Notes under the pieces: model-generated
Told to the model about the DNA's origin: nothing
The model's input: the letters and a program-made list of their open reading frames with translations, nothing else
Databases searched by the model: none
Part shown: piece by piece, positions 1-64,000 of the stretch
How positions within the stretch are numbered: position 1 is the stretch's first letter
How the letters are laid out: each line of letters starts with the position of its first letter
Made by a program: the position numbers and the translations under genes
DNA from: Thermoflexus sp.
GTDB taxonomy: Bacteria; Chloroflexota; Anaerolineae; Aggregatilineales; Aggregatilineaceae
Assembly: GCA_020724465.1 (NCBI GenBank)
Contig: DYGX01000004.1
Coordinates: 124,001-188,000 of the forward strand
Length of the DNA: 64,000 nucleotides
Reading direction: 5' to 3'

Positions 1-132
1 CTGACCCTGACCGGCGTCGCGATCGTGCGCCGTCACACGCTGCTTCGCCCGCCCAGGCCGCTTCACGCGCCTGCCTCCGCGCCGGACCTGACGCCCGCCC
101 GCGAAGCGCCCGGCGAGGCCCCGCCCGCATGA
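1..132 (+). CDS. C-terminal end of a truncated CDS, possibly membrane protein
   Basis: An open frame runs in from the left edge and stops with TGA at 130-132, giving 43 residues. The visible start (LTLTGVAIVRR) looks like the end of a last hydrophobic helix followed by a positively charged, Pro/Ala-rich cytoplasmic tail. Such a tail would suit a multi-helix transporter, but the family cannot be named from this fragment. It converges on the leftward gene whose terminator begins just after this stop. Alternative: a chance open frame in GC-rich DNA. Confidence 0.5.
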   Translation: MTLTGVAIVRRHTLLRPPRPLHAPASAPDLTPAREAPGEAPPA

Positions 133-135
133 ATC

Positions 136-166
136 AAAAAGCCGGGCGATGGTCGTATCGCCCGGC
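136..166 (-). terminator. Intrinsic terminator of the leftward small membrane protein gene
   Basis: A perfect 10-bp stem (GCCGGGCGAT at 141-150 with ATCGCCCGGC at 157-166) has a 6-nt loop. Read leftward it is followed by five T (136-140). No T run follows on the plus strand, so its best polarity is minus, although the stem could also stop the plus-strand gene ending at 132. Confidence 0.8.
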
Positions 167-224
167 CCCACCGCGTGGCGCTAGATTTCCCCCACGCTCC
201 GGCCTGCGGAGTGCGTAACAACCT

Positions 225-614
225 CTAGAACTCGTCGTCTTCTTCCCCGGCAGGAAGCGGCAGCCCACGCTTGGGCTTGAGCTTGCGCTTGCGTTTGTCC
301 GCGACTGCCGGCGGGGTCGCCAGCGCGCCGACCAGCATGCTCAGCCCGATCAGGATCAGGATGCCCGGCCACCACGCGTCCAGCAGCGCCAGCACGCCGA
401 TCCCGATCAGCCACATGCCGCCCTGCAACCCGGCCCACAGACCGCCTTCCGCGATGCCGCTCAGCACCGCGGGCGCCGCCACCACAAACAGAATCCACGG
501 CCAGAAGCTGATATCCAGCAGGAAGATCAGCCCGATCCCGATCAGGATGATCGCGCCGCTCGCGCCTTCAAGTTTCCCCTTCATCGTGTGCTTCGACTCC
601 ATCTTGCAGAACAC
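225..614 (-). CDS. Small membrane protein with LiaI/LiaF-like helices
   Basis: 129 residues. The start is GTG at 614, chosen because an AGGAGA ribosome site lies 8 nt upstream. After a short polar N-terminus there are about four hydrophobic segments (residues 20-100) rich in Gly, Leu and Trp (ILIGIGLIFLLD, WPWILFVVAAP, LIGIGVLALLDAWWPGILIL), followed by a Lys/Arg stretch and an acidic tail (EEDDEF). Repeated helix pairs with WPG turns are typical of LiaI/LiaF-like transmembrane domains, small membrane modules of cell-envelope stress systems. No catalytic residues are visible. The next gene upstream on the same strand (768-1274) is also a small membrane protein with an acidic tail, so the two may act together. 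Function is unknown and the family call is tentative. Confidence 0.75.
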   Translation of the reverse strand: MFCKMESKHTMKGKLEGASGAIILIGIGLIFLLDISFWPWILFVVAAPAVLSGIAEGGLWAGLQGGMWLIGIGVLALLDAWWPGILILIGLSMLVGALATPPAVADKRKRKLKPKRGLPLPAGEEDDEF

Positions 615-654
615 CGCGTCTTCTCCTGAAACAAGATGTCACCTGGATTTTCTG

Positions 655-767
655 CCCTCACCCCAACCCTCTCCCTCTGCGACTGCGTCGCGGAGCGAGG
701 GGCTTCCAACCGCCTCGCGCTCCCTTTCTCCTCGCCGAGGAAGCAGGGGCCGGGGGTTGAGGGGAAA
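655..767. repeat. Dispersed palindromic repeat, copy 1
   Basis: About 113 bp filling the gap between two leftward genes. It begins CCCTCACCCCAACCCTCTCC and ends GGGGGTTGAGGGG, so the ends are imperfect inverted repeats. An inner stem (GCGAC-TGC-GTCGC, then GCGAGGGGCTT) follows the left end. Three further copies lie in this window (7209-7320, 38360-38465, and inverted at 48688-48795), all in intergenic DNA. It carries no coding capacity and resembles a MITE or REP-type element. Confidence 0.85.
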
Positions 768-1274
768 CTAGCGCGTGCCGCCCCGCTTGCGCGCTTCCGG
801 AAACAGCTCGTCCGCCTCGTCATCCCAGGCGTCTTCAACGCGCTCGTAGATAATCTCTTCTTCCATCAGCAGCCGGTCGCGCTTGGCCTTGACCGCCCGC
901 TTGTGCCGGTCTGTGAACCCGAACGGCCAGGCGGACCGGTGGCGGGCGGCCACGGTCGGCGGCACCAGAGCCACTATCAGCGCGCTCAGCCCGGCCAGGA
1001 TCAGACCGCCCAGAAACACGTCACCGGGAAAACCCGTGCCCGTCGCGATCATGAAAGCCAGCCCGCCCAGCCACAAGAAGCCCTGCACCACCAGCCACAC
1101 CCCCAGCCAGCCCAGCCCGGCCAGCAGCAGGGGCACGCTCGCCATCCACATCACGACCAGCAGCACGACCGGCCAGGGCGTCCACGTCACCAGCCCGAAC
1201 GCCAGCCCCAGGCAGGCGATCGCCCCGCTCAGCGCGACCAGCCGCAGCGTTCCCGTGTTGAAAGAATTCTGCAA
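768..1274 (-). CDS. Four-helix membrane protein with acidic cytoplasmic tail
   Basis: 168 residues from a TTG start at 1274, preferred because GAGAGGA lies 7 nt before it. A longer GTG start at 1358 has no ribosome site. Four hydrophobic segments lie between residues about 10 and 115 (LVALSGAIACLGLAFGL, VVLLVVMWMASVPLLLAGL, VWLVVQGFLWLGGLAF, LGGLILAGLSALIVALV). They are followed by a basic stretch and a strongly acidic C-terminus (MEEEIIYERVEDAWDDEADE). No known enzymatic motif is visible. It lies upstream of the LiaI/F-like gene on the same strand, separated only by repeat copy 1. Function unknown. Confidence 0.75.
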   Translation of the reverse strand: MQNSFNTGTLRLVALSGAIACLGLAFGLVTWTPWPVVLLVVMWMASVPLLLAGLGWLGVWLVVQGFLWLGGLAFMIATGTGFPGDVFLGGLILAGLSALIVALVPPTVAARHRSAWPFGFTDRHKRAVKAKRDRLLMEEEIIYERVEDAWDDEADELFPEARKRGGTR

Positions 1275-1422
1275 CGTTGCGTCCTCTCGTTTTCCCAACT
1301 GTATTCTACAAAAACCTTGTACGCACAACGACCAGGCCGGGTTGCACCCGGCGCCCACTTGTCACTTGCGCGCGTCTTCAGGTACATTCTGGGCGCGTGG
1401 CATGCACAGGAAGGAGTCGCGC

Positions 1423-1926
1423 ATGGCCCCCCATTCGATCGCCCTGCCCAAGAAGAAACGCATCGCCCTGATCGCCCATGACGACCGCAAGGCCGACCTG
1501 CTCGACTGGGCGCATTACAACAAAGGCACGCTCAGCCGCCATATCCTCTATGGCACCGGCACCACCGGCACGCTGCTCCAGCAGGAGCTTGGCCTGCCGG
1601 TCCGCACCTTCATGAGCGGCCCGCTCGGCGGCGACCAGCAGATCGGCGCCAAGATCGTCGAGGGCGAGATCGATTTCCTGATCTTCTTCTGGGATCCGCT
1701 GGAGCTGCACCCTCACGATCCGGACGTGCGCGCCCTGCTGCGCGTGGCGACCATGCAAAACATCCCCATCGCGACCAACCGCGCCACCGCCGACTTCGTC
1801 TTTTCGTCGCCGCTGATGGATCAGCCTTACGAGCGCCGGGTCTACGACTGGGCCGCCCGCCTCAAGCGCGAGCGCATCCTCGAACAGATCCACCTGCCCG
1901 GAGCGCACGATGATCCCGGCGCCTGA
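1423..1926 (+). CDS. mgsA: Methylglyoxal synthase
   Basis: 167 residues. Converts dihydroxyacetone phosphate to methylglyoxal plus phosphate, a bypass that relieves phosphosugar stress. Family hallmarks are all visible: IALIAHDDRK near the N-terminus, the phosphate-binding GTGTTG, SGPLGGDQQIGAKI, and the catalytic FFWDPLELHPHDPDVRALLR with its Asp and His residues, then ATNRATADF. The ATG at 1423 has AGGAAGGAG 6 nt upstream; an ATG at 1402 in the same frame lies before that site and is less likely. The last 17 nt overlap the ThrE N-half gene, so translation of the two is probably coupled. Length is near the usual 130-150 residues with a modest C-terminal extension. Confidence 0.95.
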   Translation: MAPHSIALPKKKRIALIAHDDRKADLLDWAHYNKGTLSRHILYGTGTTGTLLQQELGLPVRTFMSGPLGGDQQIGAKIVEGEIDFLIFFWDPLELHPHDPDVRALLRVATMQNIPIATNRATADFVFSSPLMDQPYERRVYDWAARLKRERILEQIHLPGAHDDPGA

Positions 1927-2728
1927 CCCGCCCCCTTCGCAGCCCGTCCAGCACCTCTCGCGCGAGGAGCTGGGCGAGCTGGTCGATGTGGTCATCCAGG
2001 TCGGCCAGGCCATGCTCGAGTCCGGCGCGGCGGGCTTCCGCACCGAGCAAACCATGGCGCAGATCGGCCTCGGCCTGGGCGCCGACCGTGTCGAGCTATA
2101 CGTCACGCCGACCGGCATCATCGCCACCGCCATCAGCGGCCACGAGCAGCGCACCCGTGTGGGCCGCACCGGCGCGCTCGGCGTCAATATGGCGCAGACC
2201 GTCGCCCTCAACCGGCTCTCGCGTCATATCGCTCTGCTCGGCGGGACCCTGCCCGCCGTCCGCCGCCATATCGCGGCCATCCACAGCGCCCCGCGCGAGC
2301 AGCCCGCCTGGGTCACCATCCCCGCTGTGGGGATCGCCTGCGCCGCCTTCGCGCAAATCCTGGGCGGCGACTGGCTCGAGTTCGCCGCGGCGGGCGTGGG
2401 GGCCGGCCTGGCGCAGGCGCTGCGCCTGATCCTGGCGCGGCTGCGCGTCAACGCCTTCGCCCTGACGGTCGCCTGCTCGTTCGCCGCCTCGCTGGCCGCC
2501 GCCGCCCTCTGCCACGCGCTCGACGCGCCGCAGCCAGAGCTGGCGGTCGTCGCCTCGGTGCTGCTGATGGTGCCGGGCGTTCCCCTGGTCACCTCGGTCA
2601 TCGACCTGAGCAGCAACGATCTGGTGTCCGGCGTCACACGCGGCACGCTCGCCTTCATCCTGGCGCTGAGCATTGGCATCGGCGTGGCGATGACGCTCTG
2701 GCTCACCGGCCTGGATATCGTGCCATGA
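1910..2728 (+). CDS. Threonine/serine (or succinate) exporter, N-terminal half (ThrE/YjjP)
   Basis: 272 residues. The first 115 or so form the soluble domain of the ThrE N-terminal family (PF06738), with the characteristic QAMLESGAAGFRTEQTM, RVELYVTPTGI and GALGVNMAQTVALNRL stretches. About five transmembrane helices follow. In Corynebacterium ThrE both halves are fused; in enterobacterial YjjP/YjjB they are separate subunits, as here. The start ATG lies inside mgsA and the stop overlaps the start of the C-terminal-half gene (ATGA at 2725-2728), so mgsA and both halves form a translationally coupled set. The transported substrate (Thr/Ser or dicarboxylate) cannot be told from sequence. Confidence 0.9.
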   Translation: MIPAPDPPPSQPVQHLSREELGELVDVVIQVGQAMLESGAAGFRTEQTMAQIGLGLGADRVELYVTPTGIIATAISGHEQRTRVGRTGALGVNMAQTVALNRLSRHIALLGGTLPAVRRHIAAIHSAPREQPAWVTIPAVGIACAAFAQILGGDWLEFAAAGVGAGLAQALRLILARLRVNAFALTVACSFAASLAAAALCHALDAPQPELAVVASVLLMVPGVPLVTSVIDLSSNDLVSGVTRGTLAFILALSIGIGVAMTLWLTGLDIVP

Positions 2729-3228
2729 CCACCCCGGCGCTGCTCGAACAAGGCTTCTGGGCCTTCCTCGCCACGGCAGGCTTTGCCGTCCTGTTCAACG
2801 TGCCGACCCGGATGCTGGCCGTCTGCGGCTTCACCGGCGCGATGGGCCTGATGTGGCGCGACGTCCTGCTCGGCGCGGGCGCGCATCCCGTCGCCGCCAC
2901 CTTCGTCGGATCGCTGATCGTCGGCCTGCTGGGCTACACCCAGGCCCGCTTCTTCCACATGCCACGCCTGATCTTCACCGTCACCGGCATCGTCCCGATG
3001 ATCCCTGGCATCGCGGCCTTCGAGACGATGGTCTTCTTCGTGCGCGGCGACGTGAGCGCCGGGGTCGAGTCGGCGGTCGTCTCGCTGCTGCTCATCGGCG
3101 CGATCGCCTTTGGGCTGGTCACCGCCCGCATGGTCATGACGCTCGGCGACGCGCGCTCGCCCGCCCCGCCGCGCGGCATCTGGCTGCGCGAGCACGCCCA
3201 CCGCGACCCCGACGTCGGCGCCTCATAG
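2725..3228 (+). CDS. Threonine/serine (or succinate) exporter, C-terminal half (ThrE2/YjjB)
   Basis: 167 residues of the PF12821 type, almost entirely membrane-embedded with about five helices. Conserved features include FNVPTRMLAVCGFTGAMGL, HPVAATFVGSLIVG, and MPRLIFTVTGIVPMIPGIAAFE, the family's most typical segment. It ends in a short hydrophilic tail. It starts within the stop of the preceding gene (ATGA overlap), so the two subunits should be made together and form one exporter in the cytoplasmic membrane. No terminator is obvious after the stop; the next gene starts 84 nt on behind a possible TATAAT. Confidence 0.9.
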   Translation: MTTPALLEQGFWAFLATAGFAVLFNVPTRMLAVCGFTGAMGLMWRDVLLGAGAHPVAATFVGSLIVGLLGYTQARFFHMPRLIFTVTGIVPMIPGIAAFETMVFFVRGDVSAGVESAVVSLLLIGAIAFGLVTARMVMTLGDARSPAPPRGIWLREHAHRDPDVGAS

Positions 3229-3312
3229 CCGCCGGGCCTGGCGTGCTATCGCGCCCGGCGGCGCCTGCCCTATAATGAAGCGCAAGAACTCGCTGCACAC
3301 GGAGAGAACGCG

Positions 3313-4119
3313 ATGCACCGATGGGGATGGTTCGCGCTGGCGCTGGTCATGGCTCTGCTTCTGGCGGCGTGCGGCGGAGACGACTCCGGGCCGGATCGCC
3401 CGGCAGACGGCCCAACCGGCACGCCCGCTCCCGCCCTCGACGCCACCGCCGAAACCGAAGACAGCGCGCCGCTCGACTACACCACCTACCAACCGGGCTG
3501 GCGCGTCCCGTCCGGCTTCACCGTCCTGCGCACCACCGACACCGCCGTCGGGGATACCGGCGCCTTCTTTGCCGAGATCCGCAACGACACCGGCCGCCTG
3601 CTGCGGGCGGTTGAAGGCACGCTCTACCTTCTTGACGCCGATAACGCCCTGCTGGACAGCCTGACGCTCAATGTGCTGCTCAACGACATCCCGCCCGGTC
3701 ACACCTTCGCGCTGGGGCGGACCTTCCCGCTCCCCGACGGGTACGCCGCCGTGTCGGCCTGGCTGGACTACACGCCGGCGGACGCGCCCTCCCTGGCCGC
3801 GTTCTACGATCTGCCGGTCACCATCGAGGCCCACGGGCCGGGCCAGGCCGTCCCCTACGAGGTGCGCGGTTCCGTCCAGAACACCACCGGGCGCGACCTG
3901 CTCTTTTGGGACATCACCCTCGTCGCGCAGAGCGCCGACAACCAGATCGCCGGGCTGACCCACGCGGTGCTCGTGCTGGACGGCGCCGGGGCGGTCTGGC
4001 CGGCGGGCGCTGCCGCGCCTTTCGAGGCGCGGTTTGGCAGCCTCGCCGCCGAGGCGTCCTCGGTCGCCTCGGTGTCCGCCGCAGCCGCCGGGTACGCCCC
4101 GCTCGACTCCCCCGGCTGA
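3313..4119 (+). CDS. Secreted lipoprotein, unknown function
   Basis: 268 residues. The N-terminus is a lipoprotein signal (hydrophobic WFALALVMALLLAACGG with a LAAC lipobox; Cys about residue 20), then a Pro/Thr/Asp-rich linker and a globular part. Two repeated beta-rich segments (GAFFAEIRNDTGRLLRAVEG and YEVRGSVQNTTGRDLLFWDI) look like FxLYD-type domains, which occur in lipid-anchored extracellular proteins. A GGAGAGA ribosome site lies 5 nt before the ATG and a TATAAT hexamer lies at 3271-3276, though no good -35 is visible. It is expected on the outer face of the membrane. The specific role is unknown. Confidence 0.85.
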   Translation: MHRWGWFALALVMALLLAACGGDDSGPDRPADGPTGTPAPALDATAETEDSAPLDYTTYQPGWRVPSGFTVLRTTDTAVGDTGAFFAEIRNDTGRLLRAVEGTLYLLDADNALLDSLTLNVLLNDIPPGHTFALGRTFPLPDGYAAVSAWLDYTPADAPSLAAFYDLPVTIEAHGPGQAVPYEVRGSVQNTTGRDLLFWDITLVAQSADNQIAGLTHAVLVLDGAGAVWPAGAAAPFEARFGSLAAEASSVASVSAAAAGYAPLDSPG

Positions 4120-4144
4120 TCCGCCGCGCACCCGGCCGCCACAA

Positions 4145-4184
4145 TAAAAAAAGCACCGCGCAGGCGATTATCCCTGGCGGTGCT
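4145..4184 (-). terminator. Intrinsic terminator of the leftward 4212-4565 gene
   Basis: The stem AGCACCGC (4152-4159) pairs with GCGGTGCT (4177-4184) and is extended inward by CAGG/CCTG after one unpaired base. Read leftward it runs into a T tract (complement of the A run at 4145-4152). Confidence 0.85.
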
Positions 4185-4211
4185 GCTTGTCCGTGCGAAA
4201 CGCTGGCAGGC

Positions 4212-4565
4212 TTACGCCTGATCGGATTGCGGACCGCTCTCGTCCGGGGTGGGGTCCAGCACGTTCTCGCGCTGCCCGTCATCGGTGCTGTGGTCGACTC
4301 GCTCCTCGGCGGGCCGGGTTGCCGTCCCCACCGGGCGGATGTTGTCCCGATCCAGGCTCGTTCGCCGGCTCGAGTCTCCCCCAGGCTGCGGCACGTCTTC
4401 CCGCTCGATCCGCGACAGCGGAATCATTTCGGCTGTGGTACGGCGTGGGTCCGTCATCGTCTCGCCACCAGGCAGGATGCCGTCCGGCATCTGCTCTCGG
4501 CCCCCCTCGCTTCTGCCTTCCTCTGCCAGGTCCTCGTTCGGCCCTGGACCCTTACGATGCTTCAC
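4212..4565 (-). CDS. Small hydrophilic, probably disordered protein
   Basis: 117 residues, rich in Asp, Glu, Arg, Pro and Gly, with no hydrophobic core (for example REDVPQPGGDSSRRTSLD). Two things argue for a real gene: a GTG start with GGTAGGAGAGG just upstream, and a good leftward terminator after the stop. No domain is recognised. It could be a desiccation or stress-type unstructured protein or a regulatory tail protein, but that is a guess. The upstream 4590-4690 stretch is AT-rich compared with its surroundings and probably contains its promoter; I could not fix the hexamers. Confidence 0.65.
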   Translation of the reverse strand: MKHRKGPGPNEDLAEEGRSEGGREQMPDGILPGGETMTDPRRTTAEMIPLSRIEREDVPQPGGDSSRRTSLDRDNIRPVGTATRPAEERVDHSTDDGQRENVLDPTPDESGPQSDQA

Positions 4566-4778
4566 CGTGCCCTCTCCTACCCCACTCTAGCTACGGCTAT
4601 TGTGACGCGTTTGTTCCCAAATTTCAACTTGTTACACGCAGTTTTCAGAAAGAATTTATACACTGTCTTCCACATCTTACTTGACGCCTGACTCCCGGCT
4701 ACCCGCTGACTGGATGACGCTCCCCGCCGCAATCCGGCGCCGATCTCCACCCCAATGAATGCGGCCCTCGCCGCTCTG

Positions 4779-5576
4779 TCACACGTCCTTTCGCTTCCGC
4801 CCGATCGCCAGCTCGCCCCCCGCCCGCGCCGCAATCGCCTCGGCCCAGGCCGTGGCGTTCGCCGGCGCGAAGCCCACCACCTCGTACGTGTCCGCATCCA
4901 CCCGATAGGCGATGCGCAGCAGCGAGCCGCGCCCCCGCCCGCCCGGCGGCCGTTCCAGCACGTCCACCTGCTCGATCGCGTCCAGCAGAATCGCCTCGCG
5001 CCAGCCGAACAGCAGCCGGTCCGGCGCCAGATACAGGTCGTCCTCGCGGTTCGCGTGCCACTCGCCGTACACGTCTTCGCCCAGCCGCCAGGTCCGCTCC
5101 GGCCCGAAGTCTTCGCGCCCGGACGCGGCATATTCCAGCGGCTTCCCCGCGCGCGCGGCCAGCGCCTCGGCCAGCGGCACGACGCGGTCCAGCGCGTAGA
5201 CGTGCACCAGCCACAGCCCCGAGCGCTCGGCATGAACCGCCAGCCGGCGTCCACCGCCCCGCAGCCCGCGCCCGCGCCGCAACCCCACCCACGCGATCGC
5301 CTCGAACGGCAGGTGGACGTCGCACGCCCCGCTCTGCTGCCCGGTGAAAAGCAGCCCGCCGTCGACCAGCCCCAGCGCGCCCGGCACGGCGCCGCCGCGC
5401 CAGTCCGGCAGCGCCAGCGTGCAGACCGCGCTCTCCGGTCCCCAGTGAATCACGCGGCCCGCCCGCGCCCACTCCGTCTGCACGCGCCGGACAAACCCCG
5501 CCGACGCGCGCCGCCTGAGCCACACCAGACCTTCAGCGCCCAGGGCGTCCAGCCACGTGAGGATACCTTCCGCCAT
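4779..5576 (-). CDS. Hypothetical protein with two PH-like segments
   Basis: 265 residues from ATG at 5576 (MAEGILTWLDALG). A longer start at 5654 would add a basic, Arg-rich stretch unlike a protein N-terminus. The sequence contains two similar beta-rich motifs, LGLVDGGLLFTGQQ...VHLPFEAIAWVGL and LYLAPDRLLFGWR...ILLDAIEQVDVL. These recall the strand order of bacterial PH/GRAM-like domains, with the hydrophobic-Phe-x-x turn before the next strand. No transmembrane helix or signal is visible, so it is probably cytoplasmic. It stands alone, divergent from the secreted-protein gene at 5838. Function unknown; the PH-like call is only suggestive. Confidence 0.7.
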   Translation of the reverse strand: MAEGILTWLDALGAEGLVWLRRRASAGFVRRVQTEWARAGRVIHWGPESAVCTLALPDWRGGAVPGALGLVDGGLLFTGQQSGACDVHLPFEAIAWVGLRRGRGLRGGGRRLAVHAERSGLWLVHVYALDRVVPLAEALAARAGKPLEYAASGREDFGPERTWRLGEDVYGEWHANREDDLYLAPDRLLFGWREAILLDAIEQVDVLERPPGGRGRGSLLRIAYRVDADTYEVVGFAPANATAWAEAIAARAGGELAIGRKRKDV

Positions 5577-5726
5577 ACTGCCTGCTCTCCGGCGCGGTGC
5601 GCGCGGTCCTCTCCAGCCGTGCGCCCATGCTCCGATCATAACCGCTCTCCGCACGCCCGGCTATCCCACTCATTGGGGAGATCGCGACTTTTACACCGTT
5701 TTTGCGAGTCAGTACCATCTCTTGAC

Positions 5727-5756
5727 TTGTCAGCCCCACACTCTTCCGCGTATACT
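5727..5756 (+). promoter_or_regulatory. Sigma-70-type promoter of the 5838 secreted-protein gene
   Basis: TTGTCA (5727-5732), 18-bp spacer, TATACT (5751-5756). An overlapping TTGACT at 5722 would need a 23-bp spacer and is rejected. It lies 80 nt before the start codon. Confidence 0.65.
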
Positions 5757-5837
5757 CAGAAAATAGAACCGTCTTGGCCGAGCCGCCGCGCCACGCGCCG
5801 GATGTGAACGCTTGGCTATCAAGGAGGATACTTAACC

Positions 5838-6836
5838 ATGAAGCTTTTCCGCCGCTCACTGGCTCTCTGGATCGTAGCGGCCCTTTTGATTGTCGCCCCG
5901 GGCGCTGCTCTCGCTCAGGACGGCCCAAATCCGCTCTGCGCAGGGCTGACCGATGCCGATTGCCAGCTTCTTTCCAGCGCGTCTGGCGCGATGGAAGGCG
6001 TCAAGTCGTTCAGCATCCCCAGCTATTCCGTCTCGTTCTTCCTCAATTCTCTCGACGGTGAGACGACTTTCAACGCCACCGGCAGCGGCCATGTTATGCT
6101 CCCGCCCGATCCGCAATCGCCTGAGGGGCTGCTGCTCCACCTGGTGATCGACTCGGCGTCCTATTCCACGCCCACCAGTGGCCAGTCCGGCGGCGAGGGC
6201 GAGATCCTCGTCCTGGGCGATATGCTCTACGTCAAGTTCAACGGCGAATGGTACGGCGGTTCGCTGAGCGAAGGCGCGGAAGAGGCGGAAGATGAGTTCG
6301 ATGCTGGCGCCATGTCGGACCTCACCGACCTTCAGCAGCAGTTTGCCGATCTCGGCATTGACATGACCGGCGTCGTGGCCACCGCCCGCGAAGCGGATAC
6401 CGATGTCATGGGCCAGACCGTCGCCAACTTCACCACCACGATCGACATCACGCAGCTCTTCCTGGCGCTGCTCCAGTCGCCCGCGATGGGTGAGGCGATG
6501 GGCATGGCAGCCGAGGGCGAAGAAGCCATGACGCCCGAAGATCTCCAGATGATCGCGGCCTTCATCGCCCCCATGTTCCAGGGCACGGTCATCAGCTTCT
6601 CGCAGGGCATCGGCACCGAGGATAATCTCGTCCACAGCATCCGTTTCGACACTGTGCTGAACGCTGATCTCTCGCTGTTCGCGCCAGAAGTTGGCGCCGT
6701 CGCTGGCGAGCTGCACTTTGCGGCAGACCTCGGCGAGTACAACGGCACGTTCGAGATCCCCGCCCCCGAGAGCTATCGCCCGCTGGAAGAGCTTGAGGCG
6801 CAGTTTGAAGGTCTGACCGAAGGCCTGGGCATGTAA
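5838..6836 (+). CDS. Secreted protein, LppX/LprG-like fold suspected, paralogue of 7401-8867
   Basis: 332 residues with a classical signal peptide (KLFRRSLALWIVAALLIVAP, cleavage after ALA-Q). An exceptionally good AAGGAGGA site sits 9 nt before the ATG, suggesting high expression. The mature part begins with a Cys-containing block (NPLCAGLTDADCQLL) that recurs in the second gene at 7401 as GPLCQGLSVADCRRL, followed by a similar long amphipathic beta-rich region. Phrases such as GEILVLGDMLYVKFNGEWYG and the acidic middle resemble lipid-carrier-like secreted proteins of actinobacteria, but the similarity is structural impression only. Own promoter and terminator make it a single-gene unit. Function unknown. 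Confidence 0.85.
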   Translation: MKLFRRSLALWIVAALLIVAPGAALAQDGPNPLCAGLTDADCQLLSSASGAMEGVKSFSIPSYSVSFFLNSLDGETTFNATGSGHVMLPPDPQSPEGLLLHLVIDSASYSTPTSGQSGGEGEILVLGDMLYVKFNGEWYGGSLSEGAEEAEDEFDAGAMSDLTDLQQQFADLGIDMTGVVATAREADTDVMGQTVANFTTTIDITQLFLALLQSPAMGEAMGMAAEGEEAMTPEDLQMIAAFIAPMFQGTVISFSQGIGTEDNLVHSIRFDTVLNADLSLFAPEVGAVAGELHFAADLGEYNGTFEIPAPESYRPLEELEAQFEGLTEGLGM

Positions 6837-6861
6837 GCCCGCTGTTGTTGAGGATCGCTGT

Positions 6862-6896
6862 GCAGCCCCGGCCCGCTTACCGGGGCTGCTCTTTTT
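6862..6896 (+). terminator. Strong intrinsic terminator
   Basis: Perfect 10-bp GC-rich stem GCAGCCCCGG (6862-6871) / CCGGGGCTGC (6880-6889) with an 8-nt loop, followed by TCTTTTT. It ends the 5838-6836 transcript. Confidence 0.92.
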
Positions 6897-6989
6897 GGGG
6901 CGCCGCAGCAACGCGCCCGTCCCTGGCGCGTACACACATATAGAGGCCGTTATGAACTTTGCAGACCGGGCCGTGGGGGGCACCCAGCG

Positions 6990-7080
6990 CCATGCGTAGA
7001 GGCCGGGCAAGCCCGGCCCGTGCGAAAGACGGGGGCACACGCGCGGTGATGGGGCAGCGGGCGATGCCAGCATCGCCCCT
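6990..7080. repeat. Cluster of short palindromes in a 560-bp non-coding spacer
   Basis: Two tight hairpins: GGCCGGGC-AA-GCCCGGCC (7001-7018) and GGGCGATG-CCAG-CATCGCCC (7059-7078). The spacer 6837-7400 contains no plausible gene. It holds the terminator at 6862, these palindromes, and the composite repeat at 7118-7353. Confidence 0.6.
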
Positions 7081-7117
7081 GCGCGACCATCCATCCCCCT
7101 TGCTCCCCGTCAAGCGT

Positions 7118-7353
7118 ATAACACGCTCTAGAGGGTGTGATGCACTTCACAGGGATTTGCCCCTTGCCCTTGGCTCTTTCCGCCTGCGACTGCGGCGCGG
7201 GGAACGATCCCCCTCACCCCACACCCCTCTCCCTCTGCGACGGCGTCGCGGGGCGAGGGGCTTTGAGCCGCCGCGCGTGCTCCCCTTCTCCCGCGCGCGA
7301 GGCCCGGGGGTTGAGGGGGGATTAAGGGCGAAAAGTGCATAACACGCTCTAGA
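7118..7353. repeat. Composite MITE-like element with terminal inverted repeats
   Basis: The left end (from 7127, TCTAGAGGGTGTGATGCACTT region) and the right end read on the minus strand (TCTAGAGCGTGTTATGCACTT region, ending at 7353) match at about 20 of 22 positions as inverted repeats. ATAACACGCTCTAGA also occurs as a direct repeat at 7118-7132 and 7339-7353. Repeat copy 2 (7209-7320) lies inside. There is no coding capacity. Confidence 0.55.
7209..7320. repeat. Dispersed palindromic repeat, copy 2
   Basis: Same family as 655-767. It starts CCCCCTCACCCCACACCCCT, has an inner stem GCGACGGCGTCGC followed by GGGGCGAGGGGCTTTGAG, and ends CCGGGGGTTGAGGGGGG. Confidence 0.85.
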
Positions 7354-7400
7354 CGCAGATGATTGGCTTTCCAACACCGCTTCTTGCAGGAGACTCTCCA

Positions 7401-8867
7401 ATGATCCGTCTGGCCCATTCTGTCGCAACACCGGTTGTCGCGCTTGTGCTGGCCGTGATGCTCGCCGCAGCGCCGCTGGCCGCCTTCGCGCAGGATGGCG
7501 GGCCGCTCTGCCAGGGACTCAGCGTTGCGGACTGCCGCCGCCTGGAAAACGCGTTCATCGCCACGCAGCGCCTCGCCTCGGTCACCGTTCCGGCGTGGAG
7601 CGCCGAACTGTACCTGTCCGCCGAGGGAGAAAGTGTCTTCTTCGAGGCGCGCGGCTCCGCCGCCCTTTCCCTGCCCCCGGAGCTGACCACCCTGCGCGAC
7701 GCGTTCCTCGCCGTCGAGACCGTCACGCCGCGCACGGTCGTGCTGTTCCTCAACGAGATCGACAGCGCCACCGTGCAGACCATTCTCTCCGAGACGCTGC
7801 TGGCTTTTGTGGTGGACGACGCCGAGCTTGAGACGCCCGACGGGCTGGCCGCTGGCAGCGCCGCCGTGCTGCTCAAAGATGCCACGCTCTACCTCAACCT
7901 GCCGTCGCCCACGGGCGAAACGACCTGGTTCGGTCAGCCGCTTGAGCTGACCCCCGACGACCTGGCCGAGATCGACATGGCTCTGGCCGAACTGCGCGCC
8001 GGCCTGCCGAGCCCCGAGGTTCGCCGCGCGTTCGACGTCTTGGGCGGGCTGCTGCTCTTGCAGCAGGGCGTCGCGGCGGTGGCGCAGAGCCATCTGACCA
8101 CCACCCGCCTCTCCGACGAGGTGATCAACGCCCGTCCTATGGCGGTCTACGCCACCTCGCTCGACGTCAGGAGCCTGCTGGCCGATCCGGCGCTGGCCCC
8201 GGCCCTGTTGGCCCTGATCCAGGAAGCCGCCGCTCAGGATCCCACTCTGGAGCCGGTCGAGATCAACCAGGCGCAGCTTCGGCTGCTGCTTCTGGTGCTC
8301 AACCTGATGCTCTCCGAAGGCGCGCTGACCATCAGCTATCGCGTCGGGCTGGACGACAGGTACCTCTACCGCTTGCAGGCCGAAGGCGCGCTCGAACTCG
8401 ACCCGTCGATCTTCGCTACCAACGAGGATGATCCCACCGATCCGATCAGCCTGCGCTTCAGCTTCAGCCTCGACCTGGCCGATTTCGACGCGGTCGACCC
8501 CGCGCTCATCGAGACTCCCGAGCAGTTCTACCCCGGCGAGGCGCTCGATAGCTTCCTGGTCGGCACGCCGTCCCAGGTCGAGCAGGTGCTGGTCGTGGGC
8601 GAGGCGCTCGACGGCGAGCTGCCCGCCGACGGCGGCACGCACATCTACGCCCTGCCGCTTGAGGCCGGCCAGGCCGTCACCGTGTCCGTCGAATCCGACC
8701 GGTCCCTGCTGCTCAGCGCCTACGACGCCAACGCCTTCCTGATCGATTCGCTGTGGAGCTTTGCCCGGCTGCCGCTCAGCTTCGTGGCGGATTCGCCGGG
8801 GGTGTATTTCATCACCGTGGAGGGGCCCGCCGCGGCCCGCTACCGGATCACCATCGCCGCCGGATAG
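7401..8867 (+). CDS. Secreted protein with C-terminal PPC-like domain, paralogue of 5838-6836
   Basis: 488 residues from ATG at 7401 (CAGGAG 8 nt upstream). An in-frame ATG at 7359 would place extra residues ahead of the signal peptide and lacks a ribosome site. Signal peptide ends AAPLAAFA-Q. The mature N-terminus GPLCQGLSVADC repeats the block of the 5838 protein, so the two arose by duplication. The central part is helical/beta mixed. The last 100 or so residues (GEALDGELPADGGTHIYALP to YFITVEGPAAARYRITI) have the strand pattern of a bacterial pre-peptidase C-terminal (PPC) beta-sandwich, common on secreted proteins. Substrate or partner unknown. Confidence 0.82.
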   Translation: MIRLAHSVATPVVALVLAVMLAAAPLAAFAQDGGPLCQGLSVADCRRLENAFIATQRLASVTVPAWSAELYLSAEGESVFFEARGSAALSLPPELTTLRDAFLAVETVTPRTVVLFLNEIDSATVQTILSETLLAFVVDDAELETPDGLAAGSAAVLLKDATLYLNLPSPTGETTWFGQPLELTPDDLAEIDMALAELRAGLPSPEVRRAFDVLGGLLLLQQGVAAVAQSHLTTTRLSDEVINARPMAVYATSLDVRSLLADPALAPALLALIQEAAAQDPTLEPVEINQAQLRLLLLVLNLMLSEGALTISYRVGLDDRYLYRLQAEGALELDPSIFATNEDDPTDPISLRFSFSLDLADFDAVDPALIETPEQFYPGEALDSFLVGTPSQVEQVLVVGEALDGELPADGGTHIYALPLEAGQAVTVSVESDRSLLLSAYDANAFLIDSLWSFARLPLSFVADSPGVYFITVEGPAAARYRITIAAG

Positions 8868-9195
8868 CGCCGGGGTCGTGGTGCAGCGCGGCACGTTTTT
8901 ATCGCGATTTTACGGGTTTTATAGGCCCGCTTGATCGCCGCGCGGCATACTGGGATCAGGCAAGTCTGCGATCCGGCGGCGTGCCGTACCGCCAAACCGT
9001 TTCGCGTCTGCCGGGGGCCTCAGCCGCACAAGGCTCCGGGTTTCTCGTTCATAATGTTTCTCTCCTCTCTCGACGGGGGCGGGCTTCTCTTAGCGCCAGG
9101 AAGCCCGCCCCGGTTGTCCCGCGCCCGCGCCAAAACAAACAGGGCGAGGTGCCTCTCGCCCTGTCGCGTCCTGGATGCGGCGGTTCGCACCCTGC
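8868..9195. other. 328-bp spacer with hairpins and no clear gene
   Basis: Between convergent genes. It contains an AT-richer patch (8895-8925), a 12-bp perfect stem GGGGCGGGCTTC/GAAGCCCGCCCC (9076-9087 with 9100-9111), the terminator at 9131-9164, and a 10-codon minus-strand frame (9052-9020, MNEKPGALCG) preceded by GAGAGGAGAG whose reality is doubtful. Confidence 0.6.
9131..9164 (-). terminator. Intrinsic terminator of the alpha-oxoamine synthase gene
   Basis: 10-bp stem ACAGGGCGAG (9139-9148) with CTCGCCCTGT (9155-9164), loop of 6. Read leftward it is followed by TTGTTTTG. It lies 32 nt after the stop codon at 9196. Confidence 0.75.
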
Positions 9196-10404
9196 CTAAG
9201 GCGCGGTCTCCAGCGTCGCGGATTCGGGGATCAGATCGAGGTTGTGTCCCACGATCTCCAGCGCCTTGAGCGCCCGATCCAGATGCTCGGTTGTGTGCGT
9301 CGCCATATAGCTGGTGCGCAGTAGACTGCTGTTCGGCGGGACTCCCGGCGGCACTACCGGGTTGGTGTAGACGCCGTTCTCGATCAGGGCGTGCCACGCC
9401 AGCACCGTGCGATACTCGTCGCGGATCATCAGCGGGATGATCGGCGTCTGGCTGGGGCCGGTATCGTAGCCCAGCCGGTGCAGCCCGGCGCGCATGTAGT
9501 TCGCGTTGTCCCATAGCCGCCGCACGTGCTCCGGCTCGTTTTCGATGATATCCAGCGCCGCCAGCACCGTCGCCGCGTTGGGCGCCGGCAGGCTGGCGCT
9601 GAACATCAGCGAGCGGGCGTGATGCTGCACGTAGTGCATCACCTCGGCGCTGCCCGCGATGAACCCGCCGATGGACGCGAACGACTTGCTGAATGTGCCC
9701 ATGATCAGGTCGACCTCGTCCGTCAACCCGAAGTGCGCGGCGGTGCCCCGCCCGTCGGCCAGCACGCCCAGGCTGTGCGCGTCGTCCACCATAATCCGCG
9801 CGCCATGCCGCTTAGCGATCTCGACCAGCTGCGGCAGGGGCGCAATATCGCCCCCCATGCTGTACACGCCGTCCACCACCACCAGCTTGCCCGCGTCCTG
9901 GGGCAGCCGGCTCAGCACGCGATCCAGGCTGTCCGGATCGTTGTGGTTGAAACGTCGCATTTCGCCCCGGCTCATGAAGCAGCCATCGACGATGCTGGCG
10001 TGATCATCCTTGTCGATGATCACGAAGTCGCCCTTCTGAACCAGCGCCGAAATCGTCCCCACGTTGGTCTGATAGCCGGTTGGGAAGACCAGCGCCGCCT
10101 CTTTGCCGACAAAAGCGGCCAGCCGCCGGTCCAGTTCCAGGTGCAGCTCAAGCGTGCCGTTCAAAAAGCGGCTCCCGGTGCAGCTCGTGCCGTAGCGCTC
10201 GATGGCTTCAATCGCCGCCTGGCGCACCTTCGGGTGTGTGGTCAGCCCCAGGTAGTTGTTGGAGCCGATCATCACCACTTCCTTGCCACGGAACACGGCT
10301 ATCGTGCCTTCAGAGTCGCTCAGCGGCTGGAAGAAGGGGTACAGACCCAGTTCCATTGCCTCCTTCGCGCGCGTGAAGGTCCGCGTCTTTTCAAACAGGT
10401 CCAT
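9196..10404 (-). CDS. Alpha-oxoamine synthase (BioF / Kbl / serine palmitoyltransferase family)
   Basis: 402 residues. PLP enzyme joining an amino acid to an acyl-CoA with loss of CO2. Visible: SNNYLGLTTHPKV, GTSCTGSRFLNGT, the DDAHSLGVL aspartate motif, and the PLP lysine in GTFSKSFASIGGF. PNSSLLRTSYMATHT follows near the C-terminus. The lysine region and LMFSASLPAPNAATV match serine palmitoyltransferase-like members of Bacteroidetes better than BioF, so 3-ketosphinganine synthesis is possible; 2-amino-3-ketobutyrate ligase and AON synthase remain alternatives. No acyl carrier protein, biotin gene or threonine dehydrogenase is adjacent, so context does not decide. Single-gene unit with its own terminator. 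Confidence 0.9.
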   Translation of the reverse strand: MDLFEKTRTFTRAKEAMELGLYPFFQPLSDSEGTIAVFRGKEVVMIGSNNYLGLTTHPKVRQAAIEAIERYGTSCTGSRFLNGTLELHLELDRRLAAFVGKEAALVFPTGYQTNVGTISALVQKGDFVIIDKDDHASIVDGCFMSRGEMRRFNHNDPDSLDRVLSRLPQDAGKLVVVDGVYSMGGDIAPLPQLVEIAKRHGARIMVDDAHSLGVLADGRGTAAHFGLTDEVDLIMGTFSKSFASIGGFIAGSAEVMHYVQHHARSLMFSASLPAPNAATVLAALDIIENEPEHVRRLWDNANYMRAGLHRLGYDTGPSQTPIIPLMIRDEYRTVLAWHALIENGVYTNPVVPPGVPPNSSLLRTSYMATHTTEHLDRALKALEIVGHNLDLIPESATLETAP

Positions 10405-10622
10405 GGTCTTTCGTGTCCTCTCTGCCCGTCAAACACAAAACACAACGGGGAAACTGTTCTTCTATACGCTCAATAAGTAGTTGAGGCGAGCGCATCCCCC
10501 GCGCCCGCCCGGCAAGAAAACATGCCTTGTCTCCATTCTAGCGAACAGGGGAAAAGTTGGCGACAAGTGGACTTAGCCAAATTCACCAGCCGCCAGCCGC
10601 GGCAAACCGGTCGCTCCGGCAG

Positions 10623-11465
10623 TCACCACACCAGGTCATCGGGCGAGAGGTCGCCGGTGAAACGGTCATCGGGCGGCGGCTCGTCGCCGTTTGGGGCGGG
10701 CCGCAGCGTGCCGGGGCGCTCGATCAGCGTGGGCTGCTCGCTGGCACTGCCCGACTGCTCGCCGGCGCGCCGCGGCGGGAACCAGACCGCTTCCAGCCAG
10801 TCCGCCAGCGCGGCGACCATGTCCGGCGTCATGCGCGCCCCTGCCTCGAACCCCGCCGGAGCAAAAGCGTAGATCCGCGCGAACAGCTCGCGCACCACGA
10901 AGATCACATACGGCCGCTCCCAACGCGCCCGCGTCCACAGGAACGTGATCCCGTTTTCGCGCCGCAACAGATCCAGCCAGCGCCGCCGCTCCTCGTCCAC
11001 AAGCGGATCGATGTGGAAGCTCAGCCCCATCATGCTCATCAGCGTGAAGGAAAACTCGACCGCCGCGCCGTTCTTCCCACCCACCGGCGCGCCGACGGTC
11101 ATCAGCGCCGAATCGTCCTGGCTGGAGAAATACGCCGTCGTGCGGCGGATGACCGGCTCGCCGGGCGCGGGCACGAAGCGCACGTGCGACAGCAGCGGCG
11201 CGTGCACATACCGCTGCGCCAGCTCCTCGTCCAGATCGGTTTCCCCCGTGAAAAACCGCAGGAGCGTGGGCGGGGCAGCCGTCCGCAGCGTGGCGTGGTG
11301 CCCGCTGAGCCGTAGTTCTCGTGCCAGCCGCTGCCGGTCCTCATTCGTCACGCGCCGGATGAACTCGCGCGTCCGCCGGATCAGCTCGTCAGCCGGCAAA
11401 TCGTTCAGCGAGGTCATGGTGTAATCCGCGTCAATCAGCCTATCGCCGTCGCGTTTGTCGGCCAT
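10623..11465 (-). CDS. Conserved-looking hypothetical protein
   Basis: 280 residues from ATG at 11465 (MADKRDGDRLID), which has AAAGGA 7 nt upstream; a further upstream start at 11759 is not credible. Soluble, no signal or membrane segment. The middle is well-ordered (residues 40-215: LLRFFTGETDLDEELAQRYV, FSFTLMSMMGLSFHIDPLVD, FLWTRARWERPYVIFVVREL). The C-terminal 65 residues are Pro/Gly/Asp-rich and probably disordered. No family recognised. It is divergent from the LexA-like gene; the 308-bp region between them (11466-11773) contains that gene's promoter and SOS box. Confidence 0.75.
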   Translation of the reverse strand: MADKRDGDRLIDADYTMTSLNDLPADELIRRTREFIRRVTNEDRQRLARELRLSGHHATLRTAAPPTLLRFFTGETDLDEELAQRYVHAPLLSHVRFVPAPGEPVIRRTTAYFSSQDDSALMTVGAPVGGKNGAAVEFSFTLMSMMGLSFHIDPLVDEERRRWLDLLRRENGITFLWTRARWERPYVIFVVRELFARIYAFAPAGFEAGARMTPDMVAALADWLEAVWFPPRRAGEQSGSASEQPTLIERPGTLRPAPNGDEPPPDDRFTGDLSPDDLVW

Positions 11466-11605
11466 ACCGGTCCTTTCACCGCCTCGAAGGCCGATTATAT
11501 GCCACCCCGCCCGAAAGCAAAAGCGCGGTCCGGCCCCCTGGCAGCCGCAAGGTAAAATGCGGGTTAGAGAATCGCTAGGATACCGTTTGCTCCACGGACT
11601 GCCCA

Positions 11606-11635
11606 TTGACAGCCCGTCGCTCGGTCCCTTATACT
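11606..11635 (+). promoter_or_regulatory. Near-consensus promoter of the LexA-domain gene
   Basis: TTGACA (11606-11611), 18-bp spacer, TATACT (11630-11635): one of the best sigma-70-type promoters in the window. Predicted transcription start is near 11642, leaving a leader of about 130 nt. Confidence 0.8.
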
Positions 11636-11647
11636 CAAAACAGGATG

Positions 11648-11661
11648 CGAACAAATGTTCT
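11648..11661 (+). promoter_or_regulatory. SOS (LexA) box of Gram-positive type
   Basis: CGAACAAATGTTCT matches 13 of 14 positions of the B. subtilis-type LexA consensus CGAACRNRYGTTYC, including the GAAC-N4-GTTC dyad. It covers about +7 to +20 of the predicted transcript, where a bound repressor would block RNA polymerase. Confidence 0.7.
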
Positions 11662-11695
11662 TGTATCGGTAGCACCTGGGTGAGTGGGGACGGCC

Positions 11696-11764
11696 ATGAT
11701 CCGGCACTGTGACCGGGGCCAGCACGCACGAGCAGTCCAACAACCAGGCCAGCCGTCACGGTGA
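11696..11764 (+). other. Possible 22-codon leader ORF
   Basis: ATG at 11696 to TGA at 11762-11764 within the leader of the LexA-domain gene, ending 9 nt before its start codon. A GTGGGGA sequence precedes it. It could couple translation to the next gene, or be chance. Confidence 0.25.
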
Positions 11765-11773
11765 GGGAGCGCG

Positions 11774-12007
11774 ATGGGCGACGATAACCCCACCAACCGC
11801 GAGCTGGTTTTCGCGTTTATCGTCAACTACAAGCGGGCGCACGACGGCCTGTCACCCTCGATTCAGGAGATCGCCGAGGGCTGCCGCCTGAGCGAATCCA
11901 CGGTCAAATACCATCTGCTCATGCTGGAGCGCGACGACCGCATCCGCGTGGTGGGCCGCCGCGCCATCGAGGTCACCGGCGGCATCTGGGACCTGCCGGA
12001 TTATTGA
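11774..12007 (+). CDS. Stand-alone LexA-type winged-helix DNA-binding domain
   Basis: 77 residues. The whole protein aligns by eye with the N-terminal DNA-binding domain of LexA: NRELVFAFIVNYKRAHDGLSP, SIQEIAEGCRLSESTVKYHL (recognition helix) and LMLERDDRIRVVGRRAI. The S24 self-cleaving peptidase domain of real LexA (Ala-Gly site, Ser/Lys dyad) is absent; the protein ends with TGA after GGIWDLPDY. GAGGGAG precedes the ATG by 5 nt. It is transcribed from a strong promoter with an SOS box just downstream of the -10, so it is probably induced by DNA damage and may bind LexA-like sites itself. Being unable to self-cleave, it would not respond to RecA directly. Alternatively a general small wHTH regulator. 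Confidence 0.85.
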   Translation: MGDDNPTNRELVFAFIVNYKRAHDGLSPSIQEIAEGCRLSESTVKYHLLMLERDDRIRVVGRRAIEVTGGIWDLPDY

Positions 12008-12020
12008 GGGTGCTAGCCGC

Positions 12021-12737
12021 TCACTCAAACGCCACCGTCTCGACCGTGATCCCGTCCGGCGCGACCGCGACCGCCAGCACCCCGAAGCGCGCCCCCGGCT
12101 GCCCGAAGGCTGCGATCACCTGCGCGGTGGCCGCCTGCTCAATCGTCGCCCGCAGGTTTTCGAGCAGCTCGGACTCGAACGCCGCGCCCGTATCCGTGAA
12201 CACCGCCTCGATCACCCGCACCGCGACGCGCCCTTCGACCGCCTCAAGCGCCAGCCGCAGCCGCAGCGGGCGCGCGCTGGCCGGGTTCCCCCGCGCCTCG
12301 TACCACTGCGCCGTGGCGATCACCTCGCCCTCGCCCAGCGCAAACTGGGGCGACGCCGCGAACAAGTCTCCCGCCGCGCCGCCGATCAGCGCCTGCACGC
12401 CGTCCGCCAGCGCCGCCGCGTCCAGCGTCAGGACCGGTCCCGGCGGGGTCGGCGTGGGCGGCTCCGGCGAGGGCGTGTACGTCGGCCTGGCAAACGGGGT
12501 GGCTGTGGGCCGCGTGCGCGTCACCGCCGCGGTCGGTTGCGCCGGGGGCGGCGTCAGCGTGGGGACGGGCGTCCAGGTGGGCGGCAGCGTACGCGCCGGG
12601 AGCGGTGTCGCCGCTTGAGACGGCGTGCCGGTTGCCGTAGGCGCCGGTTCGCCGCCCCCCGCGCCGCCACAACCTGCCATCAGCAGCGCCGCGCCTATCC
12701 CCAGTGCGATCACGCCCGCAGTCGGCAACCCCCTCAT
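12021..12737 (-). CDS. Lipoprotein with Pro/Thr linker
   Basis: 238 residues from ATG at 12737, chosen because it begins a clean lipoprotein signal (MRGLPTAGVIALGIGAALLM, lipobox MAGC). About 70 residues of Thr/Pro-rich linker follow (TPPPAQPTAAVTRTRPTATP), then a 110-residue globular domain (VLTLDAAALADGVQAL to GITVETVAF). This domain has the pattern of Chloroflexota cell-surface proteins, but I do not recognise a family. The start is 5 nt from the stop of the receptor-like gene upstream (12743), so the two are one operon and may work as a surface pair. Confidence 0.82.
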   Translation of the reverse strand: MRGLPTAGVIALGIGAALLMAGCGGAGGGEPAPTATGTPSQAATPLPARTLPPTWTPVPTLTPPPAQPTAAVTRTRPTATPFARPTYTPSPEPPTPTPPGPVLTLDAAALADGVQALIGGAAGDLFAASPQFALGEGEVIATAQWYEARGNPASARPLRLRLALEAVEGRVAVRVIEAVFTDTGAAFESELLENLRATIEQAATAQVIAAFGQPGARFGVLAVAVAPDGITVETVAFE

Positions 12738-12742
12738 GACTC

Positions 12743-14833
12743 TCACTCCCCCCACACCGGCAAGCGTGCCGGGTCGCACGCGCCGCCGTAGAGCGCCGCC
12801 TCGTCCAGATCGTCCGGCAGCCGCACCCACCCGCTGACCGTCTCGCCCGCCGCCGTCACGCCGATCACTGCCCGCCAGCGCGTGTCGGGGTCTGCCAGCC
12901 GCGCCCGGACCGCCGCCCACGCGGGCAGATCGTCGGCGCGCCGCCGGGATGCCTCGTCCGGCGCGGCATAGACGGGCAGGCGCAGCCCCGCCGGGCGCTC
13001 GATCACCAGGCAGGCCACCGGCTGTGCGTCGCGCGTCGCCTCAGCAGCGATCCACCTATCCTGCGTGGCGCGCAGCGCCGCGTTGTCCGCCTCCGCGTCC
13101 GCCAGCGCGGTCGCCAGTTGGGGCGCCAGCGCCGCCAAGGTCTCCGCCTGCGTCCGCGCCACACGCGTCGCCGCCTGCGCCGCGGGGTCAAGCGGCGTCG
13201 GCGTCGCGGTCGCCTGCGCCATGCGGTAAGCCTCCAGCCCGGCCACGCCCAGCCAGAACCCGACCGCCAGCGCCGCCAGCGCCACCCCGATCAGCGCCGG
13301 GATGGCCAGCGCCCGCCGCGTGGCGTCCGCGCTCGCCGGGCGCGGCGCGATCGTCACCGGGGCGCTCCACGCGCTCGCCGTGCGCTCGTCGTCCATCCCG
13401 CGCAGCGCCCGCACCTGGTAGCTCGCCGGACCGTCTGCGGCCGGACACGACGCCTCGCCGCTGAAGACCGACTCGCCCTGCTCCGGGTCGCGCCCCACAG
13501 GCGTCACGCGGATCTCATACGTGCGCGCGCCGGGGACGCGCTCCCACGCCAGCCGCCGCGCCGTGATCTCGCTAAAGACCGGCGTCGCCAGCCGGGTCGG
13601 GGCGCGGACCGGCTCGCTCCACACCGAGGGCATCCCCGGCGCGTACAGCGCATTGATCGCCCGCACCCGGAAATAGCGCCCCAGCGCCGTGTCGCCCGGC
13701 AGCGTAACTTCGGCCCGCTCGCCCCGATACACGACCGCGGCGTCGGGCGGCGCGAAGCCGTCCTCTGGCGCGGCCTCGACCTCGTACCCCGACGCCGCCG
13801 GGACCGGCGTCCAGCTCAGCCGCAGCGCGTCTTCGCGCGCCCAACGGATCGGCGCCAGCACGGGAACCGGCAGCGTCAGCGGCAGAGCCGCCACCGGCGC
13901 GCTCGGCGCCCCCCATGCCCCGCCGACCAGCGGCACGACCCGGTAATAGCGCGCTCCGTCCGGCGGCGGAGCGAAGCGATAGCTGACCTGGCGCCCGTCC
14001 GTCAACTCCGCCAGCAGGCTCGGCGCCCCGAAGTCCGGCGTCGGCGCTTCCTCGATCCGGTAGCCGGTCGCTTCAGCAAGCTGGTCCCAGGCCAGCTCGC
14101 AGGCCGCCGGCTCCACCCAGCGACAGCGCACCACAATCTGATCCCCGACGATCACGACCGGCTCGATCCACAGGTCGAACACGGCCAGGTCCCCGCGCGC
14201 GCCGTCGCTCAGCGCGTCCAGCGCCAGGCCGATTTCCGGCGTGGTCATCTCCGGCAGGTCAGGGATCAGCGAGGACGCGCTGCGGCTCAGCACCACCAGC
14301 CGCGCCGCGTCGTAGAGCGTGCCGCTGAAGCTGTGCAGCGCGGGCAGATCGCGCCCCGCGCCGGGCGTCCAGACGTCATCATCCTGCATCGAGGTGTCGA
14401 GCGCCAGCGGGCGGCCACGCGCTCCGAACAGGCACACCCCTTCCATGCCGAGCCACGCCAGCGCCATGCGGCCCCCAGACGGCGCGCGATCCAGGCGTCC
14501 GCAGGCGAACCGCACCGCGCCCGCCGGGGCGACTTCCCACTGCGGCGCGTCCGCCAGCCAGTCGTACAGCACGCCGGGCCATGCCGCGCTCCCCTCGCCG
14601 GGCTGCGTCCAGAGAAACTCTGCCACGCACTCGGCCAGAAACGCCGCCCCCTCGCCTTCGGCTATGGCAAAGGCCAGCCGCTCGGCGTCCTGCACTGCGT
14701 GGAACGCCGCCCGCGCCGAGGGGCTATCGTCTGCCCCACGGCGGTAGAACGCGCCCCACCGGCCGTGCGCGCTGCGTCCCCGGTCCTCGGACCGGGCATC
14801 GGGACCTACGATCGTGCGCTGGAGTGATGTCAT
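12743..14833 (-). CDS. Membrane protein: degenerate PP2C-like domain, FnIII repeats, C-terminal SH3-like domain
   Basis: 696 residues. Residues 1-220 follow the layout of a PP2C phosphatase (MALAWLGMEGVCLFGARGRP where the GDSR strand should be, and LYDAARLVVLSRSASSLIPD where the SDGL strand should be) but lack the metal-binding aspartates. Three FnIII-like segments follow (LAWDQLAEATGYRI, LSWTPVPAASGYEVE, LAWERVPGARTYEIR; about 240-515). Then come one transmembrane helix (ALIGVALAALAVGFWLGVAG), a helical stretch rich in Ala/Thr, and a C-terminal SH3-like domain (LRLPVYAAPDEASRR to WVRL). Orientation is probably N-inside. It heads a two-gene operon with the lipoprotein. A non-catalytic sensor or scaffold is inferred. 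Confidence 0.78.
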   Translation of the reverse strand: MTSLQRTIVGPDARSEDRGRSAHGRWGAFYRRGADDSPSARAAFHAVQDAERLAFAIAEGEGAAFLAECVAEFLWTQPGEGSAAWPGVLYDWLADAPQWEVAPAGAVRFACGRLDRAPSGGRMALAWLGMEGVCLFGARGRPLALDTSMQDDDVWTPGAGRDLPALHSFSGTLYDAARLVVLSRSASSLIPDLPEMTTPEIGLALDALSDGARGDLAVFDLWIEPVVIVGDQIVVRCRWVEPAACELAWDQLAEATGYRIEEAPTPDFGAPSLLAELTDGRQVSYRFAPPPDGARYYRVVPLVGGAWGAPSAPVAALPLTLPVPVLAPIRWAREDALRLSWTPVPAASGYEVEAAPEDGFAPPDAAVVYRGERAEVTLPGDTALGRYFRVRAINALYAPGMPSVWSEPVRAPTRLATPVFSEITARRLAWERVPGARTYEIRVTPVGRDPEQGESVFSGEASCPAADGPASYQVRALRGMDDERTASAWSAPVTIAPRPASADATRRALAIPALIGVALAALAVGFWLGVAGLEAYRMAQATATPTPLDPAAQAATRVARTQAETLAALAPQLATALADAEADNAALRATQDRWIAAEATRDAQPVACLVIERPAGLRLPVYAAPDEASRRRADDLPAWAAVRARLADPDTRWRAVIGVTAAGETVSGWVRLPDDLDEAALYGGACDPARLPVWGE

Positions 14834-14959
14834 CGCGACCTGGCAAATCTGCCAGCAGACTGCCCGTAGTGTATGCAGCCGGCGTCATTCGGGCAAATGC
14901 CGAAGCGCCGGGAAGTACGAGCGGGACGTGAGCGCCGGGTGAATTTCTCGCGTGAGAGG

Positions 14960-15019
14960 CTCTCAAAAGCTCTCAAAATGCGTTTCCGATAGCTTTTGAG
15001 AGATCAACGCCTGTATAAA
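14960..15019 (+). promoter_or_regulatory. Promoter and operator region of the OB-fold gene pair
   Basis: A 12-bp perfect inverted repeat CTCTCAAAAGCT (14960-14971) / AGCTTTTGAGAG (14991-15002), plus an extra GCTCTCAAAA copy at 14969-14978. The right arm TTTTGAGAG is followed, after exactly 11 bp, by TATAAA (15014-15019). The same TTTTGAGAG-N11-(-10) order occurs upstream of the mevalonate operon at 54242-54217. Confidence 0.6.
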
Positions 15020-15038
15020 TTGTGCGACGTGACACAAT
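15019..15038 (+). promoter_or_regulatory. Dyad overlapping the transcription start
   Basis: ATTGTG (15019-15024), 8-bp gap, CACAAT (15033-15038): perfect 6-bp arms centred just after the predicted start. A CRP/FNR-class or other dimeric regulator could repress from here. Confidence 0.4.
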
Positions 15039-15107
15039 CGAGCGCGCCGGCGGCAGTCTGCATCGCCCGCGCGCTGGGATCAAGGGGATTGAGGTAGGGA
15101 GACAGAC

Positions 15108-15302
15108 ATGGACATCACCCGTAACTGGCGCTTGAAGACGAGCCGCAGCCAGCTTCTGGCCGCCCGCCGTCCGGACGGCACGATCATTATCCCGCAGCAG
15201 TCAGGCCATCCCGCCCAGCCGCCCGAGGTCTTCTACTTCGAAGAGGCGCTGGCCGCCGCCCCGCTGGGTGCCAGCGAGGGCTACGCTCAGGCGGCGCGCT
15301 AA
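15108..15302 (+). CDS. Small protein resembling the N-terminus of DUF35 OB-fold proteins, without cysteines
   Basis: 64 residues. The opening TRNWRLKTSRSQLLAARRPDG matches the usual start of DUF35 (Zn-ribbon plus OB-fold) acyl-CoA-associated proteins, where a four-cysteine ribbon normally follows. Here the ribbon is replaced by TIIIPQQSGHPAQPPEVFYF with no cysteine at all. The next gene, 13 nt on in another frame, is the OB-fold half. Either an ancestral gene was split and lost its zinc site, or this is a separate small subunit. AGGTAGGGAGA lies before the ATG. Expected to act with the OB-fold protein. Confidence 0.7.
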   Translation: MDITRNWRLKTSRSQLLAARRPDGTIIIPQQSGHPAQPPEVFYFEEALAAAPLGASEGYAQAAR

Positions 15303-15315
15303 GGAGCCAGGCCCG

Positions 15316-15696
15316 ATGGCGCCAACGGTCGCAAGCGCCTACTATCAGGAGCTGGCGCATCAGCTCGCCTACTGGAATCAGTTCCGGCAGCCGCAGCCGC
15401 TTCCCGGCAAGGACGAGGTCGAGTTGTTCCCGCTCTCCGGCAAGGGGACCATCTACAGCTTCACCACGGTCACCGCGCCCGCCGAGGACTTCGAGCCATT
15501 CGCGCCCTATCCGCTGGCGTTGATCAAGCTCGACGAAGGCCCCCTCATCACCGCGCAGCTCACCGACCTGAGCGGCCCGGTTGAGATCGGCCAGCGCGTG
15601 GAGATGGTGATCCGCAAGCTGCGCACCGACGGCACGCGCGGCATCATCGTCTACGGGCCGAAGTTCCGCCCGCTGCTGCGCCCCGAGGCGAGTTAA
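15316..15696 (+). CDS. OB-fold (DUF35 C-terminal type) protein, acyl-CoA enzyme partner
   Basis: 126 residues from ATG at 15316 (AAGGAG 8-13 nt upstream). The core GTIYSFTTVTAPAEDFEPFAPYPLALIKLDEGPLITAQLTD to EMVIRKLRTDGTRGIIVYGPKF is the classical DUF35 OB-fold (PF01796). In archaea this family bridges acetoacetyl-CoA thiolase and HMG-CoA synthase and lets the intermediate pass between them. The N-terminal zinc ribbon is missing from this reading frame. The window also contains the matching enzymes as an operon (50.3-54.1 kb), whose promoter shares an element with this gene's promoter. A role as bridging subunit is inferred from family knowledge. Confidence 0.85.
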   Translation: MAPTVASAYYQELAHQLAYWNQFRQPQPLPGKDEVELFPLSGKGTIYSFTTVTAPAEDFEPFAPYPLALIKLDEGPLITAQLTDLSGPVEIGQRVEMVIRKLRTDGTRGIIVYGPKFRPLLRPEAS

Positions 15697-15735
15697 CTGC
15701 ACAAGCATCGCGGCCTTCTCCCGGAGGCTGCCGCA

Positions 15736-15763
15736 GGCCCGCGCCGAGCAATCGACGCGGGCC
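15736..15763 (+). terminator. Weak terminator-like hairpin
   Basis: GGCCCGCG (15736-15743) pairs with CGCGGGCC (15756-15763), 12-nt loop, followed only by GTTTCC. It separates the OB-fold gene from the respiratory operon promoter. Confidence 0.4.
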
Positions 15764-15793
15764 GTTTCCGTTCCGCACAGCCCCGCCCCAGAC

Positions 15794-15807
15794 TTAATCT
15801 AGATCAA
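15794..15807 (+). promoter_or_regulatory. FNR/DNR-type operator
   Basis: TTAATCTAGATCAA matches TTGAT-N4-ATCAA at 9 of 10 defined positions. It is centred at 15800.5, which is 41.5 bp before a start predicted from TACGCT (15830-15835), the classical class II activator position, and about 93 bp before the start predicted from the stronger TATAAT promoter. Confidence 0.55.
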
Positions 15808-15857
15808 GGACAGCCCGGCGCGGATCGGCTACGCTGTGCTTTTGTGGGCGCGCTCGT

Positions 15858-15887
15858 TTGCCGATCGCGCGCCCGCCGGATTATAAT
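15858..15887 (+). promoter_or_regulatory. Promoter of the octaheme cytochrome operon
   Basis: TTGCCG (15858-15863), 18-bp spacer, TATAAT (15882-15887). Start predicted near 15894, giving a short leader before the ATG at 15912. Confidence 0.65.
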
Positions 15888-15911
15888 CGACCAAAAAGAG
15901 AGCACGACCCG

Positions 15912-16331
15912 ATGCCAACCCTTGCTCGCTGGTACATCAAGGCCGGCCTGGTGTACTTTGTGCTGGCGCTGATCGCTGGCGTTCTCGTCCAGGCGCGCAC
16001 CGTCGTCGATCTCCCCACCTGGGTGGCGACTCTACGCCCCGTCTACGTCCATCTGCTCGCCGTCGGCTGGATCACGCAGCTCATCATCGGCGTGGGCTAC
16101 TGGATGTTCCCCAAGTTCAGCCGCGAAAACCCGCGCGGCAGCGAGCAGCTCGCCTGGGCGACCTTCATCCTGCTCAACGTCGGGCTGGCGCTGCGCGTCA
16201 TCAGCGAGCCGCGCGTCTCCATCCGCGCGGAGCCTGACCTCAGTTGGATGCTGGCGCTCTCCGCCGTCTTGCAGTTGATCGCGGGCTGGCTGTTCGTGAT
16301 CAACACCTGGGCGCGGATCAAGGAGCGTTAG
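15912..16331 (+). CDS. Half-size heme-copper-oxidase subunit I-like membrane protein
   Basis: 139 residues, about four helices. The segment PVYVHLLAVGWITQLIIGVG then YWMFPKFSRE and LAWATFILLNVGLALRV follows the pattern of transmembrane helices of cbb3-type/NorB-like subunit I (H-x-H/N..GW...GvaYymlPrf), but the protein is only about a third of the usual length and has a single candidate heme histidine (VHLLAVGW). The following gene is a paralogue. They precede an octaheme cytochrome in an operon, so a heme b or quinone-interacting membrane role is reasonable. Start ATG 15912 has a weak AGAGAG site; it is the first Met with the TM helix properly placed. Confidence 0.78.
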   Translation: MPTLARWYIKAGLVYFVLALIAGVLVQARTVVDLPTWVATLRPVYVHLLAVGWITQLIIGVGYWMFPKFSRENPRGSEQLAWATFILLNVGLALRVISEPRVSIRAEPDLSWMLALSAVLQLIAGWLFVINTWARIKER

Positions 16332-16333
16332 AG

Positions 16334-16747
16334 ATGCCGCCGCTCAGTGTGTGGATGGTGCGCGTCGCCCTGCTCCATCTGGGGATCGGCTTCACGTTCG
16401 GCGCGCTGATGCTGTTCGACAAAGCCGCCCCCACGCACCCGGACATCTGGCGGCTGTGGCCGCTCCATATCGAGCTGACGCTCATCGGCTGGACCGTCCA
16501 GCTGGCAATGGGCGTCGCGTTCTGGATCATGCCTCGCTTCGCCCGCCTGCCCAACCGCTACGGGCGCCGCACCACGCTGGCCTGGGCGGCGTTCGCCCTG
16601 CTCAACGCCGGCGTGCTGGCCGTCTGCGCGGGGAACTGGTGGCCGTCCCTGGCCGATCTGACGCTCGCCGGTCGTATCGCTGAATTAAGTGCTGTGATAT
16701 TATTCATCATACACCTGTGGCCGCGGATCAAACCGCCCGGTGCCTGA
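16334..16747 (+). CDS. Second half-size heme-copper-oxidase subunit I-like membrane protein
   Basis: 137 residues, four helices. PLHIELTLIGWTVQLAMGVA then FWIMPRFARL and LAWAAFALLNAGVLAV parallel the preceding protein almost motif for motif, so the pair arose by duplication. One conserved histidine (LHIELTLIGW). AGGAG 8 nt before the ATG; the start is only 2 nt after the previous stop, hence translational coupling. A 145-bp gap with no visible terminator follows before the octaheme gene. Confidence 0.78.
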   Translation: MPPLSVWMVRVALLHLGIGFTFGALMLFDKAAPTHPDIWRLWPLHIELTLIGWTVQLAMGVAFWIMPRFARLPNRYGRRTTLAWAAFALLNAGVLAVCAGNWWPSLADLTLAGRIAELSAVILFIIHLWPRIKPPGA

Positions 16748-16892
16748 TTGTGCGTATCGTTGCCCCGCCGGTCTCCCGTTGTGCTCGCTGACGAAAGGGG
16801 GTGTGCCGCTCGACACAGATTGCCGACGCGCTCTGCCTCAAAGAACAATGCTCGCCTGATTAGATTCCTCGAACCAAAAAAAGGGGGACTTA

Positions 16893-18302
16893 ATGACGGA
16901 CCATCTTAACACGCCGCCCAACCACACCCCTGGCTGGCTGACCGCTGGCCGTGTCCTGATCATCGGCCTGGTCGGCGTCATCATTGTCATCGGGCTGATC
17001 CTGATTGTGATGGCGATCGGCGACGAGCAGGCGCGCGAGCCAGATGTGCGTGTCGACGCGCTGGCCGGCAGCCGTAACGAATGCGTCACCTGCCACCGTC
17101 GGACCACCCCCGGCATCGTCGAGCAGTATGGGCGCAGCACGATGGCCGCCGCCGAAGTAAGCTGCGAGAATTGCCACGAGGTCCGCGCAGACTATCCCGG
17201 AGCCGTCGAGCACGAAGGGACCTATGTCCTGCGCACACCGACGACCGCCATGTGCGAAACCTGCCACACCGCCGAAGTCCGCCAGTTCTACCAGAGTCGC
17301 CACAGCATCCCCGCCTATGCCGCCATGGTCGGCCTCGAAGGGCTGACGGAAGATCAACTCGTGCGCTACAACGCCATCCCCGAAGCCGCCGTCAAGCCGA
17401 ACGAGCAGCGCAACGCGCTGTACCACATTGAAGGGCCGGACGTCACGCGCTTCGCCTGCGAAGCCTGCCACAACATCGGCGCCCCGGCCCCCGACGGCTC
17501 CATCGGCCAGTGTCAGAAATGCCACCTGCGCCACGAGTTCAGCCGCGAGCAGGCGCGCAAACCCGAAACCTGCAACGCCTGCCACATCGGCCCCGATCAC
17601 CCGCAGTGGGAGATCTACCAGGAATCGCCGCACGGCATCGCCTACATGACCATGGGCCATACCTGGAACTGGAACGCCGCCGCCGGCACGCTGACCGTCA
17701 ACGACTTCCCCGCCGCCACGTGCGCCATCTGCCACATGAGCGGCTTCGGCGCCACTGGCACCACGCACGATGTAGGCGACCGCCTGACCTGGTATCTCTT
17801 CCAGCCCATCAGCGAGCGCCGCCCCGGCTGGCAGGATAACAAGGCGCGCATGCTGAGCGTCTGCCAGGAGTGCCATAACGCCAACTTCCTGACGGACTTC
17901 TACGACGACGCCGACCGCCTCGTCGACGCGATCAACGCCTGGGTCGAGGAAAGCGACCGCATCATCCAGCCGCTCAAAGACAGCGGCCTGCTGACCGCCG
18001 AGCCGTTCGACGAGCCAATCGACTTCGTCCACTTCGAGCTGTGGCATCACTGGGGCCGCACCGCCAAGTTCGGCGCCTGGATGCAGGGACCCGACTATAC
18101 CCAGTGGCACGGCGCCTACGAGATGCTCGCCGACCTGGCCGAGCTGCGCGAAATGGCCGCCGCCAAGCTTGAAGCGGCCGGCCTTGAAGTGCCCGCGGAG
18201 CTGGGCGCGCCCGCCGGAGAAGCAGCCGGGCCGGACGAAGCGGGCGAGGCCGCCGATGACGCCGCCGAAGCGCCCGAAACACCGCCGCCGGCAGGGAGCT
18301 GA
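16893..18302 (+). CDS. Membrane-anchored octaheme cytochrome c, hydroxylamine oxidoreductase (HAO) family
   Basis: 469 residues. A single N-terminal helix (about 18-42, GRVLIIGLVGVIIVIGLILI) anchors it; the rest is extracytoplasmic. Exactly eight CXXCH heme sites are visible at about residues 64, 91, 121, 179, 197, 217, 267 and 314, with extra histidines (SRHSIP, ESPHGI, MGHTW, THDV) as in octaheme HAO-type enzymes, and a helical C-terminus ending in an acidic Ala/Pro tail. The family either oxidises hydroxylamine or reduces nitrite/hydroxylamine. Direction depends on a heme-crosslinking tyrosine that I cannot place without alignment. It shares an operon with two heme-copper-like proteins and an 8-helix protein under an FNR-type box, favouring anaerobic respiration. 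Confidence 0.92.
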   Translation: MTDHLNTPPNHTPGWLTAGRVLIIGLVGVIIVIGLILIVMAIGDEQAREPDVRVDALAGSRNECVTCHRRTTPGIVEQYGRSTMAAAEVSCENCHEVRADYPGAVEHEGTYVLRTPTTAMCETCHTAEVRQFYQSRHSIPAYAAMVGLEGLTEDQLVRYNAIPEAAVKPNEQRNALYHIEGPDVTRFACEACHNIGAPAPDGSIGQCQKCHLRHEFSREQARKPETCNACHIGPDHPQWEIYQESPHGIAYMTMGHTWNWNAAAGTLTVNDFPAATCAICHMSGFGATGTTHDVGDRLTWYLFQPISERRPGWQDNKARMLSVCQECHNANFLTDFYDDADRLVDAINAWVEESDRIIQPLKDSGLLTAEPFDEPIDFVHFELWHHWGRTAKFGAWMQGPDYTQWHGAYEMLADLAELREMAAAKLEAAGLEVPAELGAPAGEAAGPDEAGEAADDAAEAPETPPPAGS

Positions 18303-18304
18303 CG

Positions 18305-19228
18305 ATGTATCACCTGGCGACGCTTGCACCGCCGGTCGCGCGGTTCCGCTTGCCGTTCTCGCGCGATCAGTTGATGCTGCTGCTCGCAGCCGTCAACGAG
18401 ATCTTCCTGGGCATCGATATCTACCTGGCGCACAGCATCAGCGGGACCATTGTGCGCAATGAATGGATCCCGATCATCTACGGCCCTGTCGCCGGAGTCA
18501 TCCTGCTGTTCGCCGGGCTGATCGCGCTCAGGAATCGCCCGGCGGCGACTCTGCTGGCGACCGTCGTCCTGGTTGGCAGCATCGCCGTCGGCTTGCTGGG
18601 CGCCTACTTCCACCTCATCCGCGCCGCGCTGCCCACCGGCCCCGCTGGCGAGCGGCTCACCGTCCGCCTGCTCGTCTGGGGGCCGCCCGTTCTCGGCCCG
18701 CTGATGTTCTCGCTGGTGGGGCTGTCCGGGCTGAGCGCCGCCTGGGTCGAGGACCCGCCAGACAGCGGGCGTCTGCGGATGCCGGGCGGCCGCTACCTTA
18801 GGCTGCCCCTGAGCAAGACGCGCGCCTTCTTCCTGATGTTCAGCCTGGGGATGCTCTCGACCGTGCTTAGCTCCGTGCTGGACCACGCCCGCACCCAGTT
18901 TGAAAACCCCTGGCTGTGGCTGCCGACCGTCGTCGGCGTGTTCGCCACCATCATCGGCTTCTACATGGGCACGCTGGAGCGCCCGCACCGCTTCGACATC
19001 GCCGTTTTTGTCGCCACGGTCGGGCTGCTGATGCTCACCGGTGTGATCGGCACCATCTTGCACATCGACGACAGCCTGACCAGCCGGGGGCAGTTCGTCG
19101 CCGAGCGTTTTATCCGTGGCGCCCCGATCATGGCGCCGATGCTCTTCGCCAATATGGGCCTCTTCGGGCTGCTGATCCTGCTCGACCCGCGCTCCGAGGT
19201 GCTGCACCGGCAAGAGAAAGCAGCCTGA
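18305..19228 (+). CDS. Integral membrane protein of the octaheme operon
   Basis: 307 residues, about eight transmembrane helices (for example WIPIIYGPVAGVILLFAGLI, TLLATVVLVGSIAVGLLGAY, FLMFSLGMLSTVLSSVLDH, FDIAVFVATVGLLMLTGVIG). Histidines at helix ends (GAYFHLI, SVLDHART, GTILHIDD) could be heme ligands. No family recognised. The ATG is 2 nt after the octaheme stop, so the two are made together. It is a candidate electron-transfer membrane partner linking quinol to the cytochrome. A terminator follows. Confidence 0.8.
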   Translation: MYHLATLAPPVARFRLPFSRDQLMLLLAAVNEIFLGIDIYLAHSISGTIVRNEWIPIIYGPVAGVILLFAGLIALRNRPAATLLATVVLVGSIAVGLLGAYFHLIRAALPTGPAGERLTVRLLVWGPPVLGPLMFSLVGLSGLSAAWVEDPPDSGRLRMPGGRYLRLPLSKTRAFFLMFSLGMLSTVLSSVLDHARTQFENPWLWLPTVVGVFATIIGFYMGTLERPHRFDIAVFVATVGLLMLTGVIGTILHIDDSLTSRGQFVAERFIRGAPIMAPMLFANMGLFGLLILLDPRSEVLHRQEKAA

Positions 19229-19254
19229 CAGGGGCATCTCACCGTCAAACAAAA

Positions 19255-19289
19255 CGTGGGGAGGCGTCTGCCTCTCCACGCTGTTTTTT
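19255..19289 (+). terminator. Terminator of the octaheme operon
   Basis: 11-bp stem CGTGGGGAGGC (19255-19265) / GCCTCTCCACG (19270-19280), with one G-U pair and a 4-nt loop, followed by CTGTTTTTTG. Confidence 0.92.
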
Positions 19290-19335
19290 GTTGATCGCGC
19301 GCCCGATTGCGGCCCAACGGCGTGCGCCCTCAAGC

Positions 19336-19365
19336 AGAAAAAGCCTGCACGCGGGGCGTCAGGCT
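19336..19365 (-). terminator. Terminator of rplS
   Basis: AGCCTG (19342-19347) pairs with CAGGCT (19360-19365) and the inner ACGC pairs with GCGT. Read leftward it is followed by TTTTTCTG. Confidence 0.8.
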
Positions 19366-19408
19366 GGGGGTCTCACAGGGGTGGACGATCCACCGGCGCG
19401 GCGCACGC

Positions 19409-19753
19409 TTAAACGCGGCGCTCCTTCAGCCGGGCCGACTTGCCGCGACGCTCGCGCATGTAGTAAAGCTGCGCGCGGCGAACCTTGGCGTGACGCAGCA
19501 CCTCGATTTTCTCGATGCGCGGGCTGCGCAGCAAGAAAGTGCGCTCGACGCCAATACCGTGGCTGGCAATGCGCCGCACGGTGAAGTTCGCCTCGTTCCC
19601 ACCGCGGCGCAGGCGGATGACCACGCCGTTGAAGACCTGGATACGCTCGCGGTTCCCTTCCACGATCCGCACATGCACGCGGACGGTATCGCCGGGGTGC
19701 AGCTCCGGAAAGTCGCGCTCTGGTGCTTCGAGGGCTTTCATCAGGTCGGTCAT
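19409..19753 (-). CDS. rplS: 50S ribosomal protein L19
   Basis: 114 residues, the usual length. Located at the 30S-50S interface of the ribosome. Signature stretches: [74 protein letters not shown] and [15 protein letters not shown]. The usual neighbours trmD and rimM are not adjacent; the gene is alone with its own promoter (19890-19862), structured leader and terminator. ATG at 19753; the preceding AAAAGGACAG provides the ribosome site. Confidence 0.97.
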
Positions 19754-19827
19754 CTGGCGCTGTCCTTTTCACATTTTCACACGGCGGCGCCCGCCGCCGG
19801 AAGTGACACGTGGTGTTTTCGCTCACG

Positions 19828-19856
19828 AAAAAAGCCGGTCGCCCGGCCACCGGGCG
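19828..19856 (-). promoter_or_regulatory. Possible attenuator in the rplS leader
   Basis: Read leftward: CGCCCGG-TGG-CCGGGCG (19856-19840), then ACCGGC and TTTTTT (19833-19828). ACCGGC can instead pair with the earlier GCCCGGT, giving a stem that abuts the T run. The two pairings exclude each other, as in attenuators. A second 7-bp hairpin lies at 19782-19799. Confidence 0.45.
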
Positions 19857-19861
19857 CGAGG

Positions 19862-19890
19862 ATTGTAGCATAGCCCCTGCTGCTTTTCAA
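19862..19890 (-). promoter_or_regulatory. rplS promoter
   Basis: Minus strand TTGAAA (19890-19885), 17-bp spacer, TACAAT (19867-19862). Start predicted near 19855, about 100 nt before the ATG. Confidence 0.82.
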
Positions 19891-20017
19891 TGGCGGACTC
19901 GCGCTTGCCCGCCGGATGTCCCGCTTGTGCGCAAACCGCGCTGATGGTAAAACATGAATACACGACACGGCTTGGGGTGGCATGGCCTGCCCTGAACCGC
20001 CCAGAGGAGAGTGTTCC

Positions 20018-21139
20018 ATGCGGGCCTATTCACGTCACGCGTTTGGGCTGGTCCTTATGCTTCTGCTCACGGCAGGACTCAGCGGTTGCTTCCGGTCGGC
20101 GGGCGGCAGCCTGGAACCCACGCCCGTCGCGTTTGACGGAGCCGGGGCCGCTCAGGCAACGCCACTGCCCCTGCCCTCGCTCACCGCGACCGGCACCGGC
20201 GAAGACTTCGAGCCAACGCCCGAGATCGCAACCGAGCCGCCGTCGCCCATCCCGCCCTCGCCTACCGCGCTGGATGCGGCAGCATTGCCCGGACAAGGCG
20301 GCGAGGCGGTTGGCTTCTTGCCGACCAACACCTTCATCCCGCTGCCCACGGCGACGCCGCTGCCCACCGAAACGCCGACCGTCGGGCCGACCGCGACCTT
20401 TACCAGCGTGCCGTTTGTCCCGCTGCCCCCCACGCCGACCTACACGCTCTTTATGCCCCCGGCTGGCGGGCAGGTCGGCGGCGAAGCCCTGCCGCTCGGC
20501 GAGCTTGGCCCTGGCACGCCGCCCGCCGAAGCCATCGCGCCCGAAGCCGAAGGCCAGGGCGGGTTCGAGGAAGCGCCTGCCGGTGTGGAGATCGCGCAGG
20601 TGGGCACGCTGACCATCCCGCAGATGACGTCCACCGCCATGATCGCGTCCTTCAACCTGACCCAGGCCGCGCTCCAGGGCACCATCTACCCAACGGAAAC
20701 GCCCGCCTTCATCCAGCCCCAGGGCGGCCTCGATCTTCAGCAGGCGCTGCCCACGCCCACCGTTCCGGTCGCCGCGGCGGGCATCTGTAGCGAGCACCTG
20801 ATCGCGCCCGGCGAAAACCTGTACCGCCTCAGCATCCGCTACGGCGTGACGGTGGACGCCATCGCCCAGGCGAACAACATCGTCAACCCCAGCCTGATCC
20901 TGGCCGGGGACACGCTTCAGATCCCGTGCCCCAGCCCGGCCACGACGACCACCGGTCAGGGTGGGGTCACCACCACAACCACCACCAGCCCCGGCCGCTA
21001 CATCGTCGAGCCGGGCGATAACCTGTACCGCATCTCGATCAAGTTCGGGGTGTCGATGTCGGCCCTGATGACGGCCAACGGCATGACCCCCGCCACCATC
21101 AACTTCCTGCGCGCCGGCCAGGAGCTGATCATCCCCTGA
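20018..21139 (+). CDS. LysM-domain lipoprotein
   Basis: 373 residues from ATG at 20018 (AGAGGAGA 7 nt before). Lipoprotein signal with lipobox LSGC. A long Pro/Thr/Ala-rich low-complexity region spans about residues 25-250. Two LysM domains close the protein: CSEHLIAPGENLYRLSIRYG onward, and RYIVEPGDNLYRISIKFG onward, each ending in LAGDTLQIP or RAGQELIIP. LysM binds N-acetylglucosamine-containing polymers, so it is probably a cell-surface or cell-wall-associated anchor. A possible promoter is TTGTGC (19925) with TAAAAC (19948). The terminator at 21182 follows. Confidence 0.9.
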   Translation: MRAYSRHAFGLVLMLLLTAGLSGCFRSAGGSLEPTPVAFDGAGAAQATPLPLPSLTATGTGEDFEPTPEIATEPPSPIPPSPTALDAAALPGQGGEAVGFLPTNTFIPLPTATPLPTETPTVGPTATFTSVPFVPLPPTPTYTLFMPPAGGQVGGEALPLGELGPGTPPAEAIAPEAEGQGGFEEAPAGVEIAQVGTLTIPQMTSTAMIASFNLTQAALQGTIYPTETPAFIQPQGGLDLQQALPTPTVPVAAAGICSEHLIAPGENLYRLSIRYGVTVDAIAQANNIVNPSLILAGDTLQIPCPSPATTTTGQGGVTTTTTTSPGRYIVEPGDNLYRISIKFGVSMSALMTANGMTPATINFLRAGQELIIP

Positions 21140-21181
21140 GGCGCAGGCACACCCCTTTGCCGCGCCGTCTGGTACAATAGG

Positions 21182-21215
21182 GAGCGGCCCCGACGTGCGG
21201 GAGCCGCTCTTTTTT
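21182..21215 (+). terminator. Intrinsic terminator after the LysM lipoprotein gene
   Basis: GAGCGGC (21182-21188) pairs with GCCGCTC (21203-21209), followed by TTTTTT. Confidence 0.88.
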
Positions 21216-21247
21216 GTGTCCGCCCCTTGCCGGCTGAGGGATCGCTG

Positions 21248-21787
21248 ATGGATCACCTGACCGAAACCGTGATTGACACCGAGACGATCTACGAGGGCAA
21301 GCTGGTGCGTCTCTACCGCGAGACGGTCCGCCTGCCCAATGGCGAGACTTCCTTCCGCGAGGTGGTGCGCCACCCCGGCGCGGTCGCGATGGTCCCGCTC
21401 ACCCCGCAGGGCGAAGTGATCCTGGTGCAGCAGTTCCGCCTGCCGTCCGGTCGGGTGCTGCTCGAGATCCCGGCAGGCACGCTCAAGCCCGGCGAGGATC
21501 CGGCCCCGGCCGCCGCGCGCGAGCTGCAGGAAGAGATCGGCCTGCGCCCCGGCCGCCTGACACCGCTTGGCGGCGAGTACACCGCGCCCGGCTACACCAG
21601 CGAGTTCATCCACCTGTTCCTGGCCGAAGACCTGGAGCCGGCGCCGCTGGCCGTGGACGACGACGAATTTCTGGAAACCGTCACCCTGCCGCTGGACGAG
21701 GCCGTCCGCCGCGTTGAGTCGGGCGCCATCCAGGACGGCAAGACCATCGCCGGGCTGCTGCTGGCGGCCCGACGGCTTGGCCGCTGA
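21248..21787 (+). CDS. Nudix hydrolase, ADP-ribose pyrophosphatase type
   Basis: 179 residues from ATG at 21248 (GAGGGA 6 nt upstream); an in-frame TTG at 21227 is less likely. Nudix box visible as GTLKPGEDPAPAAARELQEE followed by IGL, with the Glu residues that bind Mg2+. The flanking GAVAMVPLTPQGEVILVQQF and RVLLEIPAG, and the downstream EYTAPGYTSEFIHLFLAEDL, are those of NudF-like ADP-ribose pyrophosphatases, which hydrolyse ADP-ribose to AMP and ribose 5-phosphate. It precedes the Ser/Thr kinase gene by 141 nt. Confidence 0.93.
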   Translation: MDHLTETVIDTETIYEGKLVRLYRETVRLPNGETSFREVVRHPGAVAMVPLTPQGEVILVQQFRLPSGRVLLEIPAGTLKPGEDPAPAAARELQEEIGLRPGRLTPLGGEYTAPGYTSEFIHLFLAEDLEPAPLAVDDDEFLETVTLPLDEAVRRVESGAIQDGKTIAGLLLAARRLGR

Positions 21788-21928
21788 GCAAACCGCGCGA
21801 CCGATCGGCACCTGGCGCGTATCAATTAGTGAGATGTGCGCGCCCGCCGCGCCTGGTTTGGCGTGCAGCCTGTCCGTCCGATCAGGCCGGGCAGCTTTGA
21901 CGCAACGAGACCTTTTTGGGGGAGACCC

Positions 21929-23629
21929 GTGATCGTGAGCAGCGATCCCTTGCTGGGGCAGGTCATCGGCAATTACCAGATCGAAGAGCGCCTGGGGCGA
22001 GGCGGGATGGCGACCGTCTACCGCGCGCGCCAGCTTAATATGCAGCGCGATGTCGCCATCAAGATCATGAGCGCCGAGCTGGCCGACGATCCGCAGTTCG
22101 TCGCCCGCTTCGAGCGCGAGGCCCAGGTAATCGCCGGTCTGGAGCATCCGCGCATCCTGCCCGTCCACGACTTCGGACACGAAGGCGATCTGTTCTACCT
22201 CGTCATGCGCCTGGTCGAGGGCGAGACGCTCTACGAGCGGATGCTCAACGGGCCGCTCTCGCCCCAAGCCGCCGCGCGTTTGATCGACCAGATCGCCGAG
22301 GCGCTGGACTATGCCCACGAGCGCGGCGTGATCCACCGCGACCTCAAGCCCAACAACATCCTGCTGGACGAGTACGACAATGTCTACATGATGGACTTCG
22401 GCCTCGCCAAACTGCTGGCCGTCTCGTCGCCGCTGACCGAAACCGGCATGGTGCTCGGCACCCCGGCCTATATGGCGCCCGAACAGTGGCGCGGCGATCC
22501 GGTGGACGCGCGGACCGATGTCTACGCGCTGGGCGTGATCCTCTACGAGATGGTCTGCGGCCAGCCGCCCTTCGAGAGCGCGGACACGCCCTTTACCCTG
22601 ATGTACAAGCATCTCAACGATACGCCCGTGCCGCCGCGCGCCATCCTGCCCAGCCTGCCGGAAGGCGTGGATGCCGTGATCCTGCGCGCGCTCGCCAAAG
22701 ACCCCGCCGGTCGCTACCCCTCGGCCAGCGCCCTGGCCCGCGCCTTCACCGCCGCGCTGGAAGGCGCCGCGCCCGAACCCGCCGCCGGGCCGTCGCTCCC
22801 GCCCGCGGACGAGCCGATCCCGCTCCCGGATAAGATCGCGCCGCCTGTCCCGCCGCTGCCGGTCCCACCCGCCGGGGCGCGCAAAGCCAAGCCTCACGAC
22901 AAGCCCAAGCGCGGCGCGGTCCTGCCCGCCGACGACGCCCCCGAGTCGCTCTCCAGCCTCATCGCCTGGGCCTCGGATCGCCTGGAATCGCTGGTGATCC
23001 CCGGCTTCTTCGCGCCGCCGCCTTCGGCCATGCCCGCGCCCCCGCCGCTGCCGGTCGGCGCGCGGCCCGATTCGGCGGAGCAGCCGCCGCGCCAGGCCAT
23101 CGCCTTCGAGCAGCTCGCCCCGCTGCTCAACTCGGACGAGCCGCTCGTCGGCGCCCTCTACATGCGCGGCACGAGCGACTGGCGCACCTGGCGCCGCCTG
23201 ATTGTGCTCGGCCTGGTGCTGTCGGTCCTGGGCGGCATCTTCGGCAGCCTGTTCAACCTGTGGATCGTCAACGCCGCAGGCAGCGTCTGCTGGCTCTATC
23301 TGATCATTCAGGGTGTGCGCGTCTGGCGCGGCTCCCAGGGCCATTTCTACATTGGCTTCACCCCGCAGCGGATCATCGTCCAGCCGCTCAGCGAGCGCCT
23401 GCGGTCCTACCGCGACGAAGTGCAGTCCGCGCCCTGGTACGCGATCCGCCGTCTGGTGATGACCGACGAGTACTTCTGGCTGGAAGCCGCCGGGATCGAC
23501 GTGGTGCAGGTCCTGTGCTGGATCCCGGCGCAGGGTGCCGGCGGGCTGGGCCGCCAGCGACGCTGGCTGCTCGCCAGCCCAATCGCGCAGCTTCTGCGCG
23601 AAAAAGGCTATCCCATCCGGCGGGACTGA
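21929..23629 (+). CDS. Membrane-bound Ser/Thr protein kinase with C-terminal PH-like domain
   Basis: 566 residues from GTG at 21929, the best placed start after GGGGGAGA; GTG 21935 is an alternative. Kinase domain at about 15-275: glycine loop GRGGMATVYRA, VAIKIM lysine, HRDLKPNNILL catalytic loop, DFGLAK, GTPAYMAPEQ, DVYALGVILYEM: all catalytic residues present. Then about 140 residues of Pro/Ala linker, one or two hydrophobic helices (RRLIVLGLVLSVLGGIFGSL), and a beta-rich end (FYIGFTPQRIIVQPL to FWLEAAGIDVVQVLCW) that resembles bacterial PH domains. Expected at the cytoplasmic membrane, phosphorylating Ser/Thr on unknown targets. murI starts 3 nt after its stop. Confidence 0.92.
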   Translation: MIVSSDPLLGQVIGNYQIEERLGRGGMATVYRARQLNMQRDVAIKIMSAELADDPQFVARFEREAQVIAGLEHPRILPVHDFGHEGDLFYLVMRLVEGETLYERMLNGPLSPQAAARLIDQIAEALDYAHERGVIHRDLKPNNILLDEYDNVYMMDFGLAKLLAVSSPLTETGMVLGTPAYMAPEQWRGDPVDARTDVYALGVILYEMVCGQPPFESADTPFTLMYKHLNDTPVPPRAILPSLPEGVDAVILRALAKDPAGRYPSASALARAFTAALEGAAPEPAAGPSLPPADEPIPLPDKIAPPVPPLPVPPAGARKAKPHDKPKRGAVLPADDAPESLSSLIAWASDRLESLVIPGFFAPPPSAMPAPPPLPVGARPDSAEQPPRQAIAFEQLAPLLNSDEPLVGALYMRGTSDWRTWRRLIVLGLVLSVLGGIFGSLFNLWIVNAAGSVCWLYLIIQGVRVWRGSQGHFYIGFTPQRIIVQPLSERLRSYRDEVQSAPWYAIRRLVMTDEYFWLEAAGIDVVQVLCWIPAQGAGGLGRQRRWLLASPIAQLLREKGYPIRRD

Positions 23630-23632
23630 GCG

Positions 23633-24490
<858 letters not shown>

Positions 24491-24533
24491 GCCGTTCCCC
24501 GCTGCCCCTGGCCGCCTTGCGCGATCTCCGTCC

Positions 24534-24561
24534 TTGACAGCCCTCTCTATTTCGATATACT
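24534..24561 (+). promoter_or_regulatory. Promoter of the ArsR-type regulator
   Basis: TTGACA (24534-24539), 16-bp spacer, TATACT (24556-24561). Start near 24568. Confidence 0.78.
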
Positions 24562-24582
24562 TCTAATTAGATGGTTATCGAA
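24551..24582 (+). promoter_or_regulatory. Autoregulatory dyad operator
   Basis: A 32-bp interrupted palindrome: TTCGATA (24551-24557) with TATCGAA (24576-24582), and CTAATTAG (24563-24570) exactly at the centre; 13 of 16 pairs match. It covers the -10 and the transcription start of the ArsR-type gene. Confidence 0.65.
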
Positions 24583-24597
24583 TCAGGAGCGGCGCCT

Positions 24598-25185
24598 ATG
24601 TCCGAGGAACAACTCCGCCTGCTGGTACAGTTCTTCAAAGTCATGGCCGACGAAAGCCGGCTGAAGATCATCGGTTTGCTCAGCACAGGCGAGCGCAGCG
24701 TCGGAGAACTGGCCGAGCTGCTCGCGCTGCAAGAGCCAACCGTCTCGCATCACCTGGCCCGCCTGCGCGAGCTGGGCTTGGTCGCGGTGCGCGCCGACGC
24801 CAACAGCCGCTTCTACCGGCTGGATCGCCGGCGCCTCGAGGCGCTCAACCGCGAGCTGTTGCGCGTGCACGAAGCCGATTTGTGGCTCAAGGAGCTGAAC
24901 ATGGACGACGCCGAACGCAAGATCGTGTCCGACTACGTCGAGAACGGGCGGCTCAAACAGATCCCGTCCAAGCAGAAGAAGCTGCTGGTCATCTTGCGCT
25001 GGCTGGCCGGCCAGTTCGAGGAAGAACGGCGCTACACCGAGCAAGAGGTCAACGACATCCTGCGGCGCTACCACGACGACTACGCCTCGCTGCGCCGCAA
25101 CCTGATCGAATACCGCCTGCTGGAGCGTGAAAGCGGCGGTGGAGTCTACTGGCGCCCCGCCGCCGCCGGTGACACGCAAGCCTGA
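24598..25185 (+). CDS. ArsR-family regulator with DUF2087 domain
   Basis: 195 residues from ATG at 24598 (AGGAG 8 nt upstream); an ATG at 24571 would be almost leaderless. Residues 1-90 are an ArsR winged helix (LVQFFKVMADESRLKIIGLL, SVGELAELLALQEPTVSHHL, LVAVRADANSRFYRLD). No Cys metal site is present in the recognition helix, so the signal is not an ArsR-type metalloid bound there. Residues 110-190 form a DUF2087-type domain (KQKKLLVILRWLAGQF, YTEQEVNDILRRYHDDYASL, RRNLIEYRLLERESGG). Strong promoter with overlapping dyad implies autorepression. Target genes unknown. Confidence 0.9.
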   Translation: MSEEQLRLLVQFFKVMADESRLKIIGLLSTGERSVGELAELLALQEPTVSHHLARLRELGLVAVRADANSRFYRLDRRRLEALNRELLRVHEADLWLKELNMDDAERKIVSDYVENGRLKQIPSKQKKLLVILRWLAGQFEEERRYTEQEVNDILRRYHDDYASLRRNLIEYRLLERESGGGVYWRPAAAGDTQA

Positions 25186-25248
25186 GTCACGCGCCGCCGG
25201 GTTGCTCCGACGGCGCGTTTGTTTCCCCGCGCCCGCCTCATGCGCCCG

Positions 25249-25752
25249 TCACGGGCGTGCGACGAGATCGTCCAGCACGCCGGGCAGTTCGCGCAGATCG
25301 CGCACGATCGCATCCGTCCCGCCCGCCCCCGCGAGCGCGTCAGCGCCGGGGCAGTACCACACCCCGCGCATCCCGGCTGCTCTGGCTGGCAGCACATCTC
25401 GCGCCAGGCTGTCGCCGACCATCACCGCCTCGCCGGGCGCGCAGTCGCACGCTGCCAGCACCGCCGCGAAGAAGGCCGGATCGGGCTTGCTGGCGCCCAG
25501 CTCTCGCGCGGTGACGATCACCTCGAACGCGCCGTCCAACCCCACCCGCGCCAGCGCCGCGCAGACCAGCTCTGCGCCGGATTCGGCGGCGTTGGTCGCC
25601 AGGGCCAGCCGGTAGCAGCCCCGCAGCGCAGCCAGCATCGCGTCCGCGCCGGGCATGGCTTCGACCTGCGGCCAGGACGCCATCGGGCCGCGGAACTCCG
25701 GCCGGTCCCGCATGATTGTGTCGCCCCAGTCAAAGATCACCCAGCGGATCAC
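25249..25752 (-). CDS. HAD-superfamily hydrolase
   Basis: 167 residues from GTG at 25752. HAD motifs: I VIFDWGDT (nucleophile Asp, acid Asp), II ALATNAAES, III the Lys in LGASKPDPAFF, and IV MVGDSLARDVLPA. The cap region is small, as in phosphoglycolate phosphatase-like or pyrophosphatase-like members. Substrate not predictable. The start is about 10 nt from the stop of the aldo/keto reductase upstream, so they form an operon. Confidence 0.9.
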   Translation of the reverse strand: MIRWVIFDWGDTIMRDRPEFRGPMASWPQVEAMPGADAMLAALRGCYRLALATNAAESGAELVCAALARVGLDGAFEVIVTARELGASKPDPAFFAAVLAACDCAPGEAVMVGDSLARDVLPARAAGMRGVWYCPGADALAGAGGTDAIVRDLRELPGVLDDLVARP

Positions 25753-25762
25753 GCCCCGGCCC

Positions 25763-26641
25763 CTATTTCGAGCGCGGCCACGGCCCGTCGAAGATGAGCG
25801 CGCGCCCGGCCCGCTCCGCGATCAGCGCGTCCTGCGCCGCCGCGTCCATTGGCGCGAAGCGGTCCGCCGCGTCGTAGATCAGCGGTAGCAGGCGGACATC
25901 CGCCGCGCTGACGATCGCCGTCACGCCCGGCTGCGACAGCGCAAACTGCACCCCTTTGGCGATCTCGTCCGGCGAGGCGTCCGGCTCGTACCAGGAATTG
26001 TAGGTCTTGTCCCGCTCGTTCCACGGCTCCCGCGCGATCGACTTGATGATCTGCACCCCCACCGCCCGCTCGCGGCAGACCGCCAGCAGCGTCTCGGCGG
26101 CTTGCCGGTAGCCCGCGTCGGCGTACAGGCGCGGGTTGAGCGGGAACATCACCGTGTCGAAGTCGTACCGCTCCAGCGCCGCCAGTTGGACGCGCGGCGC
26201 GTCCATGCCGTGGCTGGTGATGCCCAGGTAGCGCGTCAGACCTTCGTCGCGTGCCCGCTGGAACGCCTCGAAAGCGCCCCCCGGCGCGAAGACCTGATCG
26301 AGCTGCTCCAGCGTGCAGATGGCGTGAAACTGGTAGAGATCGACATACCCGGTTTGCAGCACGCGCAGCGAGTTTTGCAGGTCGGCCCAGGCTGCCTCGC
26401 GCTCGCGCTCCAGCGTCTTGCAGCCCAGGAAGAAGCGATCCCGGCGCGGCGCCAGCCACGGCCCCAACACGTCCTGCGCCTTGCCGTACTGCGGTGCCAC
26501 GTCGATATGGTTGACGCCGCGCGCCGCCGCCAGATCGAGCGCCGCGTGCGCCGCCGCCGGCTCGATATCCCAGAACGCCGCCGTCCCGAAGATGACGACC
26601 GAGCTGTCGTGCCCGGTCCGGCCCAACTGCCTGCGATCCAT
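25763..26641 (-). CDS. Aldo/keto reductase
   Basis: 292 residues. NAD(P)H-dependent carbonyl reductase of TIM-barrel fold. The tetrad is visible: Asp in NHIDVAPQYGKAQ, Tyr in the same motif, Lys in LGCKTLERE and His in YQFHAICTL. LGITSHGMDAPR and VTAIVSAADVRLL match the usual C-terminal half. Substrate not predictable. First gene of a two-gene leftward operon with the HAD hydrolase. Confidence 0.92.
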   Translation of the reverse strand: MDRRQLGRTGHDSSVVIFGTAAFWDIEPAAAHAALDLAAARGVNHIDVAPQYGKAQDVLGPWLAPRRDRFFLGCKTLEREREAAWADLQNSLRVLQTGYVDLYQFHAICTLEQLDQVFAPGGAFEAFQRARDEGLTRYLGITSHGMDAPRVQLAALERYDFDTVMFPLNPRLYADAGYRQAAETLLAVCRERAVGVQIIKSIAREPWNERDKTYNSWYEPDASPDEIAKGVQFALSQPGVTAIVSAADVRLLPLIYDAADRFAPMDAAAQDALIAERAGRALIFDGPWPRSK

Positions 26642-26680
26642 GCCCGCCTCCTCTCATTCGTCCCGCGATCTGCGATCTAC

Positions 26681-29047
26681 TCAGCGCCCGGCGCGGGCCG
26701 CCGCATCCGGCAATTCCGGCATGCGCACCGCGTCCGAGGTGCGCGTGCGCCGCCGCTGCTCGATCGCCTGCCGCTCCCGCCCGATCGCCACCACCCGCCT
26801 GGCCCCTGCCGGTGGGCTGAGCGGCAACGCGATCCAGAACGTGCTGCCCGGCAGCGCCTCGCGGTCTTCGCGCTCGCTCTCCACCCAGATCCGCCCGCCG
26901 TGCCCCTCGATCACCCCGCGCGCGATGGTCAGCCCCAGCCCCGGACCCGCCCCCAGGAACTTGGTCGTGCCGGTGGAGTGCAGGCCGGGGTCGTGTGTGC
27001 GGAAGAATTTCTCGAAGATCAGCTCGTGATTCTTCGGGTCGATGCCGATCCCGCTGTCCCGGACCGCGATCACGATCTCGTCGTCTTGCAGCCGCCCGGT
27101 GATATCGATCCGCCCGCCGTCCGGCGTGTACTTGATCGCGTTCAGCACGACGTTGCGAAACGCCTGCGCCAGCCGCTGCATATCGCCCTGGATCGGCGGC
27201 AGGGCGCGCAGCCCCCGCGCCGATACCATCAGCTTCCGGCTTTTGATGCTCTCCATCAGCGGCTCGATCGCCCCGCGCATCACGCTGTCGACGCTCAGCG
27301 TCGCAAAGTGCAGGTCCATCGCGTCTACATCAAGCTGGCTGACGTCCAGCATTGCCTCGATCAGGCTTTCCAGGCGGTCGGCGGCCTTGCGCAGGTTGCC
27401 GGTCATGCTGGCGATCTGATCGTGGTCGAGCAGCCCTTCCTCGTTCATGGCTTCCATGATGTCGCTGTAGCCGCGGATCTGCGTGAGGGGAGTGCGCAGC
27501 TCGTGGCTGGCGATCGTCACGAAATCGGTCTTGACGCTGTCCAGGCGCTCAAGCTGCTCTTTGGTGGCCGAAAGCTGCCGGTTGAGCTCGGCCTGCTCCG
27601 CTTCGCGGCGGCGCAGATCCGCCACCAGCCGTGCGTTGCGCAGCGCCACGCCCACCTGGTTGGCGAGCGCCATCAGCAGCTCCAGATCGCGCGCGGTAAA
27701 GGGGTCATCCGAGAGCTTCGCCCCCGCACACAGCACGCCGATCAGCCGCCCCTGCACGCTCACCGGCGCGTAGGCGCTCATGCGCATCTGCTGGAAGAAG
27801 GCGCGCTCGTCGCCGCCCACCAGGCGATAGTCGCGCCCGAAATCGAGGTCGTACTGCAGCAGCGGCGCGTGCTGCCGCGCCAGCCGGTCGAGCACCGGGC
27901 TGTCGCTCGCCAGACGCCCGCGCAGGCCGGCGAGACGCTCTACCTGGCCCGGCGCCGGCTCCAGATGCAGCGCGCCGTCCGGGTCATAACTCGCCAGCAG
28001 CAGGCCGCCCCGCCGCACGCCCAGCACCCGGCTGAGGGTGCGCTGCGTGATCTCGACCAGCGTCTCCAGTTCCACCGCCGCGGTGATCCGCTCGCTGAAC
28101 CGGCGCAGCACCTGCGCGGTCTCCGGTTCGACGCGCCCGCCCAGCCGCCGCGCCAGACGCCGCGCCAGCGCGTAGAGCGGCACGTGAATCAGAGCCGCGC
28201 CCAGCGCCACGCCGCCCAGCGCCAGTTGCCGCCGGGCGCCGCCCGCCGTCACCAGCCCGTCCGTCACCAGCAGCGCGCCCAGCACCACCCCCGCGCTGAT
28301 CGCGACCAGCCAGCCCACTGCCAGCGCATCACGCAGCAGCCGGCGTAGATCAACGACGCGATAGGCCCACACGCTGTACGTCGCGCCCATCAACCCGCCG
28401 AACTGCATCACCAGCCCCGCCAGCGCCATCTCCACCGCATCCCCCGCGCTGAAAATAGCGCTCACCACCGCGCCGAGCAGTACCACCGGGATCAGGAATG
28501 CCCAGAACAACGCCCGGTTGGCGACTTCCGGCAGATCAGCGCGGTAGAACACCGCGAACGCGACCAGCGGCAGCATGGCGCCGAGCACCATCCAGCCCGC
28601 GGCCACCCACAGACCCGGCCACTCTCCCGGCTCGCCGATGGTCCCCAGCCAGCCCGCCTCGCCCAGCCGGAATCCCGGTTGGGTCGCTGCCACGGCAGGC
28701 ACCAGCCACCAGACCAGGACCGCCACCGGCCACAGCCGCGTGAACCGCACGCGCAGATAGCGCAGCGTCTGCACGCTGAAGAAGACAAGCACCAGGTTCG
28801 CCAGCAGCACGCCCAGCGCCGGGCGGGTCAGCTCGCCGACGAACAACGCCGCGGGCGGCCCGGCGGCGTGCGCGTCGGCGGGCAGAAGCCACACCAGTGT
28901 TTGCAGCAGCGCCGCGCCCAGCGTCAGCCCGATCCAGCGCCGCGAGCCAATGGTAAACCGCCGGGTGTTGCGCCCCAGCAGAATCGCCACCAGCGCCACA
29001 TAGCCGCTCGCCAGCCCTGCCAGCACGAAGATTGTTGCTTGATCCAC
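26681..29047 (-). CDS. Membrane sensor histidine kinase with GAF domain
   Basis: 788 residues. Nine hydrophobic helices cover about residues 1-310, a putative GAF domain about 320-490 (LETLVEITQRTLSRVLGVRR, MSAYAPVSVQGRLIGVLCAG), a short coiled coil (RRREAEQAELNRQLSATKEQ), HisKA with the phospho-accepting His in FVTIASHELRTPLTQIRGYS, and HATPase: N box NVVLNAIKYTPDGG, G1 RDSGIGID, F EKFFR, G2 GAGPGLGLTIARG. No response regulator is adjacent, so it is an orphan kinase. The signal is unknown; the multi-helix N-terminus suggests a membrane or small-molecule stimulus. Confidence 0.94.
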   Translation of the reverse strand: MDQATIFVLAGLASGYVALVAILLGRNTRRFTIGSRRWIGLTLGAALLQTLVWLLPADAHAAGPPAALFVGELTRPALGVLLANLVLVFFSVQTLRYLRVRFTRLWPVAVLVWWLVPAVAATQPGFRLGEAGWLGTIGEPGEWPGLWVAAGWMVLGAMLPLVAFAVFYRADLPEVANRALFWAFLIPVVLLGAVVSAIFSAGDAVEMALAGLVMQFGGLMGATYSVWAYRVVDLRRLLRDALAVGWLVAISAGVVLGALLVTDGLVTAGGARRQLALGGVALGAALIHVPLYALARRLARRLGGRVEPETAQVLRRFSERITAAVELETLVEITQRTLSRVLGVRRGGLLLASYDPDGALHLEPAPGQVERLAGLRGRLASDSPVLDRLARQHAPLLQYDLDFGRDYRLVGGDERAFFQQMRMSAYAPVSVQGRLIGVLCAGAKLSDDPFTARDLELLMALANQVGVALRNARLVADLRRREAEQAELNRQLSATKEQLERLDSVKTDFVTIASHELRTPLTQIRGYSDIMEAMNEEGLLDHDQIASMTGNLRKAADRLESLIEAMLDVSQLDVDAMDLHFATLSVDSVMRGAIEPLMESIKSRKLMVSARGLRALPPIQGDMQRLAQAFRNVVLNAIKYTPDGGRIDITGRLQDDEIVIAVRDSGIGIDPKNHELIFEKFFRTHDPGLHSTGTTKFLGAGPGLGLTIARGVIEGHGGRIWVESEREDREALPGSTFWIALPLSPPAGARRVVAIGRERQAIEQRRRTRTSDAVRMPELPDAAARAGR

Positions 29048-29242
29048 AGGCGGCCCCTCGCTGCCTCGCCTGCCCCATCGGGGCGTTGTTCGATCATAGC
29101 GTACCGCCGCGCCCGCGGCTATAGCCCGTCCCGCCTATCCGCCCAAAGAGGCAGTTGACAGCCCCCGCCCGCGCGCGGACAATTGCCGGATCATCACGCT
29201 TCGCCCGTGATAGCGCGCTCAGCTACCGGATGGGATGCCCAC

Positions 29243-29887
29243 ATGCCACGCCTGCTCTACGCCACCACCAACCCCGGCAAGGTCTTCGAGGTGCGCAAGG
29301 TCCTGGCCGCGCACGGAATCGACCTCGTCGCGCCGGACGAGATCGGCCTGGCGCTCGACGTGCCCGAGACCGGCGCCACGCTTGAAGAGAACGCGGCGCT
29401 CAAAGCCCGCGCCTACCTCGACCGCCTGCGCGCGCATCCGGACGGCGCCGCGATCGTCATGGCCGACGACACCGGGATTGAGATCGACGCGCTCGGCGGC
29501 GAGCCGGGGATCCACGTCCGCCGCTGGATCGGGCGCCGCATGACCGACCAGGAGATCATCGACTACACGCTCAAGCGGCTGGCGTCCGTCCCGCTGGAGC
29601 AGCGCGGGGCGCAGTTCCGCACGGTGATCGCCCTCGCCACGCCGGCGGGCGGCGTGGAGCTGTTCGAGGGCACGCTGCGCGGCGTGATCCTGCCCCAAGC
29701 CGCGCCGCTGCGCATCCCTGGCTTCCCGTTCGAATCGCTCTTCTACGTCCCGGAGTGGTCGCGGCTGCTGGGCGAGGTACATAGGCTGCCCGCCGCGCAG
29801 AAAGCCGCCTACGTCACCCACCGCGAGCGCGCCGTCCTGGCCGCGCTGCCGCGCCTGCGTGCTCTGCTGGATGGATCGTCGCGGTGA
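29243..29887 (+). CDS. Non-canonical purine NTP pyrophosphatase (RdgB/HAM1 family)
   Basis: 214 residues from ATG at 29243 (PRLLYATTNPGKVFEV). Removes ITP, dITP and XTP by hydrolysis to the monophosphate. Family motifs: TTNPGK at the N-terminus, LEENAALKARAYLDRLR, MADDTGIEIDALGGEPGIHV and the terminal VTHRERAVLAAL, where canonical RdgB has SHRGRA. The usual ADDSGLEVDAL is slightly altered, which lowers certainty about substrate range. Ribosome site is weak. Convergent with the AlbA-type gene, with only 41 bp between. Confidence 0.88.
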   Translation: MPRLLYATTNPGKVFEVRKVLAAHGIDLVAPDEIGLALDVPETGATLEENAALKARAYLDRLRAHPDGAAIVMADDTGIEIDALGGEPGIHVRRWIGRRMTDQEIIDYTLKRLASVPLEQRGAQFRTVIALATPAGGVELFEGTLRGVILPQAAPLRIPGFPFESLFYVPEWSRLLGEVHRLPAAQKAAYVTHRERAVLAALPRLRALLDGSSR

Positions 29888-29928
29888 AATCGGGCGGGGG
29901 TGGCGAGCCGCCGCGCATCGCCCCGTCC

Positions 29929-31260
29929 CTACGGCAAAATGTAATATGCCCCGACGCGCTGCCCGATGCGCCGCAGCAACCCCGCCGCCACCAGCGCGTC
30001 GAGGTCCCGCTGGAGCAGCTCCGGCTGGACGCCCTGCGCCAGCATGCGGAATTCGCGGAAGGTGATGCTTCCCTGCGCCTGCACATAGGCCAGGGCCTGG
30101 CGCTGCCGCTGGCTGAGCGCGTCCCCGTTCGCGCACTGGGCCGTCGCCGCTGGCGAGCGGTGCAGCCGCACCGTCAGCCGGTATGGAGCCGCCTCGAACT
30201 CCGGCGGGCGCCGCCCCTGACCGGCCATTTCCTCGCACATGCGCCGGATGCCCCGCCCAGGGTCCGGCACGTAGCCCCACTGGTGCAGCGCCCAGGCCAG
30301 TCGCGGGTTGCGGCTGTAGCGCGCGCTCAGCAGGTCCTCGACCACCAGAAAGCCCGGCAGGCCGCTTGGGCTGTGAACTTCCAGCCGGTCCGCAAACAGC
30401 CGCACCTCGACCGGTGTCCCTCGCAGCCGGTAGTCACGGTGGATCAGCGCATTGATCAGCGCCTCGCGCACGGCGCGCGCCGGGTAGGCGTCGGCCCCGG
30501 CGCCAAGCTGCTCGCGCACTACCGCCGCCAGCCGGTCGATGACCTGCACCAGCGGTCCCCCGATGCGTTCCTCGGCGCTGCGCTGCGCCGCGTCCTCGCC
30601 CGCCCCAACATAGCGCACAAAACGCGCCCCGCTCCAGGGCAGCCAGCGCAGCGGATCACGCCCGAACAGCAGAATTCCGGCCACCGTCGGACGGCGGTCC
30701 GGCGTCAGCGCGCCCAGCTCGATCAGCAGATCCGCGTAGCTGCCTTCCCAGGGGTCCCCCTCAGCCGCGCTCCACGCCGCGACAAACGCCTCGACCATCC
30801 CCGGATCGAGCGCATCCGGCCCGGCGCCGGGCACCGGCTCCGCTTCAAAATCGCCCTGCGCGCGCGCCGCGATCAGCCGCCGGATCGCGTCGCCGTTCAG
30901 GGTGCGGTTGCTGTCCCCTGCCCGCGCGATGACGCGGCCATCGAGCAGCGCGTGAACCCGCGTCCCGCGCGGCACCCGCAGCACGGGCAACGTCCCCAGC
31001 GACCGGTCCGCCCAGGTGCGGCGCTCCGGAGCCAGCGCCGGACGGCAGCGCGCGCACGCCGCCGCGACGGTCGCGTCCAGGTCCGCCCGGTCGAACGCGC
31101 CGGTCGGCTCGCCGTCGCCGGTGAGCCCCAGCACGATCGATCCGCCGTCCGCGTTCGCCAGCGCGACCATCGTCTCGGCCAGCGCGTCGGGGTCCGGCTC
31201 CGGCACAAACGCCAGCAGCGGCCCCGGCCCTTCGTGCAGCGCAATAGGATAGGTCAGCAT
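29929..31260 (-). CDS. AlbA/Schlafen-like putative DNA-binding protein with RecG-type C-terminal domain
   Basis: 443 residues. N-terminal AlbA_2 (Schlafen-type) domain about 1-125 (ETMVALANADGGSIVLGLTG and RVHALLDGRVIARAG). In the middle, AVREALINALIHRDYRLRG then VRLFADRLEVHSPSGLPG is the signature of the ATPase-like C-terminal domain of RecG-related transcriptional regulators (PF13749). A winged helix closes the protein (LSQRQRQALAYVQAQGSITF to LLRRIGQRVGAYYI). Such proteins are often annotated as putative transcriptional regulators; the role is not established. Confidence 0.9.
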   Translation of the reverse strand: MLTYPIALHEGPGPLLAFVPEPDPDALAETMVALANADGGSIVLGLTGDGEPTGAFDRADLDATVAAACARCRPALAPERRTWADRSLGTLPVLRVPRGTRVHALLDGRVIARAGDSNRTLNGDAIRRLIAARAQGDFEAEPVPGAGPDALDPGMVEAFVAAWSAAEGDPWEGSYADLLIELGALTPDRRPTVAGILLFGRDPLRWLPWSGARFVRYVGAGEDAAQRSAEERIGGPLVQVIDRLAAVVREQLGAGADAYPARAVREALINALIHRDYRLRGTPVEVRLFADRLEVHSPSGLPGFLVVEDLLSARYSRNPRLAWALHQWGYVPDPGRGIRRMCEEMAGQGRRPPEFEAAPYRLTVRLHRSPAATAQCANGDALSQRQRQALAYVQAQGSITFREFRMLAQGVQPELLQRDLDALVAAGLLRRIGQRVGAYYILP

Positions 31261-31313
31261 GGCTCAAGTGTATGCCACCCGCCGCCCTCGATCCAGGGTA
31301 TGATCGGGCTGGT

Positions 31314-31352
31314 TTGAAAAGACAAACGGGCGGCCCCTGGCTACCGCCCGTT
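31314..31352 (-). terminator. Terminator of gyrA
   Basis: 9-bp stem AACGGGCGG (31325-31333) / CCGCCCGTT (31344-31352), loop of 10. Read leftward it is followed by TGTCTTTTC. Confidence 0.75.
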
Positions 31353-31378
31353 CCAGTCACGCTCCGACGCGCGCGGCG

Positions 31379-34051
<2,673 letters not shown>

Positions 34052-34450
34052 CGTTTTGTACCGCCACCGGCTCTTGAATCATGCGGGCGACCGTCAACAA
34101 AGCGCGGGTCGCCCGGTTGTTGTCTTCGTCGGCGCCAAAGGCCGCCACCAGCCCGGTGCTGCCGCTATGCGGGCAGGCTGCTTGCCTCGCCATTGTTAGC
34201 CGCTTATTGTACCTCGCCAGGCCGTTTTGGGCGAATTTTCGACCGTTTGCGCGGCTGCATGCCGGTCCGTTTTTTCGCGAAAAATTCACGCCCGCAGCCG
34301 CACATTCGATTGTGCCAGACCATTTTATTACCTATACTGAGCCTATCTCTGCGCCTTCGCAGCCCGTTGCAGCCCCCGCCTTCCTCACCCCGCGCCCGCA
34401 CACCAAGTCGCAGAAACTCGTATCCCTTCTTTCAAACTGGAGCAAACCGC
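34052..34450. other. Divergent regulatory region between gyrA and a secreted-protein gene
   Basis: 399 bp without a gene. It contains a 9-bp hairpin CGGGCGACC/GGTCGCCCG (34084-34115) in the gyrA leader, a minus-strand TACAAT near 34208 (possible gyrA -10, -35 poor), an AT-rich patch around 34265-34290, and the plus-strand promoter at 34310-34338. Confidence 0.55.
34310..34338 (+). promoter_or_regulatory. Promoter of the 34451 secreted-protein gene
   Basis: TTGTGC (34310-34315), 17-bp spacer, TATACT (34333-34338). Confidence 0.6.
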
Positions 34451-35143
34451 GTGAAACGCCTGTTTTTCGTGCTCGCAGTGTTGGCGTTGTTGGCCGCGGC
34501 GCTGAGCGCCTTCGCCTCGCCGGCCCAGGCTGCCGGCAGCCTCACCTACCACGGGGAGATCACCCCCGCGAATACCTATGACGACTACCCCGTCCACCTC
34601 GAAGCCGGCGAGACGATCACCGTCCGGCTCGACTGCGCACCCGGCTCGCCGCTCGATCCCTATCTGCAGTTGTTCTCGAGTTCAATGACTCTGCTGGCCG
34701 ACGCCGACGATAACGGCGGACCCTGCCTGCACTGGTACAGCGCCTATATCGTGTTCACCGCCCCGGCCAGCGACACGTATATCATTCGCGCGACCAGCTT
34801 CGACTATGCCGTGGGGCCGTCGTGGAATCCCGGCCCGAACGGCGCCTATATCCTGACCATTTCCAGCGAGGGCTGGTGCAACCCGGTGGCGATACCCGCC
34901 GGGTCGGTGGTCGGCACCTTCCTGACGGATACCGTCGCGCACTGGGCGCCCGGCAAGCAGACCGAGCCGCCGGTGGTGTTCACCGCCGGCAAAACCGCCT
35001 GGGTGGTCGGCCTGGACGAAAGCGGCGAATATTACCAGCTCGCCTATCTGTGCAACTACCTGTGGGTCCCGGTCGAGTCGATGGGTCCCAACTACGACGC
35101 CGTCTGGAACGGCACGCCGCTACCCACGGGGGCCGTCAAATAA
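34451..35143 (+). CDS. Secreted PPC-like / SH3-like protein
   Basis: 230 residues from GTG at 34451 (GGAG about 9 nt upstream). Signal peptide RLFFVLAVLALLAAALSAFA ending AQA-A. The first mature domain (TYHGEITPANTYDDYPVHLE, ETITVRLDCAPGSPLDPYLQ, and a later DTYIIRATS) has the pattern of a PPC beta-sandwich. The second (PAGSVVGTFLTDTVAHWAPG to YLWVPVESMG) looks like an SH3-type domain. Extracellular; binding role inferred only. Confidence 0.82.
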   Translation: MKRLFFVLAVLALLAAALSAFASPAQAAGSLTYHGEITPANTYDDYPVHLEAGETITVRLDCAPGSPLDPYLQLFSSSMTLLADADDNGGPCLHWYSAYIVFTAPASDTYIIRATSFDYAVGPSWNPGPNGAYILTISSEGWCNPVAIPAGSVVGTFLTDTVAHWAPGKQTEPPVVFTAGKTAWVVGLDESGEYYQLAYLCNYLWVPVESMGPNYDAVWNGTPLPTGAVK

Positions 35144-35162
35144 CGCCGAAGGCCCCGCAGAG

Positions 35163-35195
35163 CCGGCGCCCAGGGGAACCGTCCCTGGGCGCCGG
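35163..35195. terminator. Bidirectional hairpin between convergent genes
   Basis: 13-bp perfect stem (35163-35175 with 35183-35195; CCGGCGCCCAGGG / CCCTGGGCGCCGG), 7-nt loop, no T run on either side. It probably serves both convergent transcripts. Confidence 0.55.
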
Positions 35196-35229
35196 GCGTG
35201 TCTGGTATCCGGCTGGCTCGCGCGGCCGG

Positions 35230-36156
35230 CTAGGGCAGCGGCTCGACCCAATACGTCGTACCCTGACCCTCGCCCGTCCAGCCGATCAAGTTCTGGTAGC
35301 TGACACGCCACCACGCGATCCCGGCTGCGTCGCAGCTTGGGCCTTCCAGCACCACGAAGACTCCCCCGCCCGGAATCTGGCCCACCAGTTGGCCGTTGAC
35401 CGAGGGCGCGCTGCGCAGGTTGTTGGCGACGCCAGGCAGCACGCGCCCCTGGCCGCCCACCTGCAAGTGGGACGGCAGGAAGCCCGGGCAGGCGATCCCC
35501 TGGTTCGGCATAGACGCGCCGGGTACCGGCGTTGGCGTGGGGGTGACGAACAGCCCCGGCAGCGGGCGAACTTCGGGTACCTGCGGGACAAACACGGGCG
35601 TGCGGATCACCGAGAACAGCCCCGGCGCGACCTGGATCAGATCGCCGCTGGGCGGCGCCACCGCCAGATCGCCGCAGCGCGAACGGTACGCCTCGGTGCC
35701 CTGCCAGTTCAGGTTGATGGGCCAGTGTGGGGTGGTGAACGGCGAGAAGGTTTCGTAGGCGACCCGGTCGAAGGCAACTTCGATATCGTCCACGTACACG
35801 TAAAACTCGCGGATCTCCCAGGCGTCGTCGCCGGCGGGAATAGTGGCCGGCTTGAGCACATGCACCTCAGCCACGTCACAGAACGTGGCGGGAATCGGGA
35901 ACTCGTAGCTGTTGCGCTGTCCGGGCTGCAGGTCCCCGGGGTTCTCCGCGACGGTCACCCGCCAGAACGGCTCCGTCGCGCCGGGGCCGAACAACTCCAC
36001 CACCAGCGCGTTTTCGGTGCCATCCGTGCCGGTCACAAACTCGATGCGAAACGAAACGGACTCCGGCTGTGCCCGGGCGATCAGCGCGCCAGCCGGCAGG
36101 CTCACTGCCAGCACAAGGATGCACCCAACCAGCGTGAGTAAACTGTGCCTTTTCAT
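35230..36156 (-). CDS. Secreted protein with C-terminal SH3 domain
   Basis: 308 residues with a signal peptide (TLVGCILVLAVSLPAGALIA, cleavage around ARAQ). N-terminal beta-rich domain (VSFRIEFVTGTDGTENALVV to EIREFYVYVDDIEVAFDRV) with carbohydrate-binding-module-like alternation. A Pro/Thr linker (TPTPTPVPG) follows, then a bacterial SH3 domain: LPGVANNLRSAPSVNGQLVG, QIPGGGVFVVLEGPSCD, WWRVSYQNLIGWTGEG. GAGGAGGGG lies just before the ATG. Likely a cell-surface binding protein; partner unknown. Confidence 0.85.
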   Translation of the reverse strand: MKRHSLLTLVGCILVLAVSLPAGALIARAQPESVSFRIEFVTGTDGTENALVVELFGPGATEPFWRVTVAENPGDLQPGQRNSYEFPIPATFCDVAEVHVLKPATIPAGDDAWEIREFYVYVDDIEVAFDRVAYETFSPFTTPHWPINLNWQGTEAYRSRCGDLAVAPPSGDLIQVAPGLFSVIRTPVFVPQVPEVRPLPGLFVTPTPTPVPGASMPNQGIACPGFLPSHLQVGGQGRVLPGVANNLRSAPSVNGQLVGQIPGGGVFVVLEGPSCDAAGIAWWRVSYQNLIGWTGEGQGTTYWVEPLP

Positions 36157-36310
36157 GGCCCCTCCTCGCCGTTTACGCGGCTATTGCAGCCTTTCTTAAA
36201 GTCTACGGCTGTTTCAGACGCAGTTCAAGCGAGTCCGCGGCTCGCGCCGGGGCTGCCGGTGAGGGGTATTGCGAGGGGCGCGCCGCTCCAGATCGCCCGC
36301 AGAGAAGGGG

Positions 36311-36715
36311 TTAACGCGGCGCGTCCTGGCGGTTGAGGTGGGCGTGCAGCTCGTCCAGCGACGGGTAGAACTCAACCGTGTACGGCAGGCGCTTGGCTGC
36401 GCTCATGATCAGCACGGCCATTTCATCCGTCCGGTTGATGATGCCGATCACGTACACCCCCTTAACACGCGGGCTGATCCGCGTGCGTCCCATCAGGCTG
36501 TTCAGGGGCAGCCGGCGCTCCGTCCGGGTGAGGTCGTAGACGAGGTATAATTCGTCGCTCTCGGTATGCTGCTCCGCCAGCAAATGCGCCTGATCGATAA
36601 TGCGCGCAATGGCGAGCGGGTCGGTCAACAGCCGCCCGCTGACCGAAACAATCAGCAGCGGGACAGCGTGTGAAGTATCCCAGGTATAATTCACCAGATA
36701 GTCGGCCATCGACAT
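36311..36715 (-). CDS. STAS/SpoIIAA-like small protein
   Basis: 134 residues, soluble. The alternating strand-helix order (PLLIVSVSGRLLTDPLAIAR, ELYLVYDLTRTERRLPLNSL, VKGVYVIGIINRTDEMAVLI, VEFYPSLDELHAHL) resembles STAS-like domains such as SpoIIAA-type proteins. The phosphorylatable serine motif of true anti-anti-sigma factors is not obvious. A protein of similar design is encoded at 57106. Start ATG 36715 with GGAG about 14 nt before. Divergent from the 36793 gene. Function unknown. Confidence 0.72.
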   Translation of the reverse strand: MSMADYLVNYTWDTSHAVPLLIVSVSGRLLTDPLAIARIIDQAHLLAEQHTESDELYLVYDLTRTERRLPLNSLMGRTRISPRVKGVYVIGIINRTDEMAVLIMSAAKRLPYTVEFYPSLDELHAHLNRQDAPR

Positions 36716-36792
36716 GTCCCGCAGCTCCGTAAACCCTATGAGAAATTATGGCCCAATTTCCAGAAAAAGGCCATTGTTCTGATAGTATAAGC

Positions 36793-37458
36793 ATGACGAT
36801 AAAGCCCGCAAATTCTGCGATCCCCCTCTGGCTGCACCGGCTTGTCACCGTGGCGTTGCTCGCGACGCCGGGCGGCGCGGCGCTGGCCGCCCTGCTGATC
36901 GCCCTCGGCGCCGCCGATCCCCCCCGCGCCGCGCAACGCGTCTGGCAGGCGGCGGACTGGCGCTGGGCGGGGAGCAGCACGCTCACGCTGGCACCGGGCG
37001 AGGCGGGCTGGACCACCGCGCCCGTTGCCCTGCCCGCCGGCCCTCGCTTCACGCTCGACGTGCGCGCCCGCCTGCTGCCTGGGTCCGATTCCGGCGCCGC
37101 GTGGGGCGTGTGGCTCGCCACGGCGGACGGCTCGCGCCTCGTCTACGCCCTCACCGGCGAGGGCTACATCACCACGCGCCGCTGCCCCCCAGGCGATCTG
37201 CCGCCCGCGCTCGAAGAGTGCCCTGCCCTGCGCCCGGAGTGGCGCTGGACCCCTTACCCGCGCGTCAACCCGCCGGGCACGACCAACCGCGTCGAGCTTC
37301 ACCGCGAAGCGCCTGGTCAGGTCCGGCTGCGGCTCAACCGCGAGCGGCTGGGGCTGAGCGACGTCCAGGTCGCCGGTGCCTGGGGAGTGTGGTGGCGCGG
37401 CGGGCGAGCTGACAGCGCGATTCTCACCTGGGAAGCCGCCGCGCTCTATGCCGGTTGA
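36793..37458 (+). CDS. Membrane-anchored concanavalin-like protein
   Basis: 221 residues from ATG at 36793; ATG 36748 in the same frame would add 15 residues. Neither has a ribosome site, so the start is uncertain. One N-terminal helix (LHRLVTVALLATPGGAALAA) anchors an extracellular beta-sandwich: STLTLAPGEAGWTTAPVALP, FTLDVRARLLPGSDSGAAWG, DGSRLVYALTGEGYITTRR, NRVELHREAPGQVRLRLNRE. This is the strand pattern of LamG/DUF1080-type concanavalin-like domains. Possible sugar or surface binding; no catalytic residues evident. Confidence 0.72.
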   Translation: MTIKPANSAIPLWLHRLVTVALLATPGGAALAALLIALGAADPPRAAQRVWQAADWRWAGSSTLTLAPGEAGWTTAPVALPAGPRFTLDVRARLLPGSDSGAAWGVWLATADGSRLVYALTGEGYITTRRCPPGDLPPALEECPALRPEWRWTPYPRVNPPGTTNRVELHREAPGQVRLRLNRERLGLSDVQVAGAWGVWWRGGRADSAILTWEAAALYAG

Positions 37459-37478
37459 GCGCGCCCGGCTGCAACCCG

Positions 37479-37507
37479 TTGCCACTTGCGCCCTGTGCTG
37501 CTAGTGT
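37479..37507 (+). promoter_or_regulatory. Promoter immediately before the deacetylase start codon
   Basis: TTGCCA (37479-37484), 17-bp spacer, TAGTGT (37502-37507). Only 7 nt separate the -10 from the ATG at 37515, which would make the mRNA leaderless. Confidence 0.45.
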
Positions 37508-37514
37508 TATCCAC

Positions 37515-38321
37515 ATGACTCGACATTCCCGCTTGCGCGCGTGCCTGATGCGCGGGATCGCGCTGGCGCTGCTTGCCGTCTGGCTGGTGGCGGTGCTGAG
37601 TCCGGCTCGCGCCGACGAGACGCGCCGCCGCCTGCGCGTGCCGATCCTGATGTACCACTACATCAGCACGCCGCCCGACGATGCCGACCGCTACCGGCTC
37701 GATCTCTCCGTCACGCCGGAGCAGTTCGCCGCGCAGCTTCGCTGGCTGCGCGATCACGGCTACACTGCCGTGTCGCTCGATGACGTCTACAACGCCCTGC
37801 ATGCCGGAACACCGCTGCCCCCGCGCCCGGTCGTGCTGACCTTCGACGATGGCTACGCCGACGCCTATCACCACGCCTATCGCTTGCTGCGCCAGTTCGG
37901 CATGACCGGCACATTCTTCGTCGTCACCGAGTGGATCGACCAGAACCGGCCCGGCTATCTGACCTGGGATCAGGCGCGTGAGATGGCCGCCGCCGGGATG
38001 TCGATCCAGAGCCACAGCCGCACGCACCCGGACCTCAGCCGTGGCTGCGATTACGACTGCCTGGTCTATCAGATTCTCGGCAGCGTGGAGACGATCGAGG
38101 CCGAGATCGGCGTGCGACCGCGCTTTTTCTGCTATCCCGGCGGGCGCTACAACGCCGATATACTGACCGTCCTCGAACAGGTTGGCATCGTCGCGGCAGT
38201 CACCACCCAGGGTGGCACGCTGCACGTCAGCGATCGGCCTCTGGAGCTGGCGCGGGTGCGCGTGCGCGGCACGACACAGCTTGGAGACTTTGCCTGGATG
38301 GTGCGGGACTGGCGCGGGTAG
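37515..38321 (+). CDS. Polysaccharide deacetylase family protein (CE4)
   Basis: 268 residues from ATG at 37515; no ribosome site, possibly leaderless. Signal or anchor helix GIALALLAVWLVAVLSPARA. NodB domain: RVPILMYHYISTP, motif 1 LTFDDGYADAY (catalytic and metal Asp), motif 2 SIQSHSRTHPDLS (metal His pair), motif 3 RFFCYPGGRYN. Removes acetyl groups from N-acetylglucosamine polymers outside the membrane. The two Cys in RGCDYDCLVY are unusual for the family and could form a disulfide. Repeat copy 3 follows the stop. Confidence 0.93.
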   Translation: MTRHSRLRACLMRGIALALLAVWLVAVLSPARADETRRRLRVPILMYHYISTPPDDADRYRLDLSVTPEQFAAQLRWLRDHGYTAVSLDDVYNALHAGTPLPPRPVVLTFDDGYADAYHHAYRLLRQFGMTGTFFVVTEWIDQNRPGYLTWDQAREMAAAGMSIQSHSRTHPDLSRGCDYDCLVYQILGSVETIEAEIGVRPRFFCYPGGRYNADILTVLEQVGIVAAVTTQGGTLHVSDRPLELARVRVRGTTQLGDFAWMVRDWRG

Positions 38322-38359
38322 CAATAGTCAGGAGCTCTGGGGGGAAGGTAGTATGTTCT

Positions 38360-38465
38360 TCCCCTCACCCCAAACCCCTCTTCCTCTTGCGACTTCGTCA
38401 CGGGGCGAGGGGCTTCCTGTTGCCACGTACTCCCCTTCTCCCCGCGTGCGGGGGTTGAGGGGAAA
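38360..38465. repeat. Dispersed palindromic repeat, copy 3
   Basis: Same family as 655-767: CCCCTCACCCCAAACCCCTC, inner GCGACTTCGTCACGGGGCGAGG, end GGGGGTTGAGGGGAAAC. Confidence 0.85.
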
Positions 38466-38469
38466 CATT

Positions 38470-38538
38470 GCCTATAAAGAAACAGGCGGCAGGCCGGCGT
38501 TGGTAGGGTTTAGCGGGGAAACGCCGGCCCGCCGCCTG
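38470..38538 (-). terminator. Long hairpin terminator of the leftward 38556-39146 gene
   Basis: An 18-bp stem with one mismatch (38483-38501 with 38520-38538), 18-nt loop. Read leftward it is followed by TTTCTTTATAGG. The stem resembles GC-rich palindromes elsewhere in the window, so a repeat may have been recruited as a terminator. Confidence 0.65.
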
Positions 38539-38555
38539 GGACGCAGGCAGTTCGA

Positions 38556-39146
38556 CTAGCGGCCGCGCCCGCCGATGACCCCGCTCAGCAGCGCGATCCC
38601 AAGCGCGATCAACAGCAGCGGCCACATGCTCCACCAGTTCAGCGAGCCGAGCAGCCCCAGAGCAGCGATGGCCGCCGCGGCCATCAGGCGGTTGCGTGCC
38701 GTCTGGGTCAGGACGCGGTTGTTCGCCTCGTAGCGCCGCCACGTGTCGTACACCAGCCACCCCGCCAGGATCAGCAGCAGCCAGGCCCACGTGTTCAGCT
38801 CGAACAAGCCAAGCACGCCCAGCGCGGCGATCGCGCCGCCGGCAGTGACCCGGTTGCGGGCGCGCTCGCCCCAGACCCGCCCGGCATCCTCATACTGGCG
38901 CCAGCCGTCCAGAAACAGCCAACCCCCCAGCACGATCAACAGCAGAGTCCACAGGTTGAAATCCAGGCCGATCCAGCGGTCGATCGCGTACAGCACCCCG
39001 ACCGCCATCAGCCCCAACCCGGCCAGCGCCGTCCAGTTGCGGTCTTCGATCAACTCGCGCAGGTTGATCCCCGGCACGCGCGGCTCGCCGGCCTTGCGCG
39101 GCGCGGGAGCGCGTTTGTTTTTGTCGTTGGTTGCCATCGCTCGCAT
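38556..39146 (-). CDS. Membrane protein with three repeated helix pairs
   Basis: 196 residues (or 193 from ATG 39137; neither start has a clear ribosome site). A basic N-terminus ([17 protein letters not shown]) is followed by three similar units of two helices each: [20 protein letters not shown] plus [40 protein letters not shown] plus [34 protein letters not shown] plus [10 protein letters not shown]. Linkers repeat AxNRVxTxxARNRxxAxxAI. Same LiaF-like helix style as the 225-614 protein. Function unknown. Confidence 0.78.
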
Positions 39147-39247
39147 CCGTTCCCATTCTCAACGCGTTTGTTCCGTTTCATTCATTACTACGCAGCGCCG
39201 ACCGTGCCGGTTGCGCGCCCGTCGCGGCGTTTTCACCCGCGCCATAC

Positions 39248-39275
39248 GAAAACGCCCCGAACCGTGTCGGGGCGT
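39248..39275 (-). terminator. Terminator of the canonical thiolase gene
   Basis: ACGCCCCGA (39252-39260) pairs with TCGGGGCGT (39267-39275), 6-nt loop; read leftward the stem runs into TTTTCG. Confidence 0.8.
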
Positions 39276-39312
39276 GGCACCGGCGCCGAAGCGCGCGTCA
39301 GCGTGCCGGACC

Positions 39313-40533
39313 TTACTCAATCTCGACCGCCAGCGCGACGGCCTCGCCGCCGCCCAGGCACAGCGCCGCCAACCCGCGCCGCAGCCCGCGCTGGCGCAGC
39401 GCGTGGATCAGCGTGACCAGCACCCGCGCCCCGGACGCGCCGATGGGGTGGCCGATGGCAATCGCGCCACCGTTGACGTTGAGCTTCTCCAGCGGGATCT
39501 CGTGCCCGTTCTGCTTGAGGCCCTTCAGGTCGGCCAGCGTCTGGGCCGCGAACGCCTCGTTAATCTCGACCAGATCGAGGTCGTCGACCGTCCAGCCTGC
39601 CCGCTCCAGCGCCTTGGGGATGGCGTAGATCGGCGCGGCGAACAGCCACTTCGGCTCGACCGCCGCCTGACCGTAACCCACCACCCGCGCCAGCGGCGTG
39701 TGCCCGTGGCTCTCGGCATAGGCGCGGCTGGCGAGCACCAGCGCCGCGGCGCCGTCGTTCAACCCCGGCGAGTTGCCCGCCGTCACAATGCCGTCCTCGA
39801 TGAAAGCCGGGCGCAGTTTGGCGAGCGTCTCGACCGTCGTGTCCGGGCGGATCGACTCGTCCCGGTCGAACAGGGTCACGTTGCCTTTGCGGTCTTTCAG
39901 TTCCACCGGCACGATCTCTTCGCGGAAGCGGCCCTGCTCCGTCGCCTCGTGCGCGAGCTGGTGGCTGCGCGCCGCAAACGCGTCCAGCTCGGCCCGGGTG
40001 ATTCCGAACTCGCGGGCGATCATCTCGGCGGCTTCGCCCATCACCCAGTTCTCGACATGATCCCACAGCCCGTCCCACAAGATCGCGTCGACCATTTCGA
40101 AATGGCCGTATTTGTGCCCCTGCCGCCCCTTGAGGTCCATGAAGGGGGCGTTGGTCATGCTCTCGACCCCGGCGGCCACATAGACATCACCCTCGCCACC
40201 CCGGATCAACCCGGCGGCCAGCATCACCGCCTTCAGGCTGCTGCCGCACACCTTGTTGACCACGAACCCGCCCACGTGCGGCGGAATCCCGGCGCCCAGC
40301 GCGATCTGCCGCGGGACCGCCTGCCCCGCCCCGGCAGCCAGCACCTGCCCCACGATCACCTCGCTGATATCGGCCGGGTCGATGCCGCTGCGTTCCAGCG
40401 CCGCCCGCACCACGATCTGGCCGAGCTGCGGCGCGGTGAACGGCGTCAGCGCGCCGAGCAGCTTGCCCTGAGCCACCCGCGCCCCGCTCAGAATCACGGC
40501 GTCGCGCGGTGTCTTGTCCTGATTGGCCATCAT
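39313..40533 (-). CDS. Acetyl-CoA acetyltransferase (thiolase), canonical active site
   Basis: 406 residues. Condenses or cleaves acetyl-CoA/acetoacetyl-CoA. Nucleophile Cys in [15 protein letters not shown], His in [20 protein letters not shown], second Cys in [14 protein letters not shown]: complete thiolase triad. Typical biosynthetic-type length. GAGGAG 8 nt before the ATG. Single-gene unit with its own terminator. It could feed the mevalonate pathway, since the thiolase homologue in the mevalonate operon lacks the catalytic Cys, or act with the hbd product (45768-46628) in butyryl/hydroxybutyryl-CoA metabolism. Confidence 0.95.
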
Positions 40534-40604
40534 GCATAAATCTCCTCTTTAAGAACTTTAGCCCATCTCAGCCGGCGTGCAGCCCGCCATCCCGCCGCGA
40601 TCCG

Positions 40605-41096
40605 TCACGGCCACGCGGCGCGTAGCTGCTCGTAGGTGCTCTCCAGCGTGTCGGGCACCACACGCGTCCCGCCGACGACGGTCATGAAGTTGGTGTCGGC
40701 GCTCCAGCGCGGCACAACGTGCATGTGAAAATGATCGGGAATGCCCGCCCCGGACCCCGCCCCGATATTCGCGCCCAGATTGAAGGCGTCCGGCCGGTAG
40801 ACCGCCCGCAGCGCCGCCAGCGCCCGGTTGACCATCTGCATCAGGTCGGCCAGGGCTTCGGGCTCCAGGCTTTCGGGTGACGGCCCGTGCGCGTAGGGCA
40901 CGATCATCAGGTGCCCGTTGTTGTACGGATAGCGGTTGAGCGTGACATAAACATGCGTGCTGCGCGCGATCACAAACTCTGCCGCGTCGCGCTCGGGGTG
41001 CTGGCCCTTGACGCAGAACAGGCAGCCGTCATACTCCTGCCGGTTCTCGCCGCGCAGATAGGCCATGCGCCAGGGGGTGTAGAGAATCGGATCCAT
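40605..41096 (-). CDS. HIT-family nucleotide hydrolase/phosphorylase
   Basis: 163 residues from ATG at 41096 (GAGG 6 nt upstream); ATG 41102 is the alternative. Histidine triad HFHMHVVPRW is intact (GIPDHFHMHVVPRWSADTNF). The opening YTPWRMAYLRGENRQ then DGCLFC and VTLNRYPYNNGHLMIVPYAH are those of Ap4A-phosphorylase-type HIT proteins of actinobacteria and Chloroflexota, with a CxxC probable zinc site. It would act on dinucleoside polyphosphates or nucleotidyl conjugates. Divergent from birA. Confidence 0.92.
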   Translation of the reverse strand: MDPILYTPWRMAYLRGENRQEYDGCLFCVKGQHPERDAAEFVIARSTHVYVTLNRYPYNNGHLMIVPYAHGPSPESLEPEALADLMQMVNRALAALRAVYRPDAFNLGANIGAGSGAGIPDHFHMHVVPRWSADTNFMTVVGGTRVVPDTLESTYEQLRAAWP

Positions 41097-41308
41097 CGTC
41101 ATCCTCAGGTACTCGCGGTTCGGTGGCCGCTTCCGCCGCCACGCCCCGATTGTACAGCCGCTCGTCCCGCCCGGCTACCGCACCGGCATCTTGACCATAC
41201 CGGGCCGCAGTTACGCGGCGGTTACACAGCCGCGCCGATTTGCAGGATGGCCCGCTTCGAGTAACAATCTGCGCATCACGCACCCGATCCAGCGTTCAGG
41301 CCGGTGCC

Positions 41309-42106
41309 ATGCCCGACGATCGCTTCACCTACGACTCGCTGCGTCGCGCGCTCGGCCAGCACCCGTTCCGCTTCTACGAGCGCGTCACCAGCACGCAGGA
41401 CCTCGCCCGCGACTGGGCGCTGTCCGATCCGGACCTGCCGTCCGGGGCGCTGGTCATCGCCGAGGAACAGACCGCCGGGCGCGGGCGTCAGGGGCGCGCG
41501 TGGCACACGCCCCCCGGTGCGGCGCTCGCCCTCAGCATGATCCTGCGCCCGCACCTGACGCCCGATCAGCTCCCCCGCATGGTTATGCTGGGCGGCGTCG
41601 CGGTGGCGGCCACGCTCAACCCGCTGCTCGGCGACGCGGTGGCGCTCAAGTGGCCCAACGATGTGCTCATCCGCGGGCGCAAGGTGTGCGGCATCCTCTC
41701 CGAAGCCACCTGGGAAGGCGACCGTATGGGTCCGATCGTGCTTGGCATCGGCATCAACGTGCGCGTCGATTTCGCCGGCACCGATCTCGAAGGCCGCGCC
41801 ACCAGCCTGGAGACGGAGCTGGGCCAGCCGGTCGACCGCCACACCCTGCTCGCCAACCTGGTCGGCCATCTGCTGCACTGGAGCCGGCGCGTTCAAGATC
41901 CCGCGCTGGTCGACGTGTGGCGCGGCTGGCTCAAGACGCTGGGCCGGCGCGTGACGGTCTATCCGCAGTTGGACGGCAGCGCGGCATTTGAAGGCCTCGC
42001 CGAGGCGGTCGACGACAGCGGCGCGCTGATCGTCCGGCTGGACAGCGGCGAGCAGCGGCGCATCGTCGCGGCGGATGTGGCTCTGGTCGAAACGCCCGAT
42101 CCGTGA
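41309..42106 (+). CDS. birA: Biotin--[acetyl-CoA-carboxylase] ligase
   Basis: 265 residues from ATG at 41309. Attaches biotin to carboxylase carrier proteins through biotinyl-AMP. Catalytic signatures: VTSTQDLARDWA, EQTAGRGRQGRAWHTP (the GRGRxGR biotinyl-AMP loop), KWPNDVLIRGRKVCGILSEA and VLGIGINV, plus a C-terminal SH3-like domain (VTVYPQLDGSAAFEGLAEAV). There is no N-terminal HTH, so it is a monofunctional group I ligase and not a repressor. The ribosome site is weak. Confidence 0.95.
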   Translation: MPDDRFTYDSLRRALGQHPFRFYERVTSTQDLARDWALSDPDLPSGALVIAEEQTAGRGRQGRAWHTPPGAALALSMILRPHLTPDQLPRMVMLGGVAVAATLNPLLGDAVALKWPNDVLIRGRKVCGILSEATWEGDRMGPIVLGIGINVRVDFAGTDLEGRATSLETELGQPVDRHTLLANLVGHLLHWSRRVQDPALVDVWRGWLKTLGRRVTVYPQLDGSAAFEGLAEAVDDSGALIVRLDSGEQRRIVAADVALVETPDP

Positions 42107-42123
42107 CTCCCCCGCACCCCGGT

Positions 42124-42151
42124 TTGACTCGTTCGCCCGATCCGCTAGAAT
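42124..42151 (+). promoter_or_regulatory. Promoter of the 42191 gene
   Basis: TTGACT (42124-42129), 16-bp spacer, TAGAAT (42146-42151); about 33-nt leader to the ATG. Confidence 0.7.
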
Positions 42152-42190
42152 CGAGCGCCGGTATGCACCAGGCGGCTAGACCCGGACCCT

Positions 42191-43624
42191 ATGGGAATCA
42201 AACTGGAATGGCAGGTTGAATCGGAGCAGGCCGAGCTGCGCGCCCAGGAAGACCCGGACGCCCGCCGGCGGCGGCGCGTCGCCCAGCGGCGCTTCGTCCT
42301 GCTCCTGATCGCGATCAGCAGCCTCGTCTGCCTGGCCGTCTCGCTCGCCTATTGGCGGCTGCAACGGCTGGACGCGCAGTACCGCCAGGACCTGATCGAC
42401 ACCGTCGAGGCCGAGGTCGCAGCCCTGCGGGTGGGCAATCGGGATGCCTTCATGCGCATCCAGCGTAGCCGCAGCGACGCCTTTCTGGCCGACCAGGCGC
42501 GGGCCTTCGACACCTACCAGGCGCTCAAGCAGGCCCACCGCGTCCAGCTCACCGGCGAGGTGCTGGACGTGGCGATCGACGATCTGACCGGGCGCGTCGT
42601 CGTGCAGGAGATCATCGACGGCGTGCCCTACCAGGTCGTCTGGTTCTACTGGTACTACAAGGACGACGGATCCGGAGAGCCAACTGGCTGGCGCCGCGTG
42701 CCGGCCAATCTGGCCTTCTGGGGCGAAGAGCGTACCTTCCCCACCGATCACGTCCGCGTACGCTATCAGGCGCTCGACGAAGAACTGGCCCTGGCCCTCG
42801 GACCCCGCCTGGATGACTGGTGGACGCGCGGCTGCGCCCTGCTTGGCTGCGCGCAGCCCCCGCCCGCGCTCCATCTGGACATCGTCGCCCGGCACCCGGC
42901 CCCGCCCGCCTGGAGCGACGCCGATCCATGGACGCTGGTCGTCACCTCACCGCTCGTCACCCGCGCCCGCGCCGATGTGGCGCTGCCCGCCGACCTGGAG
43001 CACGAGATCCGCGAGCAGGTCGCCGGGCGGCTGGTACGCTACGCGACAGGCGATCGCGCCTTCTCGCCCGCGGGTGACCCGGCCTGGGTCGCCTCGGAGC
43101 TGGCGCGCTGGCTGGGCAACCGGCTGATCGCGCTGGATACCGCGCCCGCCCCTGATCCGACCTTCGTCGGCCAGCTTGTCGCGCAGTACGGCGCGGGCGC
43201 GATCCCGGCGCTGGTCGGCGCCCTGAACGCCGAGCCGCCGGTTGACACGCTGATTCAGGCGGTCAGCGGCGTGTCGCTGGCGCAGATGGGGGTCGACCAG
43301 CTCAACCAGCTTGACTGGCGCGGGTTCTTCCAGTGGCGCGTGCAGCTCGAGCACGACCTGCTCGCCCGGCCGGACGGCAGCGGGCTGTTCCTCATGCTCT
43401 ACGATCTCGAGCGCGCCGACGCCACCGCCAACGCCAACCAGCGCCTGGAAGACCCGCGCTACACCGCCCAGACCGTGCCGCAGGTGACGGCTGTCGGCCT
43501 CACGCGCGACGACAGCGGCCAGCTCTTCGCCGTCGTCGAGCTGGTTTACAACCGGCAGGGCGGGCCGGTGACCGAGACGGCCTTCTGGCGCCTGGCCGGC
43601 GGCACCTGGAAGCGCGTCAGCTAG
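42191..43624 (+). CDS. Single-pass membrane protein with large extracytoplasmic part
   Basis: 477 residues. A charged cytoplasmic start (about 33 residues, Arg-rich), one helix (RFVLLLIAISSLVCLAVSLA), then about 420 residues outside. The N-terminal part of the outer region has an NTF2-like feel (ALRVGNRDAFMRIQRSRSDA, HRVQLTGEVLDVAIDDLTGR, VVVQEIIDGVPYQVVWFYWY), and a similar layout recurs at the end (PQVTAVGLTRDDSGQLFAVV, TETAFWRLAGGTWKRV). The centre resembles an inactive peptidase-like helical region (LEHEIREQVAGRLVRYA, WVASELARWLGNRLI). No family assigned. It has its own good promoter. Confidence 0.75.
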   Translation: MGIKLEWQVESEQAELRAQEDPDARRRRRVAQRRFVLLLIAISSLVCLAVSLAYWRLQRLDAQYRQDLIDTVEAEVAALRVGNRDAFMRIQRSRSDAFLADQARAFDTYQALKQAHRVQLTGEVLDVAIDDLTGRVVVQEIIDGVPYQVVWFYWYYKDDGSGEPTGWRRVPANLAFWGEERTFPTDHVRVRYQALDEELALALGPRLDDWWTRGCALLGCAQPPPALHLDIVARHPAPPAWSDADPWTLVVTSPLVTRARADVALPADLEHEIREQVAGRLVRYATGDRAFSPAGDPAWVASELARWLGNRLIALDTAPAPDPTFVGQLVAQYGAGAIPALVGALNAEPPVDTLIQAVSGVSLAQMGVDQLNQLDWRGFFQWRVQLEHDLLARPDGSGLFLMLYDLERADATANANQRLEDPRYTAQTVPQVTAVGLTRDDSGQLFAVVELVYNRQGGPVTETAFWRLAGGTWKRVS

Positions 43625-43706
43625 ACTCATCGTCGATCTAAACCGCACCTGCCCCCGGCAGACAGGCGCGCCTGGAACGCGTATTGCGTAGATCGTGAGG
43701 CTCTTC

Positions 43707-44939
43707 ATGAATCACCTGCTGCCCAAGCCACTGATCGCCGCACCCCGCGCCATCCCGCGCAACGTGTGGGCCACCACCGCCACCAGTTTTCTGACTGACA
43801 TTTCCAGCGAGATGATTTTCAACCTGGTGCCGCTGTTCCTGGCGAATGTCCTGGGAATCTCGACAGCGATCATCGGGCTGATCGACGGCATCGCGGAGAC
43901 AACTTCCAGCCTTCTCAAGGTCGTGTCGGGCCGGCTCTCCGACCGGCTGCGCCGGCGCAAGCGGCTGGCGGTGGCCGGCTACGCCATTTCCGCCTTCGCC
44001 AAGCCGTTCCTGTATGGCACCACCACCTGGGCGGGCGTCCTGGTGGTGCGCTTTGCAGACCGGGTGGGCAAAGGCGTGCGCACGTCCCCGCGCGACGCGC
44101 TGATCGCCGACAGCACCGACGCCCACCATCGCGGCATCGCCTTCGGACTGCATCGCGCCGGGGATACGGCCGGGGCCGTCGTCGGCCTGGTGATCGCGCT
44201 GGCCGTCGTGTTGGCCACCCAGGCCCAGGCGCTGACCCTCAGCCGCAGCACCTTTCAGACGCTGGTGCTGATCGCCATCGTTCCCGCCGCGCTGGGCGTG
44301 ATCGTGCTGGCACTGGGCGCGCGCGAGGTGCCCTTCAAACCGCGCTCCGGGCCACAGCCGGACCTGTCTTTTTCCGCGCTGAGCGGAGAGTTCAAGTTCT
44401 TCTTGCTCGTCGTGGCGCTCTTCACGCTGGGCAATTCGTCAGACAGCTTCCTGATCCTGCGCGCGCAGGAACGCGGCCTGACCATCGCCGGCATCCTGGG
44501 CATGCTGATCACGTTCAATCTGGTCTACACGCTGTTTTCCAGCCCGCTCGGGATGCTGTCCGACCGGTTGGGGCGCAAGCGGGTGATTCTGGCCGGCTGG
44601 CTGCTCTACAGCCTGGTTTACCTGGGCTTCGCCCTGGTCGCCAGCGCGGCGCAGGTCTGGGTGCTGTACGGCGTTTACGGGCTGTACTACGCGGCCTTCG
44701 AGGGCACTGCCAGGGCGCTCGTTGCGGACCTGACGCCGGTCGAGCAGCGCGGCACGGCCTATGGGTTCTATAACGCGACGGTGGGCCTGGTCGCGCTCCC
44801 CGCGAGCGTCCTGGCGGGCGTCTTGTGGCAGGGTGTGGGCGGCTGGTCGGGGCTTGGCCCGCGCGCGCCGTTCTTCACCGGTGCCGCGCTCGCCTTTCTG
44901 GCCGTCGCGCTGATCGCCATCCGCTGGAGAGGGAAATAG
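43707..44939 (+). CDS. Major facilitator superfamily transporter
   Basis: 410 residues from ATG at 43707 (GAGG 6 nt upstream); GTG 43695 is an alternative. Twelve helices in two halves. Motif A occurs in both halves: GRLSDRLRRRKRL after helix 2 and GMLSDRLGRKRVIL after helix 8. TDISSEMIFNLVPLFLANVL and DRVGKGVRTSPRDALIADST are characteristic of a widespread MFS subgroup found in many bacteria, substrate unknown. No regulator adjacent. Convergent with the nucleotidyltransferase gene (11 bp between stops). Confidence 0.92.
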   Translation: MNHLLPKPLIAAPRAIPRNVWATTATSFLTDISSEMIFNLVPLFLANVLGISTAIIGLIDGIAETTSSLLKVVSGRLSDRLRRRKRLAVAGYAISAFAKPFLYGTTTWAGVLVVRFADRVGKGVRTSPRDALIADSTDAHHRGIAFGLHRAGDTAGAVVGLVIALAVVLATQAQALTLSRSTFQTLVLIAIVPAALGVIVLALGAREVPFKPRSGPQPDLSFSALSGEFKFFLLVVALFTLGNSSDSFLILRAQERGLTIAGILGMLITFNLVYTLFSSPLGMLSDRLGRKRVILAGWLLYSLVYLGFALVASAAQVWVLYGVYGLYYAAFEGTARALVADLTPVEQRGTAYGFYNATVGLVALPASVLAGVLWQGVGGWSGLGPRAPFFTGAALAFLAVALIAIRWRGK

Positions 44940-44950
44940 CCGTCCGACGC

Positions 44951-45775
44951 TCAACGCCACCTATCGAGCAGCGTCTGCAGACGCTCCGCCAGCGCGTCCG
45001 GCGGTTCGCTGCCGATCATCGCCGCCACGGCGCGCGCCTGCTCAAAGAAGCACACCGTCACGGCGCGTAGCGCCCGCAAGATGTCGCCGGGCGCACTGCT
45101 GCCGGGCAGCGTTGCTTCCAGCGCAGAAAGAAAATCGGCAGGCAACTGATCCGCCTGCCGTCCGCGCGTCACGTCCAGCTTGTAGCGCGCCCCCGCCAGC
45201 TCGAAGATCAGCAGCCGCGCCGCATCCAGATCGTGCAGCGCCCGCCAGATCTGCCCGCGCCGGGTCGCGACTGCCACATGCAGCACGTAGTGCCAGATGC
45301 CGCCGACCGCGTGCTCGTATGCTGCGCGGGCGTCCGGCTCCTGGCGCTCCGCCCAGGTCCGCTGCTGGATCGCCTCGATCTGTCCGGAGCGGTCGAACGC
45401 CACCTGCCAGCGCCACTTCCCTGCCTGAAGGTTGCCCAGGTGCACGAACCCGATATCGACTTCGAGATAGTTCGCCAGCAGAAAGCCGCGCAGGAAGCTG
45501 TCCGGCGCGTAATTGGTGGAAAACTGCCCCCACACCTCGAACATGGCGCGGATGCGCTCCGTCCAGGCGTCGCACACCGGCGCGACATCGTCCGCCGCGT
45601 ACATCACCACGTCGAGGTCAACATCCGAGTATGCGTCCTCGAAGCCGACGGACCCCGACCCAACTACGATCACGCCGGCGATACGCTCATCCGTCGCCAG
45701 CGCCGCCAGCAGCCGGTCGAGCGTCTCCTGGCGCTGGGCGGCGGTGTACAACAGGGCGTTTTCCTCGCTAGTCAT
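44951..45775 (-). CDS. Nucleotidyltransferase-domain protein (AadE-like)
   Basis: 274 residues. The N-terminal pol-beta-type nucleotidyltransferase core is visible: [20 protein letters not shown] then VDLDVVMY, with the GS pair and two aspartates (SDVDLD) that bind Mg2+, and a third Asp in [10 protein letters not shown]. The C-terminal part is helical. The overall layout resembles aminoglycoside 6-adenylyltransferases but also housekeeping members, so resistance is not claimed. Its start overlaps the end of the hbd gene by 8 nt, hence same operon. Confidence 0.85.
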
Positions 45776-46628
45776 AGGTGTAGAATCCGCGCCCGGTCTT
45801 GCGCCCTAGATGCCCCGCCGCCACCATCTTGCGCAGCAGCGGGCAGGGCCGGTATTTCGGATCCCCTAGCCCTGTGTGCAGCACTTCCAGCGTGTGCAGC
45901 ACAATATCCAGCCCGATAAAGTCGGCCAGCGTCAGGGGACCCATCGGGTGATTCATGCCCAGCTTCATCACCGTGTCGATCGCTTCAGCCGACCCGACGC
46001 CTTCCATCAGCGCGTAAATCGCCTCGTTGAGCATGGGCATCAGGATGCGGTTGGCGATGAAGCCGGGGTAGTCCGCCGCCTCGACCGGCGTCTTGCCCAG
46101 GCGCTCGCTGAAGGCCATCGCCACGTCGAGCGTCTCCTGGCTGGTCCCCAGGCCGCGAATCACCTCGACCAGTTGCATCAGAGGGACCGGGTTCATGAAG
46201 TGCAGGCCGATCACCTTATCCGGGCGTTGCGTGGCCGCCGCGATCTCGGTCAGCGAGATCGACGAGGTGTTGCTCGCCAGGATCGTGTCCGGTCCGGTGA
46301 TCTCGTCCAGCCGGCGAAAGATCGCCTTTTTCAGCTCCGGGTTCTCGCTGACAGCTTCGATCACCAACTGCGCGTCGCTCACGTCCATCAAGTCTAGCCC
46401 GGTTGTAATCCCGCTCAGCGCCGCGTCGCGCTGCTCGTCGGTCAGCTTGCCCTTGCTGTGCAATTTCTCGACGCTGCTGCGGATGGCCGCCAGCCCACGG
46501 TCGAGCGCCGCCTGCTCGACGTCGGTGAGCACCACGCGGTAGCCGCTCGTCGCGCAGACCTGGGCGATCCCGCTGCCCATCGTCCCCGCGCCCACCACAC
46601 CGACAGTCTGAATTGCGCTCACGTCCAT
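45768..46628 (-). CDS. 3-hydroxybutyryl-CoA dehydrogenase
   Basis: 286 residues, usual length. NAD(P)-dependent oxidation of 3-hydroxyacyl-CoA. Rossmann motif [33 protein letters not shown], the catalytic His in [16 protein letters not shown], and the C-terminal [16 protein letters not shown] then [11 protein letters not shown]. Part of a leftward group plsC-hbd-nucleotidyltransferase; the spacer to plsC carries decamer array A. It acts with thiolases on C4 acyl-CoA. Confidence 0.95.
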
Positions 46629-46670
46629 CTCTCGCCCCCTTTAGAAGTTCGCGATTGGCGGTTAGCCTTG

Positions 46671-46740
46671 TATCTTTGCTCTTTTCCGCTGCTTTTTGCT
46701 GCGTTTTGCTGCTTTTTGCCGCTTTTCGCCGCTCTTAACA
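46671..46740. repeat. Decamer tandem array A
   Basis: Seven consecutive 10-nt units in perfect register: TATCTTTGCT, CTTTTCCGCT, GCTTTTTGCT, GCGTTTTGCT, GCTTTTTGCC, GCTTTTCGCC, GCTCTTAACA. The last unit contains the stop codon of plsC. On the transcribed (minus) sense the unit reads about AGCAAAAAGC. The same unit makes up array B (51501-51640). Confidence 0.8.
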
Positions 46741-47418
46741 CACGATCTCCGCCATCTCCTCGATCAGCGGGTGATCGCGGTAGACGCCCCGGTACTCTTC
46801 TGGCAGCAGAGCCGCCAGCGCGCACATGATCCGCTCGGTATATTCAGCCAGCTGCGGCCCCTTGGCGCGGCCTTCGGGCAGGCGGTACGGGCGCCCGATC
46901 CGGATATGCACGCGCGGACGCGGGCGCTTCAGAACCTTTTCCGTGCCCCACACCACCGCCGGCACAATCGGCACGTTGGCGCGGGTAGCGAGGAAGGCCG
47001 CGCCCTCGCGCCCCTGGATCAGACCGCCGGTCCTGCTACGCGTCCCCTCAGGCGCGATCGCCAGCGCCGCGCCGTGTTCCAGCACCATCAGTGCCTTTTT
47101 CAGCGCGTCGCGGTCCGCAGAAAACTGCCTGACCCAGATCAGCGCATTGGCGCGAAAGAGCGGTTCCATCCACGTGCCGCGATATTTCTCCGCCGCCAGG
47201 CCGATGATGCCCGGCGGCAAATACGGCGTCATGGCCGCCACGTCGAAATAGCTCAGATGGTTGGCCGTCACCAGCAGAGGCGGCGCGGGGATGTGGTCCT
47301 GCCCTTCAACCTCAACACGAGCGAGCAGGTGCATCGCGATCTTCATCAGAGGCCGCGCCCATCGAGACTGCTCGGTTGCCGGCCAGTCTGGGGGTCGTTG
47401 AGCGGGTACGCGGGACAT
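46735..47418 (-). CDS. plsC: 1-acyl-sn-glycerol-3-phosphate acyltransferase
   Basis: 227 residues from ATG at 47418 (AGGAAGGAA about 6 nt upstream); a further upstream start is less likely. Acylates lysophosphatidic acid to phosphatidic acid at the membrane. Motif I NHLSYFD (HX4D), motif II around the KYRGTWMEPLFRANALIWVR region, motif III APEGTRSRTGG, motif IV VPIVPAVVWGTE. First gene of the leftward lipid/acyl-CoA group. Confidence 0.94.
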   Translation of the reverse strand: MSRVPAQRPPDWPATEQSRWARPLMKIAMHLLARVEVEGQDHIPAPPLLVTANHLSYFDVAAMTPYLPPGIIGLAAEKYRGTWMEPLFRANALIWVRQFSADRDALKKALMVLEHGAALAIAPEGTRSRTGGLIQGREGAAFLATRANVPIVPAVVWGTEKVLKRPRPRVHIRIGRPYRLPEGRAKGPQLAEYTERIMCALAALLPEEYRGVYRDHPLIEEMAEIVC

Positions 47419-47532
47419 ACACGTTCCTTCCTGGCGTCGCACAGCGCCAGCATACCCCAGCCGCTCCGCGCTTGGCAAATCGCAGCCCGCCGTTTGCGCC
47501 GCGCGGGGTGGGCGCTCGCGCCATCGTTAGCT

Positions 47533-47550
47533 ATGTTCTGTAATGAACAT
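47533..47550. promoter_or_regulatory. Dyad in the plsC / serine hydrolase divergent region
   Basis: ATGTTC (47533-47538), 6-bp gap, GAACAT (47545-47550). Perfect arms; could bind a dimeric regulator. It is not a LexA box, because the half-sites are in the opposite order. Confidence 0.3.
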
Positions 47551-47608
47551 CACAAGCGCACCGACCTGCCCCCGCACGCACGGGGCGCCTACCTGCAAGG
47601 ACAGACTC

Positions 47609-48676
47609 ATGACCACACCCTGCCCCGACCCTGGGCCGCGCCCGGCTCCCGCGCGCGACTACTGGCCGACGGATGGCTGGCGTAGCGCCCCGCCCGACGA
47701 TCACGGCGTGGACCCCGCCGCGCTGGACGCCTTGCGCGCCCACCTGGACGAGCACTACTCCCACATCGACAGCCTGCTGGTCGTGCGCAACGGCTACCTG
47801 CTGCGCGAGGACTACCACCACGGAACCGGGCCAGACGACCTGCACAATGTCAAGTCGGTGACCAAGAGCGTGCTGTCGGCCCTGGTCGGCATCGCGCTCG
47901 ACACCGGCGATCTGCCCGGCCTGGACGAGCCGCTCGGCACCTTCTTCCCGTACCACTTCGCCTCAATCGCGGACCGCGCCAAGCGCGAGATCACCCTGGA
48001 AGACCTGCTCACCATGCGCTCCGGCCTGGACTGGCAGGAATGGGGTCCCAGCACCGTCCAGATGACCGCCAGCCCGGACTGGATCCGTTACGTGCTGGAC
48101 AGGCCGCTCGCAAACCGGCCCGGCGAGCGCTTCAACTACAGCACGGGCGACACGCACCTGATCGCCGGGGCGCTTCAGCAAGCCGCCGGGATGACGCTGC
48201 TGGAATACGCCGACCTGTACCTGTTCGGCCCGCTGGGCATCACCGACCGCCGCTGGCCCGCGGACCCGCAGGGGATCACGGTCGGCGGGTCCGAGCTGGC
48301 GCTGCGCCCGCGCGATATGGCGAAGATCGGCTTTTTGTATCTCAACCAGGGCCGCTGGGACGGGCATGACGTGATCCCCGCCGGTTGGGTGCGCACGTCG
48401 ACCGAGCCGCACATCACGGTCGTCCCGCGCGACGCCAGCAGCCGACCGCCCGTCTGCTATGGCTACCTGTGGTGGCTGCGCCCGCAGCAAGACCTGGGCA
48501 GTTTCATGGCGGTTGGCTTCGCCGGCCAGTTCATCTATGTTCTGCCGGCCCTCGATCTCGTCGTGGTCATGACCGGCGATCTGAAAACCGCCCCCAAGAC
48601 GTTCACCGACAACCGCATGATCCGCGAGTTCAACGTGGTCGAGGAATTTCTCGTGCCCGCCATCCGGCCCGCGTAG
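47609..48676 (+). CDS. Serine hydrolase, beta-lactamase / class C-like
   Basis: 355 residues from ATG at 47609 (AAGGA 7-8 nt upstream). SxxK motif in KSVTKSVLSALVGIAL, YxN-like FNYSTGDTHLIAGAL, and a third motif position GFAGQF near the end. ITLEDLLTMRSGLDWQEWG is the usual loop before the Tyr motif. No signal peptide, so probably cytoplasmic, like many esterase-type members. Likely an esterase or peptidase; beta-lactamase activity is not implied. Repeat copy 4 follows the stop. Confidence 0.9.
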   Translation: MTTPCPDPGPRPAPARDYWPTDGWRSAPPDDHGVDPAALDALRAHLDEHYSHIDSLLVVRNGYLLREDYHHGTGPDDLHNVKSVTKSVLSALVGIALDTGDLPGLDEPLGTFFPYHFASIADRAKREITLEDLLTMRSGLDWQEWGPSTVQMTASPDWIRYVLDRPLANRPGERFNYSTGDTHLIAGALQQAAGMTLLEYADLYLFGPLGITDRRWPADPQGITVGGSELALRPRDMAKIGFLYLNQGRWDGHDVIPAGWVRTSTEPHITVVPRDASSRPPVCYGYLWWLRPQQDLGSFMAVGFAGQFIYVLPALDLVVVMTGDLKTAPKTFTDNRMIREFNVVEEFLVPAIRPA

Positions 48677-48687
48677 GGACCTTTCAG

Positions 48688-48795
48688 CCCCCGGCCCCTT
48701 CTCCCTCGCGTGCGGAGAGAATGGCAGCGGACGTCAACCGAAAGCCCCTCTCCCCGCGATGCCGTCGCAGAGGGAGAGGGGTTTGGGGTGAGGGG
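48688..48795. repeat. Dispersed palindromic repeat, copy 4 (inverted)
   Basis: On the minus strand it reads CCCCTCACCCCAAACCCCTC, then TCCCTCTGCGACGGCATCGC, then GGGGAGAGGGGCTT, and ends GGAGAAGGGGCCGGGGGCTG. Same family as 655-767; the internal part is the most diverged. Confidence 0.82.
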
Positions 48796-48804
48796 CTACC
48801 CCGC

Positions 48805-48833
48805 TTGATCCGCGCCCCAATCAGGCATATAAT
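48805..48833 (+). promoter_or_regulatory. Promoter of the transglutaminase-like gene
   Basis: TTGATC (48805-48810), 17-bp spacer, TATAAT (48828-48833); leader of about 40 nt to the ATG at 48880. Confidence 0.8.
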
Positions 48834-48879
48834 TAGCACACGCGTTCTATCCACGGGCCGTCTGGCTGGAGAGGGTTAT

Positions 48880-49803
48880 ATGATCGACCACACGCTCGAT
48901 CCGCTGGTGTACTACGCCGCGCCTGGGCCATTCACCGCGCTCTCGGCCGCCGATGGCTACGCCCCGCTGCTGGGCGACCTGCCGGCAGACATCCCCGCGC
49001 TGGTGCACGCCGTCCAGGGAAACCTGATCCACATCTTTTGGGCGGGCGCCTACGGCGTCACGCTCACCGACGAGCAGCAGACCGGCGTCGGGATCCGCAG
49101 CGCCGCCGAAAAGCTGCGCCGCATCCACGCCGCCGATTCTGCCCCGCTAACCACCCCGCGCCCGCCCCAGGCGCGCCTGGTTGGCAACTGCCGCGACTTC
49201 TCGGTGCTGCTCTGCGCGCTGCTGCGCTACCAGGGCATTCCGGCGCGCGCCCGCTGCGGTTTCGGGACCTACTTCACGCCGGGCCGCTACGAAGATCACT
49301 GGGTCTGCGAGTACTGGCACGCGGGCCAGCGACGCTGGGTGATGGTCGACGCGCAGCTTGACGCCGTCCAGCGCGAGGCGCTCAAGCCCGATTTCGACCC
49401 GCTCGACGTGCCGCGCAATCGCTTCATCACCGGCGGGCACGCCTGGCAGCTTGTCCGCAACGGCCAGGCGGACCCGGACGCGTTCGGCATCTTTGATATG
49501 CACGGGCTGTGGTTCTTGCTGGGGAACCTGGTGCGCGATGTCGCCGCGCTCAACAAGATGGAACTGCTGCCGTGGGACTGCTGGGGCGCGATGCCCCGCC
49601 CTCAAGACGCGATCACGCCGGAAGCAGAAGCCCTCTACGACCGCGCCGCTGCCGTCTCATGGGGTGACAACGCCACCTTCGCCGATCTGCGCGCCCTCTA
49701 CGAGAACGAGCCGCATCTGCGGGTCCCGCCCGTGATTTTCGACGTCGGCGGCGGCGCCCCGCGCGAAGTCACGCTGGCAGACGAAGCGGGCGTTGTGTTC
49801 TGA
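48880..49803 (+). CDS. Transglutaminase-like (papain-fold) protein
   Basis: 307 residues from ATG at 48880 (GGAGAGG about 6 nt upstream). The catalytic Cys-His-Asp order is visible: LVGNCRDFSVLLCALLRYQG, PARARCGFGTYFTPGRYEDH (His), VCEYWHAGQRRWVMVDAQLD (Asp). No signal peptide. Bacterial members are proteases or amide-forming enzymes of varied substrates. Unique promoter; the following gene is convergent, with an 8-bp-stem hairpin at 49821-49850 between. Confidence 0.88.
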   Translation: MIDHTLDPLVYYAAPGPFTALSAADGYAPLLGDLPADIPALVHAVQGNLIHIFWAGAYGVTLTDEQQTGVGIRSAAEKLRRIHAADSAPLTTPRPPQARLVGNCRDFSVLLCALLRYQGIPARARCGFGTYFTPGRYEDHWVCEYWHAGQRRWVMVDAQLDAVQREALKPDFDPLDVPRNRFITGGHAWQLVRNGQADPDAFGIFDMHGLWFLLGNLVRDVAALNKMELLPWDCWGAMPRPQDAITPEAEALYDRAAAVSWGDNATFADLRALYENEPHLRVPPVIFDVGGGAPREVTLADEAGVVF

Positions 49804-49820
49804 GTTCGCCGTCGAATCAA

Positions 49821-49850
49821 GCGGCGGCGGGCCGGGAAGCCTGCCGCCGC
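49821..49850. terminator. Bidirectional hairpin between convergent genes
   Basis: GCGGCGGC (49821-49828) pairs with GCCGCCGC (49843-49850). No T run on the plus side. Confidence 0.4.
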
Positions 49851-49875
49851 GTTGCGCGCTGCGCTCCCGGCGCGC

Positions 49876-50202
49876 TCAGCGCCGCCACCACACGCTCGTC
49901 AGCGCGAAGATGATCAGCGCCCCGAAGAACGCCGCCACCACGTCGATCCAGCGGATCACCAGCTCGCCCCCCAGAACACCGGTCGGCTCCAGGTTGAGGA
50001 GACTGAACACAAACCCGCCGATGAACGAGCCGATCAGGCCGATAACGATCAACCCGGTCAGGCTCATCCCGCGACCGCGCACCAACAGGTTGGCGAACAG
50101 CCCCGCGACCAGACCGATGATGATCCAGGTGATAATCTGTCCAACGGTTGTGCTCACCGTGACAGGTTGGTCGGTCACGGCCTGCAGCAGGAAAATAGGC
50201 AT
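49876..50202 (-). CDS. GlsB/YeaQ/YmgE family stress-related membrane protein
   Basis: 108 residues from ATG at 50202 (GAGGAGAG about 5 nt upstream). Three helices with the glycine-rich family pattern: IITWIIIGLVAGLFANLLVR, GRGMSLTGLIVIGLIGSFIGG and AAFFGALIIFALTSVWWRR (transglycosylase-associated domain, PF04226). Small membrane proteins of this family accumulate under stress; mechanism unknown. Confidence 0.92.
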   Translation of the reverse strand: MPIFLLQAVTDQPVTVSTTVGQIITWIIIGLVAGLFANLLVRGRGMSLTGLIVIGLIGSFIGGFVFSLLNLEPTGVLGGELVIRWIDVVAAFFGALIIFALTSVWWRR

Positions 50203-50314
50203 CTCACTCTCCTCACCACGGGATGGTAGATCGCCGGCGCACAAGACTTATGTTGATTATGGTCTGTCCGCGCCGGGCTGCCAAGTGCCGGGGCGATCCA
50301 GAAGACCGGGTCCT

Positions 50315-51475
50315 CTAGCCGCCGACGGCCTCGAACACGTGCGCGACGGCCGTTCCGCCCAGGCCGCCCAGGTTGAGCGCCAGCGCCAGCCGCGCGCCGG
50401 GGACCTGGTTCTCACCCGCGTCGCCGCGCAGTTGGCGCGCGATCTCGACCGCCTGGTACACCCCCGTCGCGCCAAGCGGGTTGCCCCGCGCCTTCAGCCC
50501 GCCGAAGGTGCTGATCGGCAGTCGCCCGTCGCGGCCCAGCGCCCCCTCAGCGGCCAGCTTCCAGCCCTCGCCGCGCGGCGCGAAGCCCGCCGCCTCAAGC
50601 TGGAGCGCGGTCAGCACCGTGAAGCTGTCGTGCAGCTCGGCCAGGTCGATCGCGTCCGGCCCGATCCCGGCCCGCTCGTAGGCGCGTCCCGCCGCCAGGT
50701 TGACCGCCGTCAAAAACAGCAGATCGCGCCGGTTGTGCAGCGCCAGCGTGTCGGTCGCTGCCGCGCTGCCCCGCACCCGCACCGGATGCGGCACGCTGTC
50801 CAGCGCGCGCTCGGTGGTCGTCAGGATCACCGCCGCCGCGCCGTCGCCTTCGGGCGCGCTGTCGAACAGATTGACCGGGTCCGCCACCACCGGCGCCTTG
50901 GCGAACGCGCCGGGCCGCAGTTTATTGCGGTACATGGCGAAGGGGTTGGTCGAGCCGTTGGCGTGGGCGTTGATCGAGAAGCCCTCGAACTGCTCGAGCG
51001 CCACGCCGTGTTCGTACATGTAGCGCCGCATCAGCAGCGCCGCCAGCGCCGCCGGAGTCGCGCCCGGCCCTGCCTCGTAATCGGCGTCCAGCGCCGTTGT
51101 CAGGGCGGTATCGCGCTCGCTGCCGGTGCGGTCGGTCGCCTTCTCAACGCCGAGCACCAGCACGGTCTCCGCTGCTCCGCCGGCCACCATCAGGTACCCC
51201 TGGCGCAGCGCCAGCCCGCCGGACGCGTCCGCCGCCTCGACGCGCAGCGCCTCGACGCCGGCCATACCCACATAGTCCGCCACCAGCGCGCCCAGGTGGT
51301 TCTGCCCGCTGAGGTTGCCGCCCAGGGCGTTGGCGACGATCACCGCGTCCACCCGCTCGACTGCCGCGTCCTGGAGCGCCGCCTGCACCGCGCTCAGCGC
51401 GAGCTGGCGCAGGCCCATCTCCCAGTGCTCGCCGACGGGCGTCTGCCCGATTCCGATAATTGAAACGTCTCGCAT
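50315..51475 (-). CDS. Thiolase homologue of the mevalonate operon with substituted catalytic residues
   Basis: 386 residues from ATG at 51475 (GAGG 6 nt upstream). SCP2/archaeal acetoacetyl-CoA thiolase type, the kind that pairs with DUF35 and HMG-CoA synthase. Expected nucleophile motif VEAACASGG reads VEAADASGG (Asp codon at 51227-51229), and the expected GHPxGATG reads GNPLGATG. The other His motif, AELHDSFTVLTALQLEAAG, is kept. As written it should not catalyse the normal thiolase reaction; it may be a structural partner, a decarboxylase-like variant or a sequencing or annotation surprise. Last gene of the leftward operon HMGR, HMGS, thiolase. A canonical thiolase lies at 39313-40533. 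Confidence 0.9.
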   Translation of the reverse strand: MRDVSIIGIGQTPVGEHWEMGLRQLALSAVQAALQDAAVERVDAVIVANALGGNLSGQNHLGALVADYVGMAGVEALRVEAADASGGLALRQGYLMVAGGAAETVLVLGVEKATDRTGSERDTALTTALDADYEAGPGATPAALAALLMRRYMYEHGVALEQFEGFSINAHANGSTNPFAMYRNKLRPGAFAKAPVVADPVNLFDSAPEGDGAAAVILTTTERALDSVPHPVRVRGSAAATDTLALHNRRDLLFLTAVNLAAGRAYERAGIGPDAIDLAELHDSFTVLTALQLEAAGFAPRGEGWKLAAEGALGRDGRLPISTFGGLKARGNPLGATGVYQAVEIARQLRGDAGENQVPGARLALALNLGGLGGTAVAHVFEAVGG

Positions 51476-51500
51476 CGTGTGCCTCGTTTCCATGAGCCAG

Positions 51501-51640
51501 AAGCAGCTAGAGGCAGCTAGGAACAGCTAGGAACAGCGAAGGCGGCTGGCTGCACTTAGCTGCACTTGGCTGCATGTTGCTGTCTTTAGCTGCTTTTTGC
51601 TGCATTTTGCTGCTCTTCGCTGCTCTTTGCTGTTCTTCGC
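51501..51640. repeat. Decamer tandem array B
   Basis: Fourteen consecutive 10-nt units in exact register fill the spacer between HMG-CoA synthase and thiolase. Units 1-4 are of type AAGCAGCTAG/GAACAGCTAG. Unit 5 is GGCGGCTGGC. Units 6-14 are of type TGCACTTAGC, TGCTTTTTGC, TGCTCTTCGC. The two halves are roughly reverse complements. The array abuts the HMG-CoA synthase stop codon (51641-51643). The unit matches that of array A. Confidence 0.85.
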
Positions 51641-52729
51641 CTACTCCACCAACAGCTTGCCGCGATAGCGGGCATAGAGCGCGTAGTCGATCTCGACCCG
51701 CCGCGCGATGTAGTCTTGCGTGCGGGGCGCTTTGTCGCGCCGCCCGGCGATGTGCTCCGTCACCACCAGGTCGAAAGCGTCCGACCCCGCGCCGCTGCCA
51801 TAGCTGACCATCAGGATCCGGTCGCCCGGCTCGGCGATGTCCAGCGTGGCGGTCAGGCCCAGCAGCGACGACCCGGCATACACGTTGCCCACCACGCCCG
51901 ACAGCAGGCCCGGCTCAAGCTGCTCCGGCGCAAAACCGAGCAGGCTCCCCGCCCGCTGCGGGAACTTGACGTTCGGCTGGTGAAACACCGCGTAGCGGTA
52001 GTCCTGCGCCGTCGTGCCCAGCATCTCCATCAGCCGGCGCCCCGCGCTGACCGTGTGCTCGAAATAGGCCGGCTCGCCGGTGAAGCGGTCGCCGTGGCTG
52101 GGGTACGTCTCGTGCGCACGCCGCCAGAAGTCCGGCGTGTCGGTCACAAAGCTGTAGCTGCCCTGGATCACGGCCAGACTCTCCGCCGCCGGACCGAGCA
52201 AATAGGCCGCGCCGCCCGCCGCTGCGGTGTACTCCAGCGCGTCGCCGGGGCGGCCCTGCGCCGTGTCCATGCCGATCGCCAGCACGTACTGGGCCATGCC
52301 GCTGCCCACGAACCCGATCCCGGCCTGCATCGCTTCGGACCCGGCCTTGCAGGCGAACTCCCAATCCGCCGCCTGGATGTTGGGCGCCGCGCCAATGCTC
52401 TCCGCGACGATCGTTGAGGACGGCTTGACCGCGTAGGGGTGGCTTTCGCTGCCGACCCACACGGCGCGGATCAGACGGGGATCGATCCCGGCCCGCGCCA
52501 GCGCGTTCTGCGCCGCCTCGATCGCCATCGTGATCACGTCTTCATCTAGCCCGGCGACAGCCTTCTCTTTGATCGGCGTCCCGCCCGTGCCGCCGGTCCA
52601 CACCCGCGCCACTTCGGCGGCGGGCAGGCGGTACTGCGGCACATATGCGCCATACCCCACGATCCCGACCGGGCGATCCGGCTTGAGCACCGACTGCCCA
52701 ACCGCTAATGGACTTCCACCACTCGTCAT
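51641..52729 (-). CDS. Hydroxymethylglutaryl-CoA synthase, archaeal type
   Basis: 362 residues from ATG at 52729 (GGAGAAGG just upstream); ATG 52744 is an alternative. Condenses acetyl-CoA with acetoacetyl-CoA. Conserved Glu in [19 protein letters not shown], nucleophile Cys in [15 protein letters not shown], His in [15 protein letters not shown], and [35 protein letters not shown] at the C-terminus is the archaeal-type ending that contacts DUF35. Middle gene of the mevalonate operon. Confidence 0.95.
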
Positions 52730-52753
52730 CCTTCTCCACTCCATTTCACACGC

Positions 52754-52786
52754 TCAGCGATCGCCACTCAGCCCGCCGATCGCTGA
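52754..52786. other. Intercistronic hairpin between HMG-CoA reductase and synthase genes
   Basis: TCAGCGATCG (52754-52763) with CGATCGCTGA (52777-52786), 10-bp perfect stem, 13-nt loop, no T run. Likely an mRNA-stability or translation element rather than a terminator. Confidence 0.55.
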
Positions 52787-52802
52787 CCCAACCGTCTGTT
52801 GG

Positions 52803-54149
52803 CTATTCCCGGTTCCTGCTGGTCCGCATTTCCTGCAACAGGGCTTCCGCCCGCTGCGTCGAGATGCGCCCTTCGGCGACCATCCGGTTGGCGATCGCCT
52901 GCACCTCGCCGCCGGACGCCCCCGCCGCAATCGCGATCTGGCGGGCGTGCAGGCTCATGTGCCCGCGCTGGATGCCCTCGGTCGCCAGGGCGCGGATGGC
53001 TGCGAAGTTCTGCGCCAGGCCCACCGCCGCCATGATCTGCGCCAGTTCCTGCGCGCCGGGGTTGCCCAGCACCTTGAGCGCGGCGCGGGCTGCCGGATGC
53101 ACGCGCGTCGCCCCGCCGACCGTCCCGACCGCGACCGGCAGCTCAATCGCCCCCCGCAGATCGCCCGCCTCGTCGAGCGTCCACTCGGTCAGCGAGCGAT
53201 ACTGCCCGTCGCGGGCGGCCCAGGCGTGCGCCCCGGCTTCGAGCGCGCGCCAGTCGTTGCCGGTCGCGATCGCTAGCGCGTCCATTCCGTTCATGATGCC
53301 TTTGTTGTGCGTCGCGGCGCGGTACGGGTCAATCGCCGCGAAGACCGCGGCTTCCACAATCGCGCGCGCCACATCCGGCCCGGCCAGCGTCCCGGTTGCC
53401 AGCGCCCGCGCCGGGATAGTGCACGCTGCCCGCGCCTTGCGGCGGTCCGCCAGGTTGCTCAGGATGCGCAAGTTGACGCGCCCGCCGGTCAGCGCCTCGA
53501 TGCGTGGCGCCAGGCGCTCAACCGTGGTGTTGATCGCGTTGGCGCCCATCGCGTCGCGCACATCGAACAGCACATGCACGACCAGCATCGGTCCGGCCGG
53601 CGTCTCGGCAAACGGGCGCAGCTCCAGGCCGCGCGCCCCGCCGCCCAGCTCGACCAGCACCCGGTCGCAGCAGTCGGCCTCGGCCAGCAACTCCTCGCGC
53701 GCCGCGAGGACGCGCTCCGCCGCCGCATCGAGATCGGCCACATCCAGCACCTGGATCTGCCCGATCATCACCGGCTCGTCAGCCGAAGTCGCGAATCCGC
53801 CGCCCTCGCGCGCCAGCTTGGCCGCAAAGCTCACCCCCGCGACGACGCTCGGCTCTTCGACGGCCATCGGGATCAGATAGTCGCGCCCGTTGATCAGGAA
53901 GTTGGTCGCGATCCCCAGCGGCAGCGCGTAGACGCCGATCACGTTCTCGATCATGTGATCGGCCTGCTCGGCGGACAGCCCGCCGGGGCCTTCGAGCGCC
54001 GCCTGCTCGTCCGGCGTCAGCCCGGCCCACGCCGCGACGATCCGCGCGCGCTCCGCCCGGCTGTGCCGGTAGAAGCCTGGCAGCCGCGACGAGCCGCCCG
54101 ACTTGCCTGGCTGTCCTGTTGGTTGCTCGCCCGGATGGTCCGATGTCAT
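52803..54149 (-). CDS. Hydroxymethylglutaryl-CoA reductase, class II
   Basis: 448 residues. Reduces HMG-CoA to mevalonate, or runs in reverse in degradative members. Signatures: ENVIGVYALPLGIATNFLIN, IPMAVEEPSVVAGVSFAAKL, DAMGANAINTTVERLAPRI, THNKGIMNGMDALAIATGND (catalytic Lys), and GHMSLHARQIAIAAGA (catalytic His). Class II by the C-terminal His context and length. In Chloroflexota such enzymes serve isoprenoid synthesis, supported here by the adjacent HMG-CoA synthase. First gene of the operon; its promoter is at 54242-54217. Confidence 0.96.
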   Translation of the reverse strand: MTSDHPGEQPTGQPGKSGGSSRLPGFYRHSRAERARIVAAWAGLTPDEQAALEGPGGLSAEQADHMIENVIGVYALPLGIATNFLINGRDYLIPMAVEEPSVVAGVSFAAKLAREGGGFATSADEPVMIGQIQVLDVADLDAAAERVLAAREELLAEADCCDRVLVELGGGARGLELRPFAETPAGPMLVVHVLFDVRDAMGANAINTTVERLAPRIEALTGGRVNLRILSNLADRRKARAACTIPARALATGTLAGPDVARAIVEAAVFAAIDPYRAATHNKGIMNGMDALAIATGNDWRALEAGAHAWAARDGQYRSLTEWTLDEAGDLRGAIELPVAVGTVGGATRVHPAARAALKVLGNPGAQELAQIMAAVGLAQNFAAIRALATEGIQRGHMSLHARQIAIAAGASGGEVQAIANRMVAEGRISTQRAEALLQEMRTSRNRE

Positions 54150-54216
54150 GTCAGATGTCGTGTCCTTGCTGCGTGCTATCCCGCGTGGCAGACCGCGCGG
54201 GGCCTGAACCGCGCAG

Positions 54217-54242
54217 AGTGTAGCAGCGATCGGCTCTCAAAA
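54217..54242 (-). promoter_or_regulatory. Promoter element of the mevalonate operon
   Basis: Minus strand: TTTTGAGAG (54242-54234), 11-bp gap, TACACT (54222-54217). The TTTTGAGAG-N11-(-10) arrangement is identical to that at 14994-15019 before the OB-fold gene. Start predicted near 54210, about 60 nt before the ATG. Confidence 0.55.
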
Positions 54243-54303
54243 CCTATCAGAGAGGCTTCCAATTGCTGCCAAGCCGCCGCCGCGCCGTCCGCCCTCCTGA
54301 TTC

Positions 54304-54332
54304 TTGCCGCGCGCCGGGCCGCATGGTACAAC
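54304..54332 (+). promoter_or_regulatory. Promoter immediately before the penicillin-acylase-family start codon
   Basis: TTGCCG (54304-54309), 17-bp spacer, TACAAC (54327-54332). The -10 ends 7 nt before the ATG at 54340 and there is no ribosome site, suggesting a leaderless mRNA. Confidence 0.5.
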
Positions 54333-54339
54333 CACCGCC

Positions 54340-56907
54340 ATGCGTAGACTCCGCAAGATCTCGATCCTGGCCCTGGCGATCGTCGTCAGCACCGCCGCCC
54401 TCGCCGTCGCGCTGGTCTATTACGCCATCCGCCGCCCCCTGCCCAAACAGGAAGGCGAGCTGGTCGTGATCGGCATGCAGGACGCGATCACCATCTACCG
54501 CGACAGTTGGGGCGTGCCGCACGCCTACGCCGCCAACCCCTATGACCTGTTCTTCGCGCAGGGGTACGTCCACGCTCAGGACCGCTGGTGGCAGATGGAC
54601 CTCAGCCGCCGGTTCGGGCGCGGCACGCTCAGCGCGCTGCTCGGCGAAAACGACGCGATCCAGGCCACCGACCGCCTGGCGCGCACCCTGGGATGGGAAC
54701 AGCTCGCACAGGCCGCCTACGCCGCCTCAACCTTCGAGACACGCGCCGTTCTGCACGCCTATTCCGCCGGCGTCAACGCCTACATCGAGGGCCGCTCGCC
54801 GGGCGATCTGGCGGTCGAGTACACCCTGCTCGGCCTGCGTGTGGACGCCATCCCGATCGAGCCGTGGACGCCGCTTGACTCGCTCGCCTGGCTGATGGCG
54901 CTCCAGTGGCAAAGCAGCGGCAACGTCGCGCAAGAGATCGCCAACGCGCTGGCGCTGGCGCGCGTCGATGACGCCATGCTCGCCCTCTTCACGCCCCGCC
55001 CGCCGCTCGACGCCGCGACCATCCTTAGCGCCGCCGACCTGGCCCTGCCCGAGACGTTCCCGCCCGCAGATGCCGCCGCGCCGCCCCCCGCCGCGCTGCC
55101 CGACTACGCACGGCTGCCGCTGGCCGAGGTGCTGGCCGGGCTGGAGCTGATCGGCCCGCGCGAGATGCCCGAAGGCACGGCCTGGGTGGTCGCCGGCTCG
55201 CGGACGGCGAGCGGCAGCCCGCTGCTGGCCGCTGCGCCCGGCTCCCCCGTGCAGATCCCCTCGCCGTTCTACGAGGTCGGGCTGTACTGCATCGAAACGC
55301 CGGAACTGTGCCCGTATAATCTGGCGGGGCTCAGCGTGCCCGGCATCCCCGGCGTGTTCAGCGGGCACAATGGCCGCGCCGCCTGGGCGCTCAACGCCGC
55401 CTGGATCGACGAGCAGGACCTGTTCGTCGTGCGGCTCAACCCCGCCAACCCGCTGCAGTATGCCTGGGGCGGCGGCTGGCGCGACCTGATCGCCCGCGAA
55501 GAAGTGCTGGTCATCAATGGGGTTGAGGAGCCGCAGCCGTTCACCGTCTACAGCACGCATCTCGGCCCGGTGATCGCGACGACCTCGCCGCTGCTGGGGC
55601 GCGACCAGGCCCTCGTCGTGCGCTGGACCGCGCAGGATAGCCCCGCCGATCCGCTGGTCGCGCTCTTCAAGCTCAACCGCGCCGCCTCGTGGGATGAGGC
55701 GCGCGCCGCGCTGAGCCAATGGGCGCTGGCCGCGCAGAACGTGCTCTACGCCGACACGAGCGGGACCATCGGCTACCAGCTTGCCGGGCGCGTGCCGGTC
55801 CGCGCGCCGGGGCACAGCGGCCTGCTGCCCGTCGCCTGCGAGAGCAGCGCGAGCGAATGGCGCGGCCTGCTGCCCTTCGACCTGCTGCCCGCCGTCACCA
55901 ACCCGGCCAGCGGGATGATCGTCGCCGCCAATAATCCCAGCGTTCCGCCCGCCTACAGCAGTCTGCTCGAAGCACCGCTGGACGGCCTGCAGGGCGTCGA
56001 CCTCTACAGCGTGCTGACCTCGACCGCGGCGCCCGGCTACCGCGCGGCCCAGATCGCCGCCCGTCTGCGCGAGCACAACGCTCACACGCCGGACACCTTC
56101 GCCGCTATCCAGGCCGACGTCTTCAGTCCCACCGCCGCGGCGGCCCTGCCGATCGTGGTTGCATCGCAGCCTGCCGACGACGAACTGGGCGAGATGCTGG
56201 CCTGGCTCAGCACGTGGGATGCTCGCTTCACACAAGACAGCCCCCAGGCTGCGCTGTTTGGCGCCTTCTGGCTGCGCCTGGCCGAGTACGCCTACGGCGA
56301 CGAACTGGGCGCGCCCCCTTGCGATTGCCTGGCCGTGCGTCAGGGCTTGCTGGCGCTGCTTGATACGCCCAACCACCCCTGGTGGGATGATGTCCAGACC
56401 CGCTTCGTCATCGAGCGGCGCGACGCCATCGTGCGCCGGGCGCTGGCCCAGGCGATCATGGACCTCACCCAGGCTCAGGGCGCCAACCGCGACGCGTGGC
56501 AGTGGGGCGATCTGCACCGGGCGACCTTCAGCAGCAGCAGCGCAGCCGGGCTCTTCGAGGACCAGCTGACCGTGGGGCCGCTGCCGGTCGGCGGCACGGG
56601 CGACAGCGTCAACACGACCCGCAGCGCCGGTCGCGGGCGCAACCGGTGGGATGTCGTGCATGCGCCCGCCGCCCGCCTGATCATCGATCTGGCGAACCCC
56701 GAAAGCAGCCGCGCCATCCTGAGCACCGGGCAGAGCAATCACCTGGCCAGCGCGCACTACCGCGATATGGTCGACCCCTGGCGCTTCGTCAAATACCACA
56801 CCCTGCTGTGGGAACGCAGCAGCATCGAAGAGGCGTCCGAAGCCATGCTGGCGCTGGAGCCGGTCTACATCCCGCTTTCCACACCTCTCCCACCCCCTGA
56901 ATCCTGA
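54340..56907 (+). CDS. Penicillin acylase family (S45, Ntn-hydrolase) protein with altered nucleophile site
   Basis: 855 residues. N-terminal helix (LALAIVVSTAALAVALVYYA) then the S45 fold: ITIYRDSWGVPHAYA, FAQGYVHAQDRWWQMDLSRR, FSGHNGRAAWALNAAWIDEQ, LSTGQSNHLASAHYRDMVDP. The family's autoproteolysis and nucleophile site, usually G-SNNW, reads EMPEGTAWVVAGSRT here; Ser is absent and Thr (codon 55177-55179) is the only nearby nucleophile. The later DPHL is replaced by AAPGSP. Activity is therefore uncertain. Expected outside the membrane, as acylase, quorum-signal lactonase-like amidase or pseudo-enzyme. Confidence 0.9.
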   Translation: MRRLRKISILALAIVVSTAALAVALVYYAIRRPLPKQEGELVVIGMQDAITIYRDSWGVPHAYAANPYDLFFAQGYVHAQDRWWQMDLSRRFGRGTLSALLGENDAIQATDRLARTLGWEQLAQAAYAASTFETRAVLHAYSAGVNAYIEGRSPGDLAVEYTLLGLRVDAIPIEPWTPLDSLAWLMALQWQSSGNVAQEIANALALARVDDAMLALFTPRPPLDAATILSAADLALPETFPPADAAAPPPAALPDYARLPLAEVLAGLELIGPREMPEGTAWVVAGSRTASGSPLLAAAPGSPVQIPSPFYEVGLYCIETPELCPYNLAGLSVPGIPGVFSGHNGRAAWALNAAWIDEQDLFVVRLNPANPLQYAWGGGWRDLIAREEVLVINGVEEPQPFTVYSTHLGPVIATTSPLLGRDQALVVRWTAQDSPADPLVALFKLNRAASWDEARAALSQWALAAQNVLYADTSGTIGYQLAGRVPVRAPGHSGLLPVACESSASEWRGLLPFDLLPAVTNPASGMIVAANNPSVPPAYSSLLEAPLDGLQGVDLYSVLTSTAAPGYRAAQIAARLREHNAHTPDTFAAIQADVFSPTAAAALPIVVASQPADDELGEMLAWLSTWDARFTQDSPQAALFGAFWLRLAEYAYGDELGAPPCDCLAVRQGLLALLDTPNHPWWDDVQTRFVIERRDAIVRRALAQAIMDLTQAQGANRDAWQWGDLHRATFSSSSAAGLFEDQLTVGPLPVGGTGDSVNTTRSAGRGRNRWDVVHAPAARLIIDLANPESSRAILSTGQSNHLASAHYRDMVDPWRFVKYHTLLWERSSIEEASEAMLALEPVYIPLSTPLPPPES

Positions 56908-57105
56908 GCAGCGGTGAGGTCGCAATTCTAAAGAATTAATGAATACGTCCCCTTTAACGATTTCTTAATCATTTATTTAGGGCCGTTTGATCCCCCGTCC
57001 CGACAATTGAGACACAACAAAGCAGCGAGAAGTGCCTCAAGGCTGTCTTTTAACTGACGCACTTCACCAGAGATATGCCTGGTCAAACTGCGGAAGTGGG
57101 GATCT

Positions 57106-57495
57106 ATGAACGGACAGGAGTGGGATGTTTCAGGTTTTCAGGCCCGGCTGCACGAAAACGGGTTGCTCGAGGTGATGGTGGATGGGGAACTATCACCTCA
57201 GTTGATTCGGCGGCTGCTCCAGCATGTCTGGCAGACGGTGCAAGACGTCGGCTCGCTCACCGGGCTGCTGCTTGACCTGCGCCGGTCAACGGCGGTCAGT
57301 ATTGTGCGCGTTTCGGGCCTGGCGGACACCCTCAGCCAGATGGTCACGCCGATTGCAGTGGTCTTCATCCGAACCCAGCAGCACCGGCTCGCCAGCCTGA
57401 TTCACCCGACGCTTTCCCGGCGCGAGGAAATCGCGTACTTCACCAACCCGCTCGACGCATGGCACTATCTGCTGTGCCGCGTCGACACGAGTTGA
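57106..57495 (+). CDS. STAS/SpoIIAA-like small protein
   Basis: 129 residues, soluble. Alternating strands and helices (GLLEVMVDGELSPQLIRRLL, SLTGLLLDLRRSTAVSIVRV, IAVVFIRTQQHRLASLIHPT, IAYFTNPLDAWHYLLCRV) as in STAS-like proteins, comparable to the 36311-36715 protein. The 198-bp upstream region is AT-rich for this window and has a 7-bp inverted repeat GAAGTGC/GCACTTC (57029-57035 with 57059-57065), but I could not define the promoter. Function unknown. Confidence 0.78.
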   Translation: MNGQEWDVSGFQARLHENGLLEVMVDGELSPQLIRRLLQHVWQTVQDVGSLTGLLLDLRRSTAVSIVRVSGLADTLSQMVTPIAVVFIRTQQHRLASLIHPTLSRREEIAYFTNPLDAWHYLLCRVDTS

Positions 57496-57499
57496 CGGC

Positions 57500-58861
57500 C
57501 TAGGTGGACCGGTTGCCGCCGCCGACCACGGAGCGGATCAGCGCCAGCATCTGCGCCAGCACCAGCGCGAACACCGCCACCCAGACCGCCTGCTGGCCGC
57601 GAGCGGCCTGTTCCAGGGCCGGAGACGGCGGGGTGATGATCTCGACGGTCTGGCCCGCCGGGCCGGAAAACAGATCGTAGCCCTCGGCCTGGAGCCGCGC
57701 CGCCTCGCCGGGCGAAAGCTGCTGCGGGCGATACGGCTCGGAGACCACCACTGCCGACAGGCGCCCGTCTGGGCGGCGCTGCGTCAGCACCCGCGCGGTC
57801 CGCGAGTTGAGCACATCGTACACGTACAGCTCGCGCACCAGCACCTTGACCAGCACCGCCAGCGGCAGCGCCAGCAGCAGCCCGATGAACCCGAACAACA
57901 CCGACGCAACGACCTGCGCGCTCAGCACCACCGCCGAGGGCATCTCGATCTGGCGCCGCATGATGCGCGGCATGACCAGGTTGCTCTGGATCTGCTGCGT
58001 GACCACATAGGCCAGGATGACGAGCGGCACCTTGGCGGGCACATCCGCCAGCGCGAACAGAATGGCCGGGATGACCGAGATAATCGAGCCGATGTTGGGG
58101 ATGAACTCCATGATCCCGGCGATCATCCCCAGCGCGACCGGGCTTGGCAGGTCAAGCACAAACGCGTTCACCACCGTGATCGCCCCGCCGAGCGTGAGCA
58201 TCGAGATCAACTGGCCGACGAACCACGCCCGCAGTGTCGCCGCCAGCTCGACCAGGATCTCCAGCGCGCGCGGGCGATAGCCCTGCGGCACCAGCGTCAG
58301 CATCCCCTCCAGATAGTTGGTCGGGTCGCTGACAAAGAACAGCGCAATAACCAGAATAAACAGAATGTTGGCGATCAGGCCGCCCAGGCCGGATACAAAC
58401 GGGAAAAGCGTCCCCGGCACCTTGCGAAACTGCTCTTCCAGCAGGTCCGCCCCCTCGCCGGACAGCAGCGCGTCCCAGTCAATCTCGGGCAGGCCGTACT
58501 GATCGGCCAGCCGGTCGTATTCGCTGCGGGCCTGGTCGAAGGCATCCGGCAACTGGTCGATCAACTGGTCGGTCTGCTCCACAAAAGTCGAGACGAGCAG
58601 CACACCCATCAACCCGCCGACCAGCGCCACCAGGATCAGCGTGGTGAGCACCGCCAGCCCGCGTCCCATCCCCAGACGCTCGAAACGGTGCACCGGCACA
58701 TGCAGCGCCAGCGCCACGATCACGGCCAGGAAGATCAGCATCAGGGCGTTGCGGACCGTCCACAGGCCGATAAAAAGCGCGATGACCATGAGCATAAAGG
58801 TGACGCGCAGCACCCAGTCGCCCATGGGCATCCGGCCATAAGACATCGGTTGTCGGTTCAC
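57500..58861 (-). CDS. AI-2E/PerM family transporter
   Basis: 453 residues with about eight helices. Family features: IVALALHVPVHRFERLGMGR, FFVSDPTNYLEGMLTLVPQG, PSPVALGMIAGIMEFIPNIG then SIISVIPAIL, and VVASVLFGFIGLLLALPLAV. The C-terminal 120 residues after LVRELYVYDVLNS are an extra cytoplasmic part plus a last hydrophobic segment (AVWVAVFALVLAQMLALIRS), unlike standard members. Possible permease for small molecules or sodium/proton; the substrate is not established for the family. Confidence 0.93.
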   Translation of the reverse strand: MNRQPMSYGRMPMGDWVLRVTFMLMVIALFIGLWTVRNALMLIFLAVIVALALHVPVHRFERLGMGRGLAVLTTLILVALVGGLMGVLLVSTFVEQTDQLIDQLPDAFDQARSEYDRLADQYGLPEIDWDALLSGEGADLLEEQFRKVPGTLFPFVSGLGGLIANILFILVIALFFVSDPTNYLEGMLTLVPQGYRPRALEILVELAATLRAWFVGQLISMLTLGGAITVVNAFVLDLPSPVALGMIAGIMEFIPNIGSIISVIPAILFALADVPAKVPLVILAYVVTQQIQSNLVMPRIMRRQIEMPSAVVLSAQVVASVLFGFIGLLLALPLAVLVKVLVRELYVYDVLNSRTARVLTQRRPDGRLSAVVVSEPYRPQQLSPGEAARLQAEGYDLFSGPAGQTVEIITPPSPALEQAARGQQAVWVAVFALVLAQMLALIRSVVGGGNRST

Positions 58862-58879
58862 GAAAGATGATCCATGGGG

Positions 58880-59101
58880 TTAGATGACGATCTTCCCCAT
58901 CACGAGCAACAGCAAGAATCCCGCCAGGCTCGTGACCAGGAAGCAGCCGATCGACACAAACATGCGCTCGGCGGCCGTCATCCCAAACAGCCGGTCGCTG
59001 TGCACACTTTCAAGATAGGTCTCGTAGCTCTCGGCGACGATTTCCTCTTCCAGCGCCTGACGGCGCAGCTCGTCAATACTGTCAGGCTGATTGCTGGCCA
59101 T
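58880..59101 (-). CDS. Small tail-anchored membrane protein
   Basis: 73 residues from ATG at 59101 (GGGAGG about 5 nt upstream). Acidic helical N-terminus (DSIDELRRQALEEEIVAESY) and a C-terminal helix (FVSIGCFLVTSLAGFLLLLV). The start of the PerM-type gene is 18 nt after its stop, so the two are co-transcribed and it may be an accessory subunit. No family recognised. Confidence 0.75.
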   Translation of the reverse strand: MASNQPDSIDELRRQALEEEIVAESYETYLESVHSDRLFGMTAAERMFVSIGCFLVTSLAGFLLLLVMGKIVI

Positions 59102-59193
59102 ACCGACCTCCCACACGTTCGCACCGCCATGTTAGAGCATACTGGAAATCCAGCGTGCCGCCAATCACCACCCCGCCGCAGGCTGCCGCGCGC

Positions 59194-59958
59194 TCAGCGT
59201 TCCAGCGCGGACTCGGCCAGGGGCAGAAACCACCCCAGAAATTCGCGCTTGGCGGCGGCCAGGTCGCGGCTCAGGTCAAAGTGCATCGGCGGAAAGCGCG
59301 CCAGGTCGTCCCCCACGCGCCACAGCGCCGAGCTGAGCCAGCTTGGGCGCGTCTCGGTCGAGATGCGCCGCAGCACGCCGGTGGCGCCGATCTTGTCGAG
59401 CTTGTCGGCATCGTGCAGAATGTTGCCCAGCACATCCCCGTCCCCTTCCTTGAGGATCGCGGCCTGAAGCGCGTCGATCCGGTCCGGCGGCAGGTAGCCG
59501 CGCAGCACGCGCGCGGCAAAGGCGGCGCCCAGCTCTTCGTGGGGTTCGCTGGTGCGCAGCTCGTCCAGCTTGGCGACGTCGTGGCACACGCCCAGCAGGT
59601 AGACTTCCTCAGGGCTGGCGCCTTCGTCGTCGGCCAGGGCCAGCGCGCAGCCGGTCACGCGCAGAATATGCGCCCACAGGTGCGGCCAGCCGGGGTGCCA
59701 GCTTGCCAGATGGCGCCGGACATGTTCGGCCACCTGGGCGCAGAAGTCATCCGGCGCGGGCGCGTCGAACCACTCGTCGCCGAGCTGGTTCACAAAGCGC
59801 GACGCCAGCGGGGTTGGGTTGGCCCCCGCCAGCCGTTCCGCCCAGTCGCCCAGCGTATCCATCCGCTGCTCTGCCCCCACCAGCATCCCGTACAGCAGCT
59901 TGAGGACCGCCTCATGCTCCCCGTGATCGTCCATGTGCTCTAGCATGTCGTCAAACAT
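59194..59958 (-). CDS. HD-domain protein (putative phosphohydrolase)
   Basis: 254 residues from ATG at 59958 (AGGA about 6 nt upstream). HD domain residues: HLWAHILRVTGCALALADDE, VYLLGVCHDVAKLDELRTSE (HD), and LHDADKLDKIGATGVLRRI (Asp). The N-terminal 70 residues are helical and unassigned. The HD-x-A-K arrangement is that of YedJ-like small HD phosphohydrolases. Substrate unknown; cytoplasmic. Alone between its neighbours. Confidence 0.9.
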   Translation of the reverse strand: MFDDMLEHMDDHGEHEAVLKLLYGMLVGAEQRMDTLGDWAERLAGANPTPLASRFVNQLGDEWFDAPAPDDFCAQVAEHVRRHLASWHPGWPHLWAHILRVTGCALALADDEGASPEEVYLLGVCHDVAKLDELRTSEPHEELGAAFAARVLRGYLPPDRIDALQAAILKEGDGDVLGNILHDADKLDKIGATGVLRRISTETRPSWLSSALWRVGDDLARFPPMHFDLSRDLAAAKREFLGWFLPLAESALER

Positions 59959-60063
59959 CGCCCATCCTGCCCACCGCTGCACTCAGCAAACCTGACCAAA
60001 TATGCTACACTAGACTCGACATCCGGCAAACTCGATTTTCCCCTCTGCCCAGGAGCGCATCCT

Positions 60064-61305
60064 ATGGTCGACACGCTGTCCGAGCGCGAGCAAAGCATCC
60101 TCGTGCAGATTCGCGACACAGCCCCGCCTGCCCAGGCGCGCCGCGCAGCGATCATCCTGCTGAGCTACGCGGGGCAGGACGCCGCCACCATCGCTGCCGC
60201 CACCCAGGTGACCAGGCACACCGTCTGGCGCTGGCGCCGCGAGTGGCGCAAGGCCCGGCTGGGCATCTTCCCCGATCAGCGGGCCGGGGCAGATCTGCCC
60301 GCCCCCGTCCGCGAGCCGATCCCGGGTGTCGATATCCCGCGCCTGCCGCTGGCGCTGCTGCCCGCCGTCGGCGTGCTGCCCGACGATCCGGTCGCCGAAG
60401 CGGGCCGCAAGGTCCTGCGCTTTCACTTCGAGCGCATGCTGCTCAACGAGCCGGGCAGCCGCCTGGGGATCGACATCGAAGCGGTGCACGACATGCGTGT
60501 TGCGACGCGCCGGATGCGCAGCGCCTTCCGGCTCTTCAAACCGTTCTTCGTCGCCAAAGCCGTCCAGCCCTTCCGCGACGCGCTGCGCGAGATCGCTGCC
60601 GTGCTCGGCGCCGTGCGCGATCTGGAAGTGGCGCTCGACAAGGCCGGGCGCTTCGCCGCCGAACACCCCGGCTCCGATCTCACCCCGCTGCTGGACCTGT
60701 GGCACGCGCGGCTGAGCGAGGCCCGCACCGCGCTGATCGCGATGCTCGACAGCAAGCGCTTCGCCCGCTTCGTCCGGCGCTTCGACGAGTTTCTGCGCGA
60801 ACCGGGCGCCGGCGCCCGACCTGCACCCCCCGCCAACGCGCCGGTTCCCTATCAGGTGCGGCACGTCGCCCCGCGCCTGATCTACACCCATTACGAGCAG
60901 GTCCGCGCCTACGAGCCGATCCTCGCGGGCGCCCCCGTCGCCACGCTGCACGCGCTGCGGATCGACTTCAAGCGGCTGCGCTACGCGCTGGAGTTCTTCG
61001 AGGAAGTCTTGGGACCGGAAGCCAAACGCGTGATCAAAGAAATCAAGCGCATGCAGGATCATCTGGGCGATCTCAACGACGCCGATGTCGCCATCACCCA
61101 GCTTCACGCCATCATCGACGCGCACGAAGCGACCTATAGCGGCACGCCCGCCTTCGCCCGACCCGATCTCGGCGGCGTGTACGACTACGCCGCGGCGCTG
61201 GCTGCCGAGCGGCAGGCCCTGATCGAGTCGTTCCCCGAGGCGTGGGCGGCCTTCCTGAGCGACGACATCCGGCGCGACCTGGCGCTGGCCGTCGCCGCAC
61301 TGTGA
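60064..61305 (+). CDS. HTH-CHAD fusion protein
   Basis: 413 residues (CAGGAGCG about 6 nt before the ATG). Residues 1-70 are a homeodomain-like HTH of the kind found in transposase N-termini (QARRAAIILLSYAGQDAATI, AAATQVTRHTVWRWRREW). Residues about 105-410 are a CHAD domain with conserved His/Arg/Lys: EAVHDMRVATRRMRSAFRLF, ALREIAAVLGAVRDLEVALD, LHALRIDFKRLRYALEFFEE, IKRMQDHLGDLNDADVAITQ. CHAD binds polyphosphate and is usually free or fused to CYTH. This HTH fusion suggests polyphosphate-related localisation or DNA association. A TACACT/TAGACT region (60005-60016) may be the promoter. Confidence 0.92.
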   Translation: MVDTLSEREQSILVQIRDTAPPAQARRAAIILLSYAGQDAATIAAATQVTRHTVWRWRREWRKARLGIFPDQRAGADLPAPVREPIPGVDIPRLPLALLPAVGVLPDDPVAEAGRKVLRFHFERMLLNEPGSRLGIDIEAVHDMRVATRRMRSAFRLFKPFFVAKAVQPFRDALREIAAVLGAVRDLEVALDKAGRFAAEHPGSDLTPLLDLWHARLSEARTALIAMLDSKRFARFVRRFDEFLREPGAGARPAPPANAPVPYQVRHVAPRLIYTHYEQVRAYEPILAGAPVATLHALRIDFKRLRYALEFFEEVLGPEAKRVIKEIKRMQDHLGDLNDADVAITQLHAIIDAHEATYSGTPAFARPDLGGVYDYAAALAAERQALIESFPEAWAAFLSDDIRRDLALAVAAL

Positions 61306-61330
61306 GGCCGGTCCGCACGCGCGGCCGCGC

Positions 61331-63886
61331 CTAGCGCACCTCGATATCGTCGCGCAGAATCAGACCGTCCCCAATCGGTTCGCCGCCCACGGTCACCGGC
61401 AGCCGCGTCCCTTCGATCGGGTCGTAGATCCCGATCCGCAGGCTCGCCCGCCCCGCCGGAATATCCTCTGGAATCCTGAGCACCCAATAGTCCAGCAAGG
61501 ACTCGCCCGGCCGCCAGAAGCGCGTCGGGTAGGCGCCCTGTAGCGGCGCGCCGTCCCAGCCGGTGAGCCACTCGCCATCGGCACCCAGCAGGTGAATGAA
61601 GATGCTGTAATCCTGAGGCGGCGGGGCGCTCTCGGTCGGGCGCCAGTAGAGCGACAGCGTGATGCGCTGCCCCCGGACCCAGTTCAGATTGCTCATATCG
61701 TAGCCGACAAACTCGGCGAAATCGCCGAACAACGTGCGCGCCGCGGCGCGCCCGCCCGGCTCCATCGGCGTCCGCCGCGCCTCAGGACGGATGACAAACG
61801 CATTGTAGCGAAAGTTTCCGTCATCCACGGCCAGTGATCCGTCCGGGCCGAGCGGGATCGGCACCAGCACCGTCGGCCAGCGCTCGCCCGTCGGGCCAGA
61901 CGCGCCCACCTGGTGATAGGCCACGGCGACCGCTGCGTCCGCGGTCAGCGAGTTCGGCCACACCCCGGCCCGCTGCATCAGAAAATCCGACACCGAGCTG
62001 GCGATGTAGATATCGACCCCGGCCAGGTCTTCCAGACGTGTCGGCAGCGCCTCAAAATCGCGGCTGTTACGGATGTCCCAGGTCGGGAAGAAGAACGGCA
62101 GCCGATCCTCACCGGGCGCACTGACGGCCGGCTCGCCATGTGCGGCGGCGTAGTCTTCCAGCATATGCACGACCACCATCAGCGCCGGGTTGCCCGCGTC
62201 GTACTTGGCCCGGTCGTCGCGCAGGTTCCCCTCAAGCCAGGGCCGCGCGCTGAACTCCACCGCCGCCGCGACCGCCATCCCCGCGGCAACCACCACCAGC
62301 AGCGCGCCGATCGCCCGCCCGGCCCGCCGCGCCGCCAGCCCCGGCCACGCCCAGCCGTCGATCAGAGCCGCGGCCTGGACCGCCAGGAGCGGCACGATGG
62401 CGAAGCTCAGCCGGTAGTGGTACGAGAAATTGACGAACCACACCGCGCCATACGGCAGCAGCAGCGCCCACAGCAGCCAGATCGTCTCGCGGCGGGCGCG
62501 GGTCCAGCGCGCCCACGCCTGGCGCCCCAAAGCCAGCAACAGCCCCCCACCTGCCACGACCAGCGCCGCCTCCAGCAGAGTCATCCGCCCGCGCGCGGTG
62601 AGGTCGCCCCGCAGCCAGCGCCACAACTCGCGCAGCGGATCGCCCTGCGCGATGCGCTCCACGTCGACCGCGCTGGGCAGCGCCCCGGCCAGCAACAGCC
62701 CGACCGCCAGCAGCGGCAGGCCGATTCGCGCCAACGCCGTCCGGCGTTCCGCCGGGTGCGCGATCAGCCCACCCGCCGCCAGCGCCGCCAGCAGGATCGG
62801 CCAGCCCAGCTCCTGCCCGGATCGCTGCGCAAACCCGTGCCAGTAGTCCGCCGGGAAGGTCACCGCCTCATAGCCCAGCAGCACGTTGCGGGCGTACCAG
62901 GCGCCGCCCAGAGGCACGCTCGCCAGCCCGGCGATCAGCGCCACGCGCAGCTTCGGCCAGACCGCCGCCGGACGCAGGCGCACGCCGATCGCCCAGCCCG
63001 CCACGGCCAGCATCACGCCCAGCGCCCACGCGCCGCCGGTCGGTTTGGTCCACAGCGCCCCGCCCAGCAGCACGCCGCTGAGCACCGCCTCGCGGGCGCG
63101 CTCGTTGCGCCACGCCTCGATGAAGAACGCGCTCGCCCCGGTCAGGTAGAGAGTCAGCGGGATTTCGAGGTCGCCCGCCCCGGCCCACGCCGCGCTGTGC
63201 GGGTAGAGCGCCCAGATCGCCGCCGTCAGCAGCCCCACCCGCCGCGAGTAGAACACCATCCGCCCCAGCGTGTACGCCATCAGCACCAGCGCCGTGTTGT
63301 ACCAGGGGATAATCGCGCGCGCCGCGTGGTCGTCGATCGCCCCCCACGCCTGCTGCATCGCCGTGTAGCCCAGCGAGATGTGCGGGGGGTAATAGCCGAT
63401 CGTGTCCGGGATCGCCTCGCGCATCACGAACAGTTTGGCGTTGTAGGCGTAGACCCACTGCGGGTCATAGGCCAGGAACGGCCAGTAGGCGATGACGGCA
63501 AACGTCGCCACCAGCACGAGCGCGATCGCCGCCACCATCAGGCGCTCGACCGCGCCCCAGCGCCGGTCCGCGCCCCGCGCGGGGAACGCCTCGCCCGGCG
63601 GCTCGCGCCGCCAGCGCCGCAGCGCGATCCCCGCGCCGATGGCCGCCACCGCCACCGAGCCGGCCAGAGCCGGGCCAAAACGGAGCGCCCCCGCCGTGCC
63701 CAGCCCGGCCATCACGGCGGTGTAGCCCAGCGGACCCAGCGCCAGCGCGACCGCCAGCACGACCGCCCGCTCGCGCCACAGCGATCGCGGCAGCAGCGCC
63801 AGCGCCCAGGGCAGGCCCACGCCCAGAAAGATCCACGCCGCCAGCGGCGCCAGCGCGAAGGTAGGAACCAGCCAGTCGGGGATCAT
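61331..63886 (-). CDS. Large membrane glycosyltransferase-like protein (GT-C fold)
   Basis: 851 residues. About 13 hydrophobic segments over the first 560 residues with DPQWVYAYNAKLFVMREAIP and GYYPPHISLGYTAMQQAWGA after helix 3-4, GALWTKPTGGAWALGVMLAV, and FVNFSYHYRLSFAIVPLLAV, typical of GT-C/PMT (ArnT-like) enzymes that use polyprenyl-phosphate sugars. The first external Asp (Asp-Pro-Gln) is the likely catalytic site. The last 280 residues form a soluble beta-rich domain (TFGDFAEFVGYDMS-like, ITLSLYWRPTESAPPPQDYS). The start overlaps the stop of the upstream gene (ATGA), hence coupled translation. Confidence 0.87.
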   Translation of the reverse strand: MIPDWLVPTFALAPLAAWIFLGVGLPWALALLPRSLWRERAVVLAVALALGPLGYTAVMAGLGTAGALRFGPALAGSVAVAAIGAGIALRRWRREPPGEAFPARGADRRWGAVERLMVAAIALVLVATFAVIAYWPFLAYDPQWVYAYNAKLFVMREAIPDTIGYYPPHISLGYTAMQQAWGAIDDHAARAIIPWYNTALVLMAYTLGRMVFYSRRVGLLTAAIWALYPHSAAWAGAGDLEIPLTLYLTGASAFFIEAWRNERAREAVLSGVLLGGALWTKPTGGAWALGVMLAVAGWAIGVRLRPAAVWPKLRVALIAGLASVPLGGAWYARNVLLGYEAVTFPADYWHGFAQRSGQELGWPILLAALAAGGLIAHPAERRTALARIGLPLLAVGLLLAGALPSAVDVERIAQGDPLRELWRWLRGDLTARGRMTLLEAALVVAGGGLLLALGRQAWARWTRARRETIWLLWALLLPYGAVWFVNFSYHYRLSFAIVPLLAVQAAALIDGWAWPGLAARRAGRAIGALLVVVAAGMAVAAAVEFSARPWLEGNLRDDRAKYDAGNPALMVVVHMLEDYAAAHGEPAVSAPGEDRLPFFFPTWDIRNSRDFEALPTRLEDLAGVDIYIASSVSDFLMQRAGVWPNSLTADAAVAVAYHQVGASGPTGERWPTVLVPIPLGPDGSLAVDDGNFRYNAFVIRPEARRTPMEPGGRAAARTLFGDFAEFVGYDMSNLNWVRGQRITLSLYWRPTESAPPPQDYSIFIHLLGADGEWLTGWDGAPLQGAYPTRFWRPGESLLDYWVLRIPEDIPAGRASLRIGIYDPIEGTRLPVTVGGEPIGDGLILRDDIEVR

Positions 63887-64000
63887 GGCTCCGGGCCACC
63901 CGCGTAGGTGATGCGAAACACGCGATAGCCGTCGATCTCGGCCAGCAGGGCGGCGTCGGCGTCGGTCATCGCCCCCGGCAGCGGGCTGCCCGGCGACAGC
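63883..64000 (-). CDS. C-terminal end of an upstream CDS cut by the window edge
   Basis: Read leftward from the window edge, the frame encodes about 38 residues (LSPGSPLPGAMTDADAALLA, then EIDGYRVFRITYAGGPEP) and stops with TGA at 63885-63883, overlapping the ATG of the glycosyltransferase gene (ATGA). No family can be named from this piece; a partner in the same cell-surface glycan pathway is plausible. Confidence 0.7.
   Translation of the reverse strand, partial: LSPGSPLPGAMTDADAALLAEIDGYRVFRITYAGGPEP

Follow-up and report, generated by a model that had tools for sequence, protein, structure and literature searches.

Genes and sequence elements in the window

The window analysed here is a 64-kb stretch of DNA, in which two unlinked sets of genes are preceded by copies of a common element (Table 1). 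One set consists of the genes for a 64-aa protein and a DUF35-type OB-fold protein, and the other is an operon for HMG-CoA reductase (HMGR), HMG-CoA synthase (HMGS) and acetoacetyl-CoA thiolase. The closest solved relative of the OB-fold protein is 6ESQ chain E, the DUF35 subunit of the archaeal thiolase/HMGS complex (PDB search, 6.1e-20), and homologues of all three subunits of this channelling complex are found in the window. The closest named relatives of the window HMGR belong to Chloroflexota, class Anaerolineae.

Table 1. Genes and promoter features of the two loci (coordinates of the window)
Feature	Coordinates	Strand	Details
Inverted second element copy, GAGAGCTTTTGAGAG	14960..14974	-	28 bp offset from proximal copy; no -10 of its own
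Extra bare TTTTGAGAG, overlapping	14970..14978	-	direct repeat of the inverted site, 10 bp
Element copy proximal to OB promoter, 15-mer GATAGCTTTTGAGAG	14988..15002	+	5' of the 64-aa/OB-fold genes
OB-promoter -10 hexamer TATAAA	15014..15019	+	11 bp past element
64-aa protein related to the DUF35 rubredoxin-like zinc ribbon (zf-ChsH2), without Cys	15108..15302	+	
DUF35-type OB-fold protein	15316..15696	+	PF01796 OB_ChsH2_C, Pfam 3.9e-20
Acetoacetyl-CoA thiolase, Thiolase_C_1 type	50315..51493	-	6ESQ chain A second-best PDB relative, 7e-77
HMG-CoA synthase, archaeal type	51641..52744	-	best solved relative 6ESQ chain I, 1.4e-127
HMG-CoA reductase	52803..54149	-	PF00368, 6.2e-112
Mevalonate-operon -10 hexamer TACACT	54217..54222	-	11 bp past element; upstream TGC gives an extended -10
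Mevalonate-operon element copy, GATAGGTTTTGAGAG	54234..54248	-	5' of the operon

The four zinc-ribbon cysteines of the DUF35 subunit are absent from both the 64-aa and the OB-fold proteins of the window. The 64-aa protein is related to the zinc ribbon, stands alone as a separate polypeptide and has lost every cysteine. The same ribbon gene keeps the four cysteines (Pfam zf-ChsH2) in families f4, f6 and f7 and does not in f1, f2 and f8, and in one locus (L108) ribbon and OB fold are fused in a single 131-aa protein.

Several neighbouring genes were also recorded. A 696-aa protein gene without Pfam match (12743-14833, minus strand) is divergent from the 64-aa/OB genes, and in other genera of the family relatives of it are likewise found near the OB genes. 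The region 15858-19228, past the OB gene, encodes two COX1-like membrane proteins, both short, and contains a gene for a multihaem cytochrome c (PF13447). At the other locus, a penicillin-amidase-like gene (PF01804, 54304-56907) is transcribed away from the mevalonate operon, with one intergenic region between the two, and this pairing is kept in three loci from other genomes of the family.

Four copies of the word TTTTGAGAG exist in the 64-kb window, at 14994-15002 (+), 54242-54234 (-), 14960-14968 (-) and 14970-14978 (-), while 0.12 copies are expected and none of 100 shuffles reached 4. As described in the first-pass annotation, the word is followed after exactly 11 bp by a -10-like hexamer before both gene sets. 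Its statement that the window contains no other copy holds for copies with a -10, but not for bare copies, two of which lie on the minus strand in the OB promoter. The 12-bp perfect inverted repeat reported at the first site (CTCTCAAAAGCT at 14960-14971 and AGCTTTTGAGAG at 14991-15002) is present, together with the extra copy beside it. When the two window sites are aligned, their identity runs on upstream as C-[CT]-GATAG-[CG]-TTTTGAGAG, with GATAG-N-TTTTGAGAG common to both. The shared word is real, but the element is 16 bp long and not 9: in its full form it reads YTGATAGNTTTTGASAG, then exactly 11 bp, then an often extended -10 hexamer TAtAnT.

In the genome from which the window comes (4.4 Mb), the 15-mer GATAGNTTTTGAGAG with at most one mismatch is found only at 14960 (-), 14988 (+) and 54234 (-), namely in these two promoters. 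A genome-wide scan had been proposed as a check, with many unrelated matches counting against the idea, and few were detected; those with two mismatches have no convincing -10 at 11 bp. Within the family, the proximal copy keeps its position in many genera, and the OB-promoter -10 is gtGTATAAA or similar in most relatives.

Promoter anatomy and conservation

To describe the promoters, a profile was summarized from 108 HMGR/HMGS and 48 OB promoters. It reads YTGATAG-N-TTTTG-A-S-AG, followed by 11 bp of near-random sequence and then T-A-t-A-n-T. Within the site, GATAG-N5-GASAG forms a direct repeat whose two 5-bp half-sites recur with a period of 10 bp, equal to one helical turn; tandem direct repeats of about 10-11 bp period just 5' of the -10 are the arrangement of OmpR/PhoB-type class II sites. 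Counted from the -10, the element spans about -38 to -24, where a -35 hexamer would sit. The best -10 is spaced 11 bp from the element in 120 of 150 scored promoters and agrees with a sigma-70 -10, and in 65% of the HMGR/HMGS promoters a G two bases before it makes an extended -10. A sigma-70 -35 was not found in these promoters, as TTGACA-like hexamers at a spacer of 16-18 bp match at 1-3 of 6 bases, mostly 2 of 6.

Half-site peaks are located at 0 and +10, and also at -31/-21 (direct) or -28/-18 (inverted). A second upstream site is contained in 28 of 48 OB promoters vs 0 of 240 shuffles, and in 15 of 108 HMGR/HMGS promoters vs 2 of 540 shuffles. Among the 48 OB promoters, the inverted copy is offset by -28 in 12, by -29 in one and by -17 in 6, while the direct second site lies at -31. 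Between the inverted offsets -17 and -28 there is roughly one turn of the helix.

Conservation 5' of orthologous genes, suggested earlier as a check, was found in the family, the order and the class. Most of the 15-mer matches fetched from 61 genomes of the order sit before HMGR, HMGS or zinc-ribbon/OB genes. Across 81 genomes of the order, a looser half-site pattern, GRNAGNTTTTGNNAG-N11-TANANT, matches 37 times in 33 genomes and the reversed control 0 times, and all of the 34 matches examined precede genes of the same three kinds. In class Anaerolineae, the strict element with its -10 occurs at 68 places in 66 of 199 genomes, with 1 for the reversed control; these genome counts include close relatives and are not independent, and the matches span many families. 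At least 65 of the 68 places are directly before the HMGR/HMGS/thiolase operon or a DUF35 OB-fold gene. Judged by coordinates, 54 sit 46-279 bp 5' of HMGR in the correct orientation, and 11 further ones are HMGR, HMGS or OB promoters. One more is inverted within an OB promoter, one lies at a contig edge in a genome whose HMGR starts at another contig's edge, and one is unrelated (G200:C8).

HMGR homologue loci from named genomes (orthology assigned by tblastn) were also scored. Upstream scores of at least 10, all on the coding strand, were found in 66 of 78 loci vs 1.6% of the control windows taken from these loci, although the profile was built partly from these loci and some promoter coordinates are alignment starts instead of mapped starts. 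Since the profile is not independent of the loci it scored, the exact-pattern counts with reversed controls in the 199 and 81 genomes carry the argument. Among the 12 loci without a clear element, three are proteobacterial, and some are Chloroflexota loci with an HMGR that is possibly not the first gene of its operon. Outside Anaerolineae the matches are rare; two in genomes of the same phylum also precede HMGR, and Herpetosiphon HMGR genes (three loci) carry GAGAGGTTTTGRCAG, so the element may predate the class. Generally, the site is conserved 5' of orthologous genes above background and with near-zero controls, as expected for a transcription-factor regulon.

The distribution further indicates which genes the element tracks. 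In four loci of one genus and in one further genome, HMGR does not head the operon; there the unlinked HMGR has no site, while the HMGS operon has one. In three other genomes, the OB gene has a site and no HMGS or thiolase adjoins it in the fetched stretch. From these cases, the element follows the HMGS-thiolase-OB set and not HMGR itself, which is included mostly through operon membership. The first-pass annotation had suggested testing for matches before isoprenoid or acyl-CoA genes; they were found before the HMGS-thiolase-DUF35 set, but not for the whole isoprenoid pathway or acyl-CoA genes generally. A wider regulon was considered and rejected: the off-target strict matches that were examined appear fortuitous (G342, G455 and G200:C8, the last of which precedes a gene resembling branched-chain aminotransferases), and the two-mismatch matches in the window's own genome lack an aligned -10.

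A putative common regulator and competing explanations

Almost every element with a -10 stands before HMGR/HMGS or DUF35 genes, which supports, much more strongly than the two window copies could, the co-regulation of the two unlinked gene sets put forward in the first-pass annotation. Judged from sequence comparison, the two sets are very probably under common control of one putative regulator, and we infer that a single protein would serve both promoters. The reading we prefer, and hold to be probable, is that the 16-bp element is the operator of one dedicated putative regulator, a class II activator controlling both targets. Through the putative operator, (Y)TGATAGNTTTTGASAG, this regulator would control the archaeal-type mevalonate pathway at its first committed steps; the targets are the HMGR/HMGS/thiolase operon together with the DUF35 OB-fold genes, which are unlinked to it. 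The activator is predicted to occupy the -35 region by binding in tandem to the 10-bp half-sites and to bring RNA polymerase to promoters of low intrinsic strength, by which the thiolase/HMGS/DUF35 complex would be switched on as one unit. The second, helically phased copy in most OB promoters would permit cooperative binding or a steeper response.

The direction of control is the point on which the closest competing explanation differs. Here the regulon is the same, but a repressor would bind the element, block the -35 region and leave the DNA upon changes in isoprenoid intermediates or in the demand for them. The overlap of the site with the -35 position fits such a repressor, multiple inverted and direct copies as in the OB promoters are typical of operators, and the often extended -10 could support transcription without an activator. 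But no usable -35 remains for unassisted transcription, and the 11-bp spacing is kept class-wide, which suggests contact with RNA polymerase, while repressor sites usually drift. Activation is therefore favoured by the fixed spacing and the missing -35, and we consider a repressor unlikely.

It is considerably less probable that an alternative sigma factor recognises the element as a long -35 region. The single orientation to the -10 and the fixed spacing in HMGR/HMGS promoters would agree with this. However, a site with about 13 near-invariant positions over 16 bp exceeds what a single sigma region 4 would read, the -10 has the ordinary sigma-70 form TAtAnT, and inverted copies without a -10 exist in many OB promoters. 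A sigma factor is thus disfavoured mainly by the length of the site and by the inverted copies.

Inheritance of the element by descent, through promoter duplication and without a shared regulator, is very improbable. Both targets have the element throughout the class, as this explanation would require, but the sites are near-invariant while their flanks are randomised, which requires ongoing selection by a binder, and the offsets of the second copies are discrete and phased, and vary from one family to another. Chance likeness of two short AT-rich words in a GC-rich genome, conceivable when only two copies with a -10 were at hand, can be dismissed with near certainty by the conservation before the same genes across the class and by the genome, order and class counts with near-zero reversed-pattern controls.

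In order to find the regulator, OmpR-, XRE- and LuxR-type regulators were surveyed in reduced genomes and in the window's own genome, and no single candidate stood out. For example, a 1.2-Mb genome with the element (G101) contains one OmpR-type and four LuxR-type regulators, and reciprocal best hits gave no single orthologue group. Among the off-target matches with a -10 that were examined, none precedes a recognisable regulator gene, so autoregulation was not seen.

A GAF-GAF-HisKA_3 histidine kinase gene is divergent beside HMGR, often adjacent to dnaA, in a number of loci (L105, L116, L123-L126, L129-L137 and other Anaerolineales). In three HMGR loci the kinase is adjoined, in two of them divergently, by a response-regulator receiver that consists of a single domain and has no DNA-binding domain. 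The kinase is a possible sensor for the regulon. Neither protein was retained as the regulator itself: they are not DNA-binding, and the kinase-HMGR pairing was not seen in the family of the window.

Relation to known systems

In the archaeal thiolase/HMGS complex of Methanothermococcus (6ESQ), DUF35 is described as having a scaffold role (PMC6996347, citing doi 10.1073/pnas.1718649115). The window HMGS and OB-fold protein have their best matches among the chains of this complex, and chain A is the second-best PDB relative of the thiolase. Differences from the archaeal system are that the genes here are bacterial, that the OB gene is unlinked, and that a separate Cys-less zinc-ribbon-like protein is encoded. 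The OB-fold genes are predicted to supply the third subunit of a thiolase-HMGS channelling complex, which would form in these bacteria as well. The element follows this set even when the reductase lies elsewhere, so regulation alone predicts a joint function of thiolase, HMG-CoA synthase and the unlinked OB-fold protein in Chloroflexota.

The archaeal-type mevalonate pathway is encoded by some Chloroflexota according to a 2026 review of bacterial isoprenoid pathways, and searching it for promoters and transcriptional regulation gave nothing (PMC13001223). The RegPrecise 3.0 paper describes a Chloroflexi regulon collection without mention of mevalonate or isoprenoid (PMC3840689); it concerns the same phylum and likewise infers regulons by comparative genomics. 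No published report of a mevalonate regulon in Chloroflexi was found in a search that covered few subscription journals, which does not by itself prove novelty. We know of no dedicated transcriptional regulator of the bacterial mevalonate pathway, and this search brought up none. The element may well mark the first pathway-specific transcriptional regulon for this pathway in bacteria, with a regulator new to any operator. The question is now concrete, namely which protein binds GATAGNTTTTGASAG and what the signal is, and the defined operator is a possible bait for purifying the regulator from cultured Anaerolineae or Herpetosiphon.

The E. coli Pho box and CpxR box are OmpR/PhoB-type class II activator sites, and the Pho box has a period of 11. 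Like the element, they consist of a pair of short direct repeats that are joined by an A/T-rich linker, spaced by roughly one helical turn and placed about 10-11 bp 5' of the -10, where they replace the -35. In contrast with the Pho box, the period here is 10 bp, and the repeats are in the opposite sense on the coding strand. Although the architecture is like that of Pho, CpxR and CII sites, no regulator family is claimed by this analogy. Lambda CII-type sites, direct repeats of the form TTGC-N6-TTGC, likewise repeat every 10 bp and occupy the -35 region in promoters without a good -35, while their sequence and -10 distance differ from those of the Chloroflexota element, in which many second copies are inverted.
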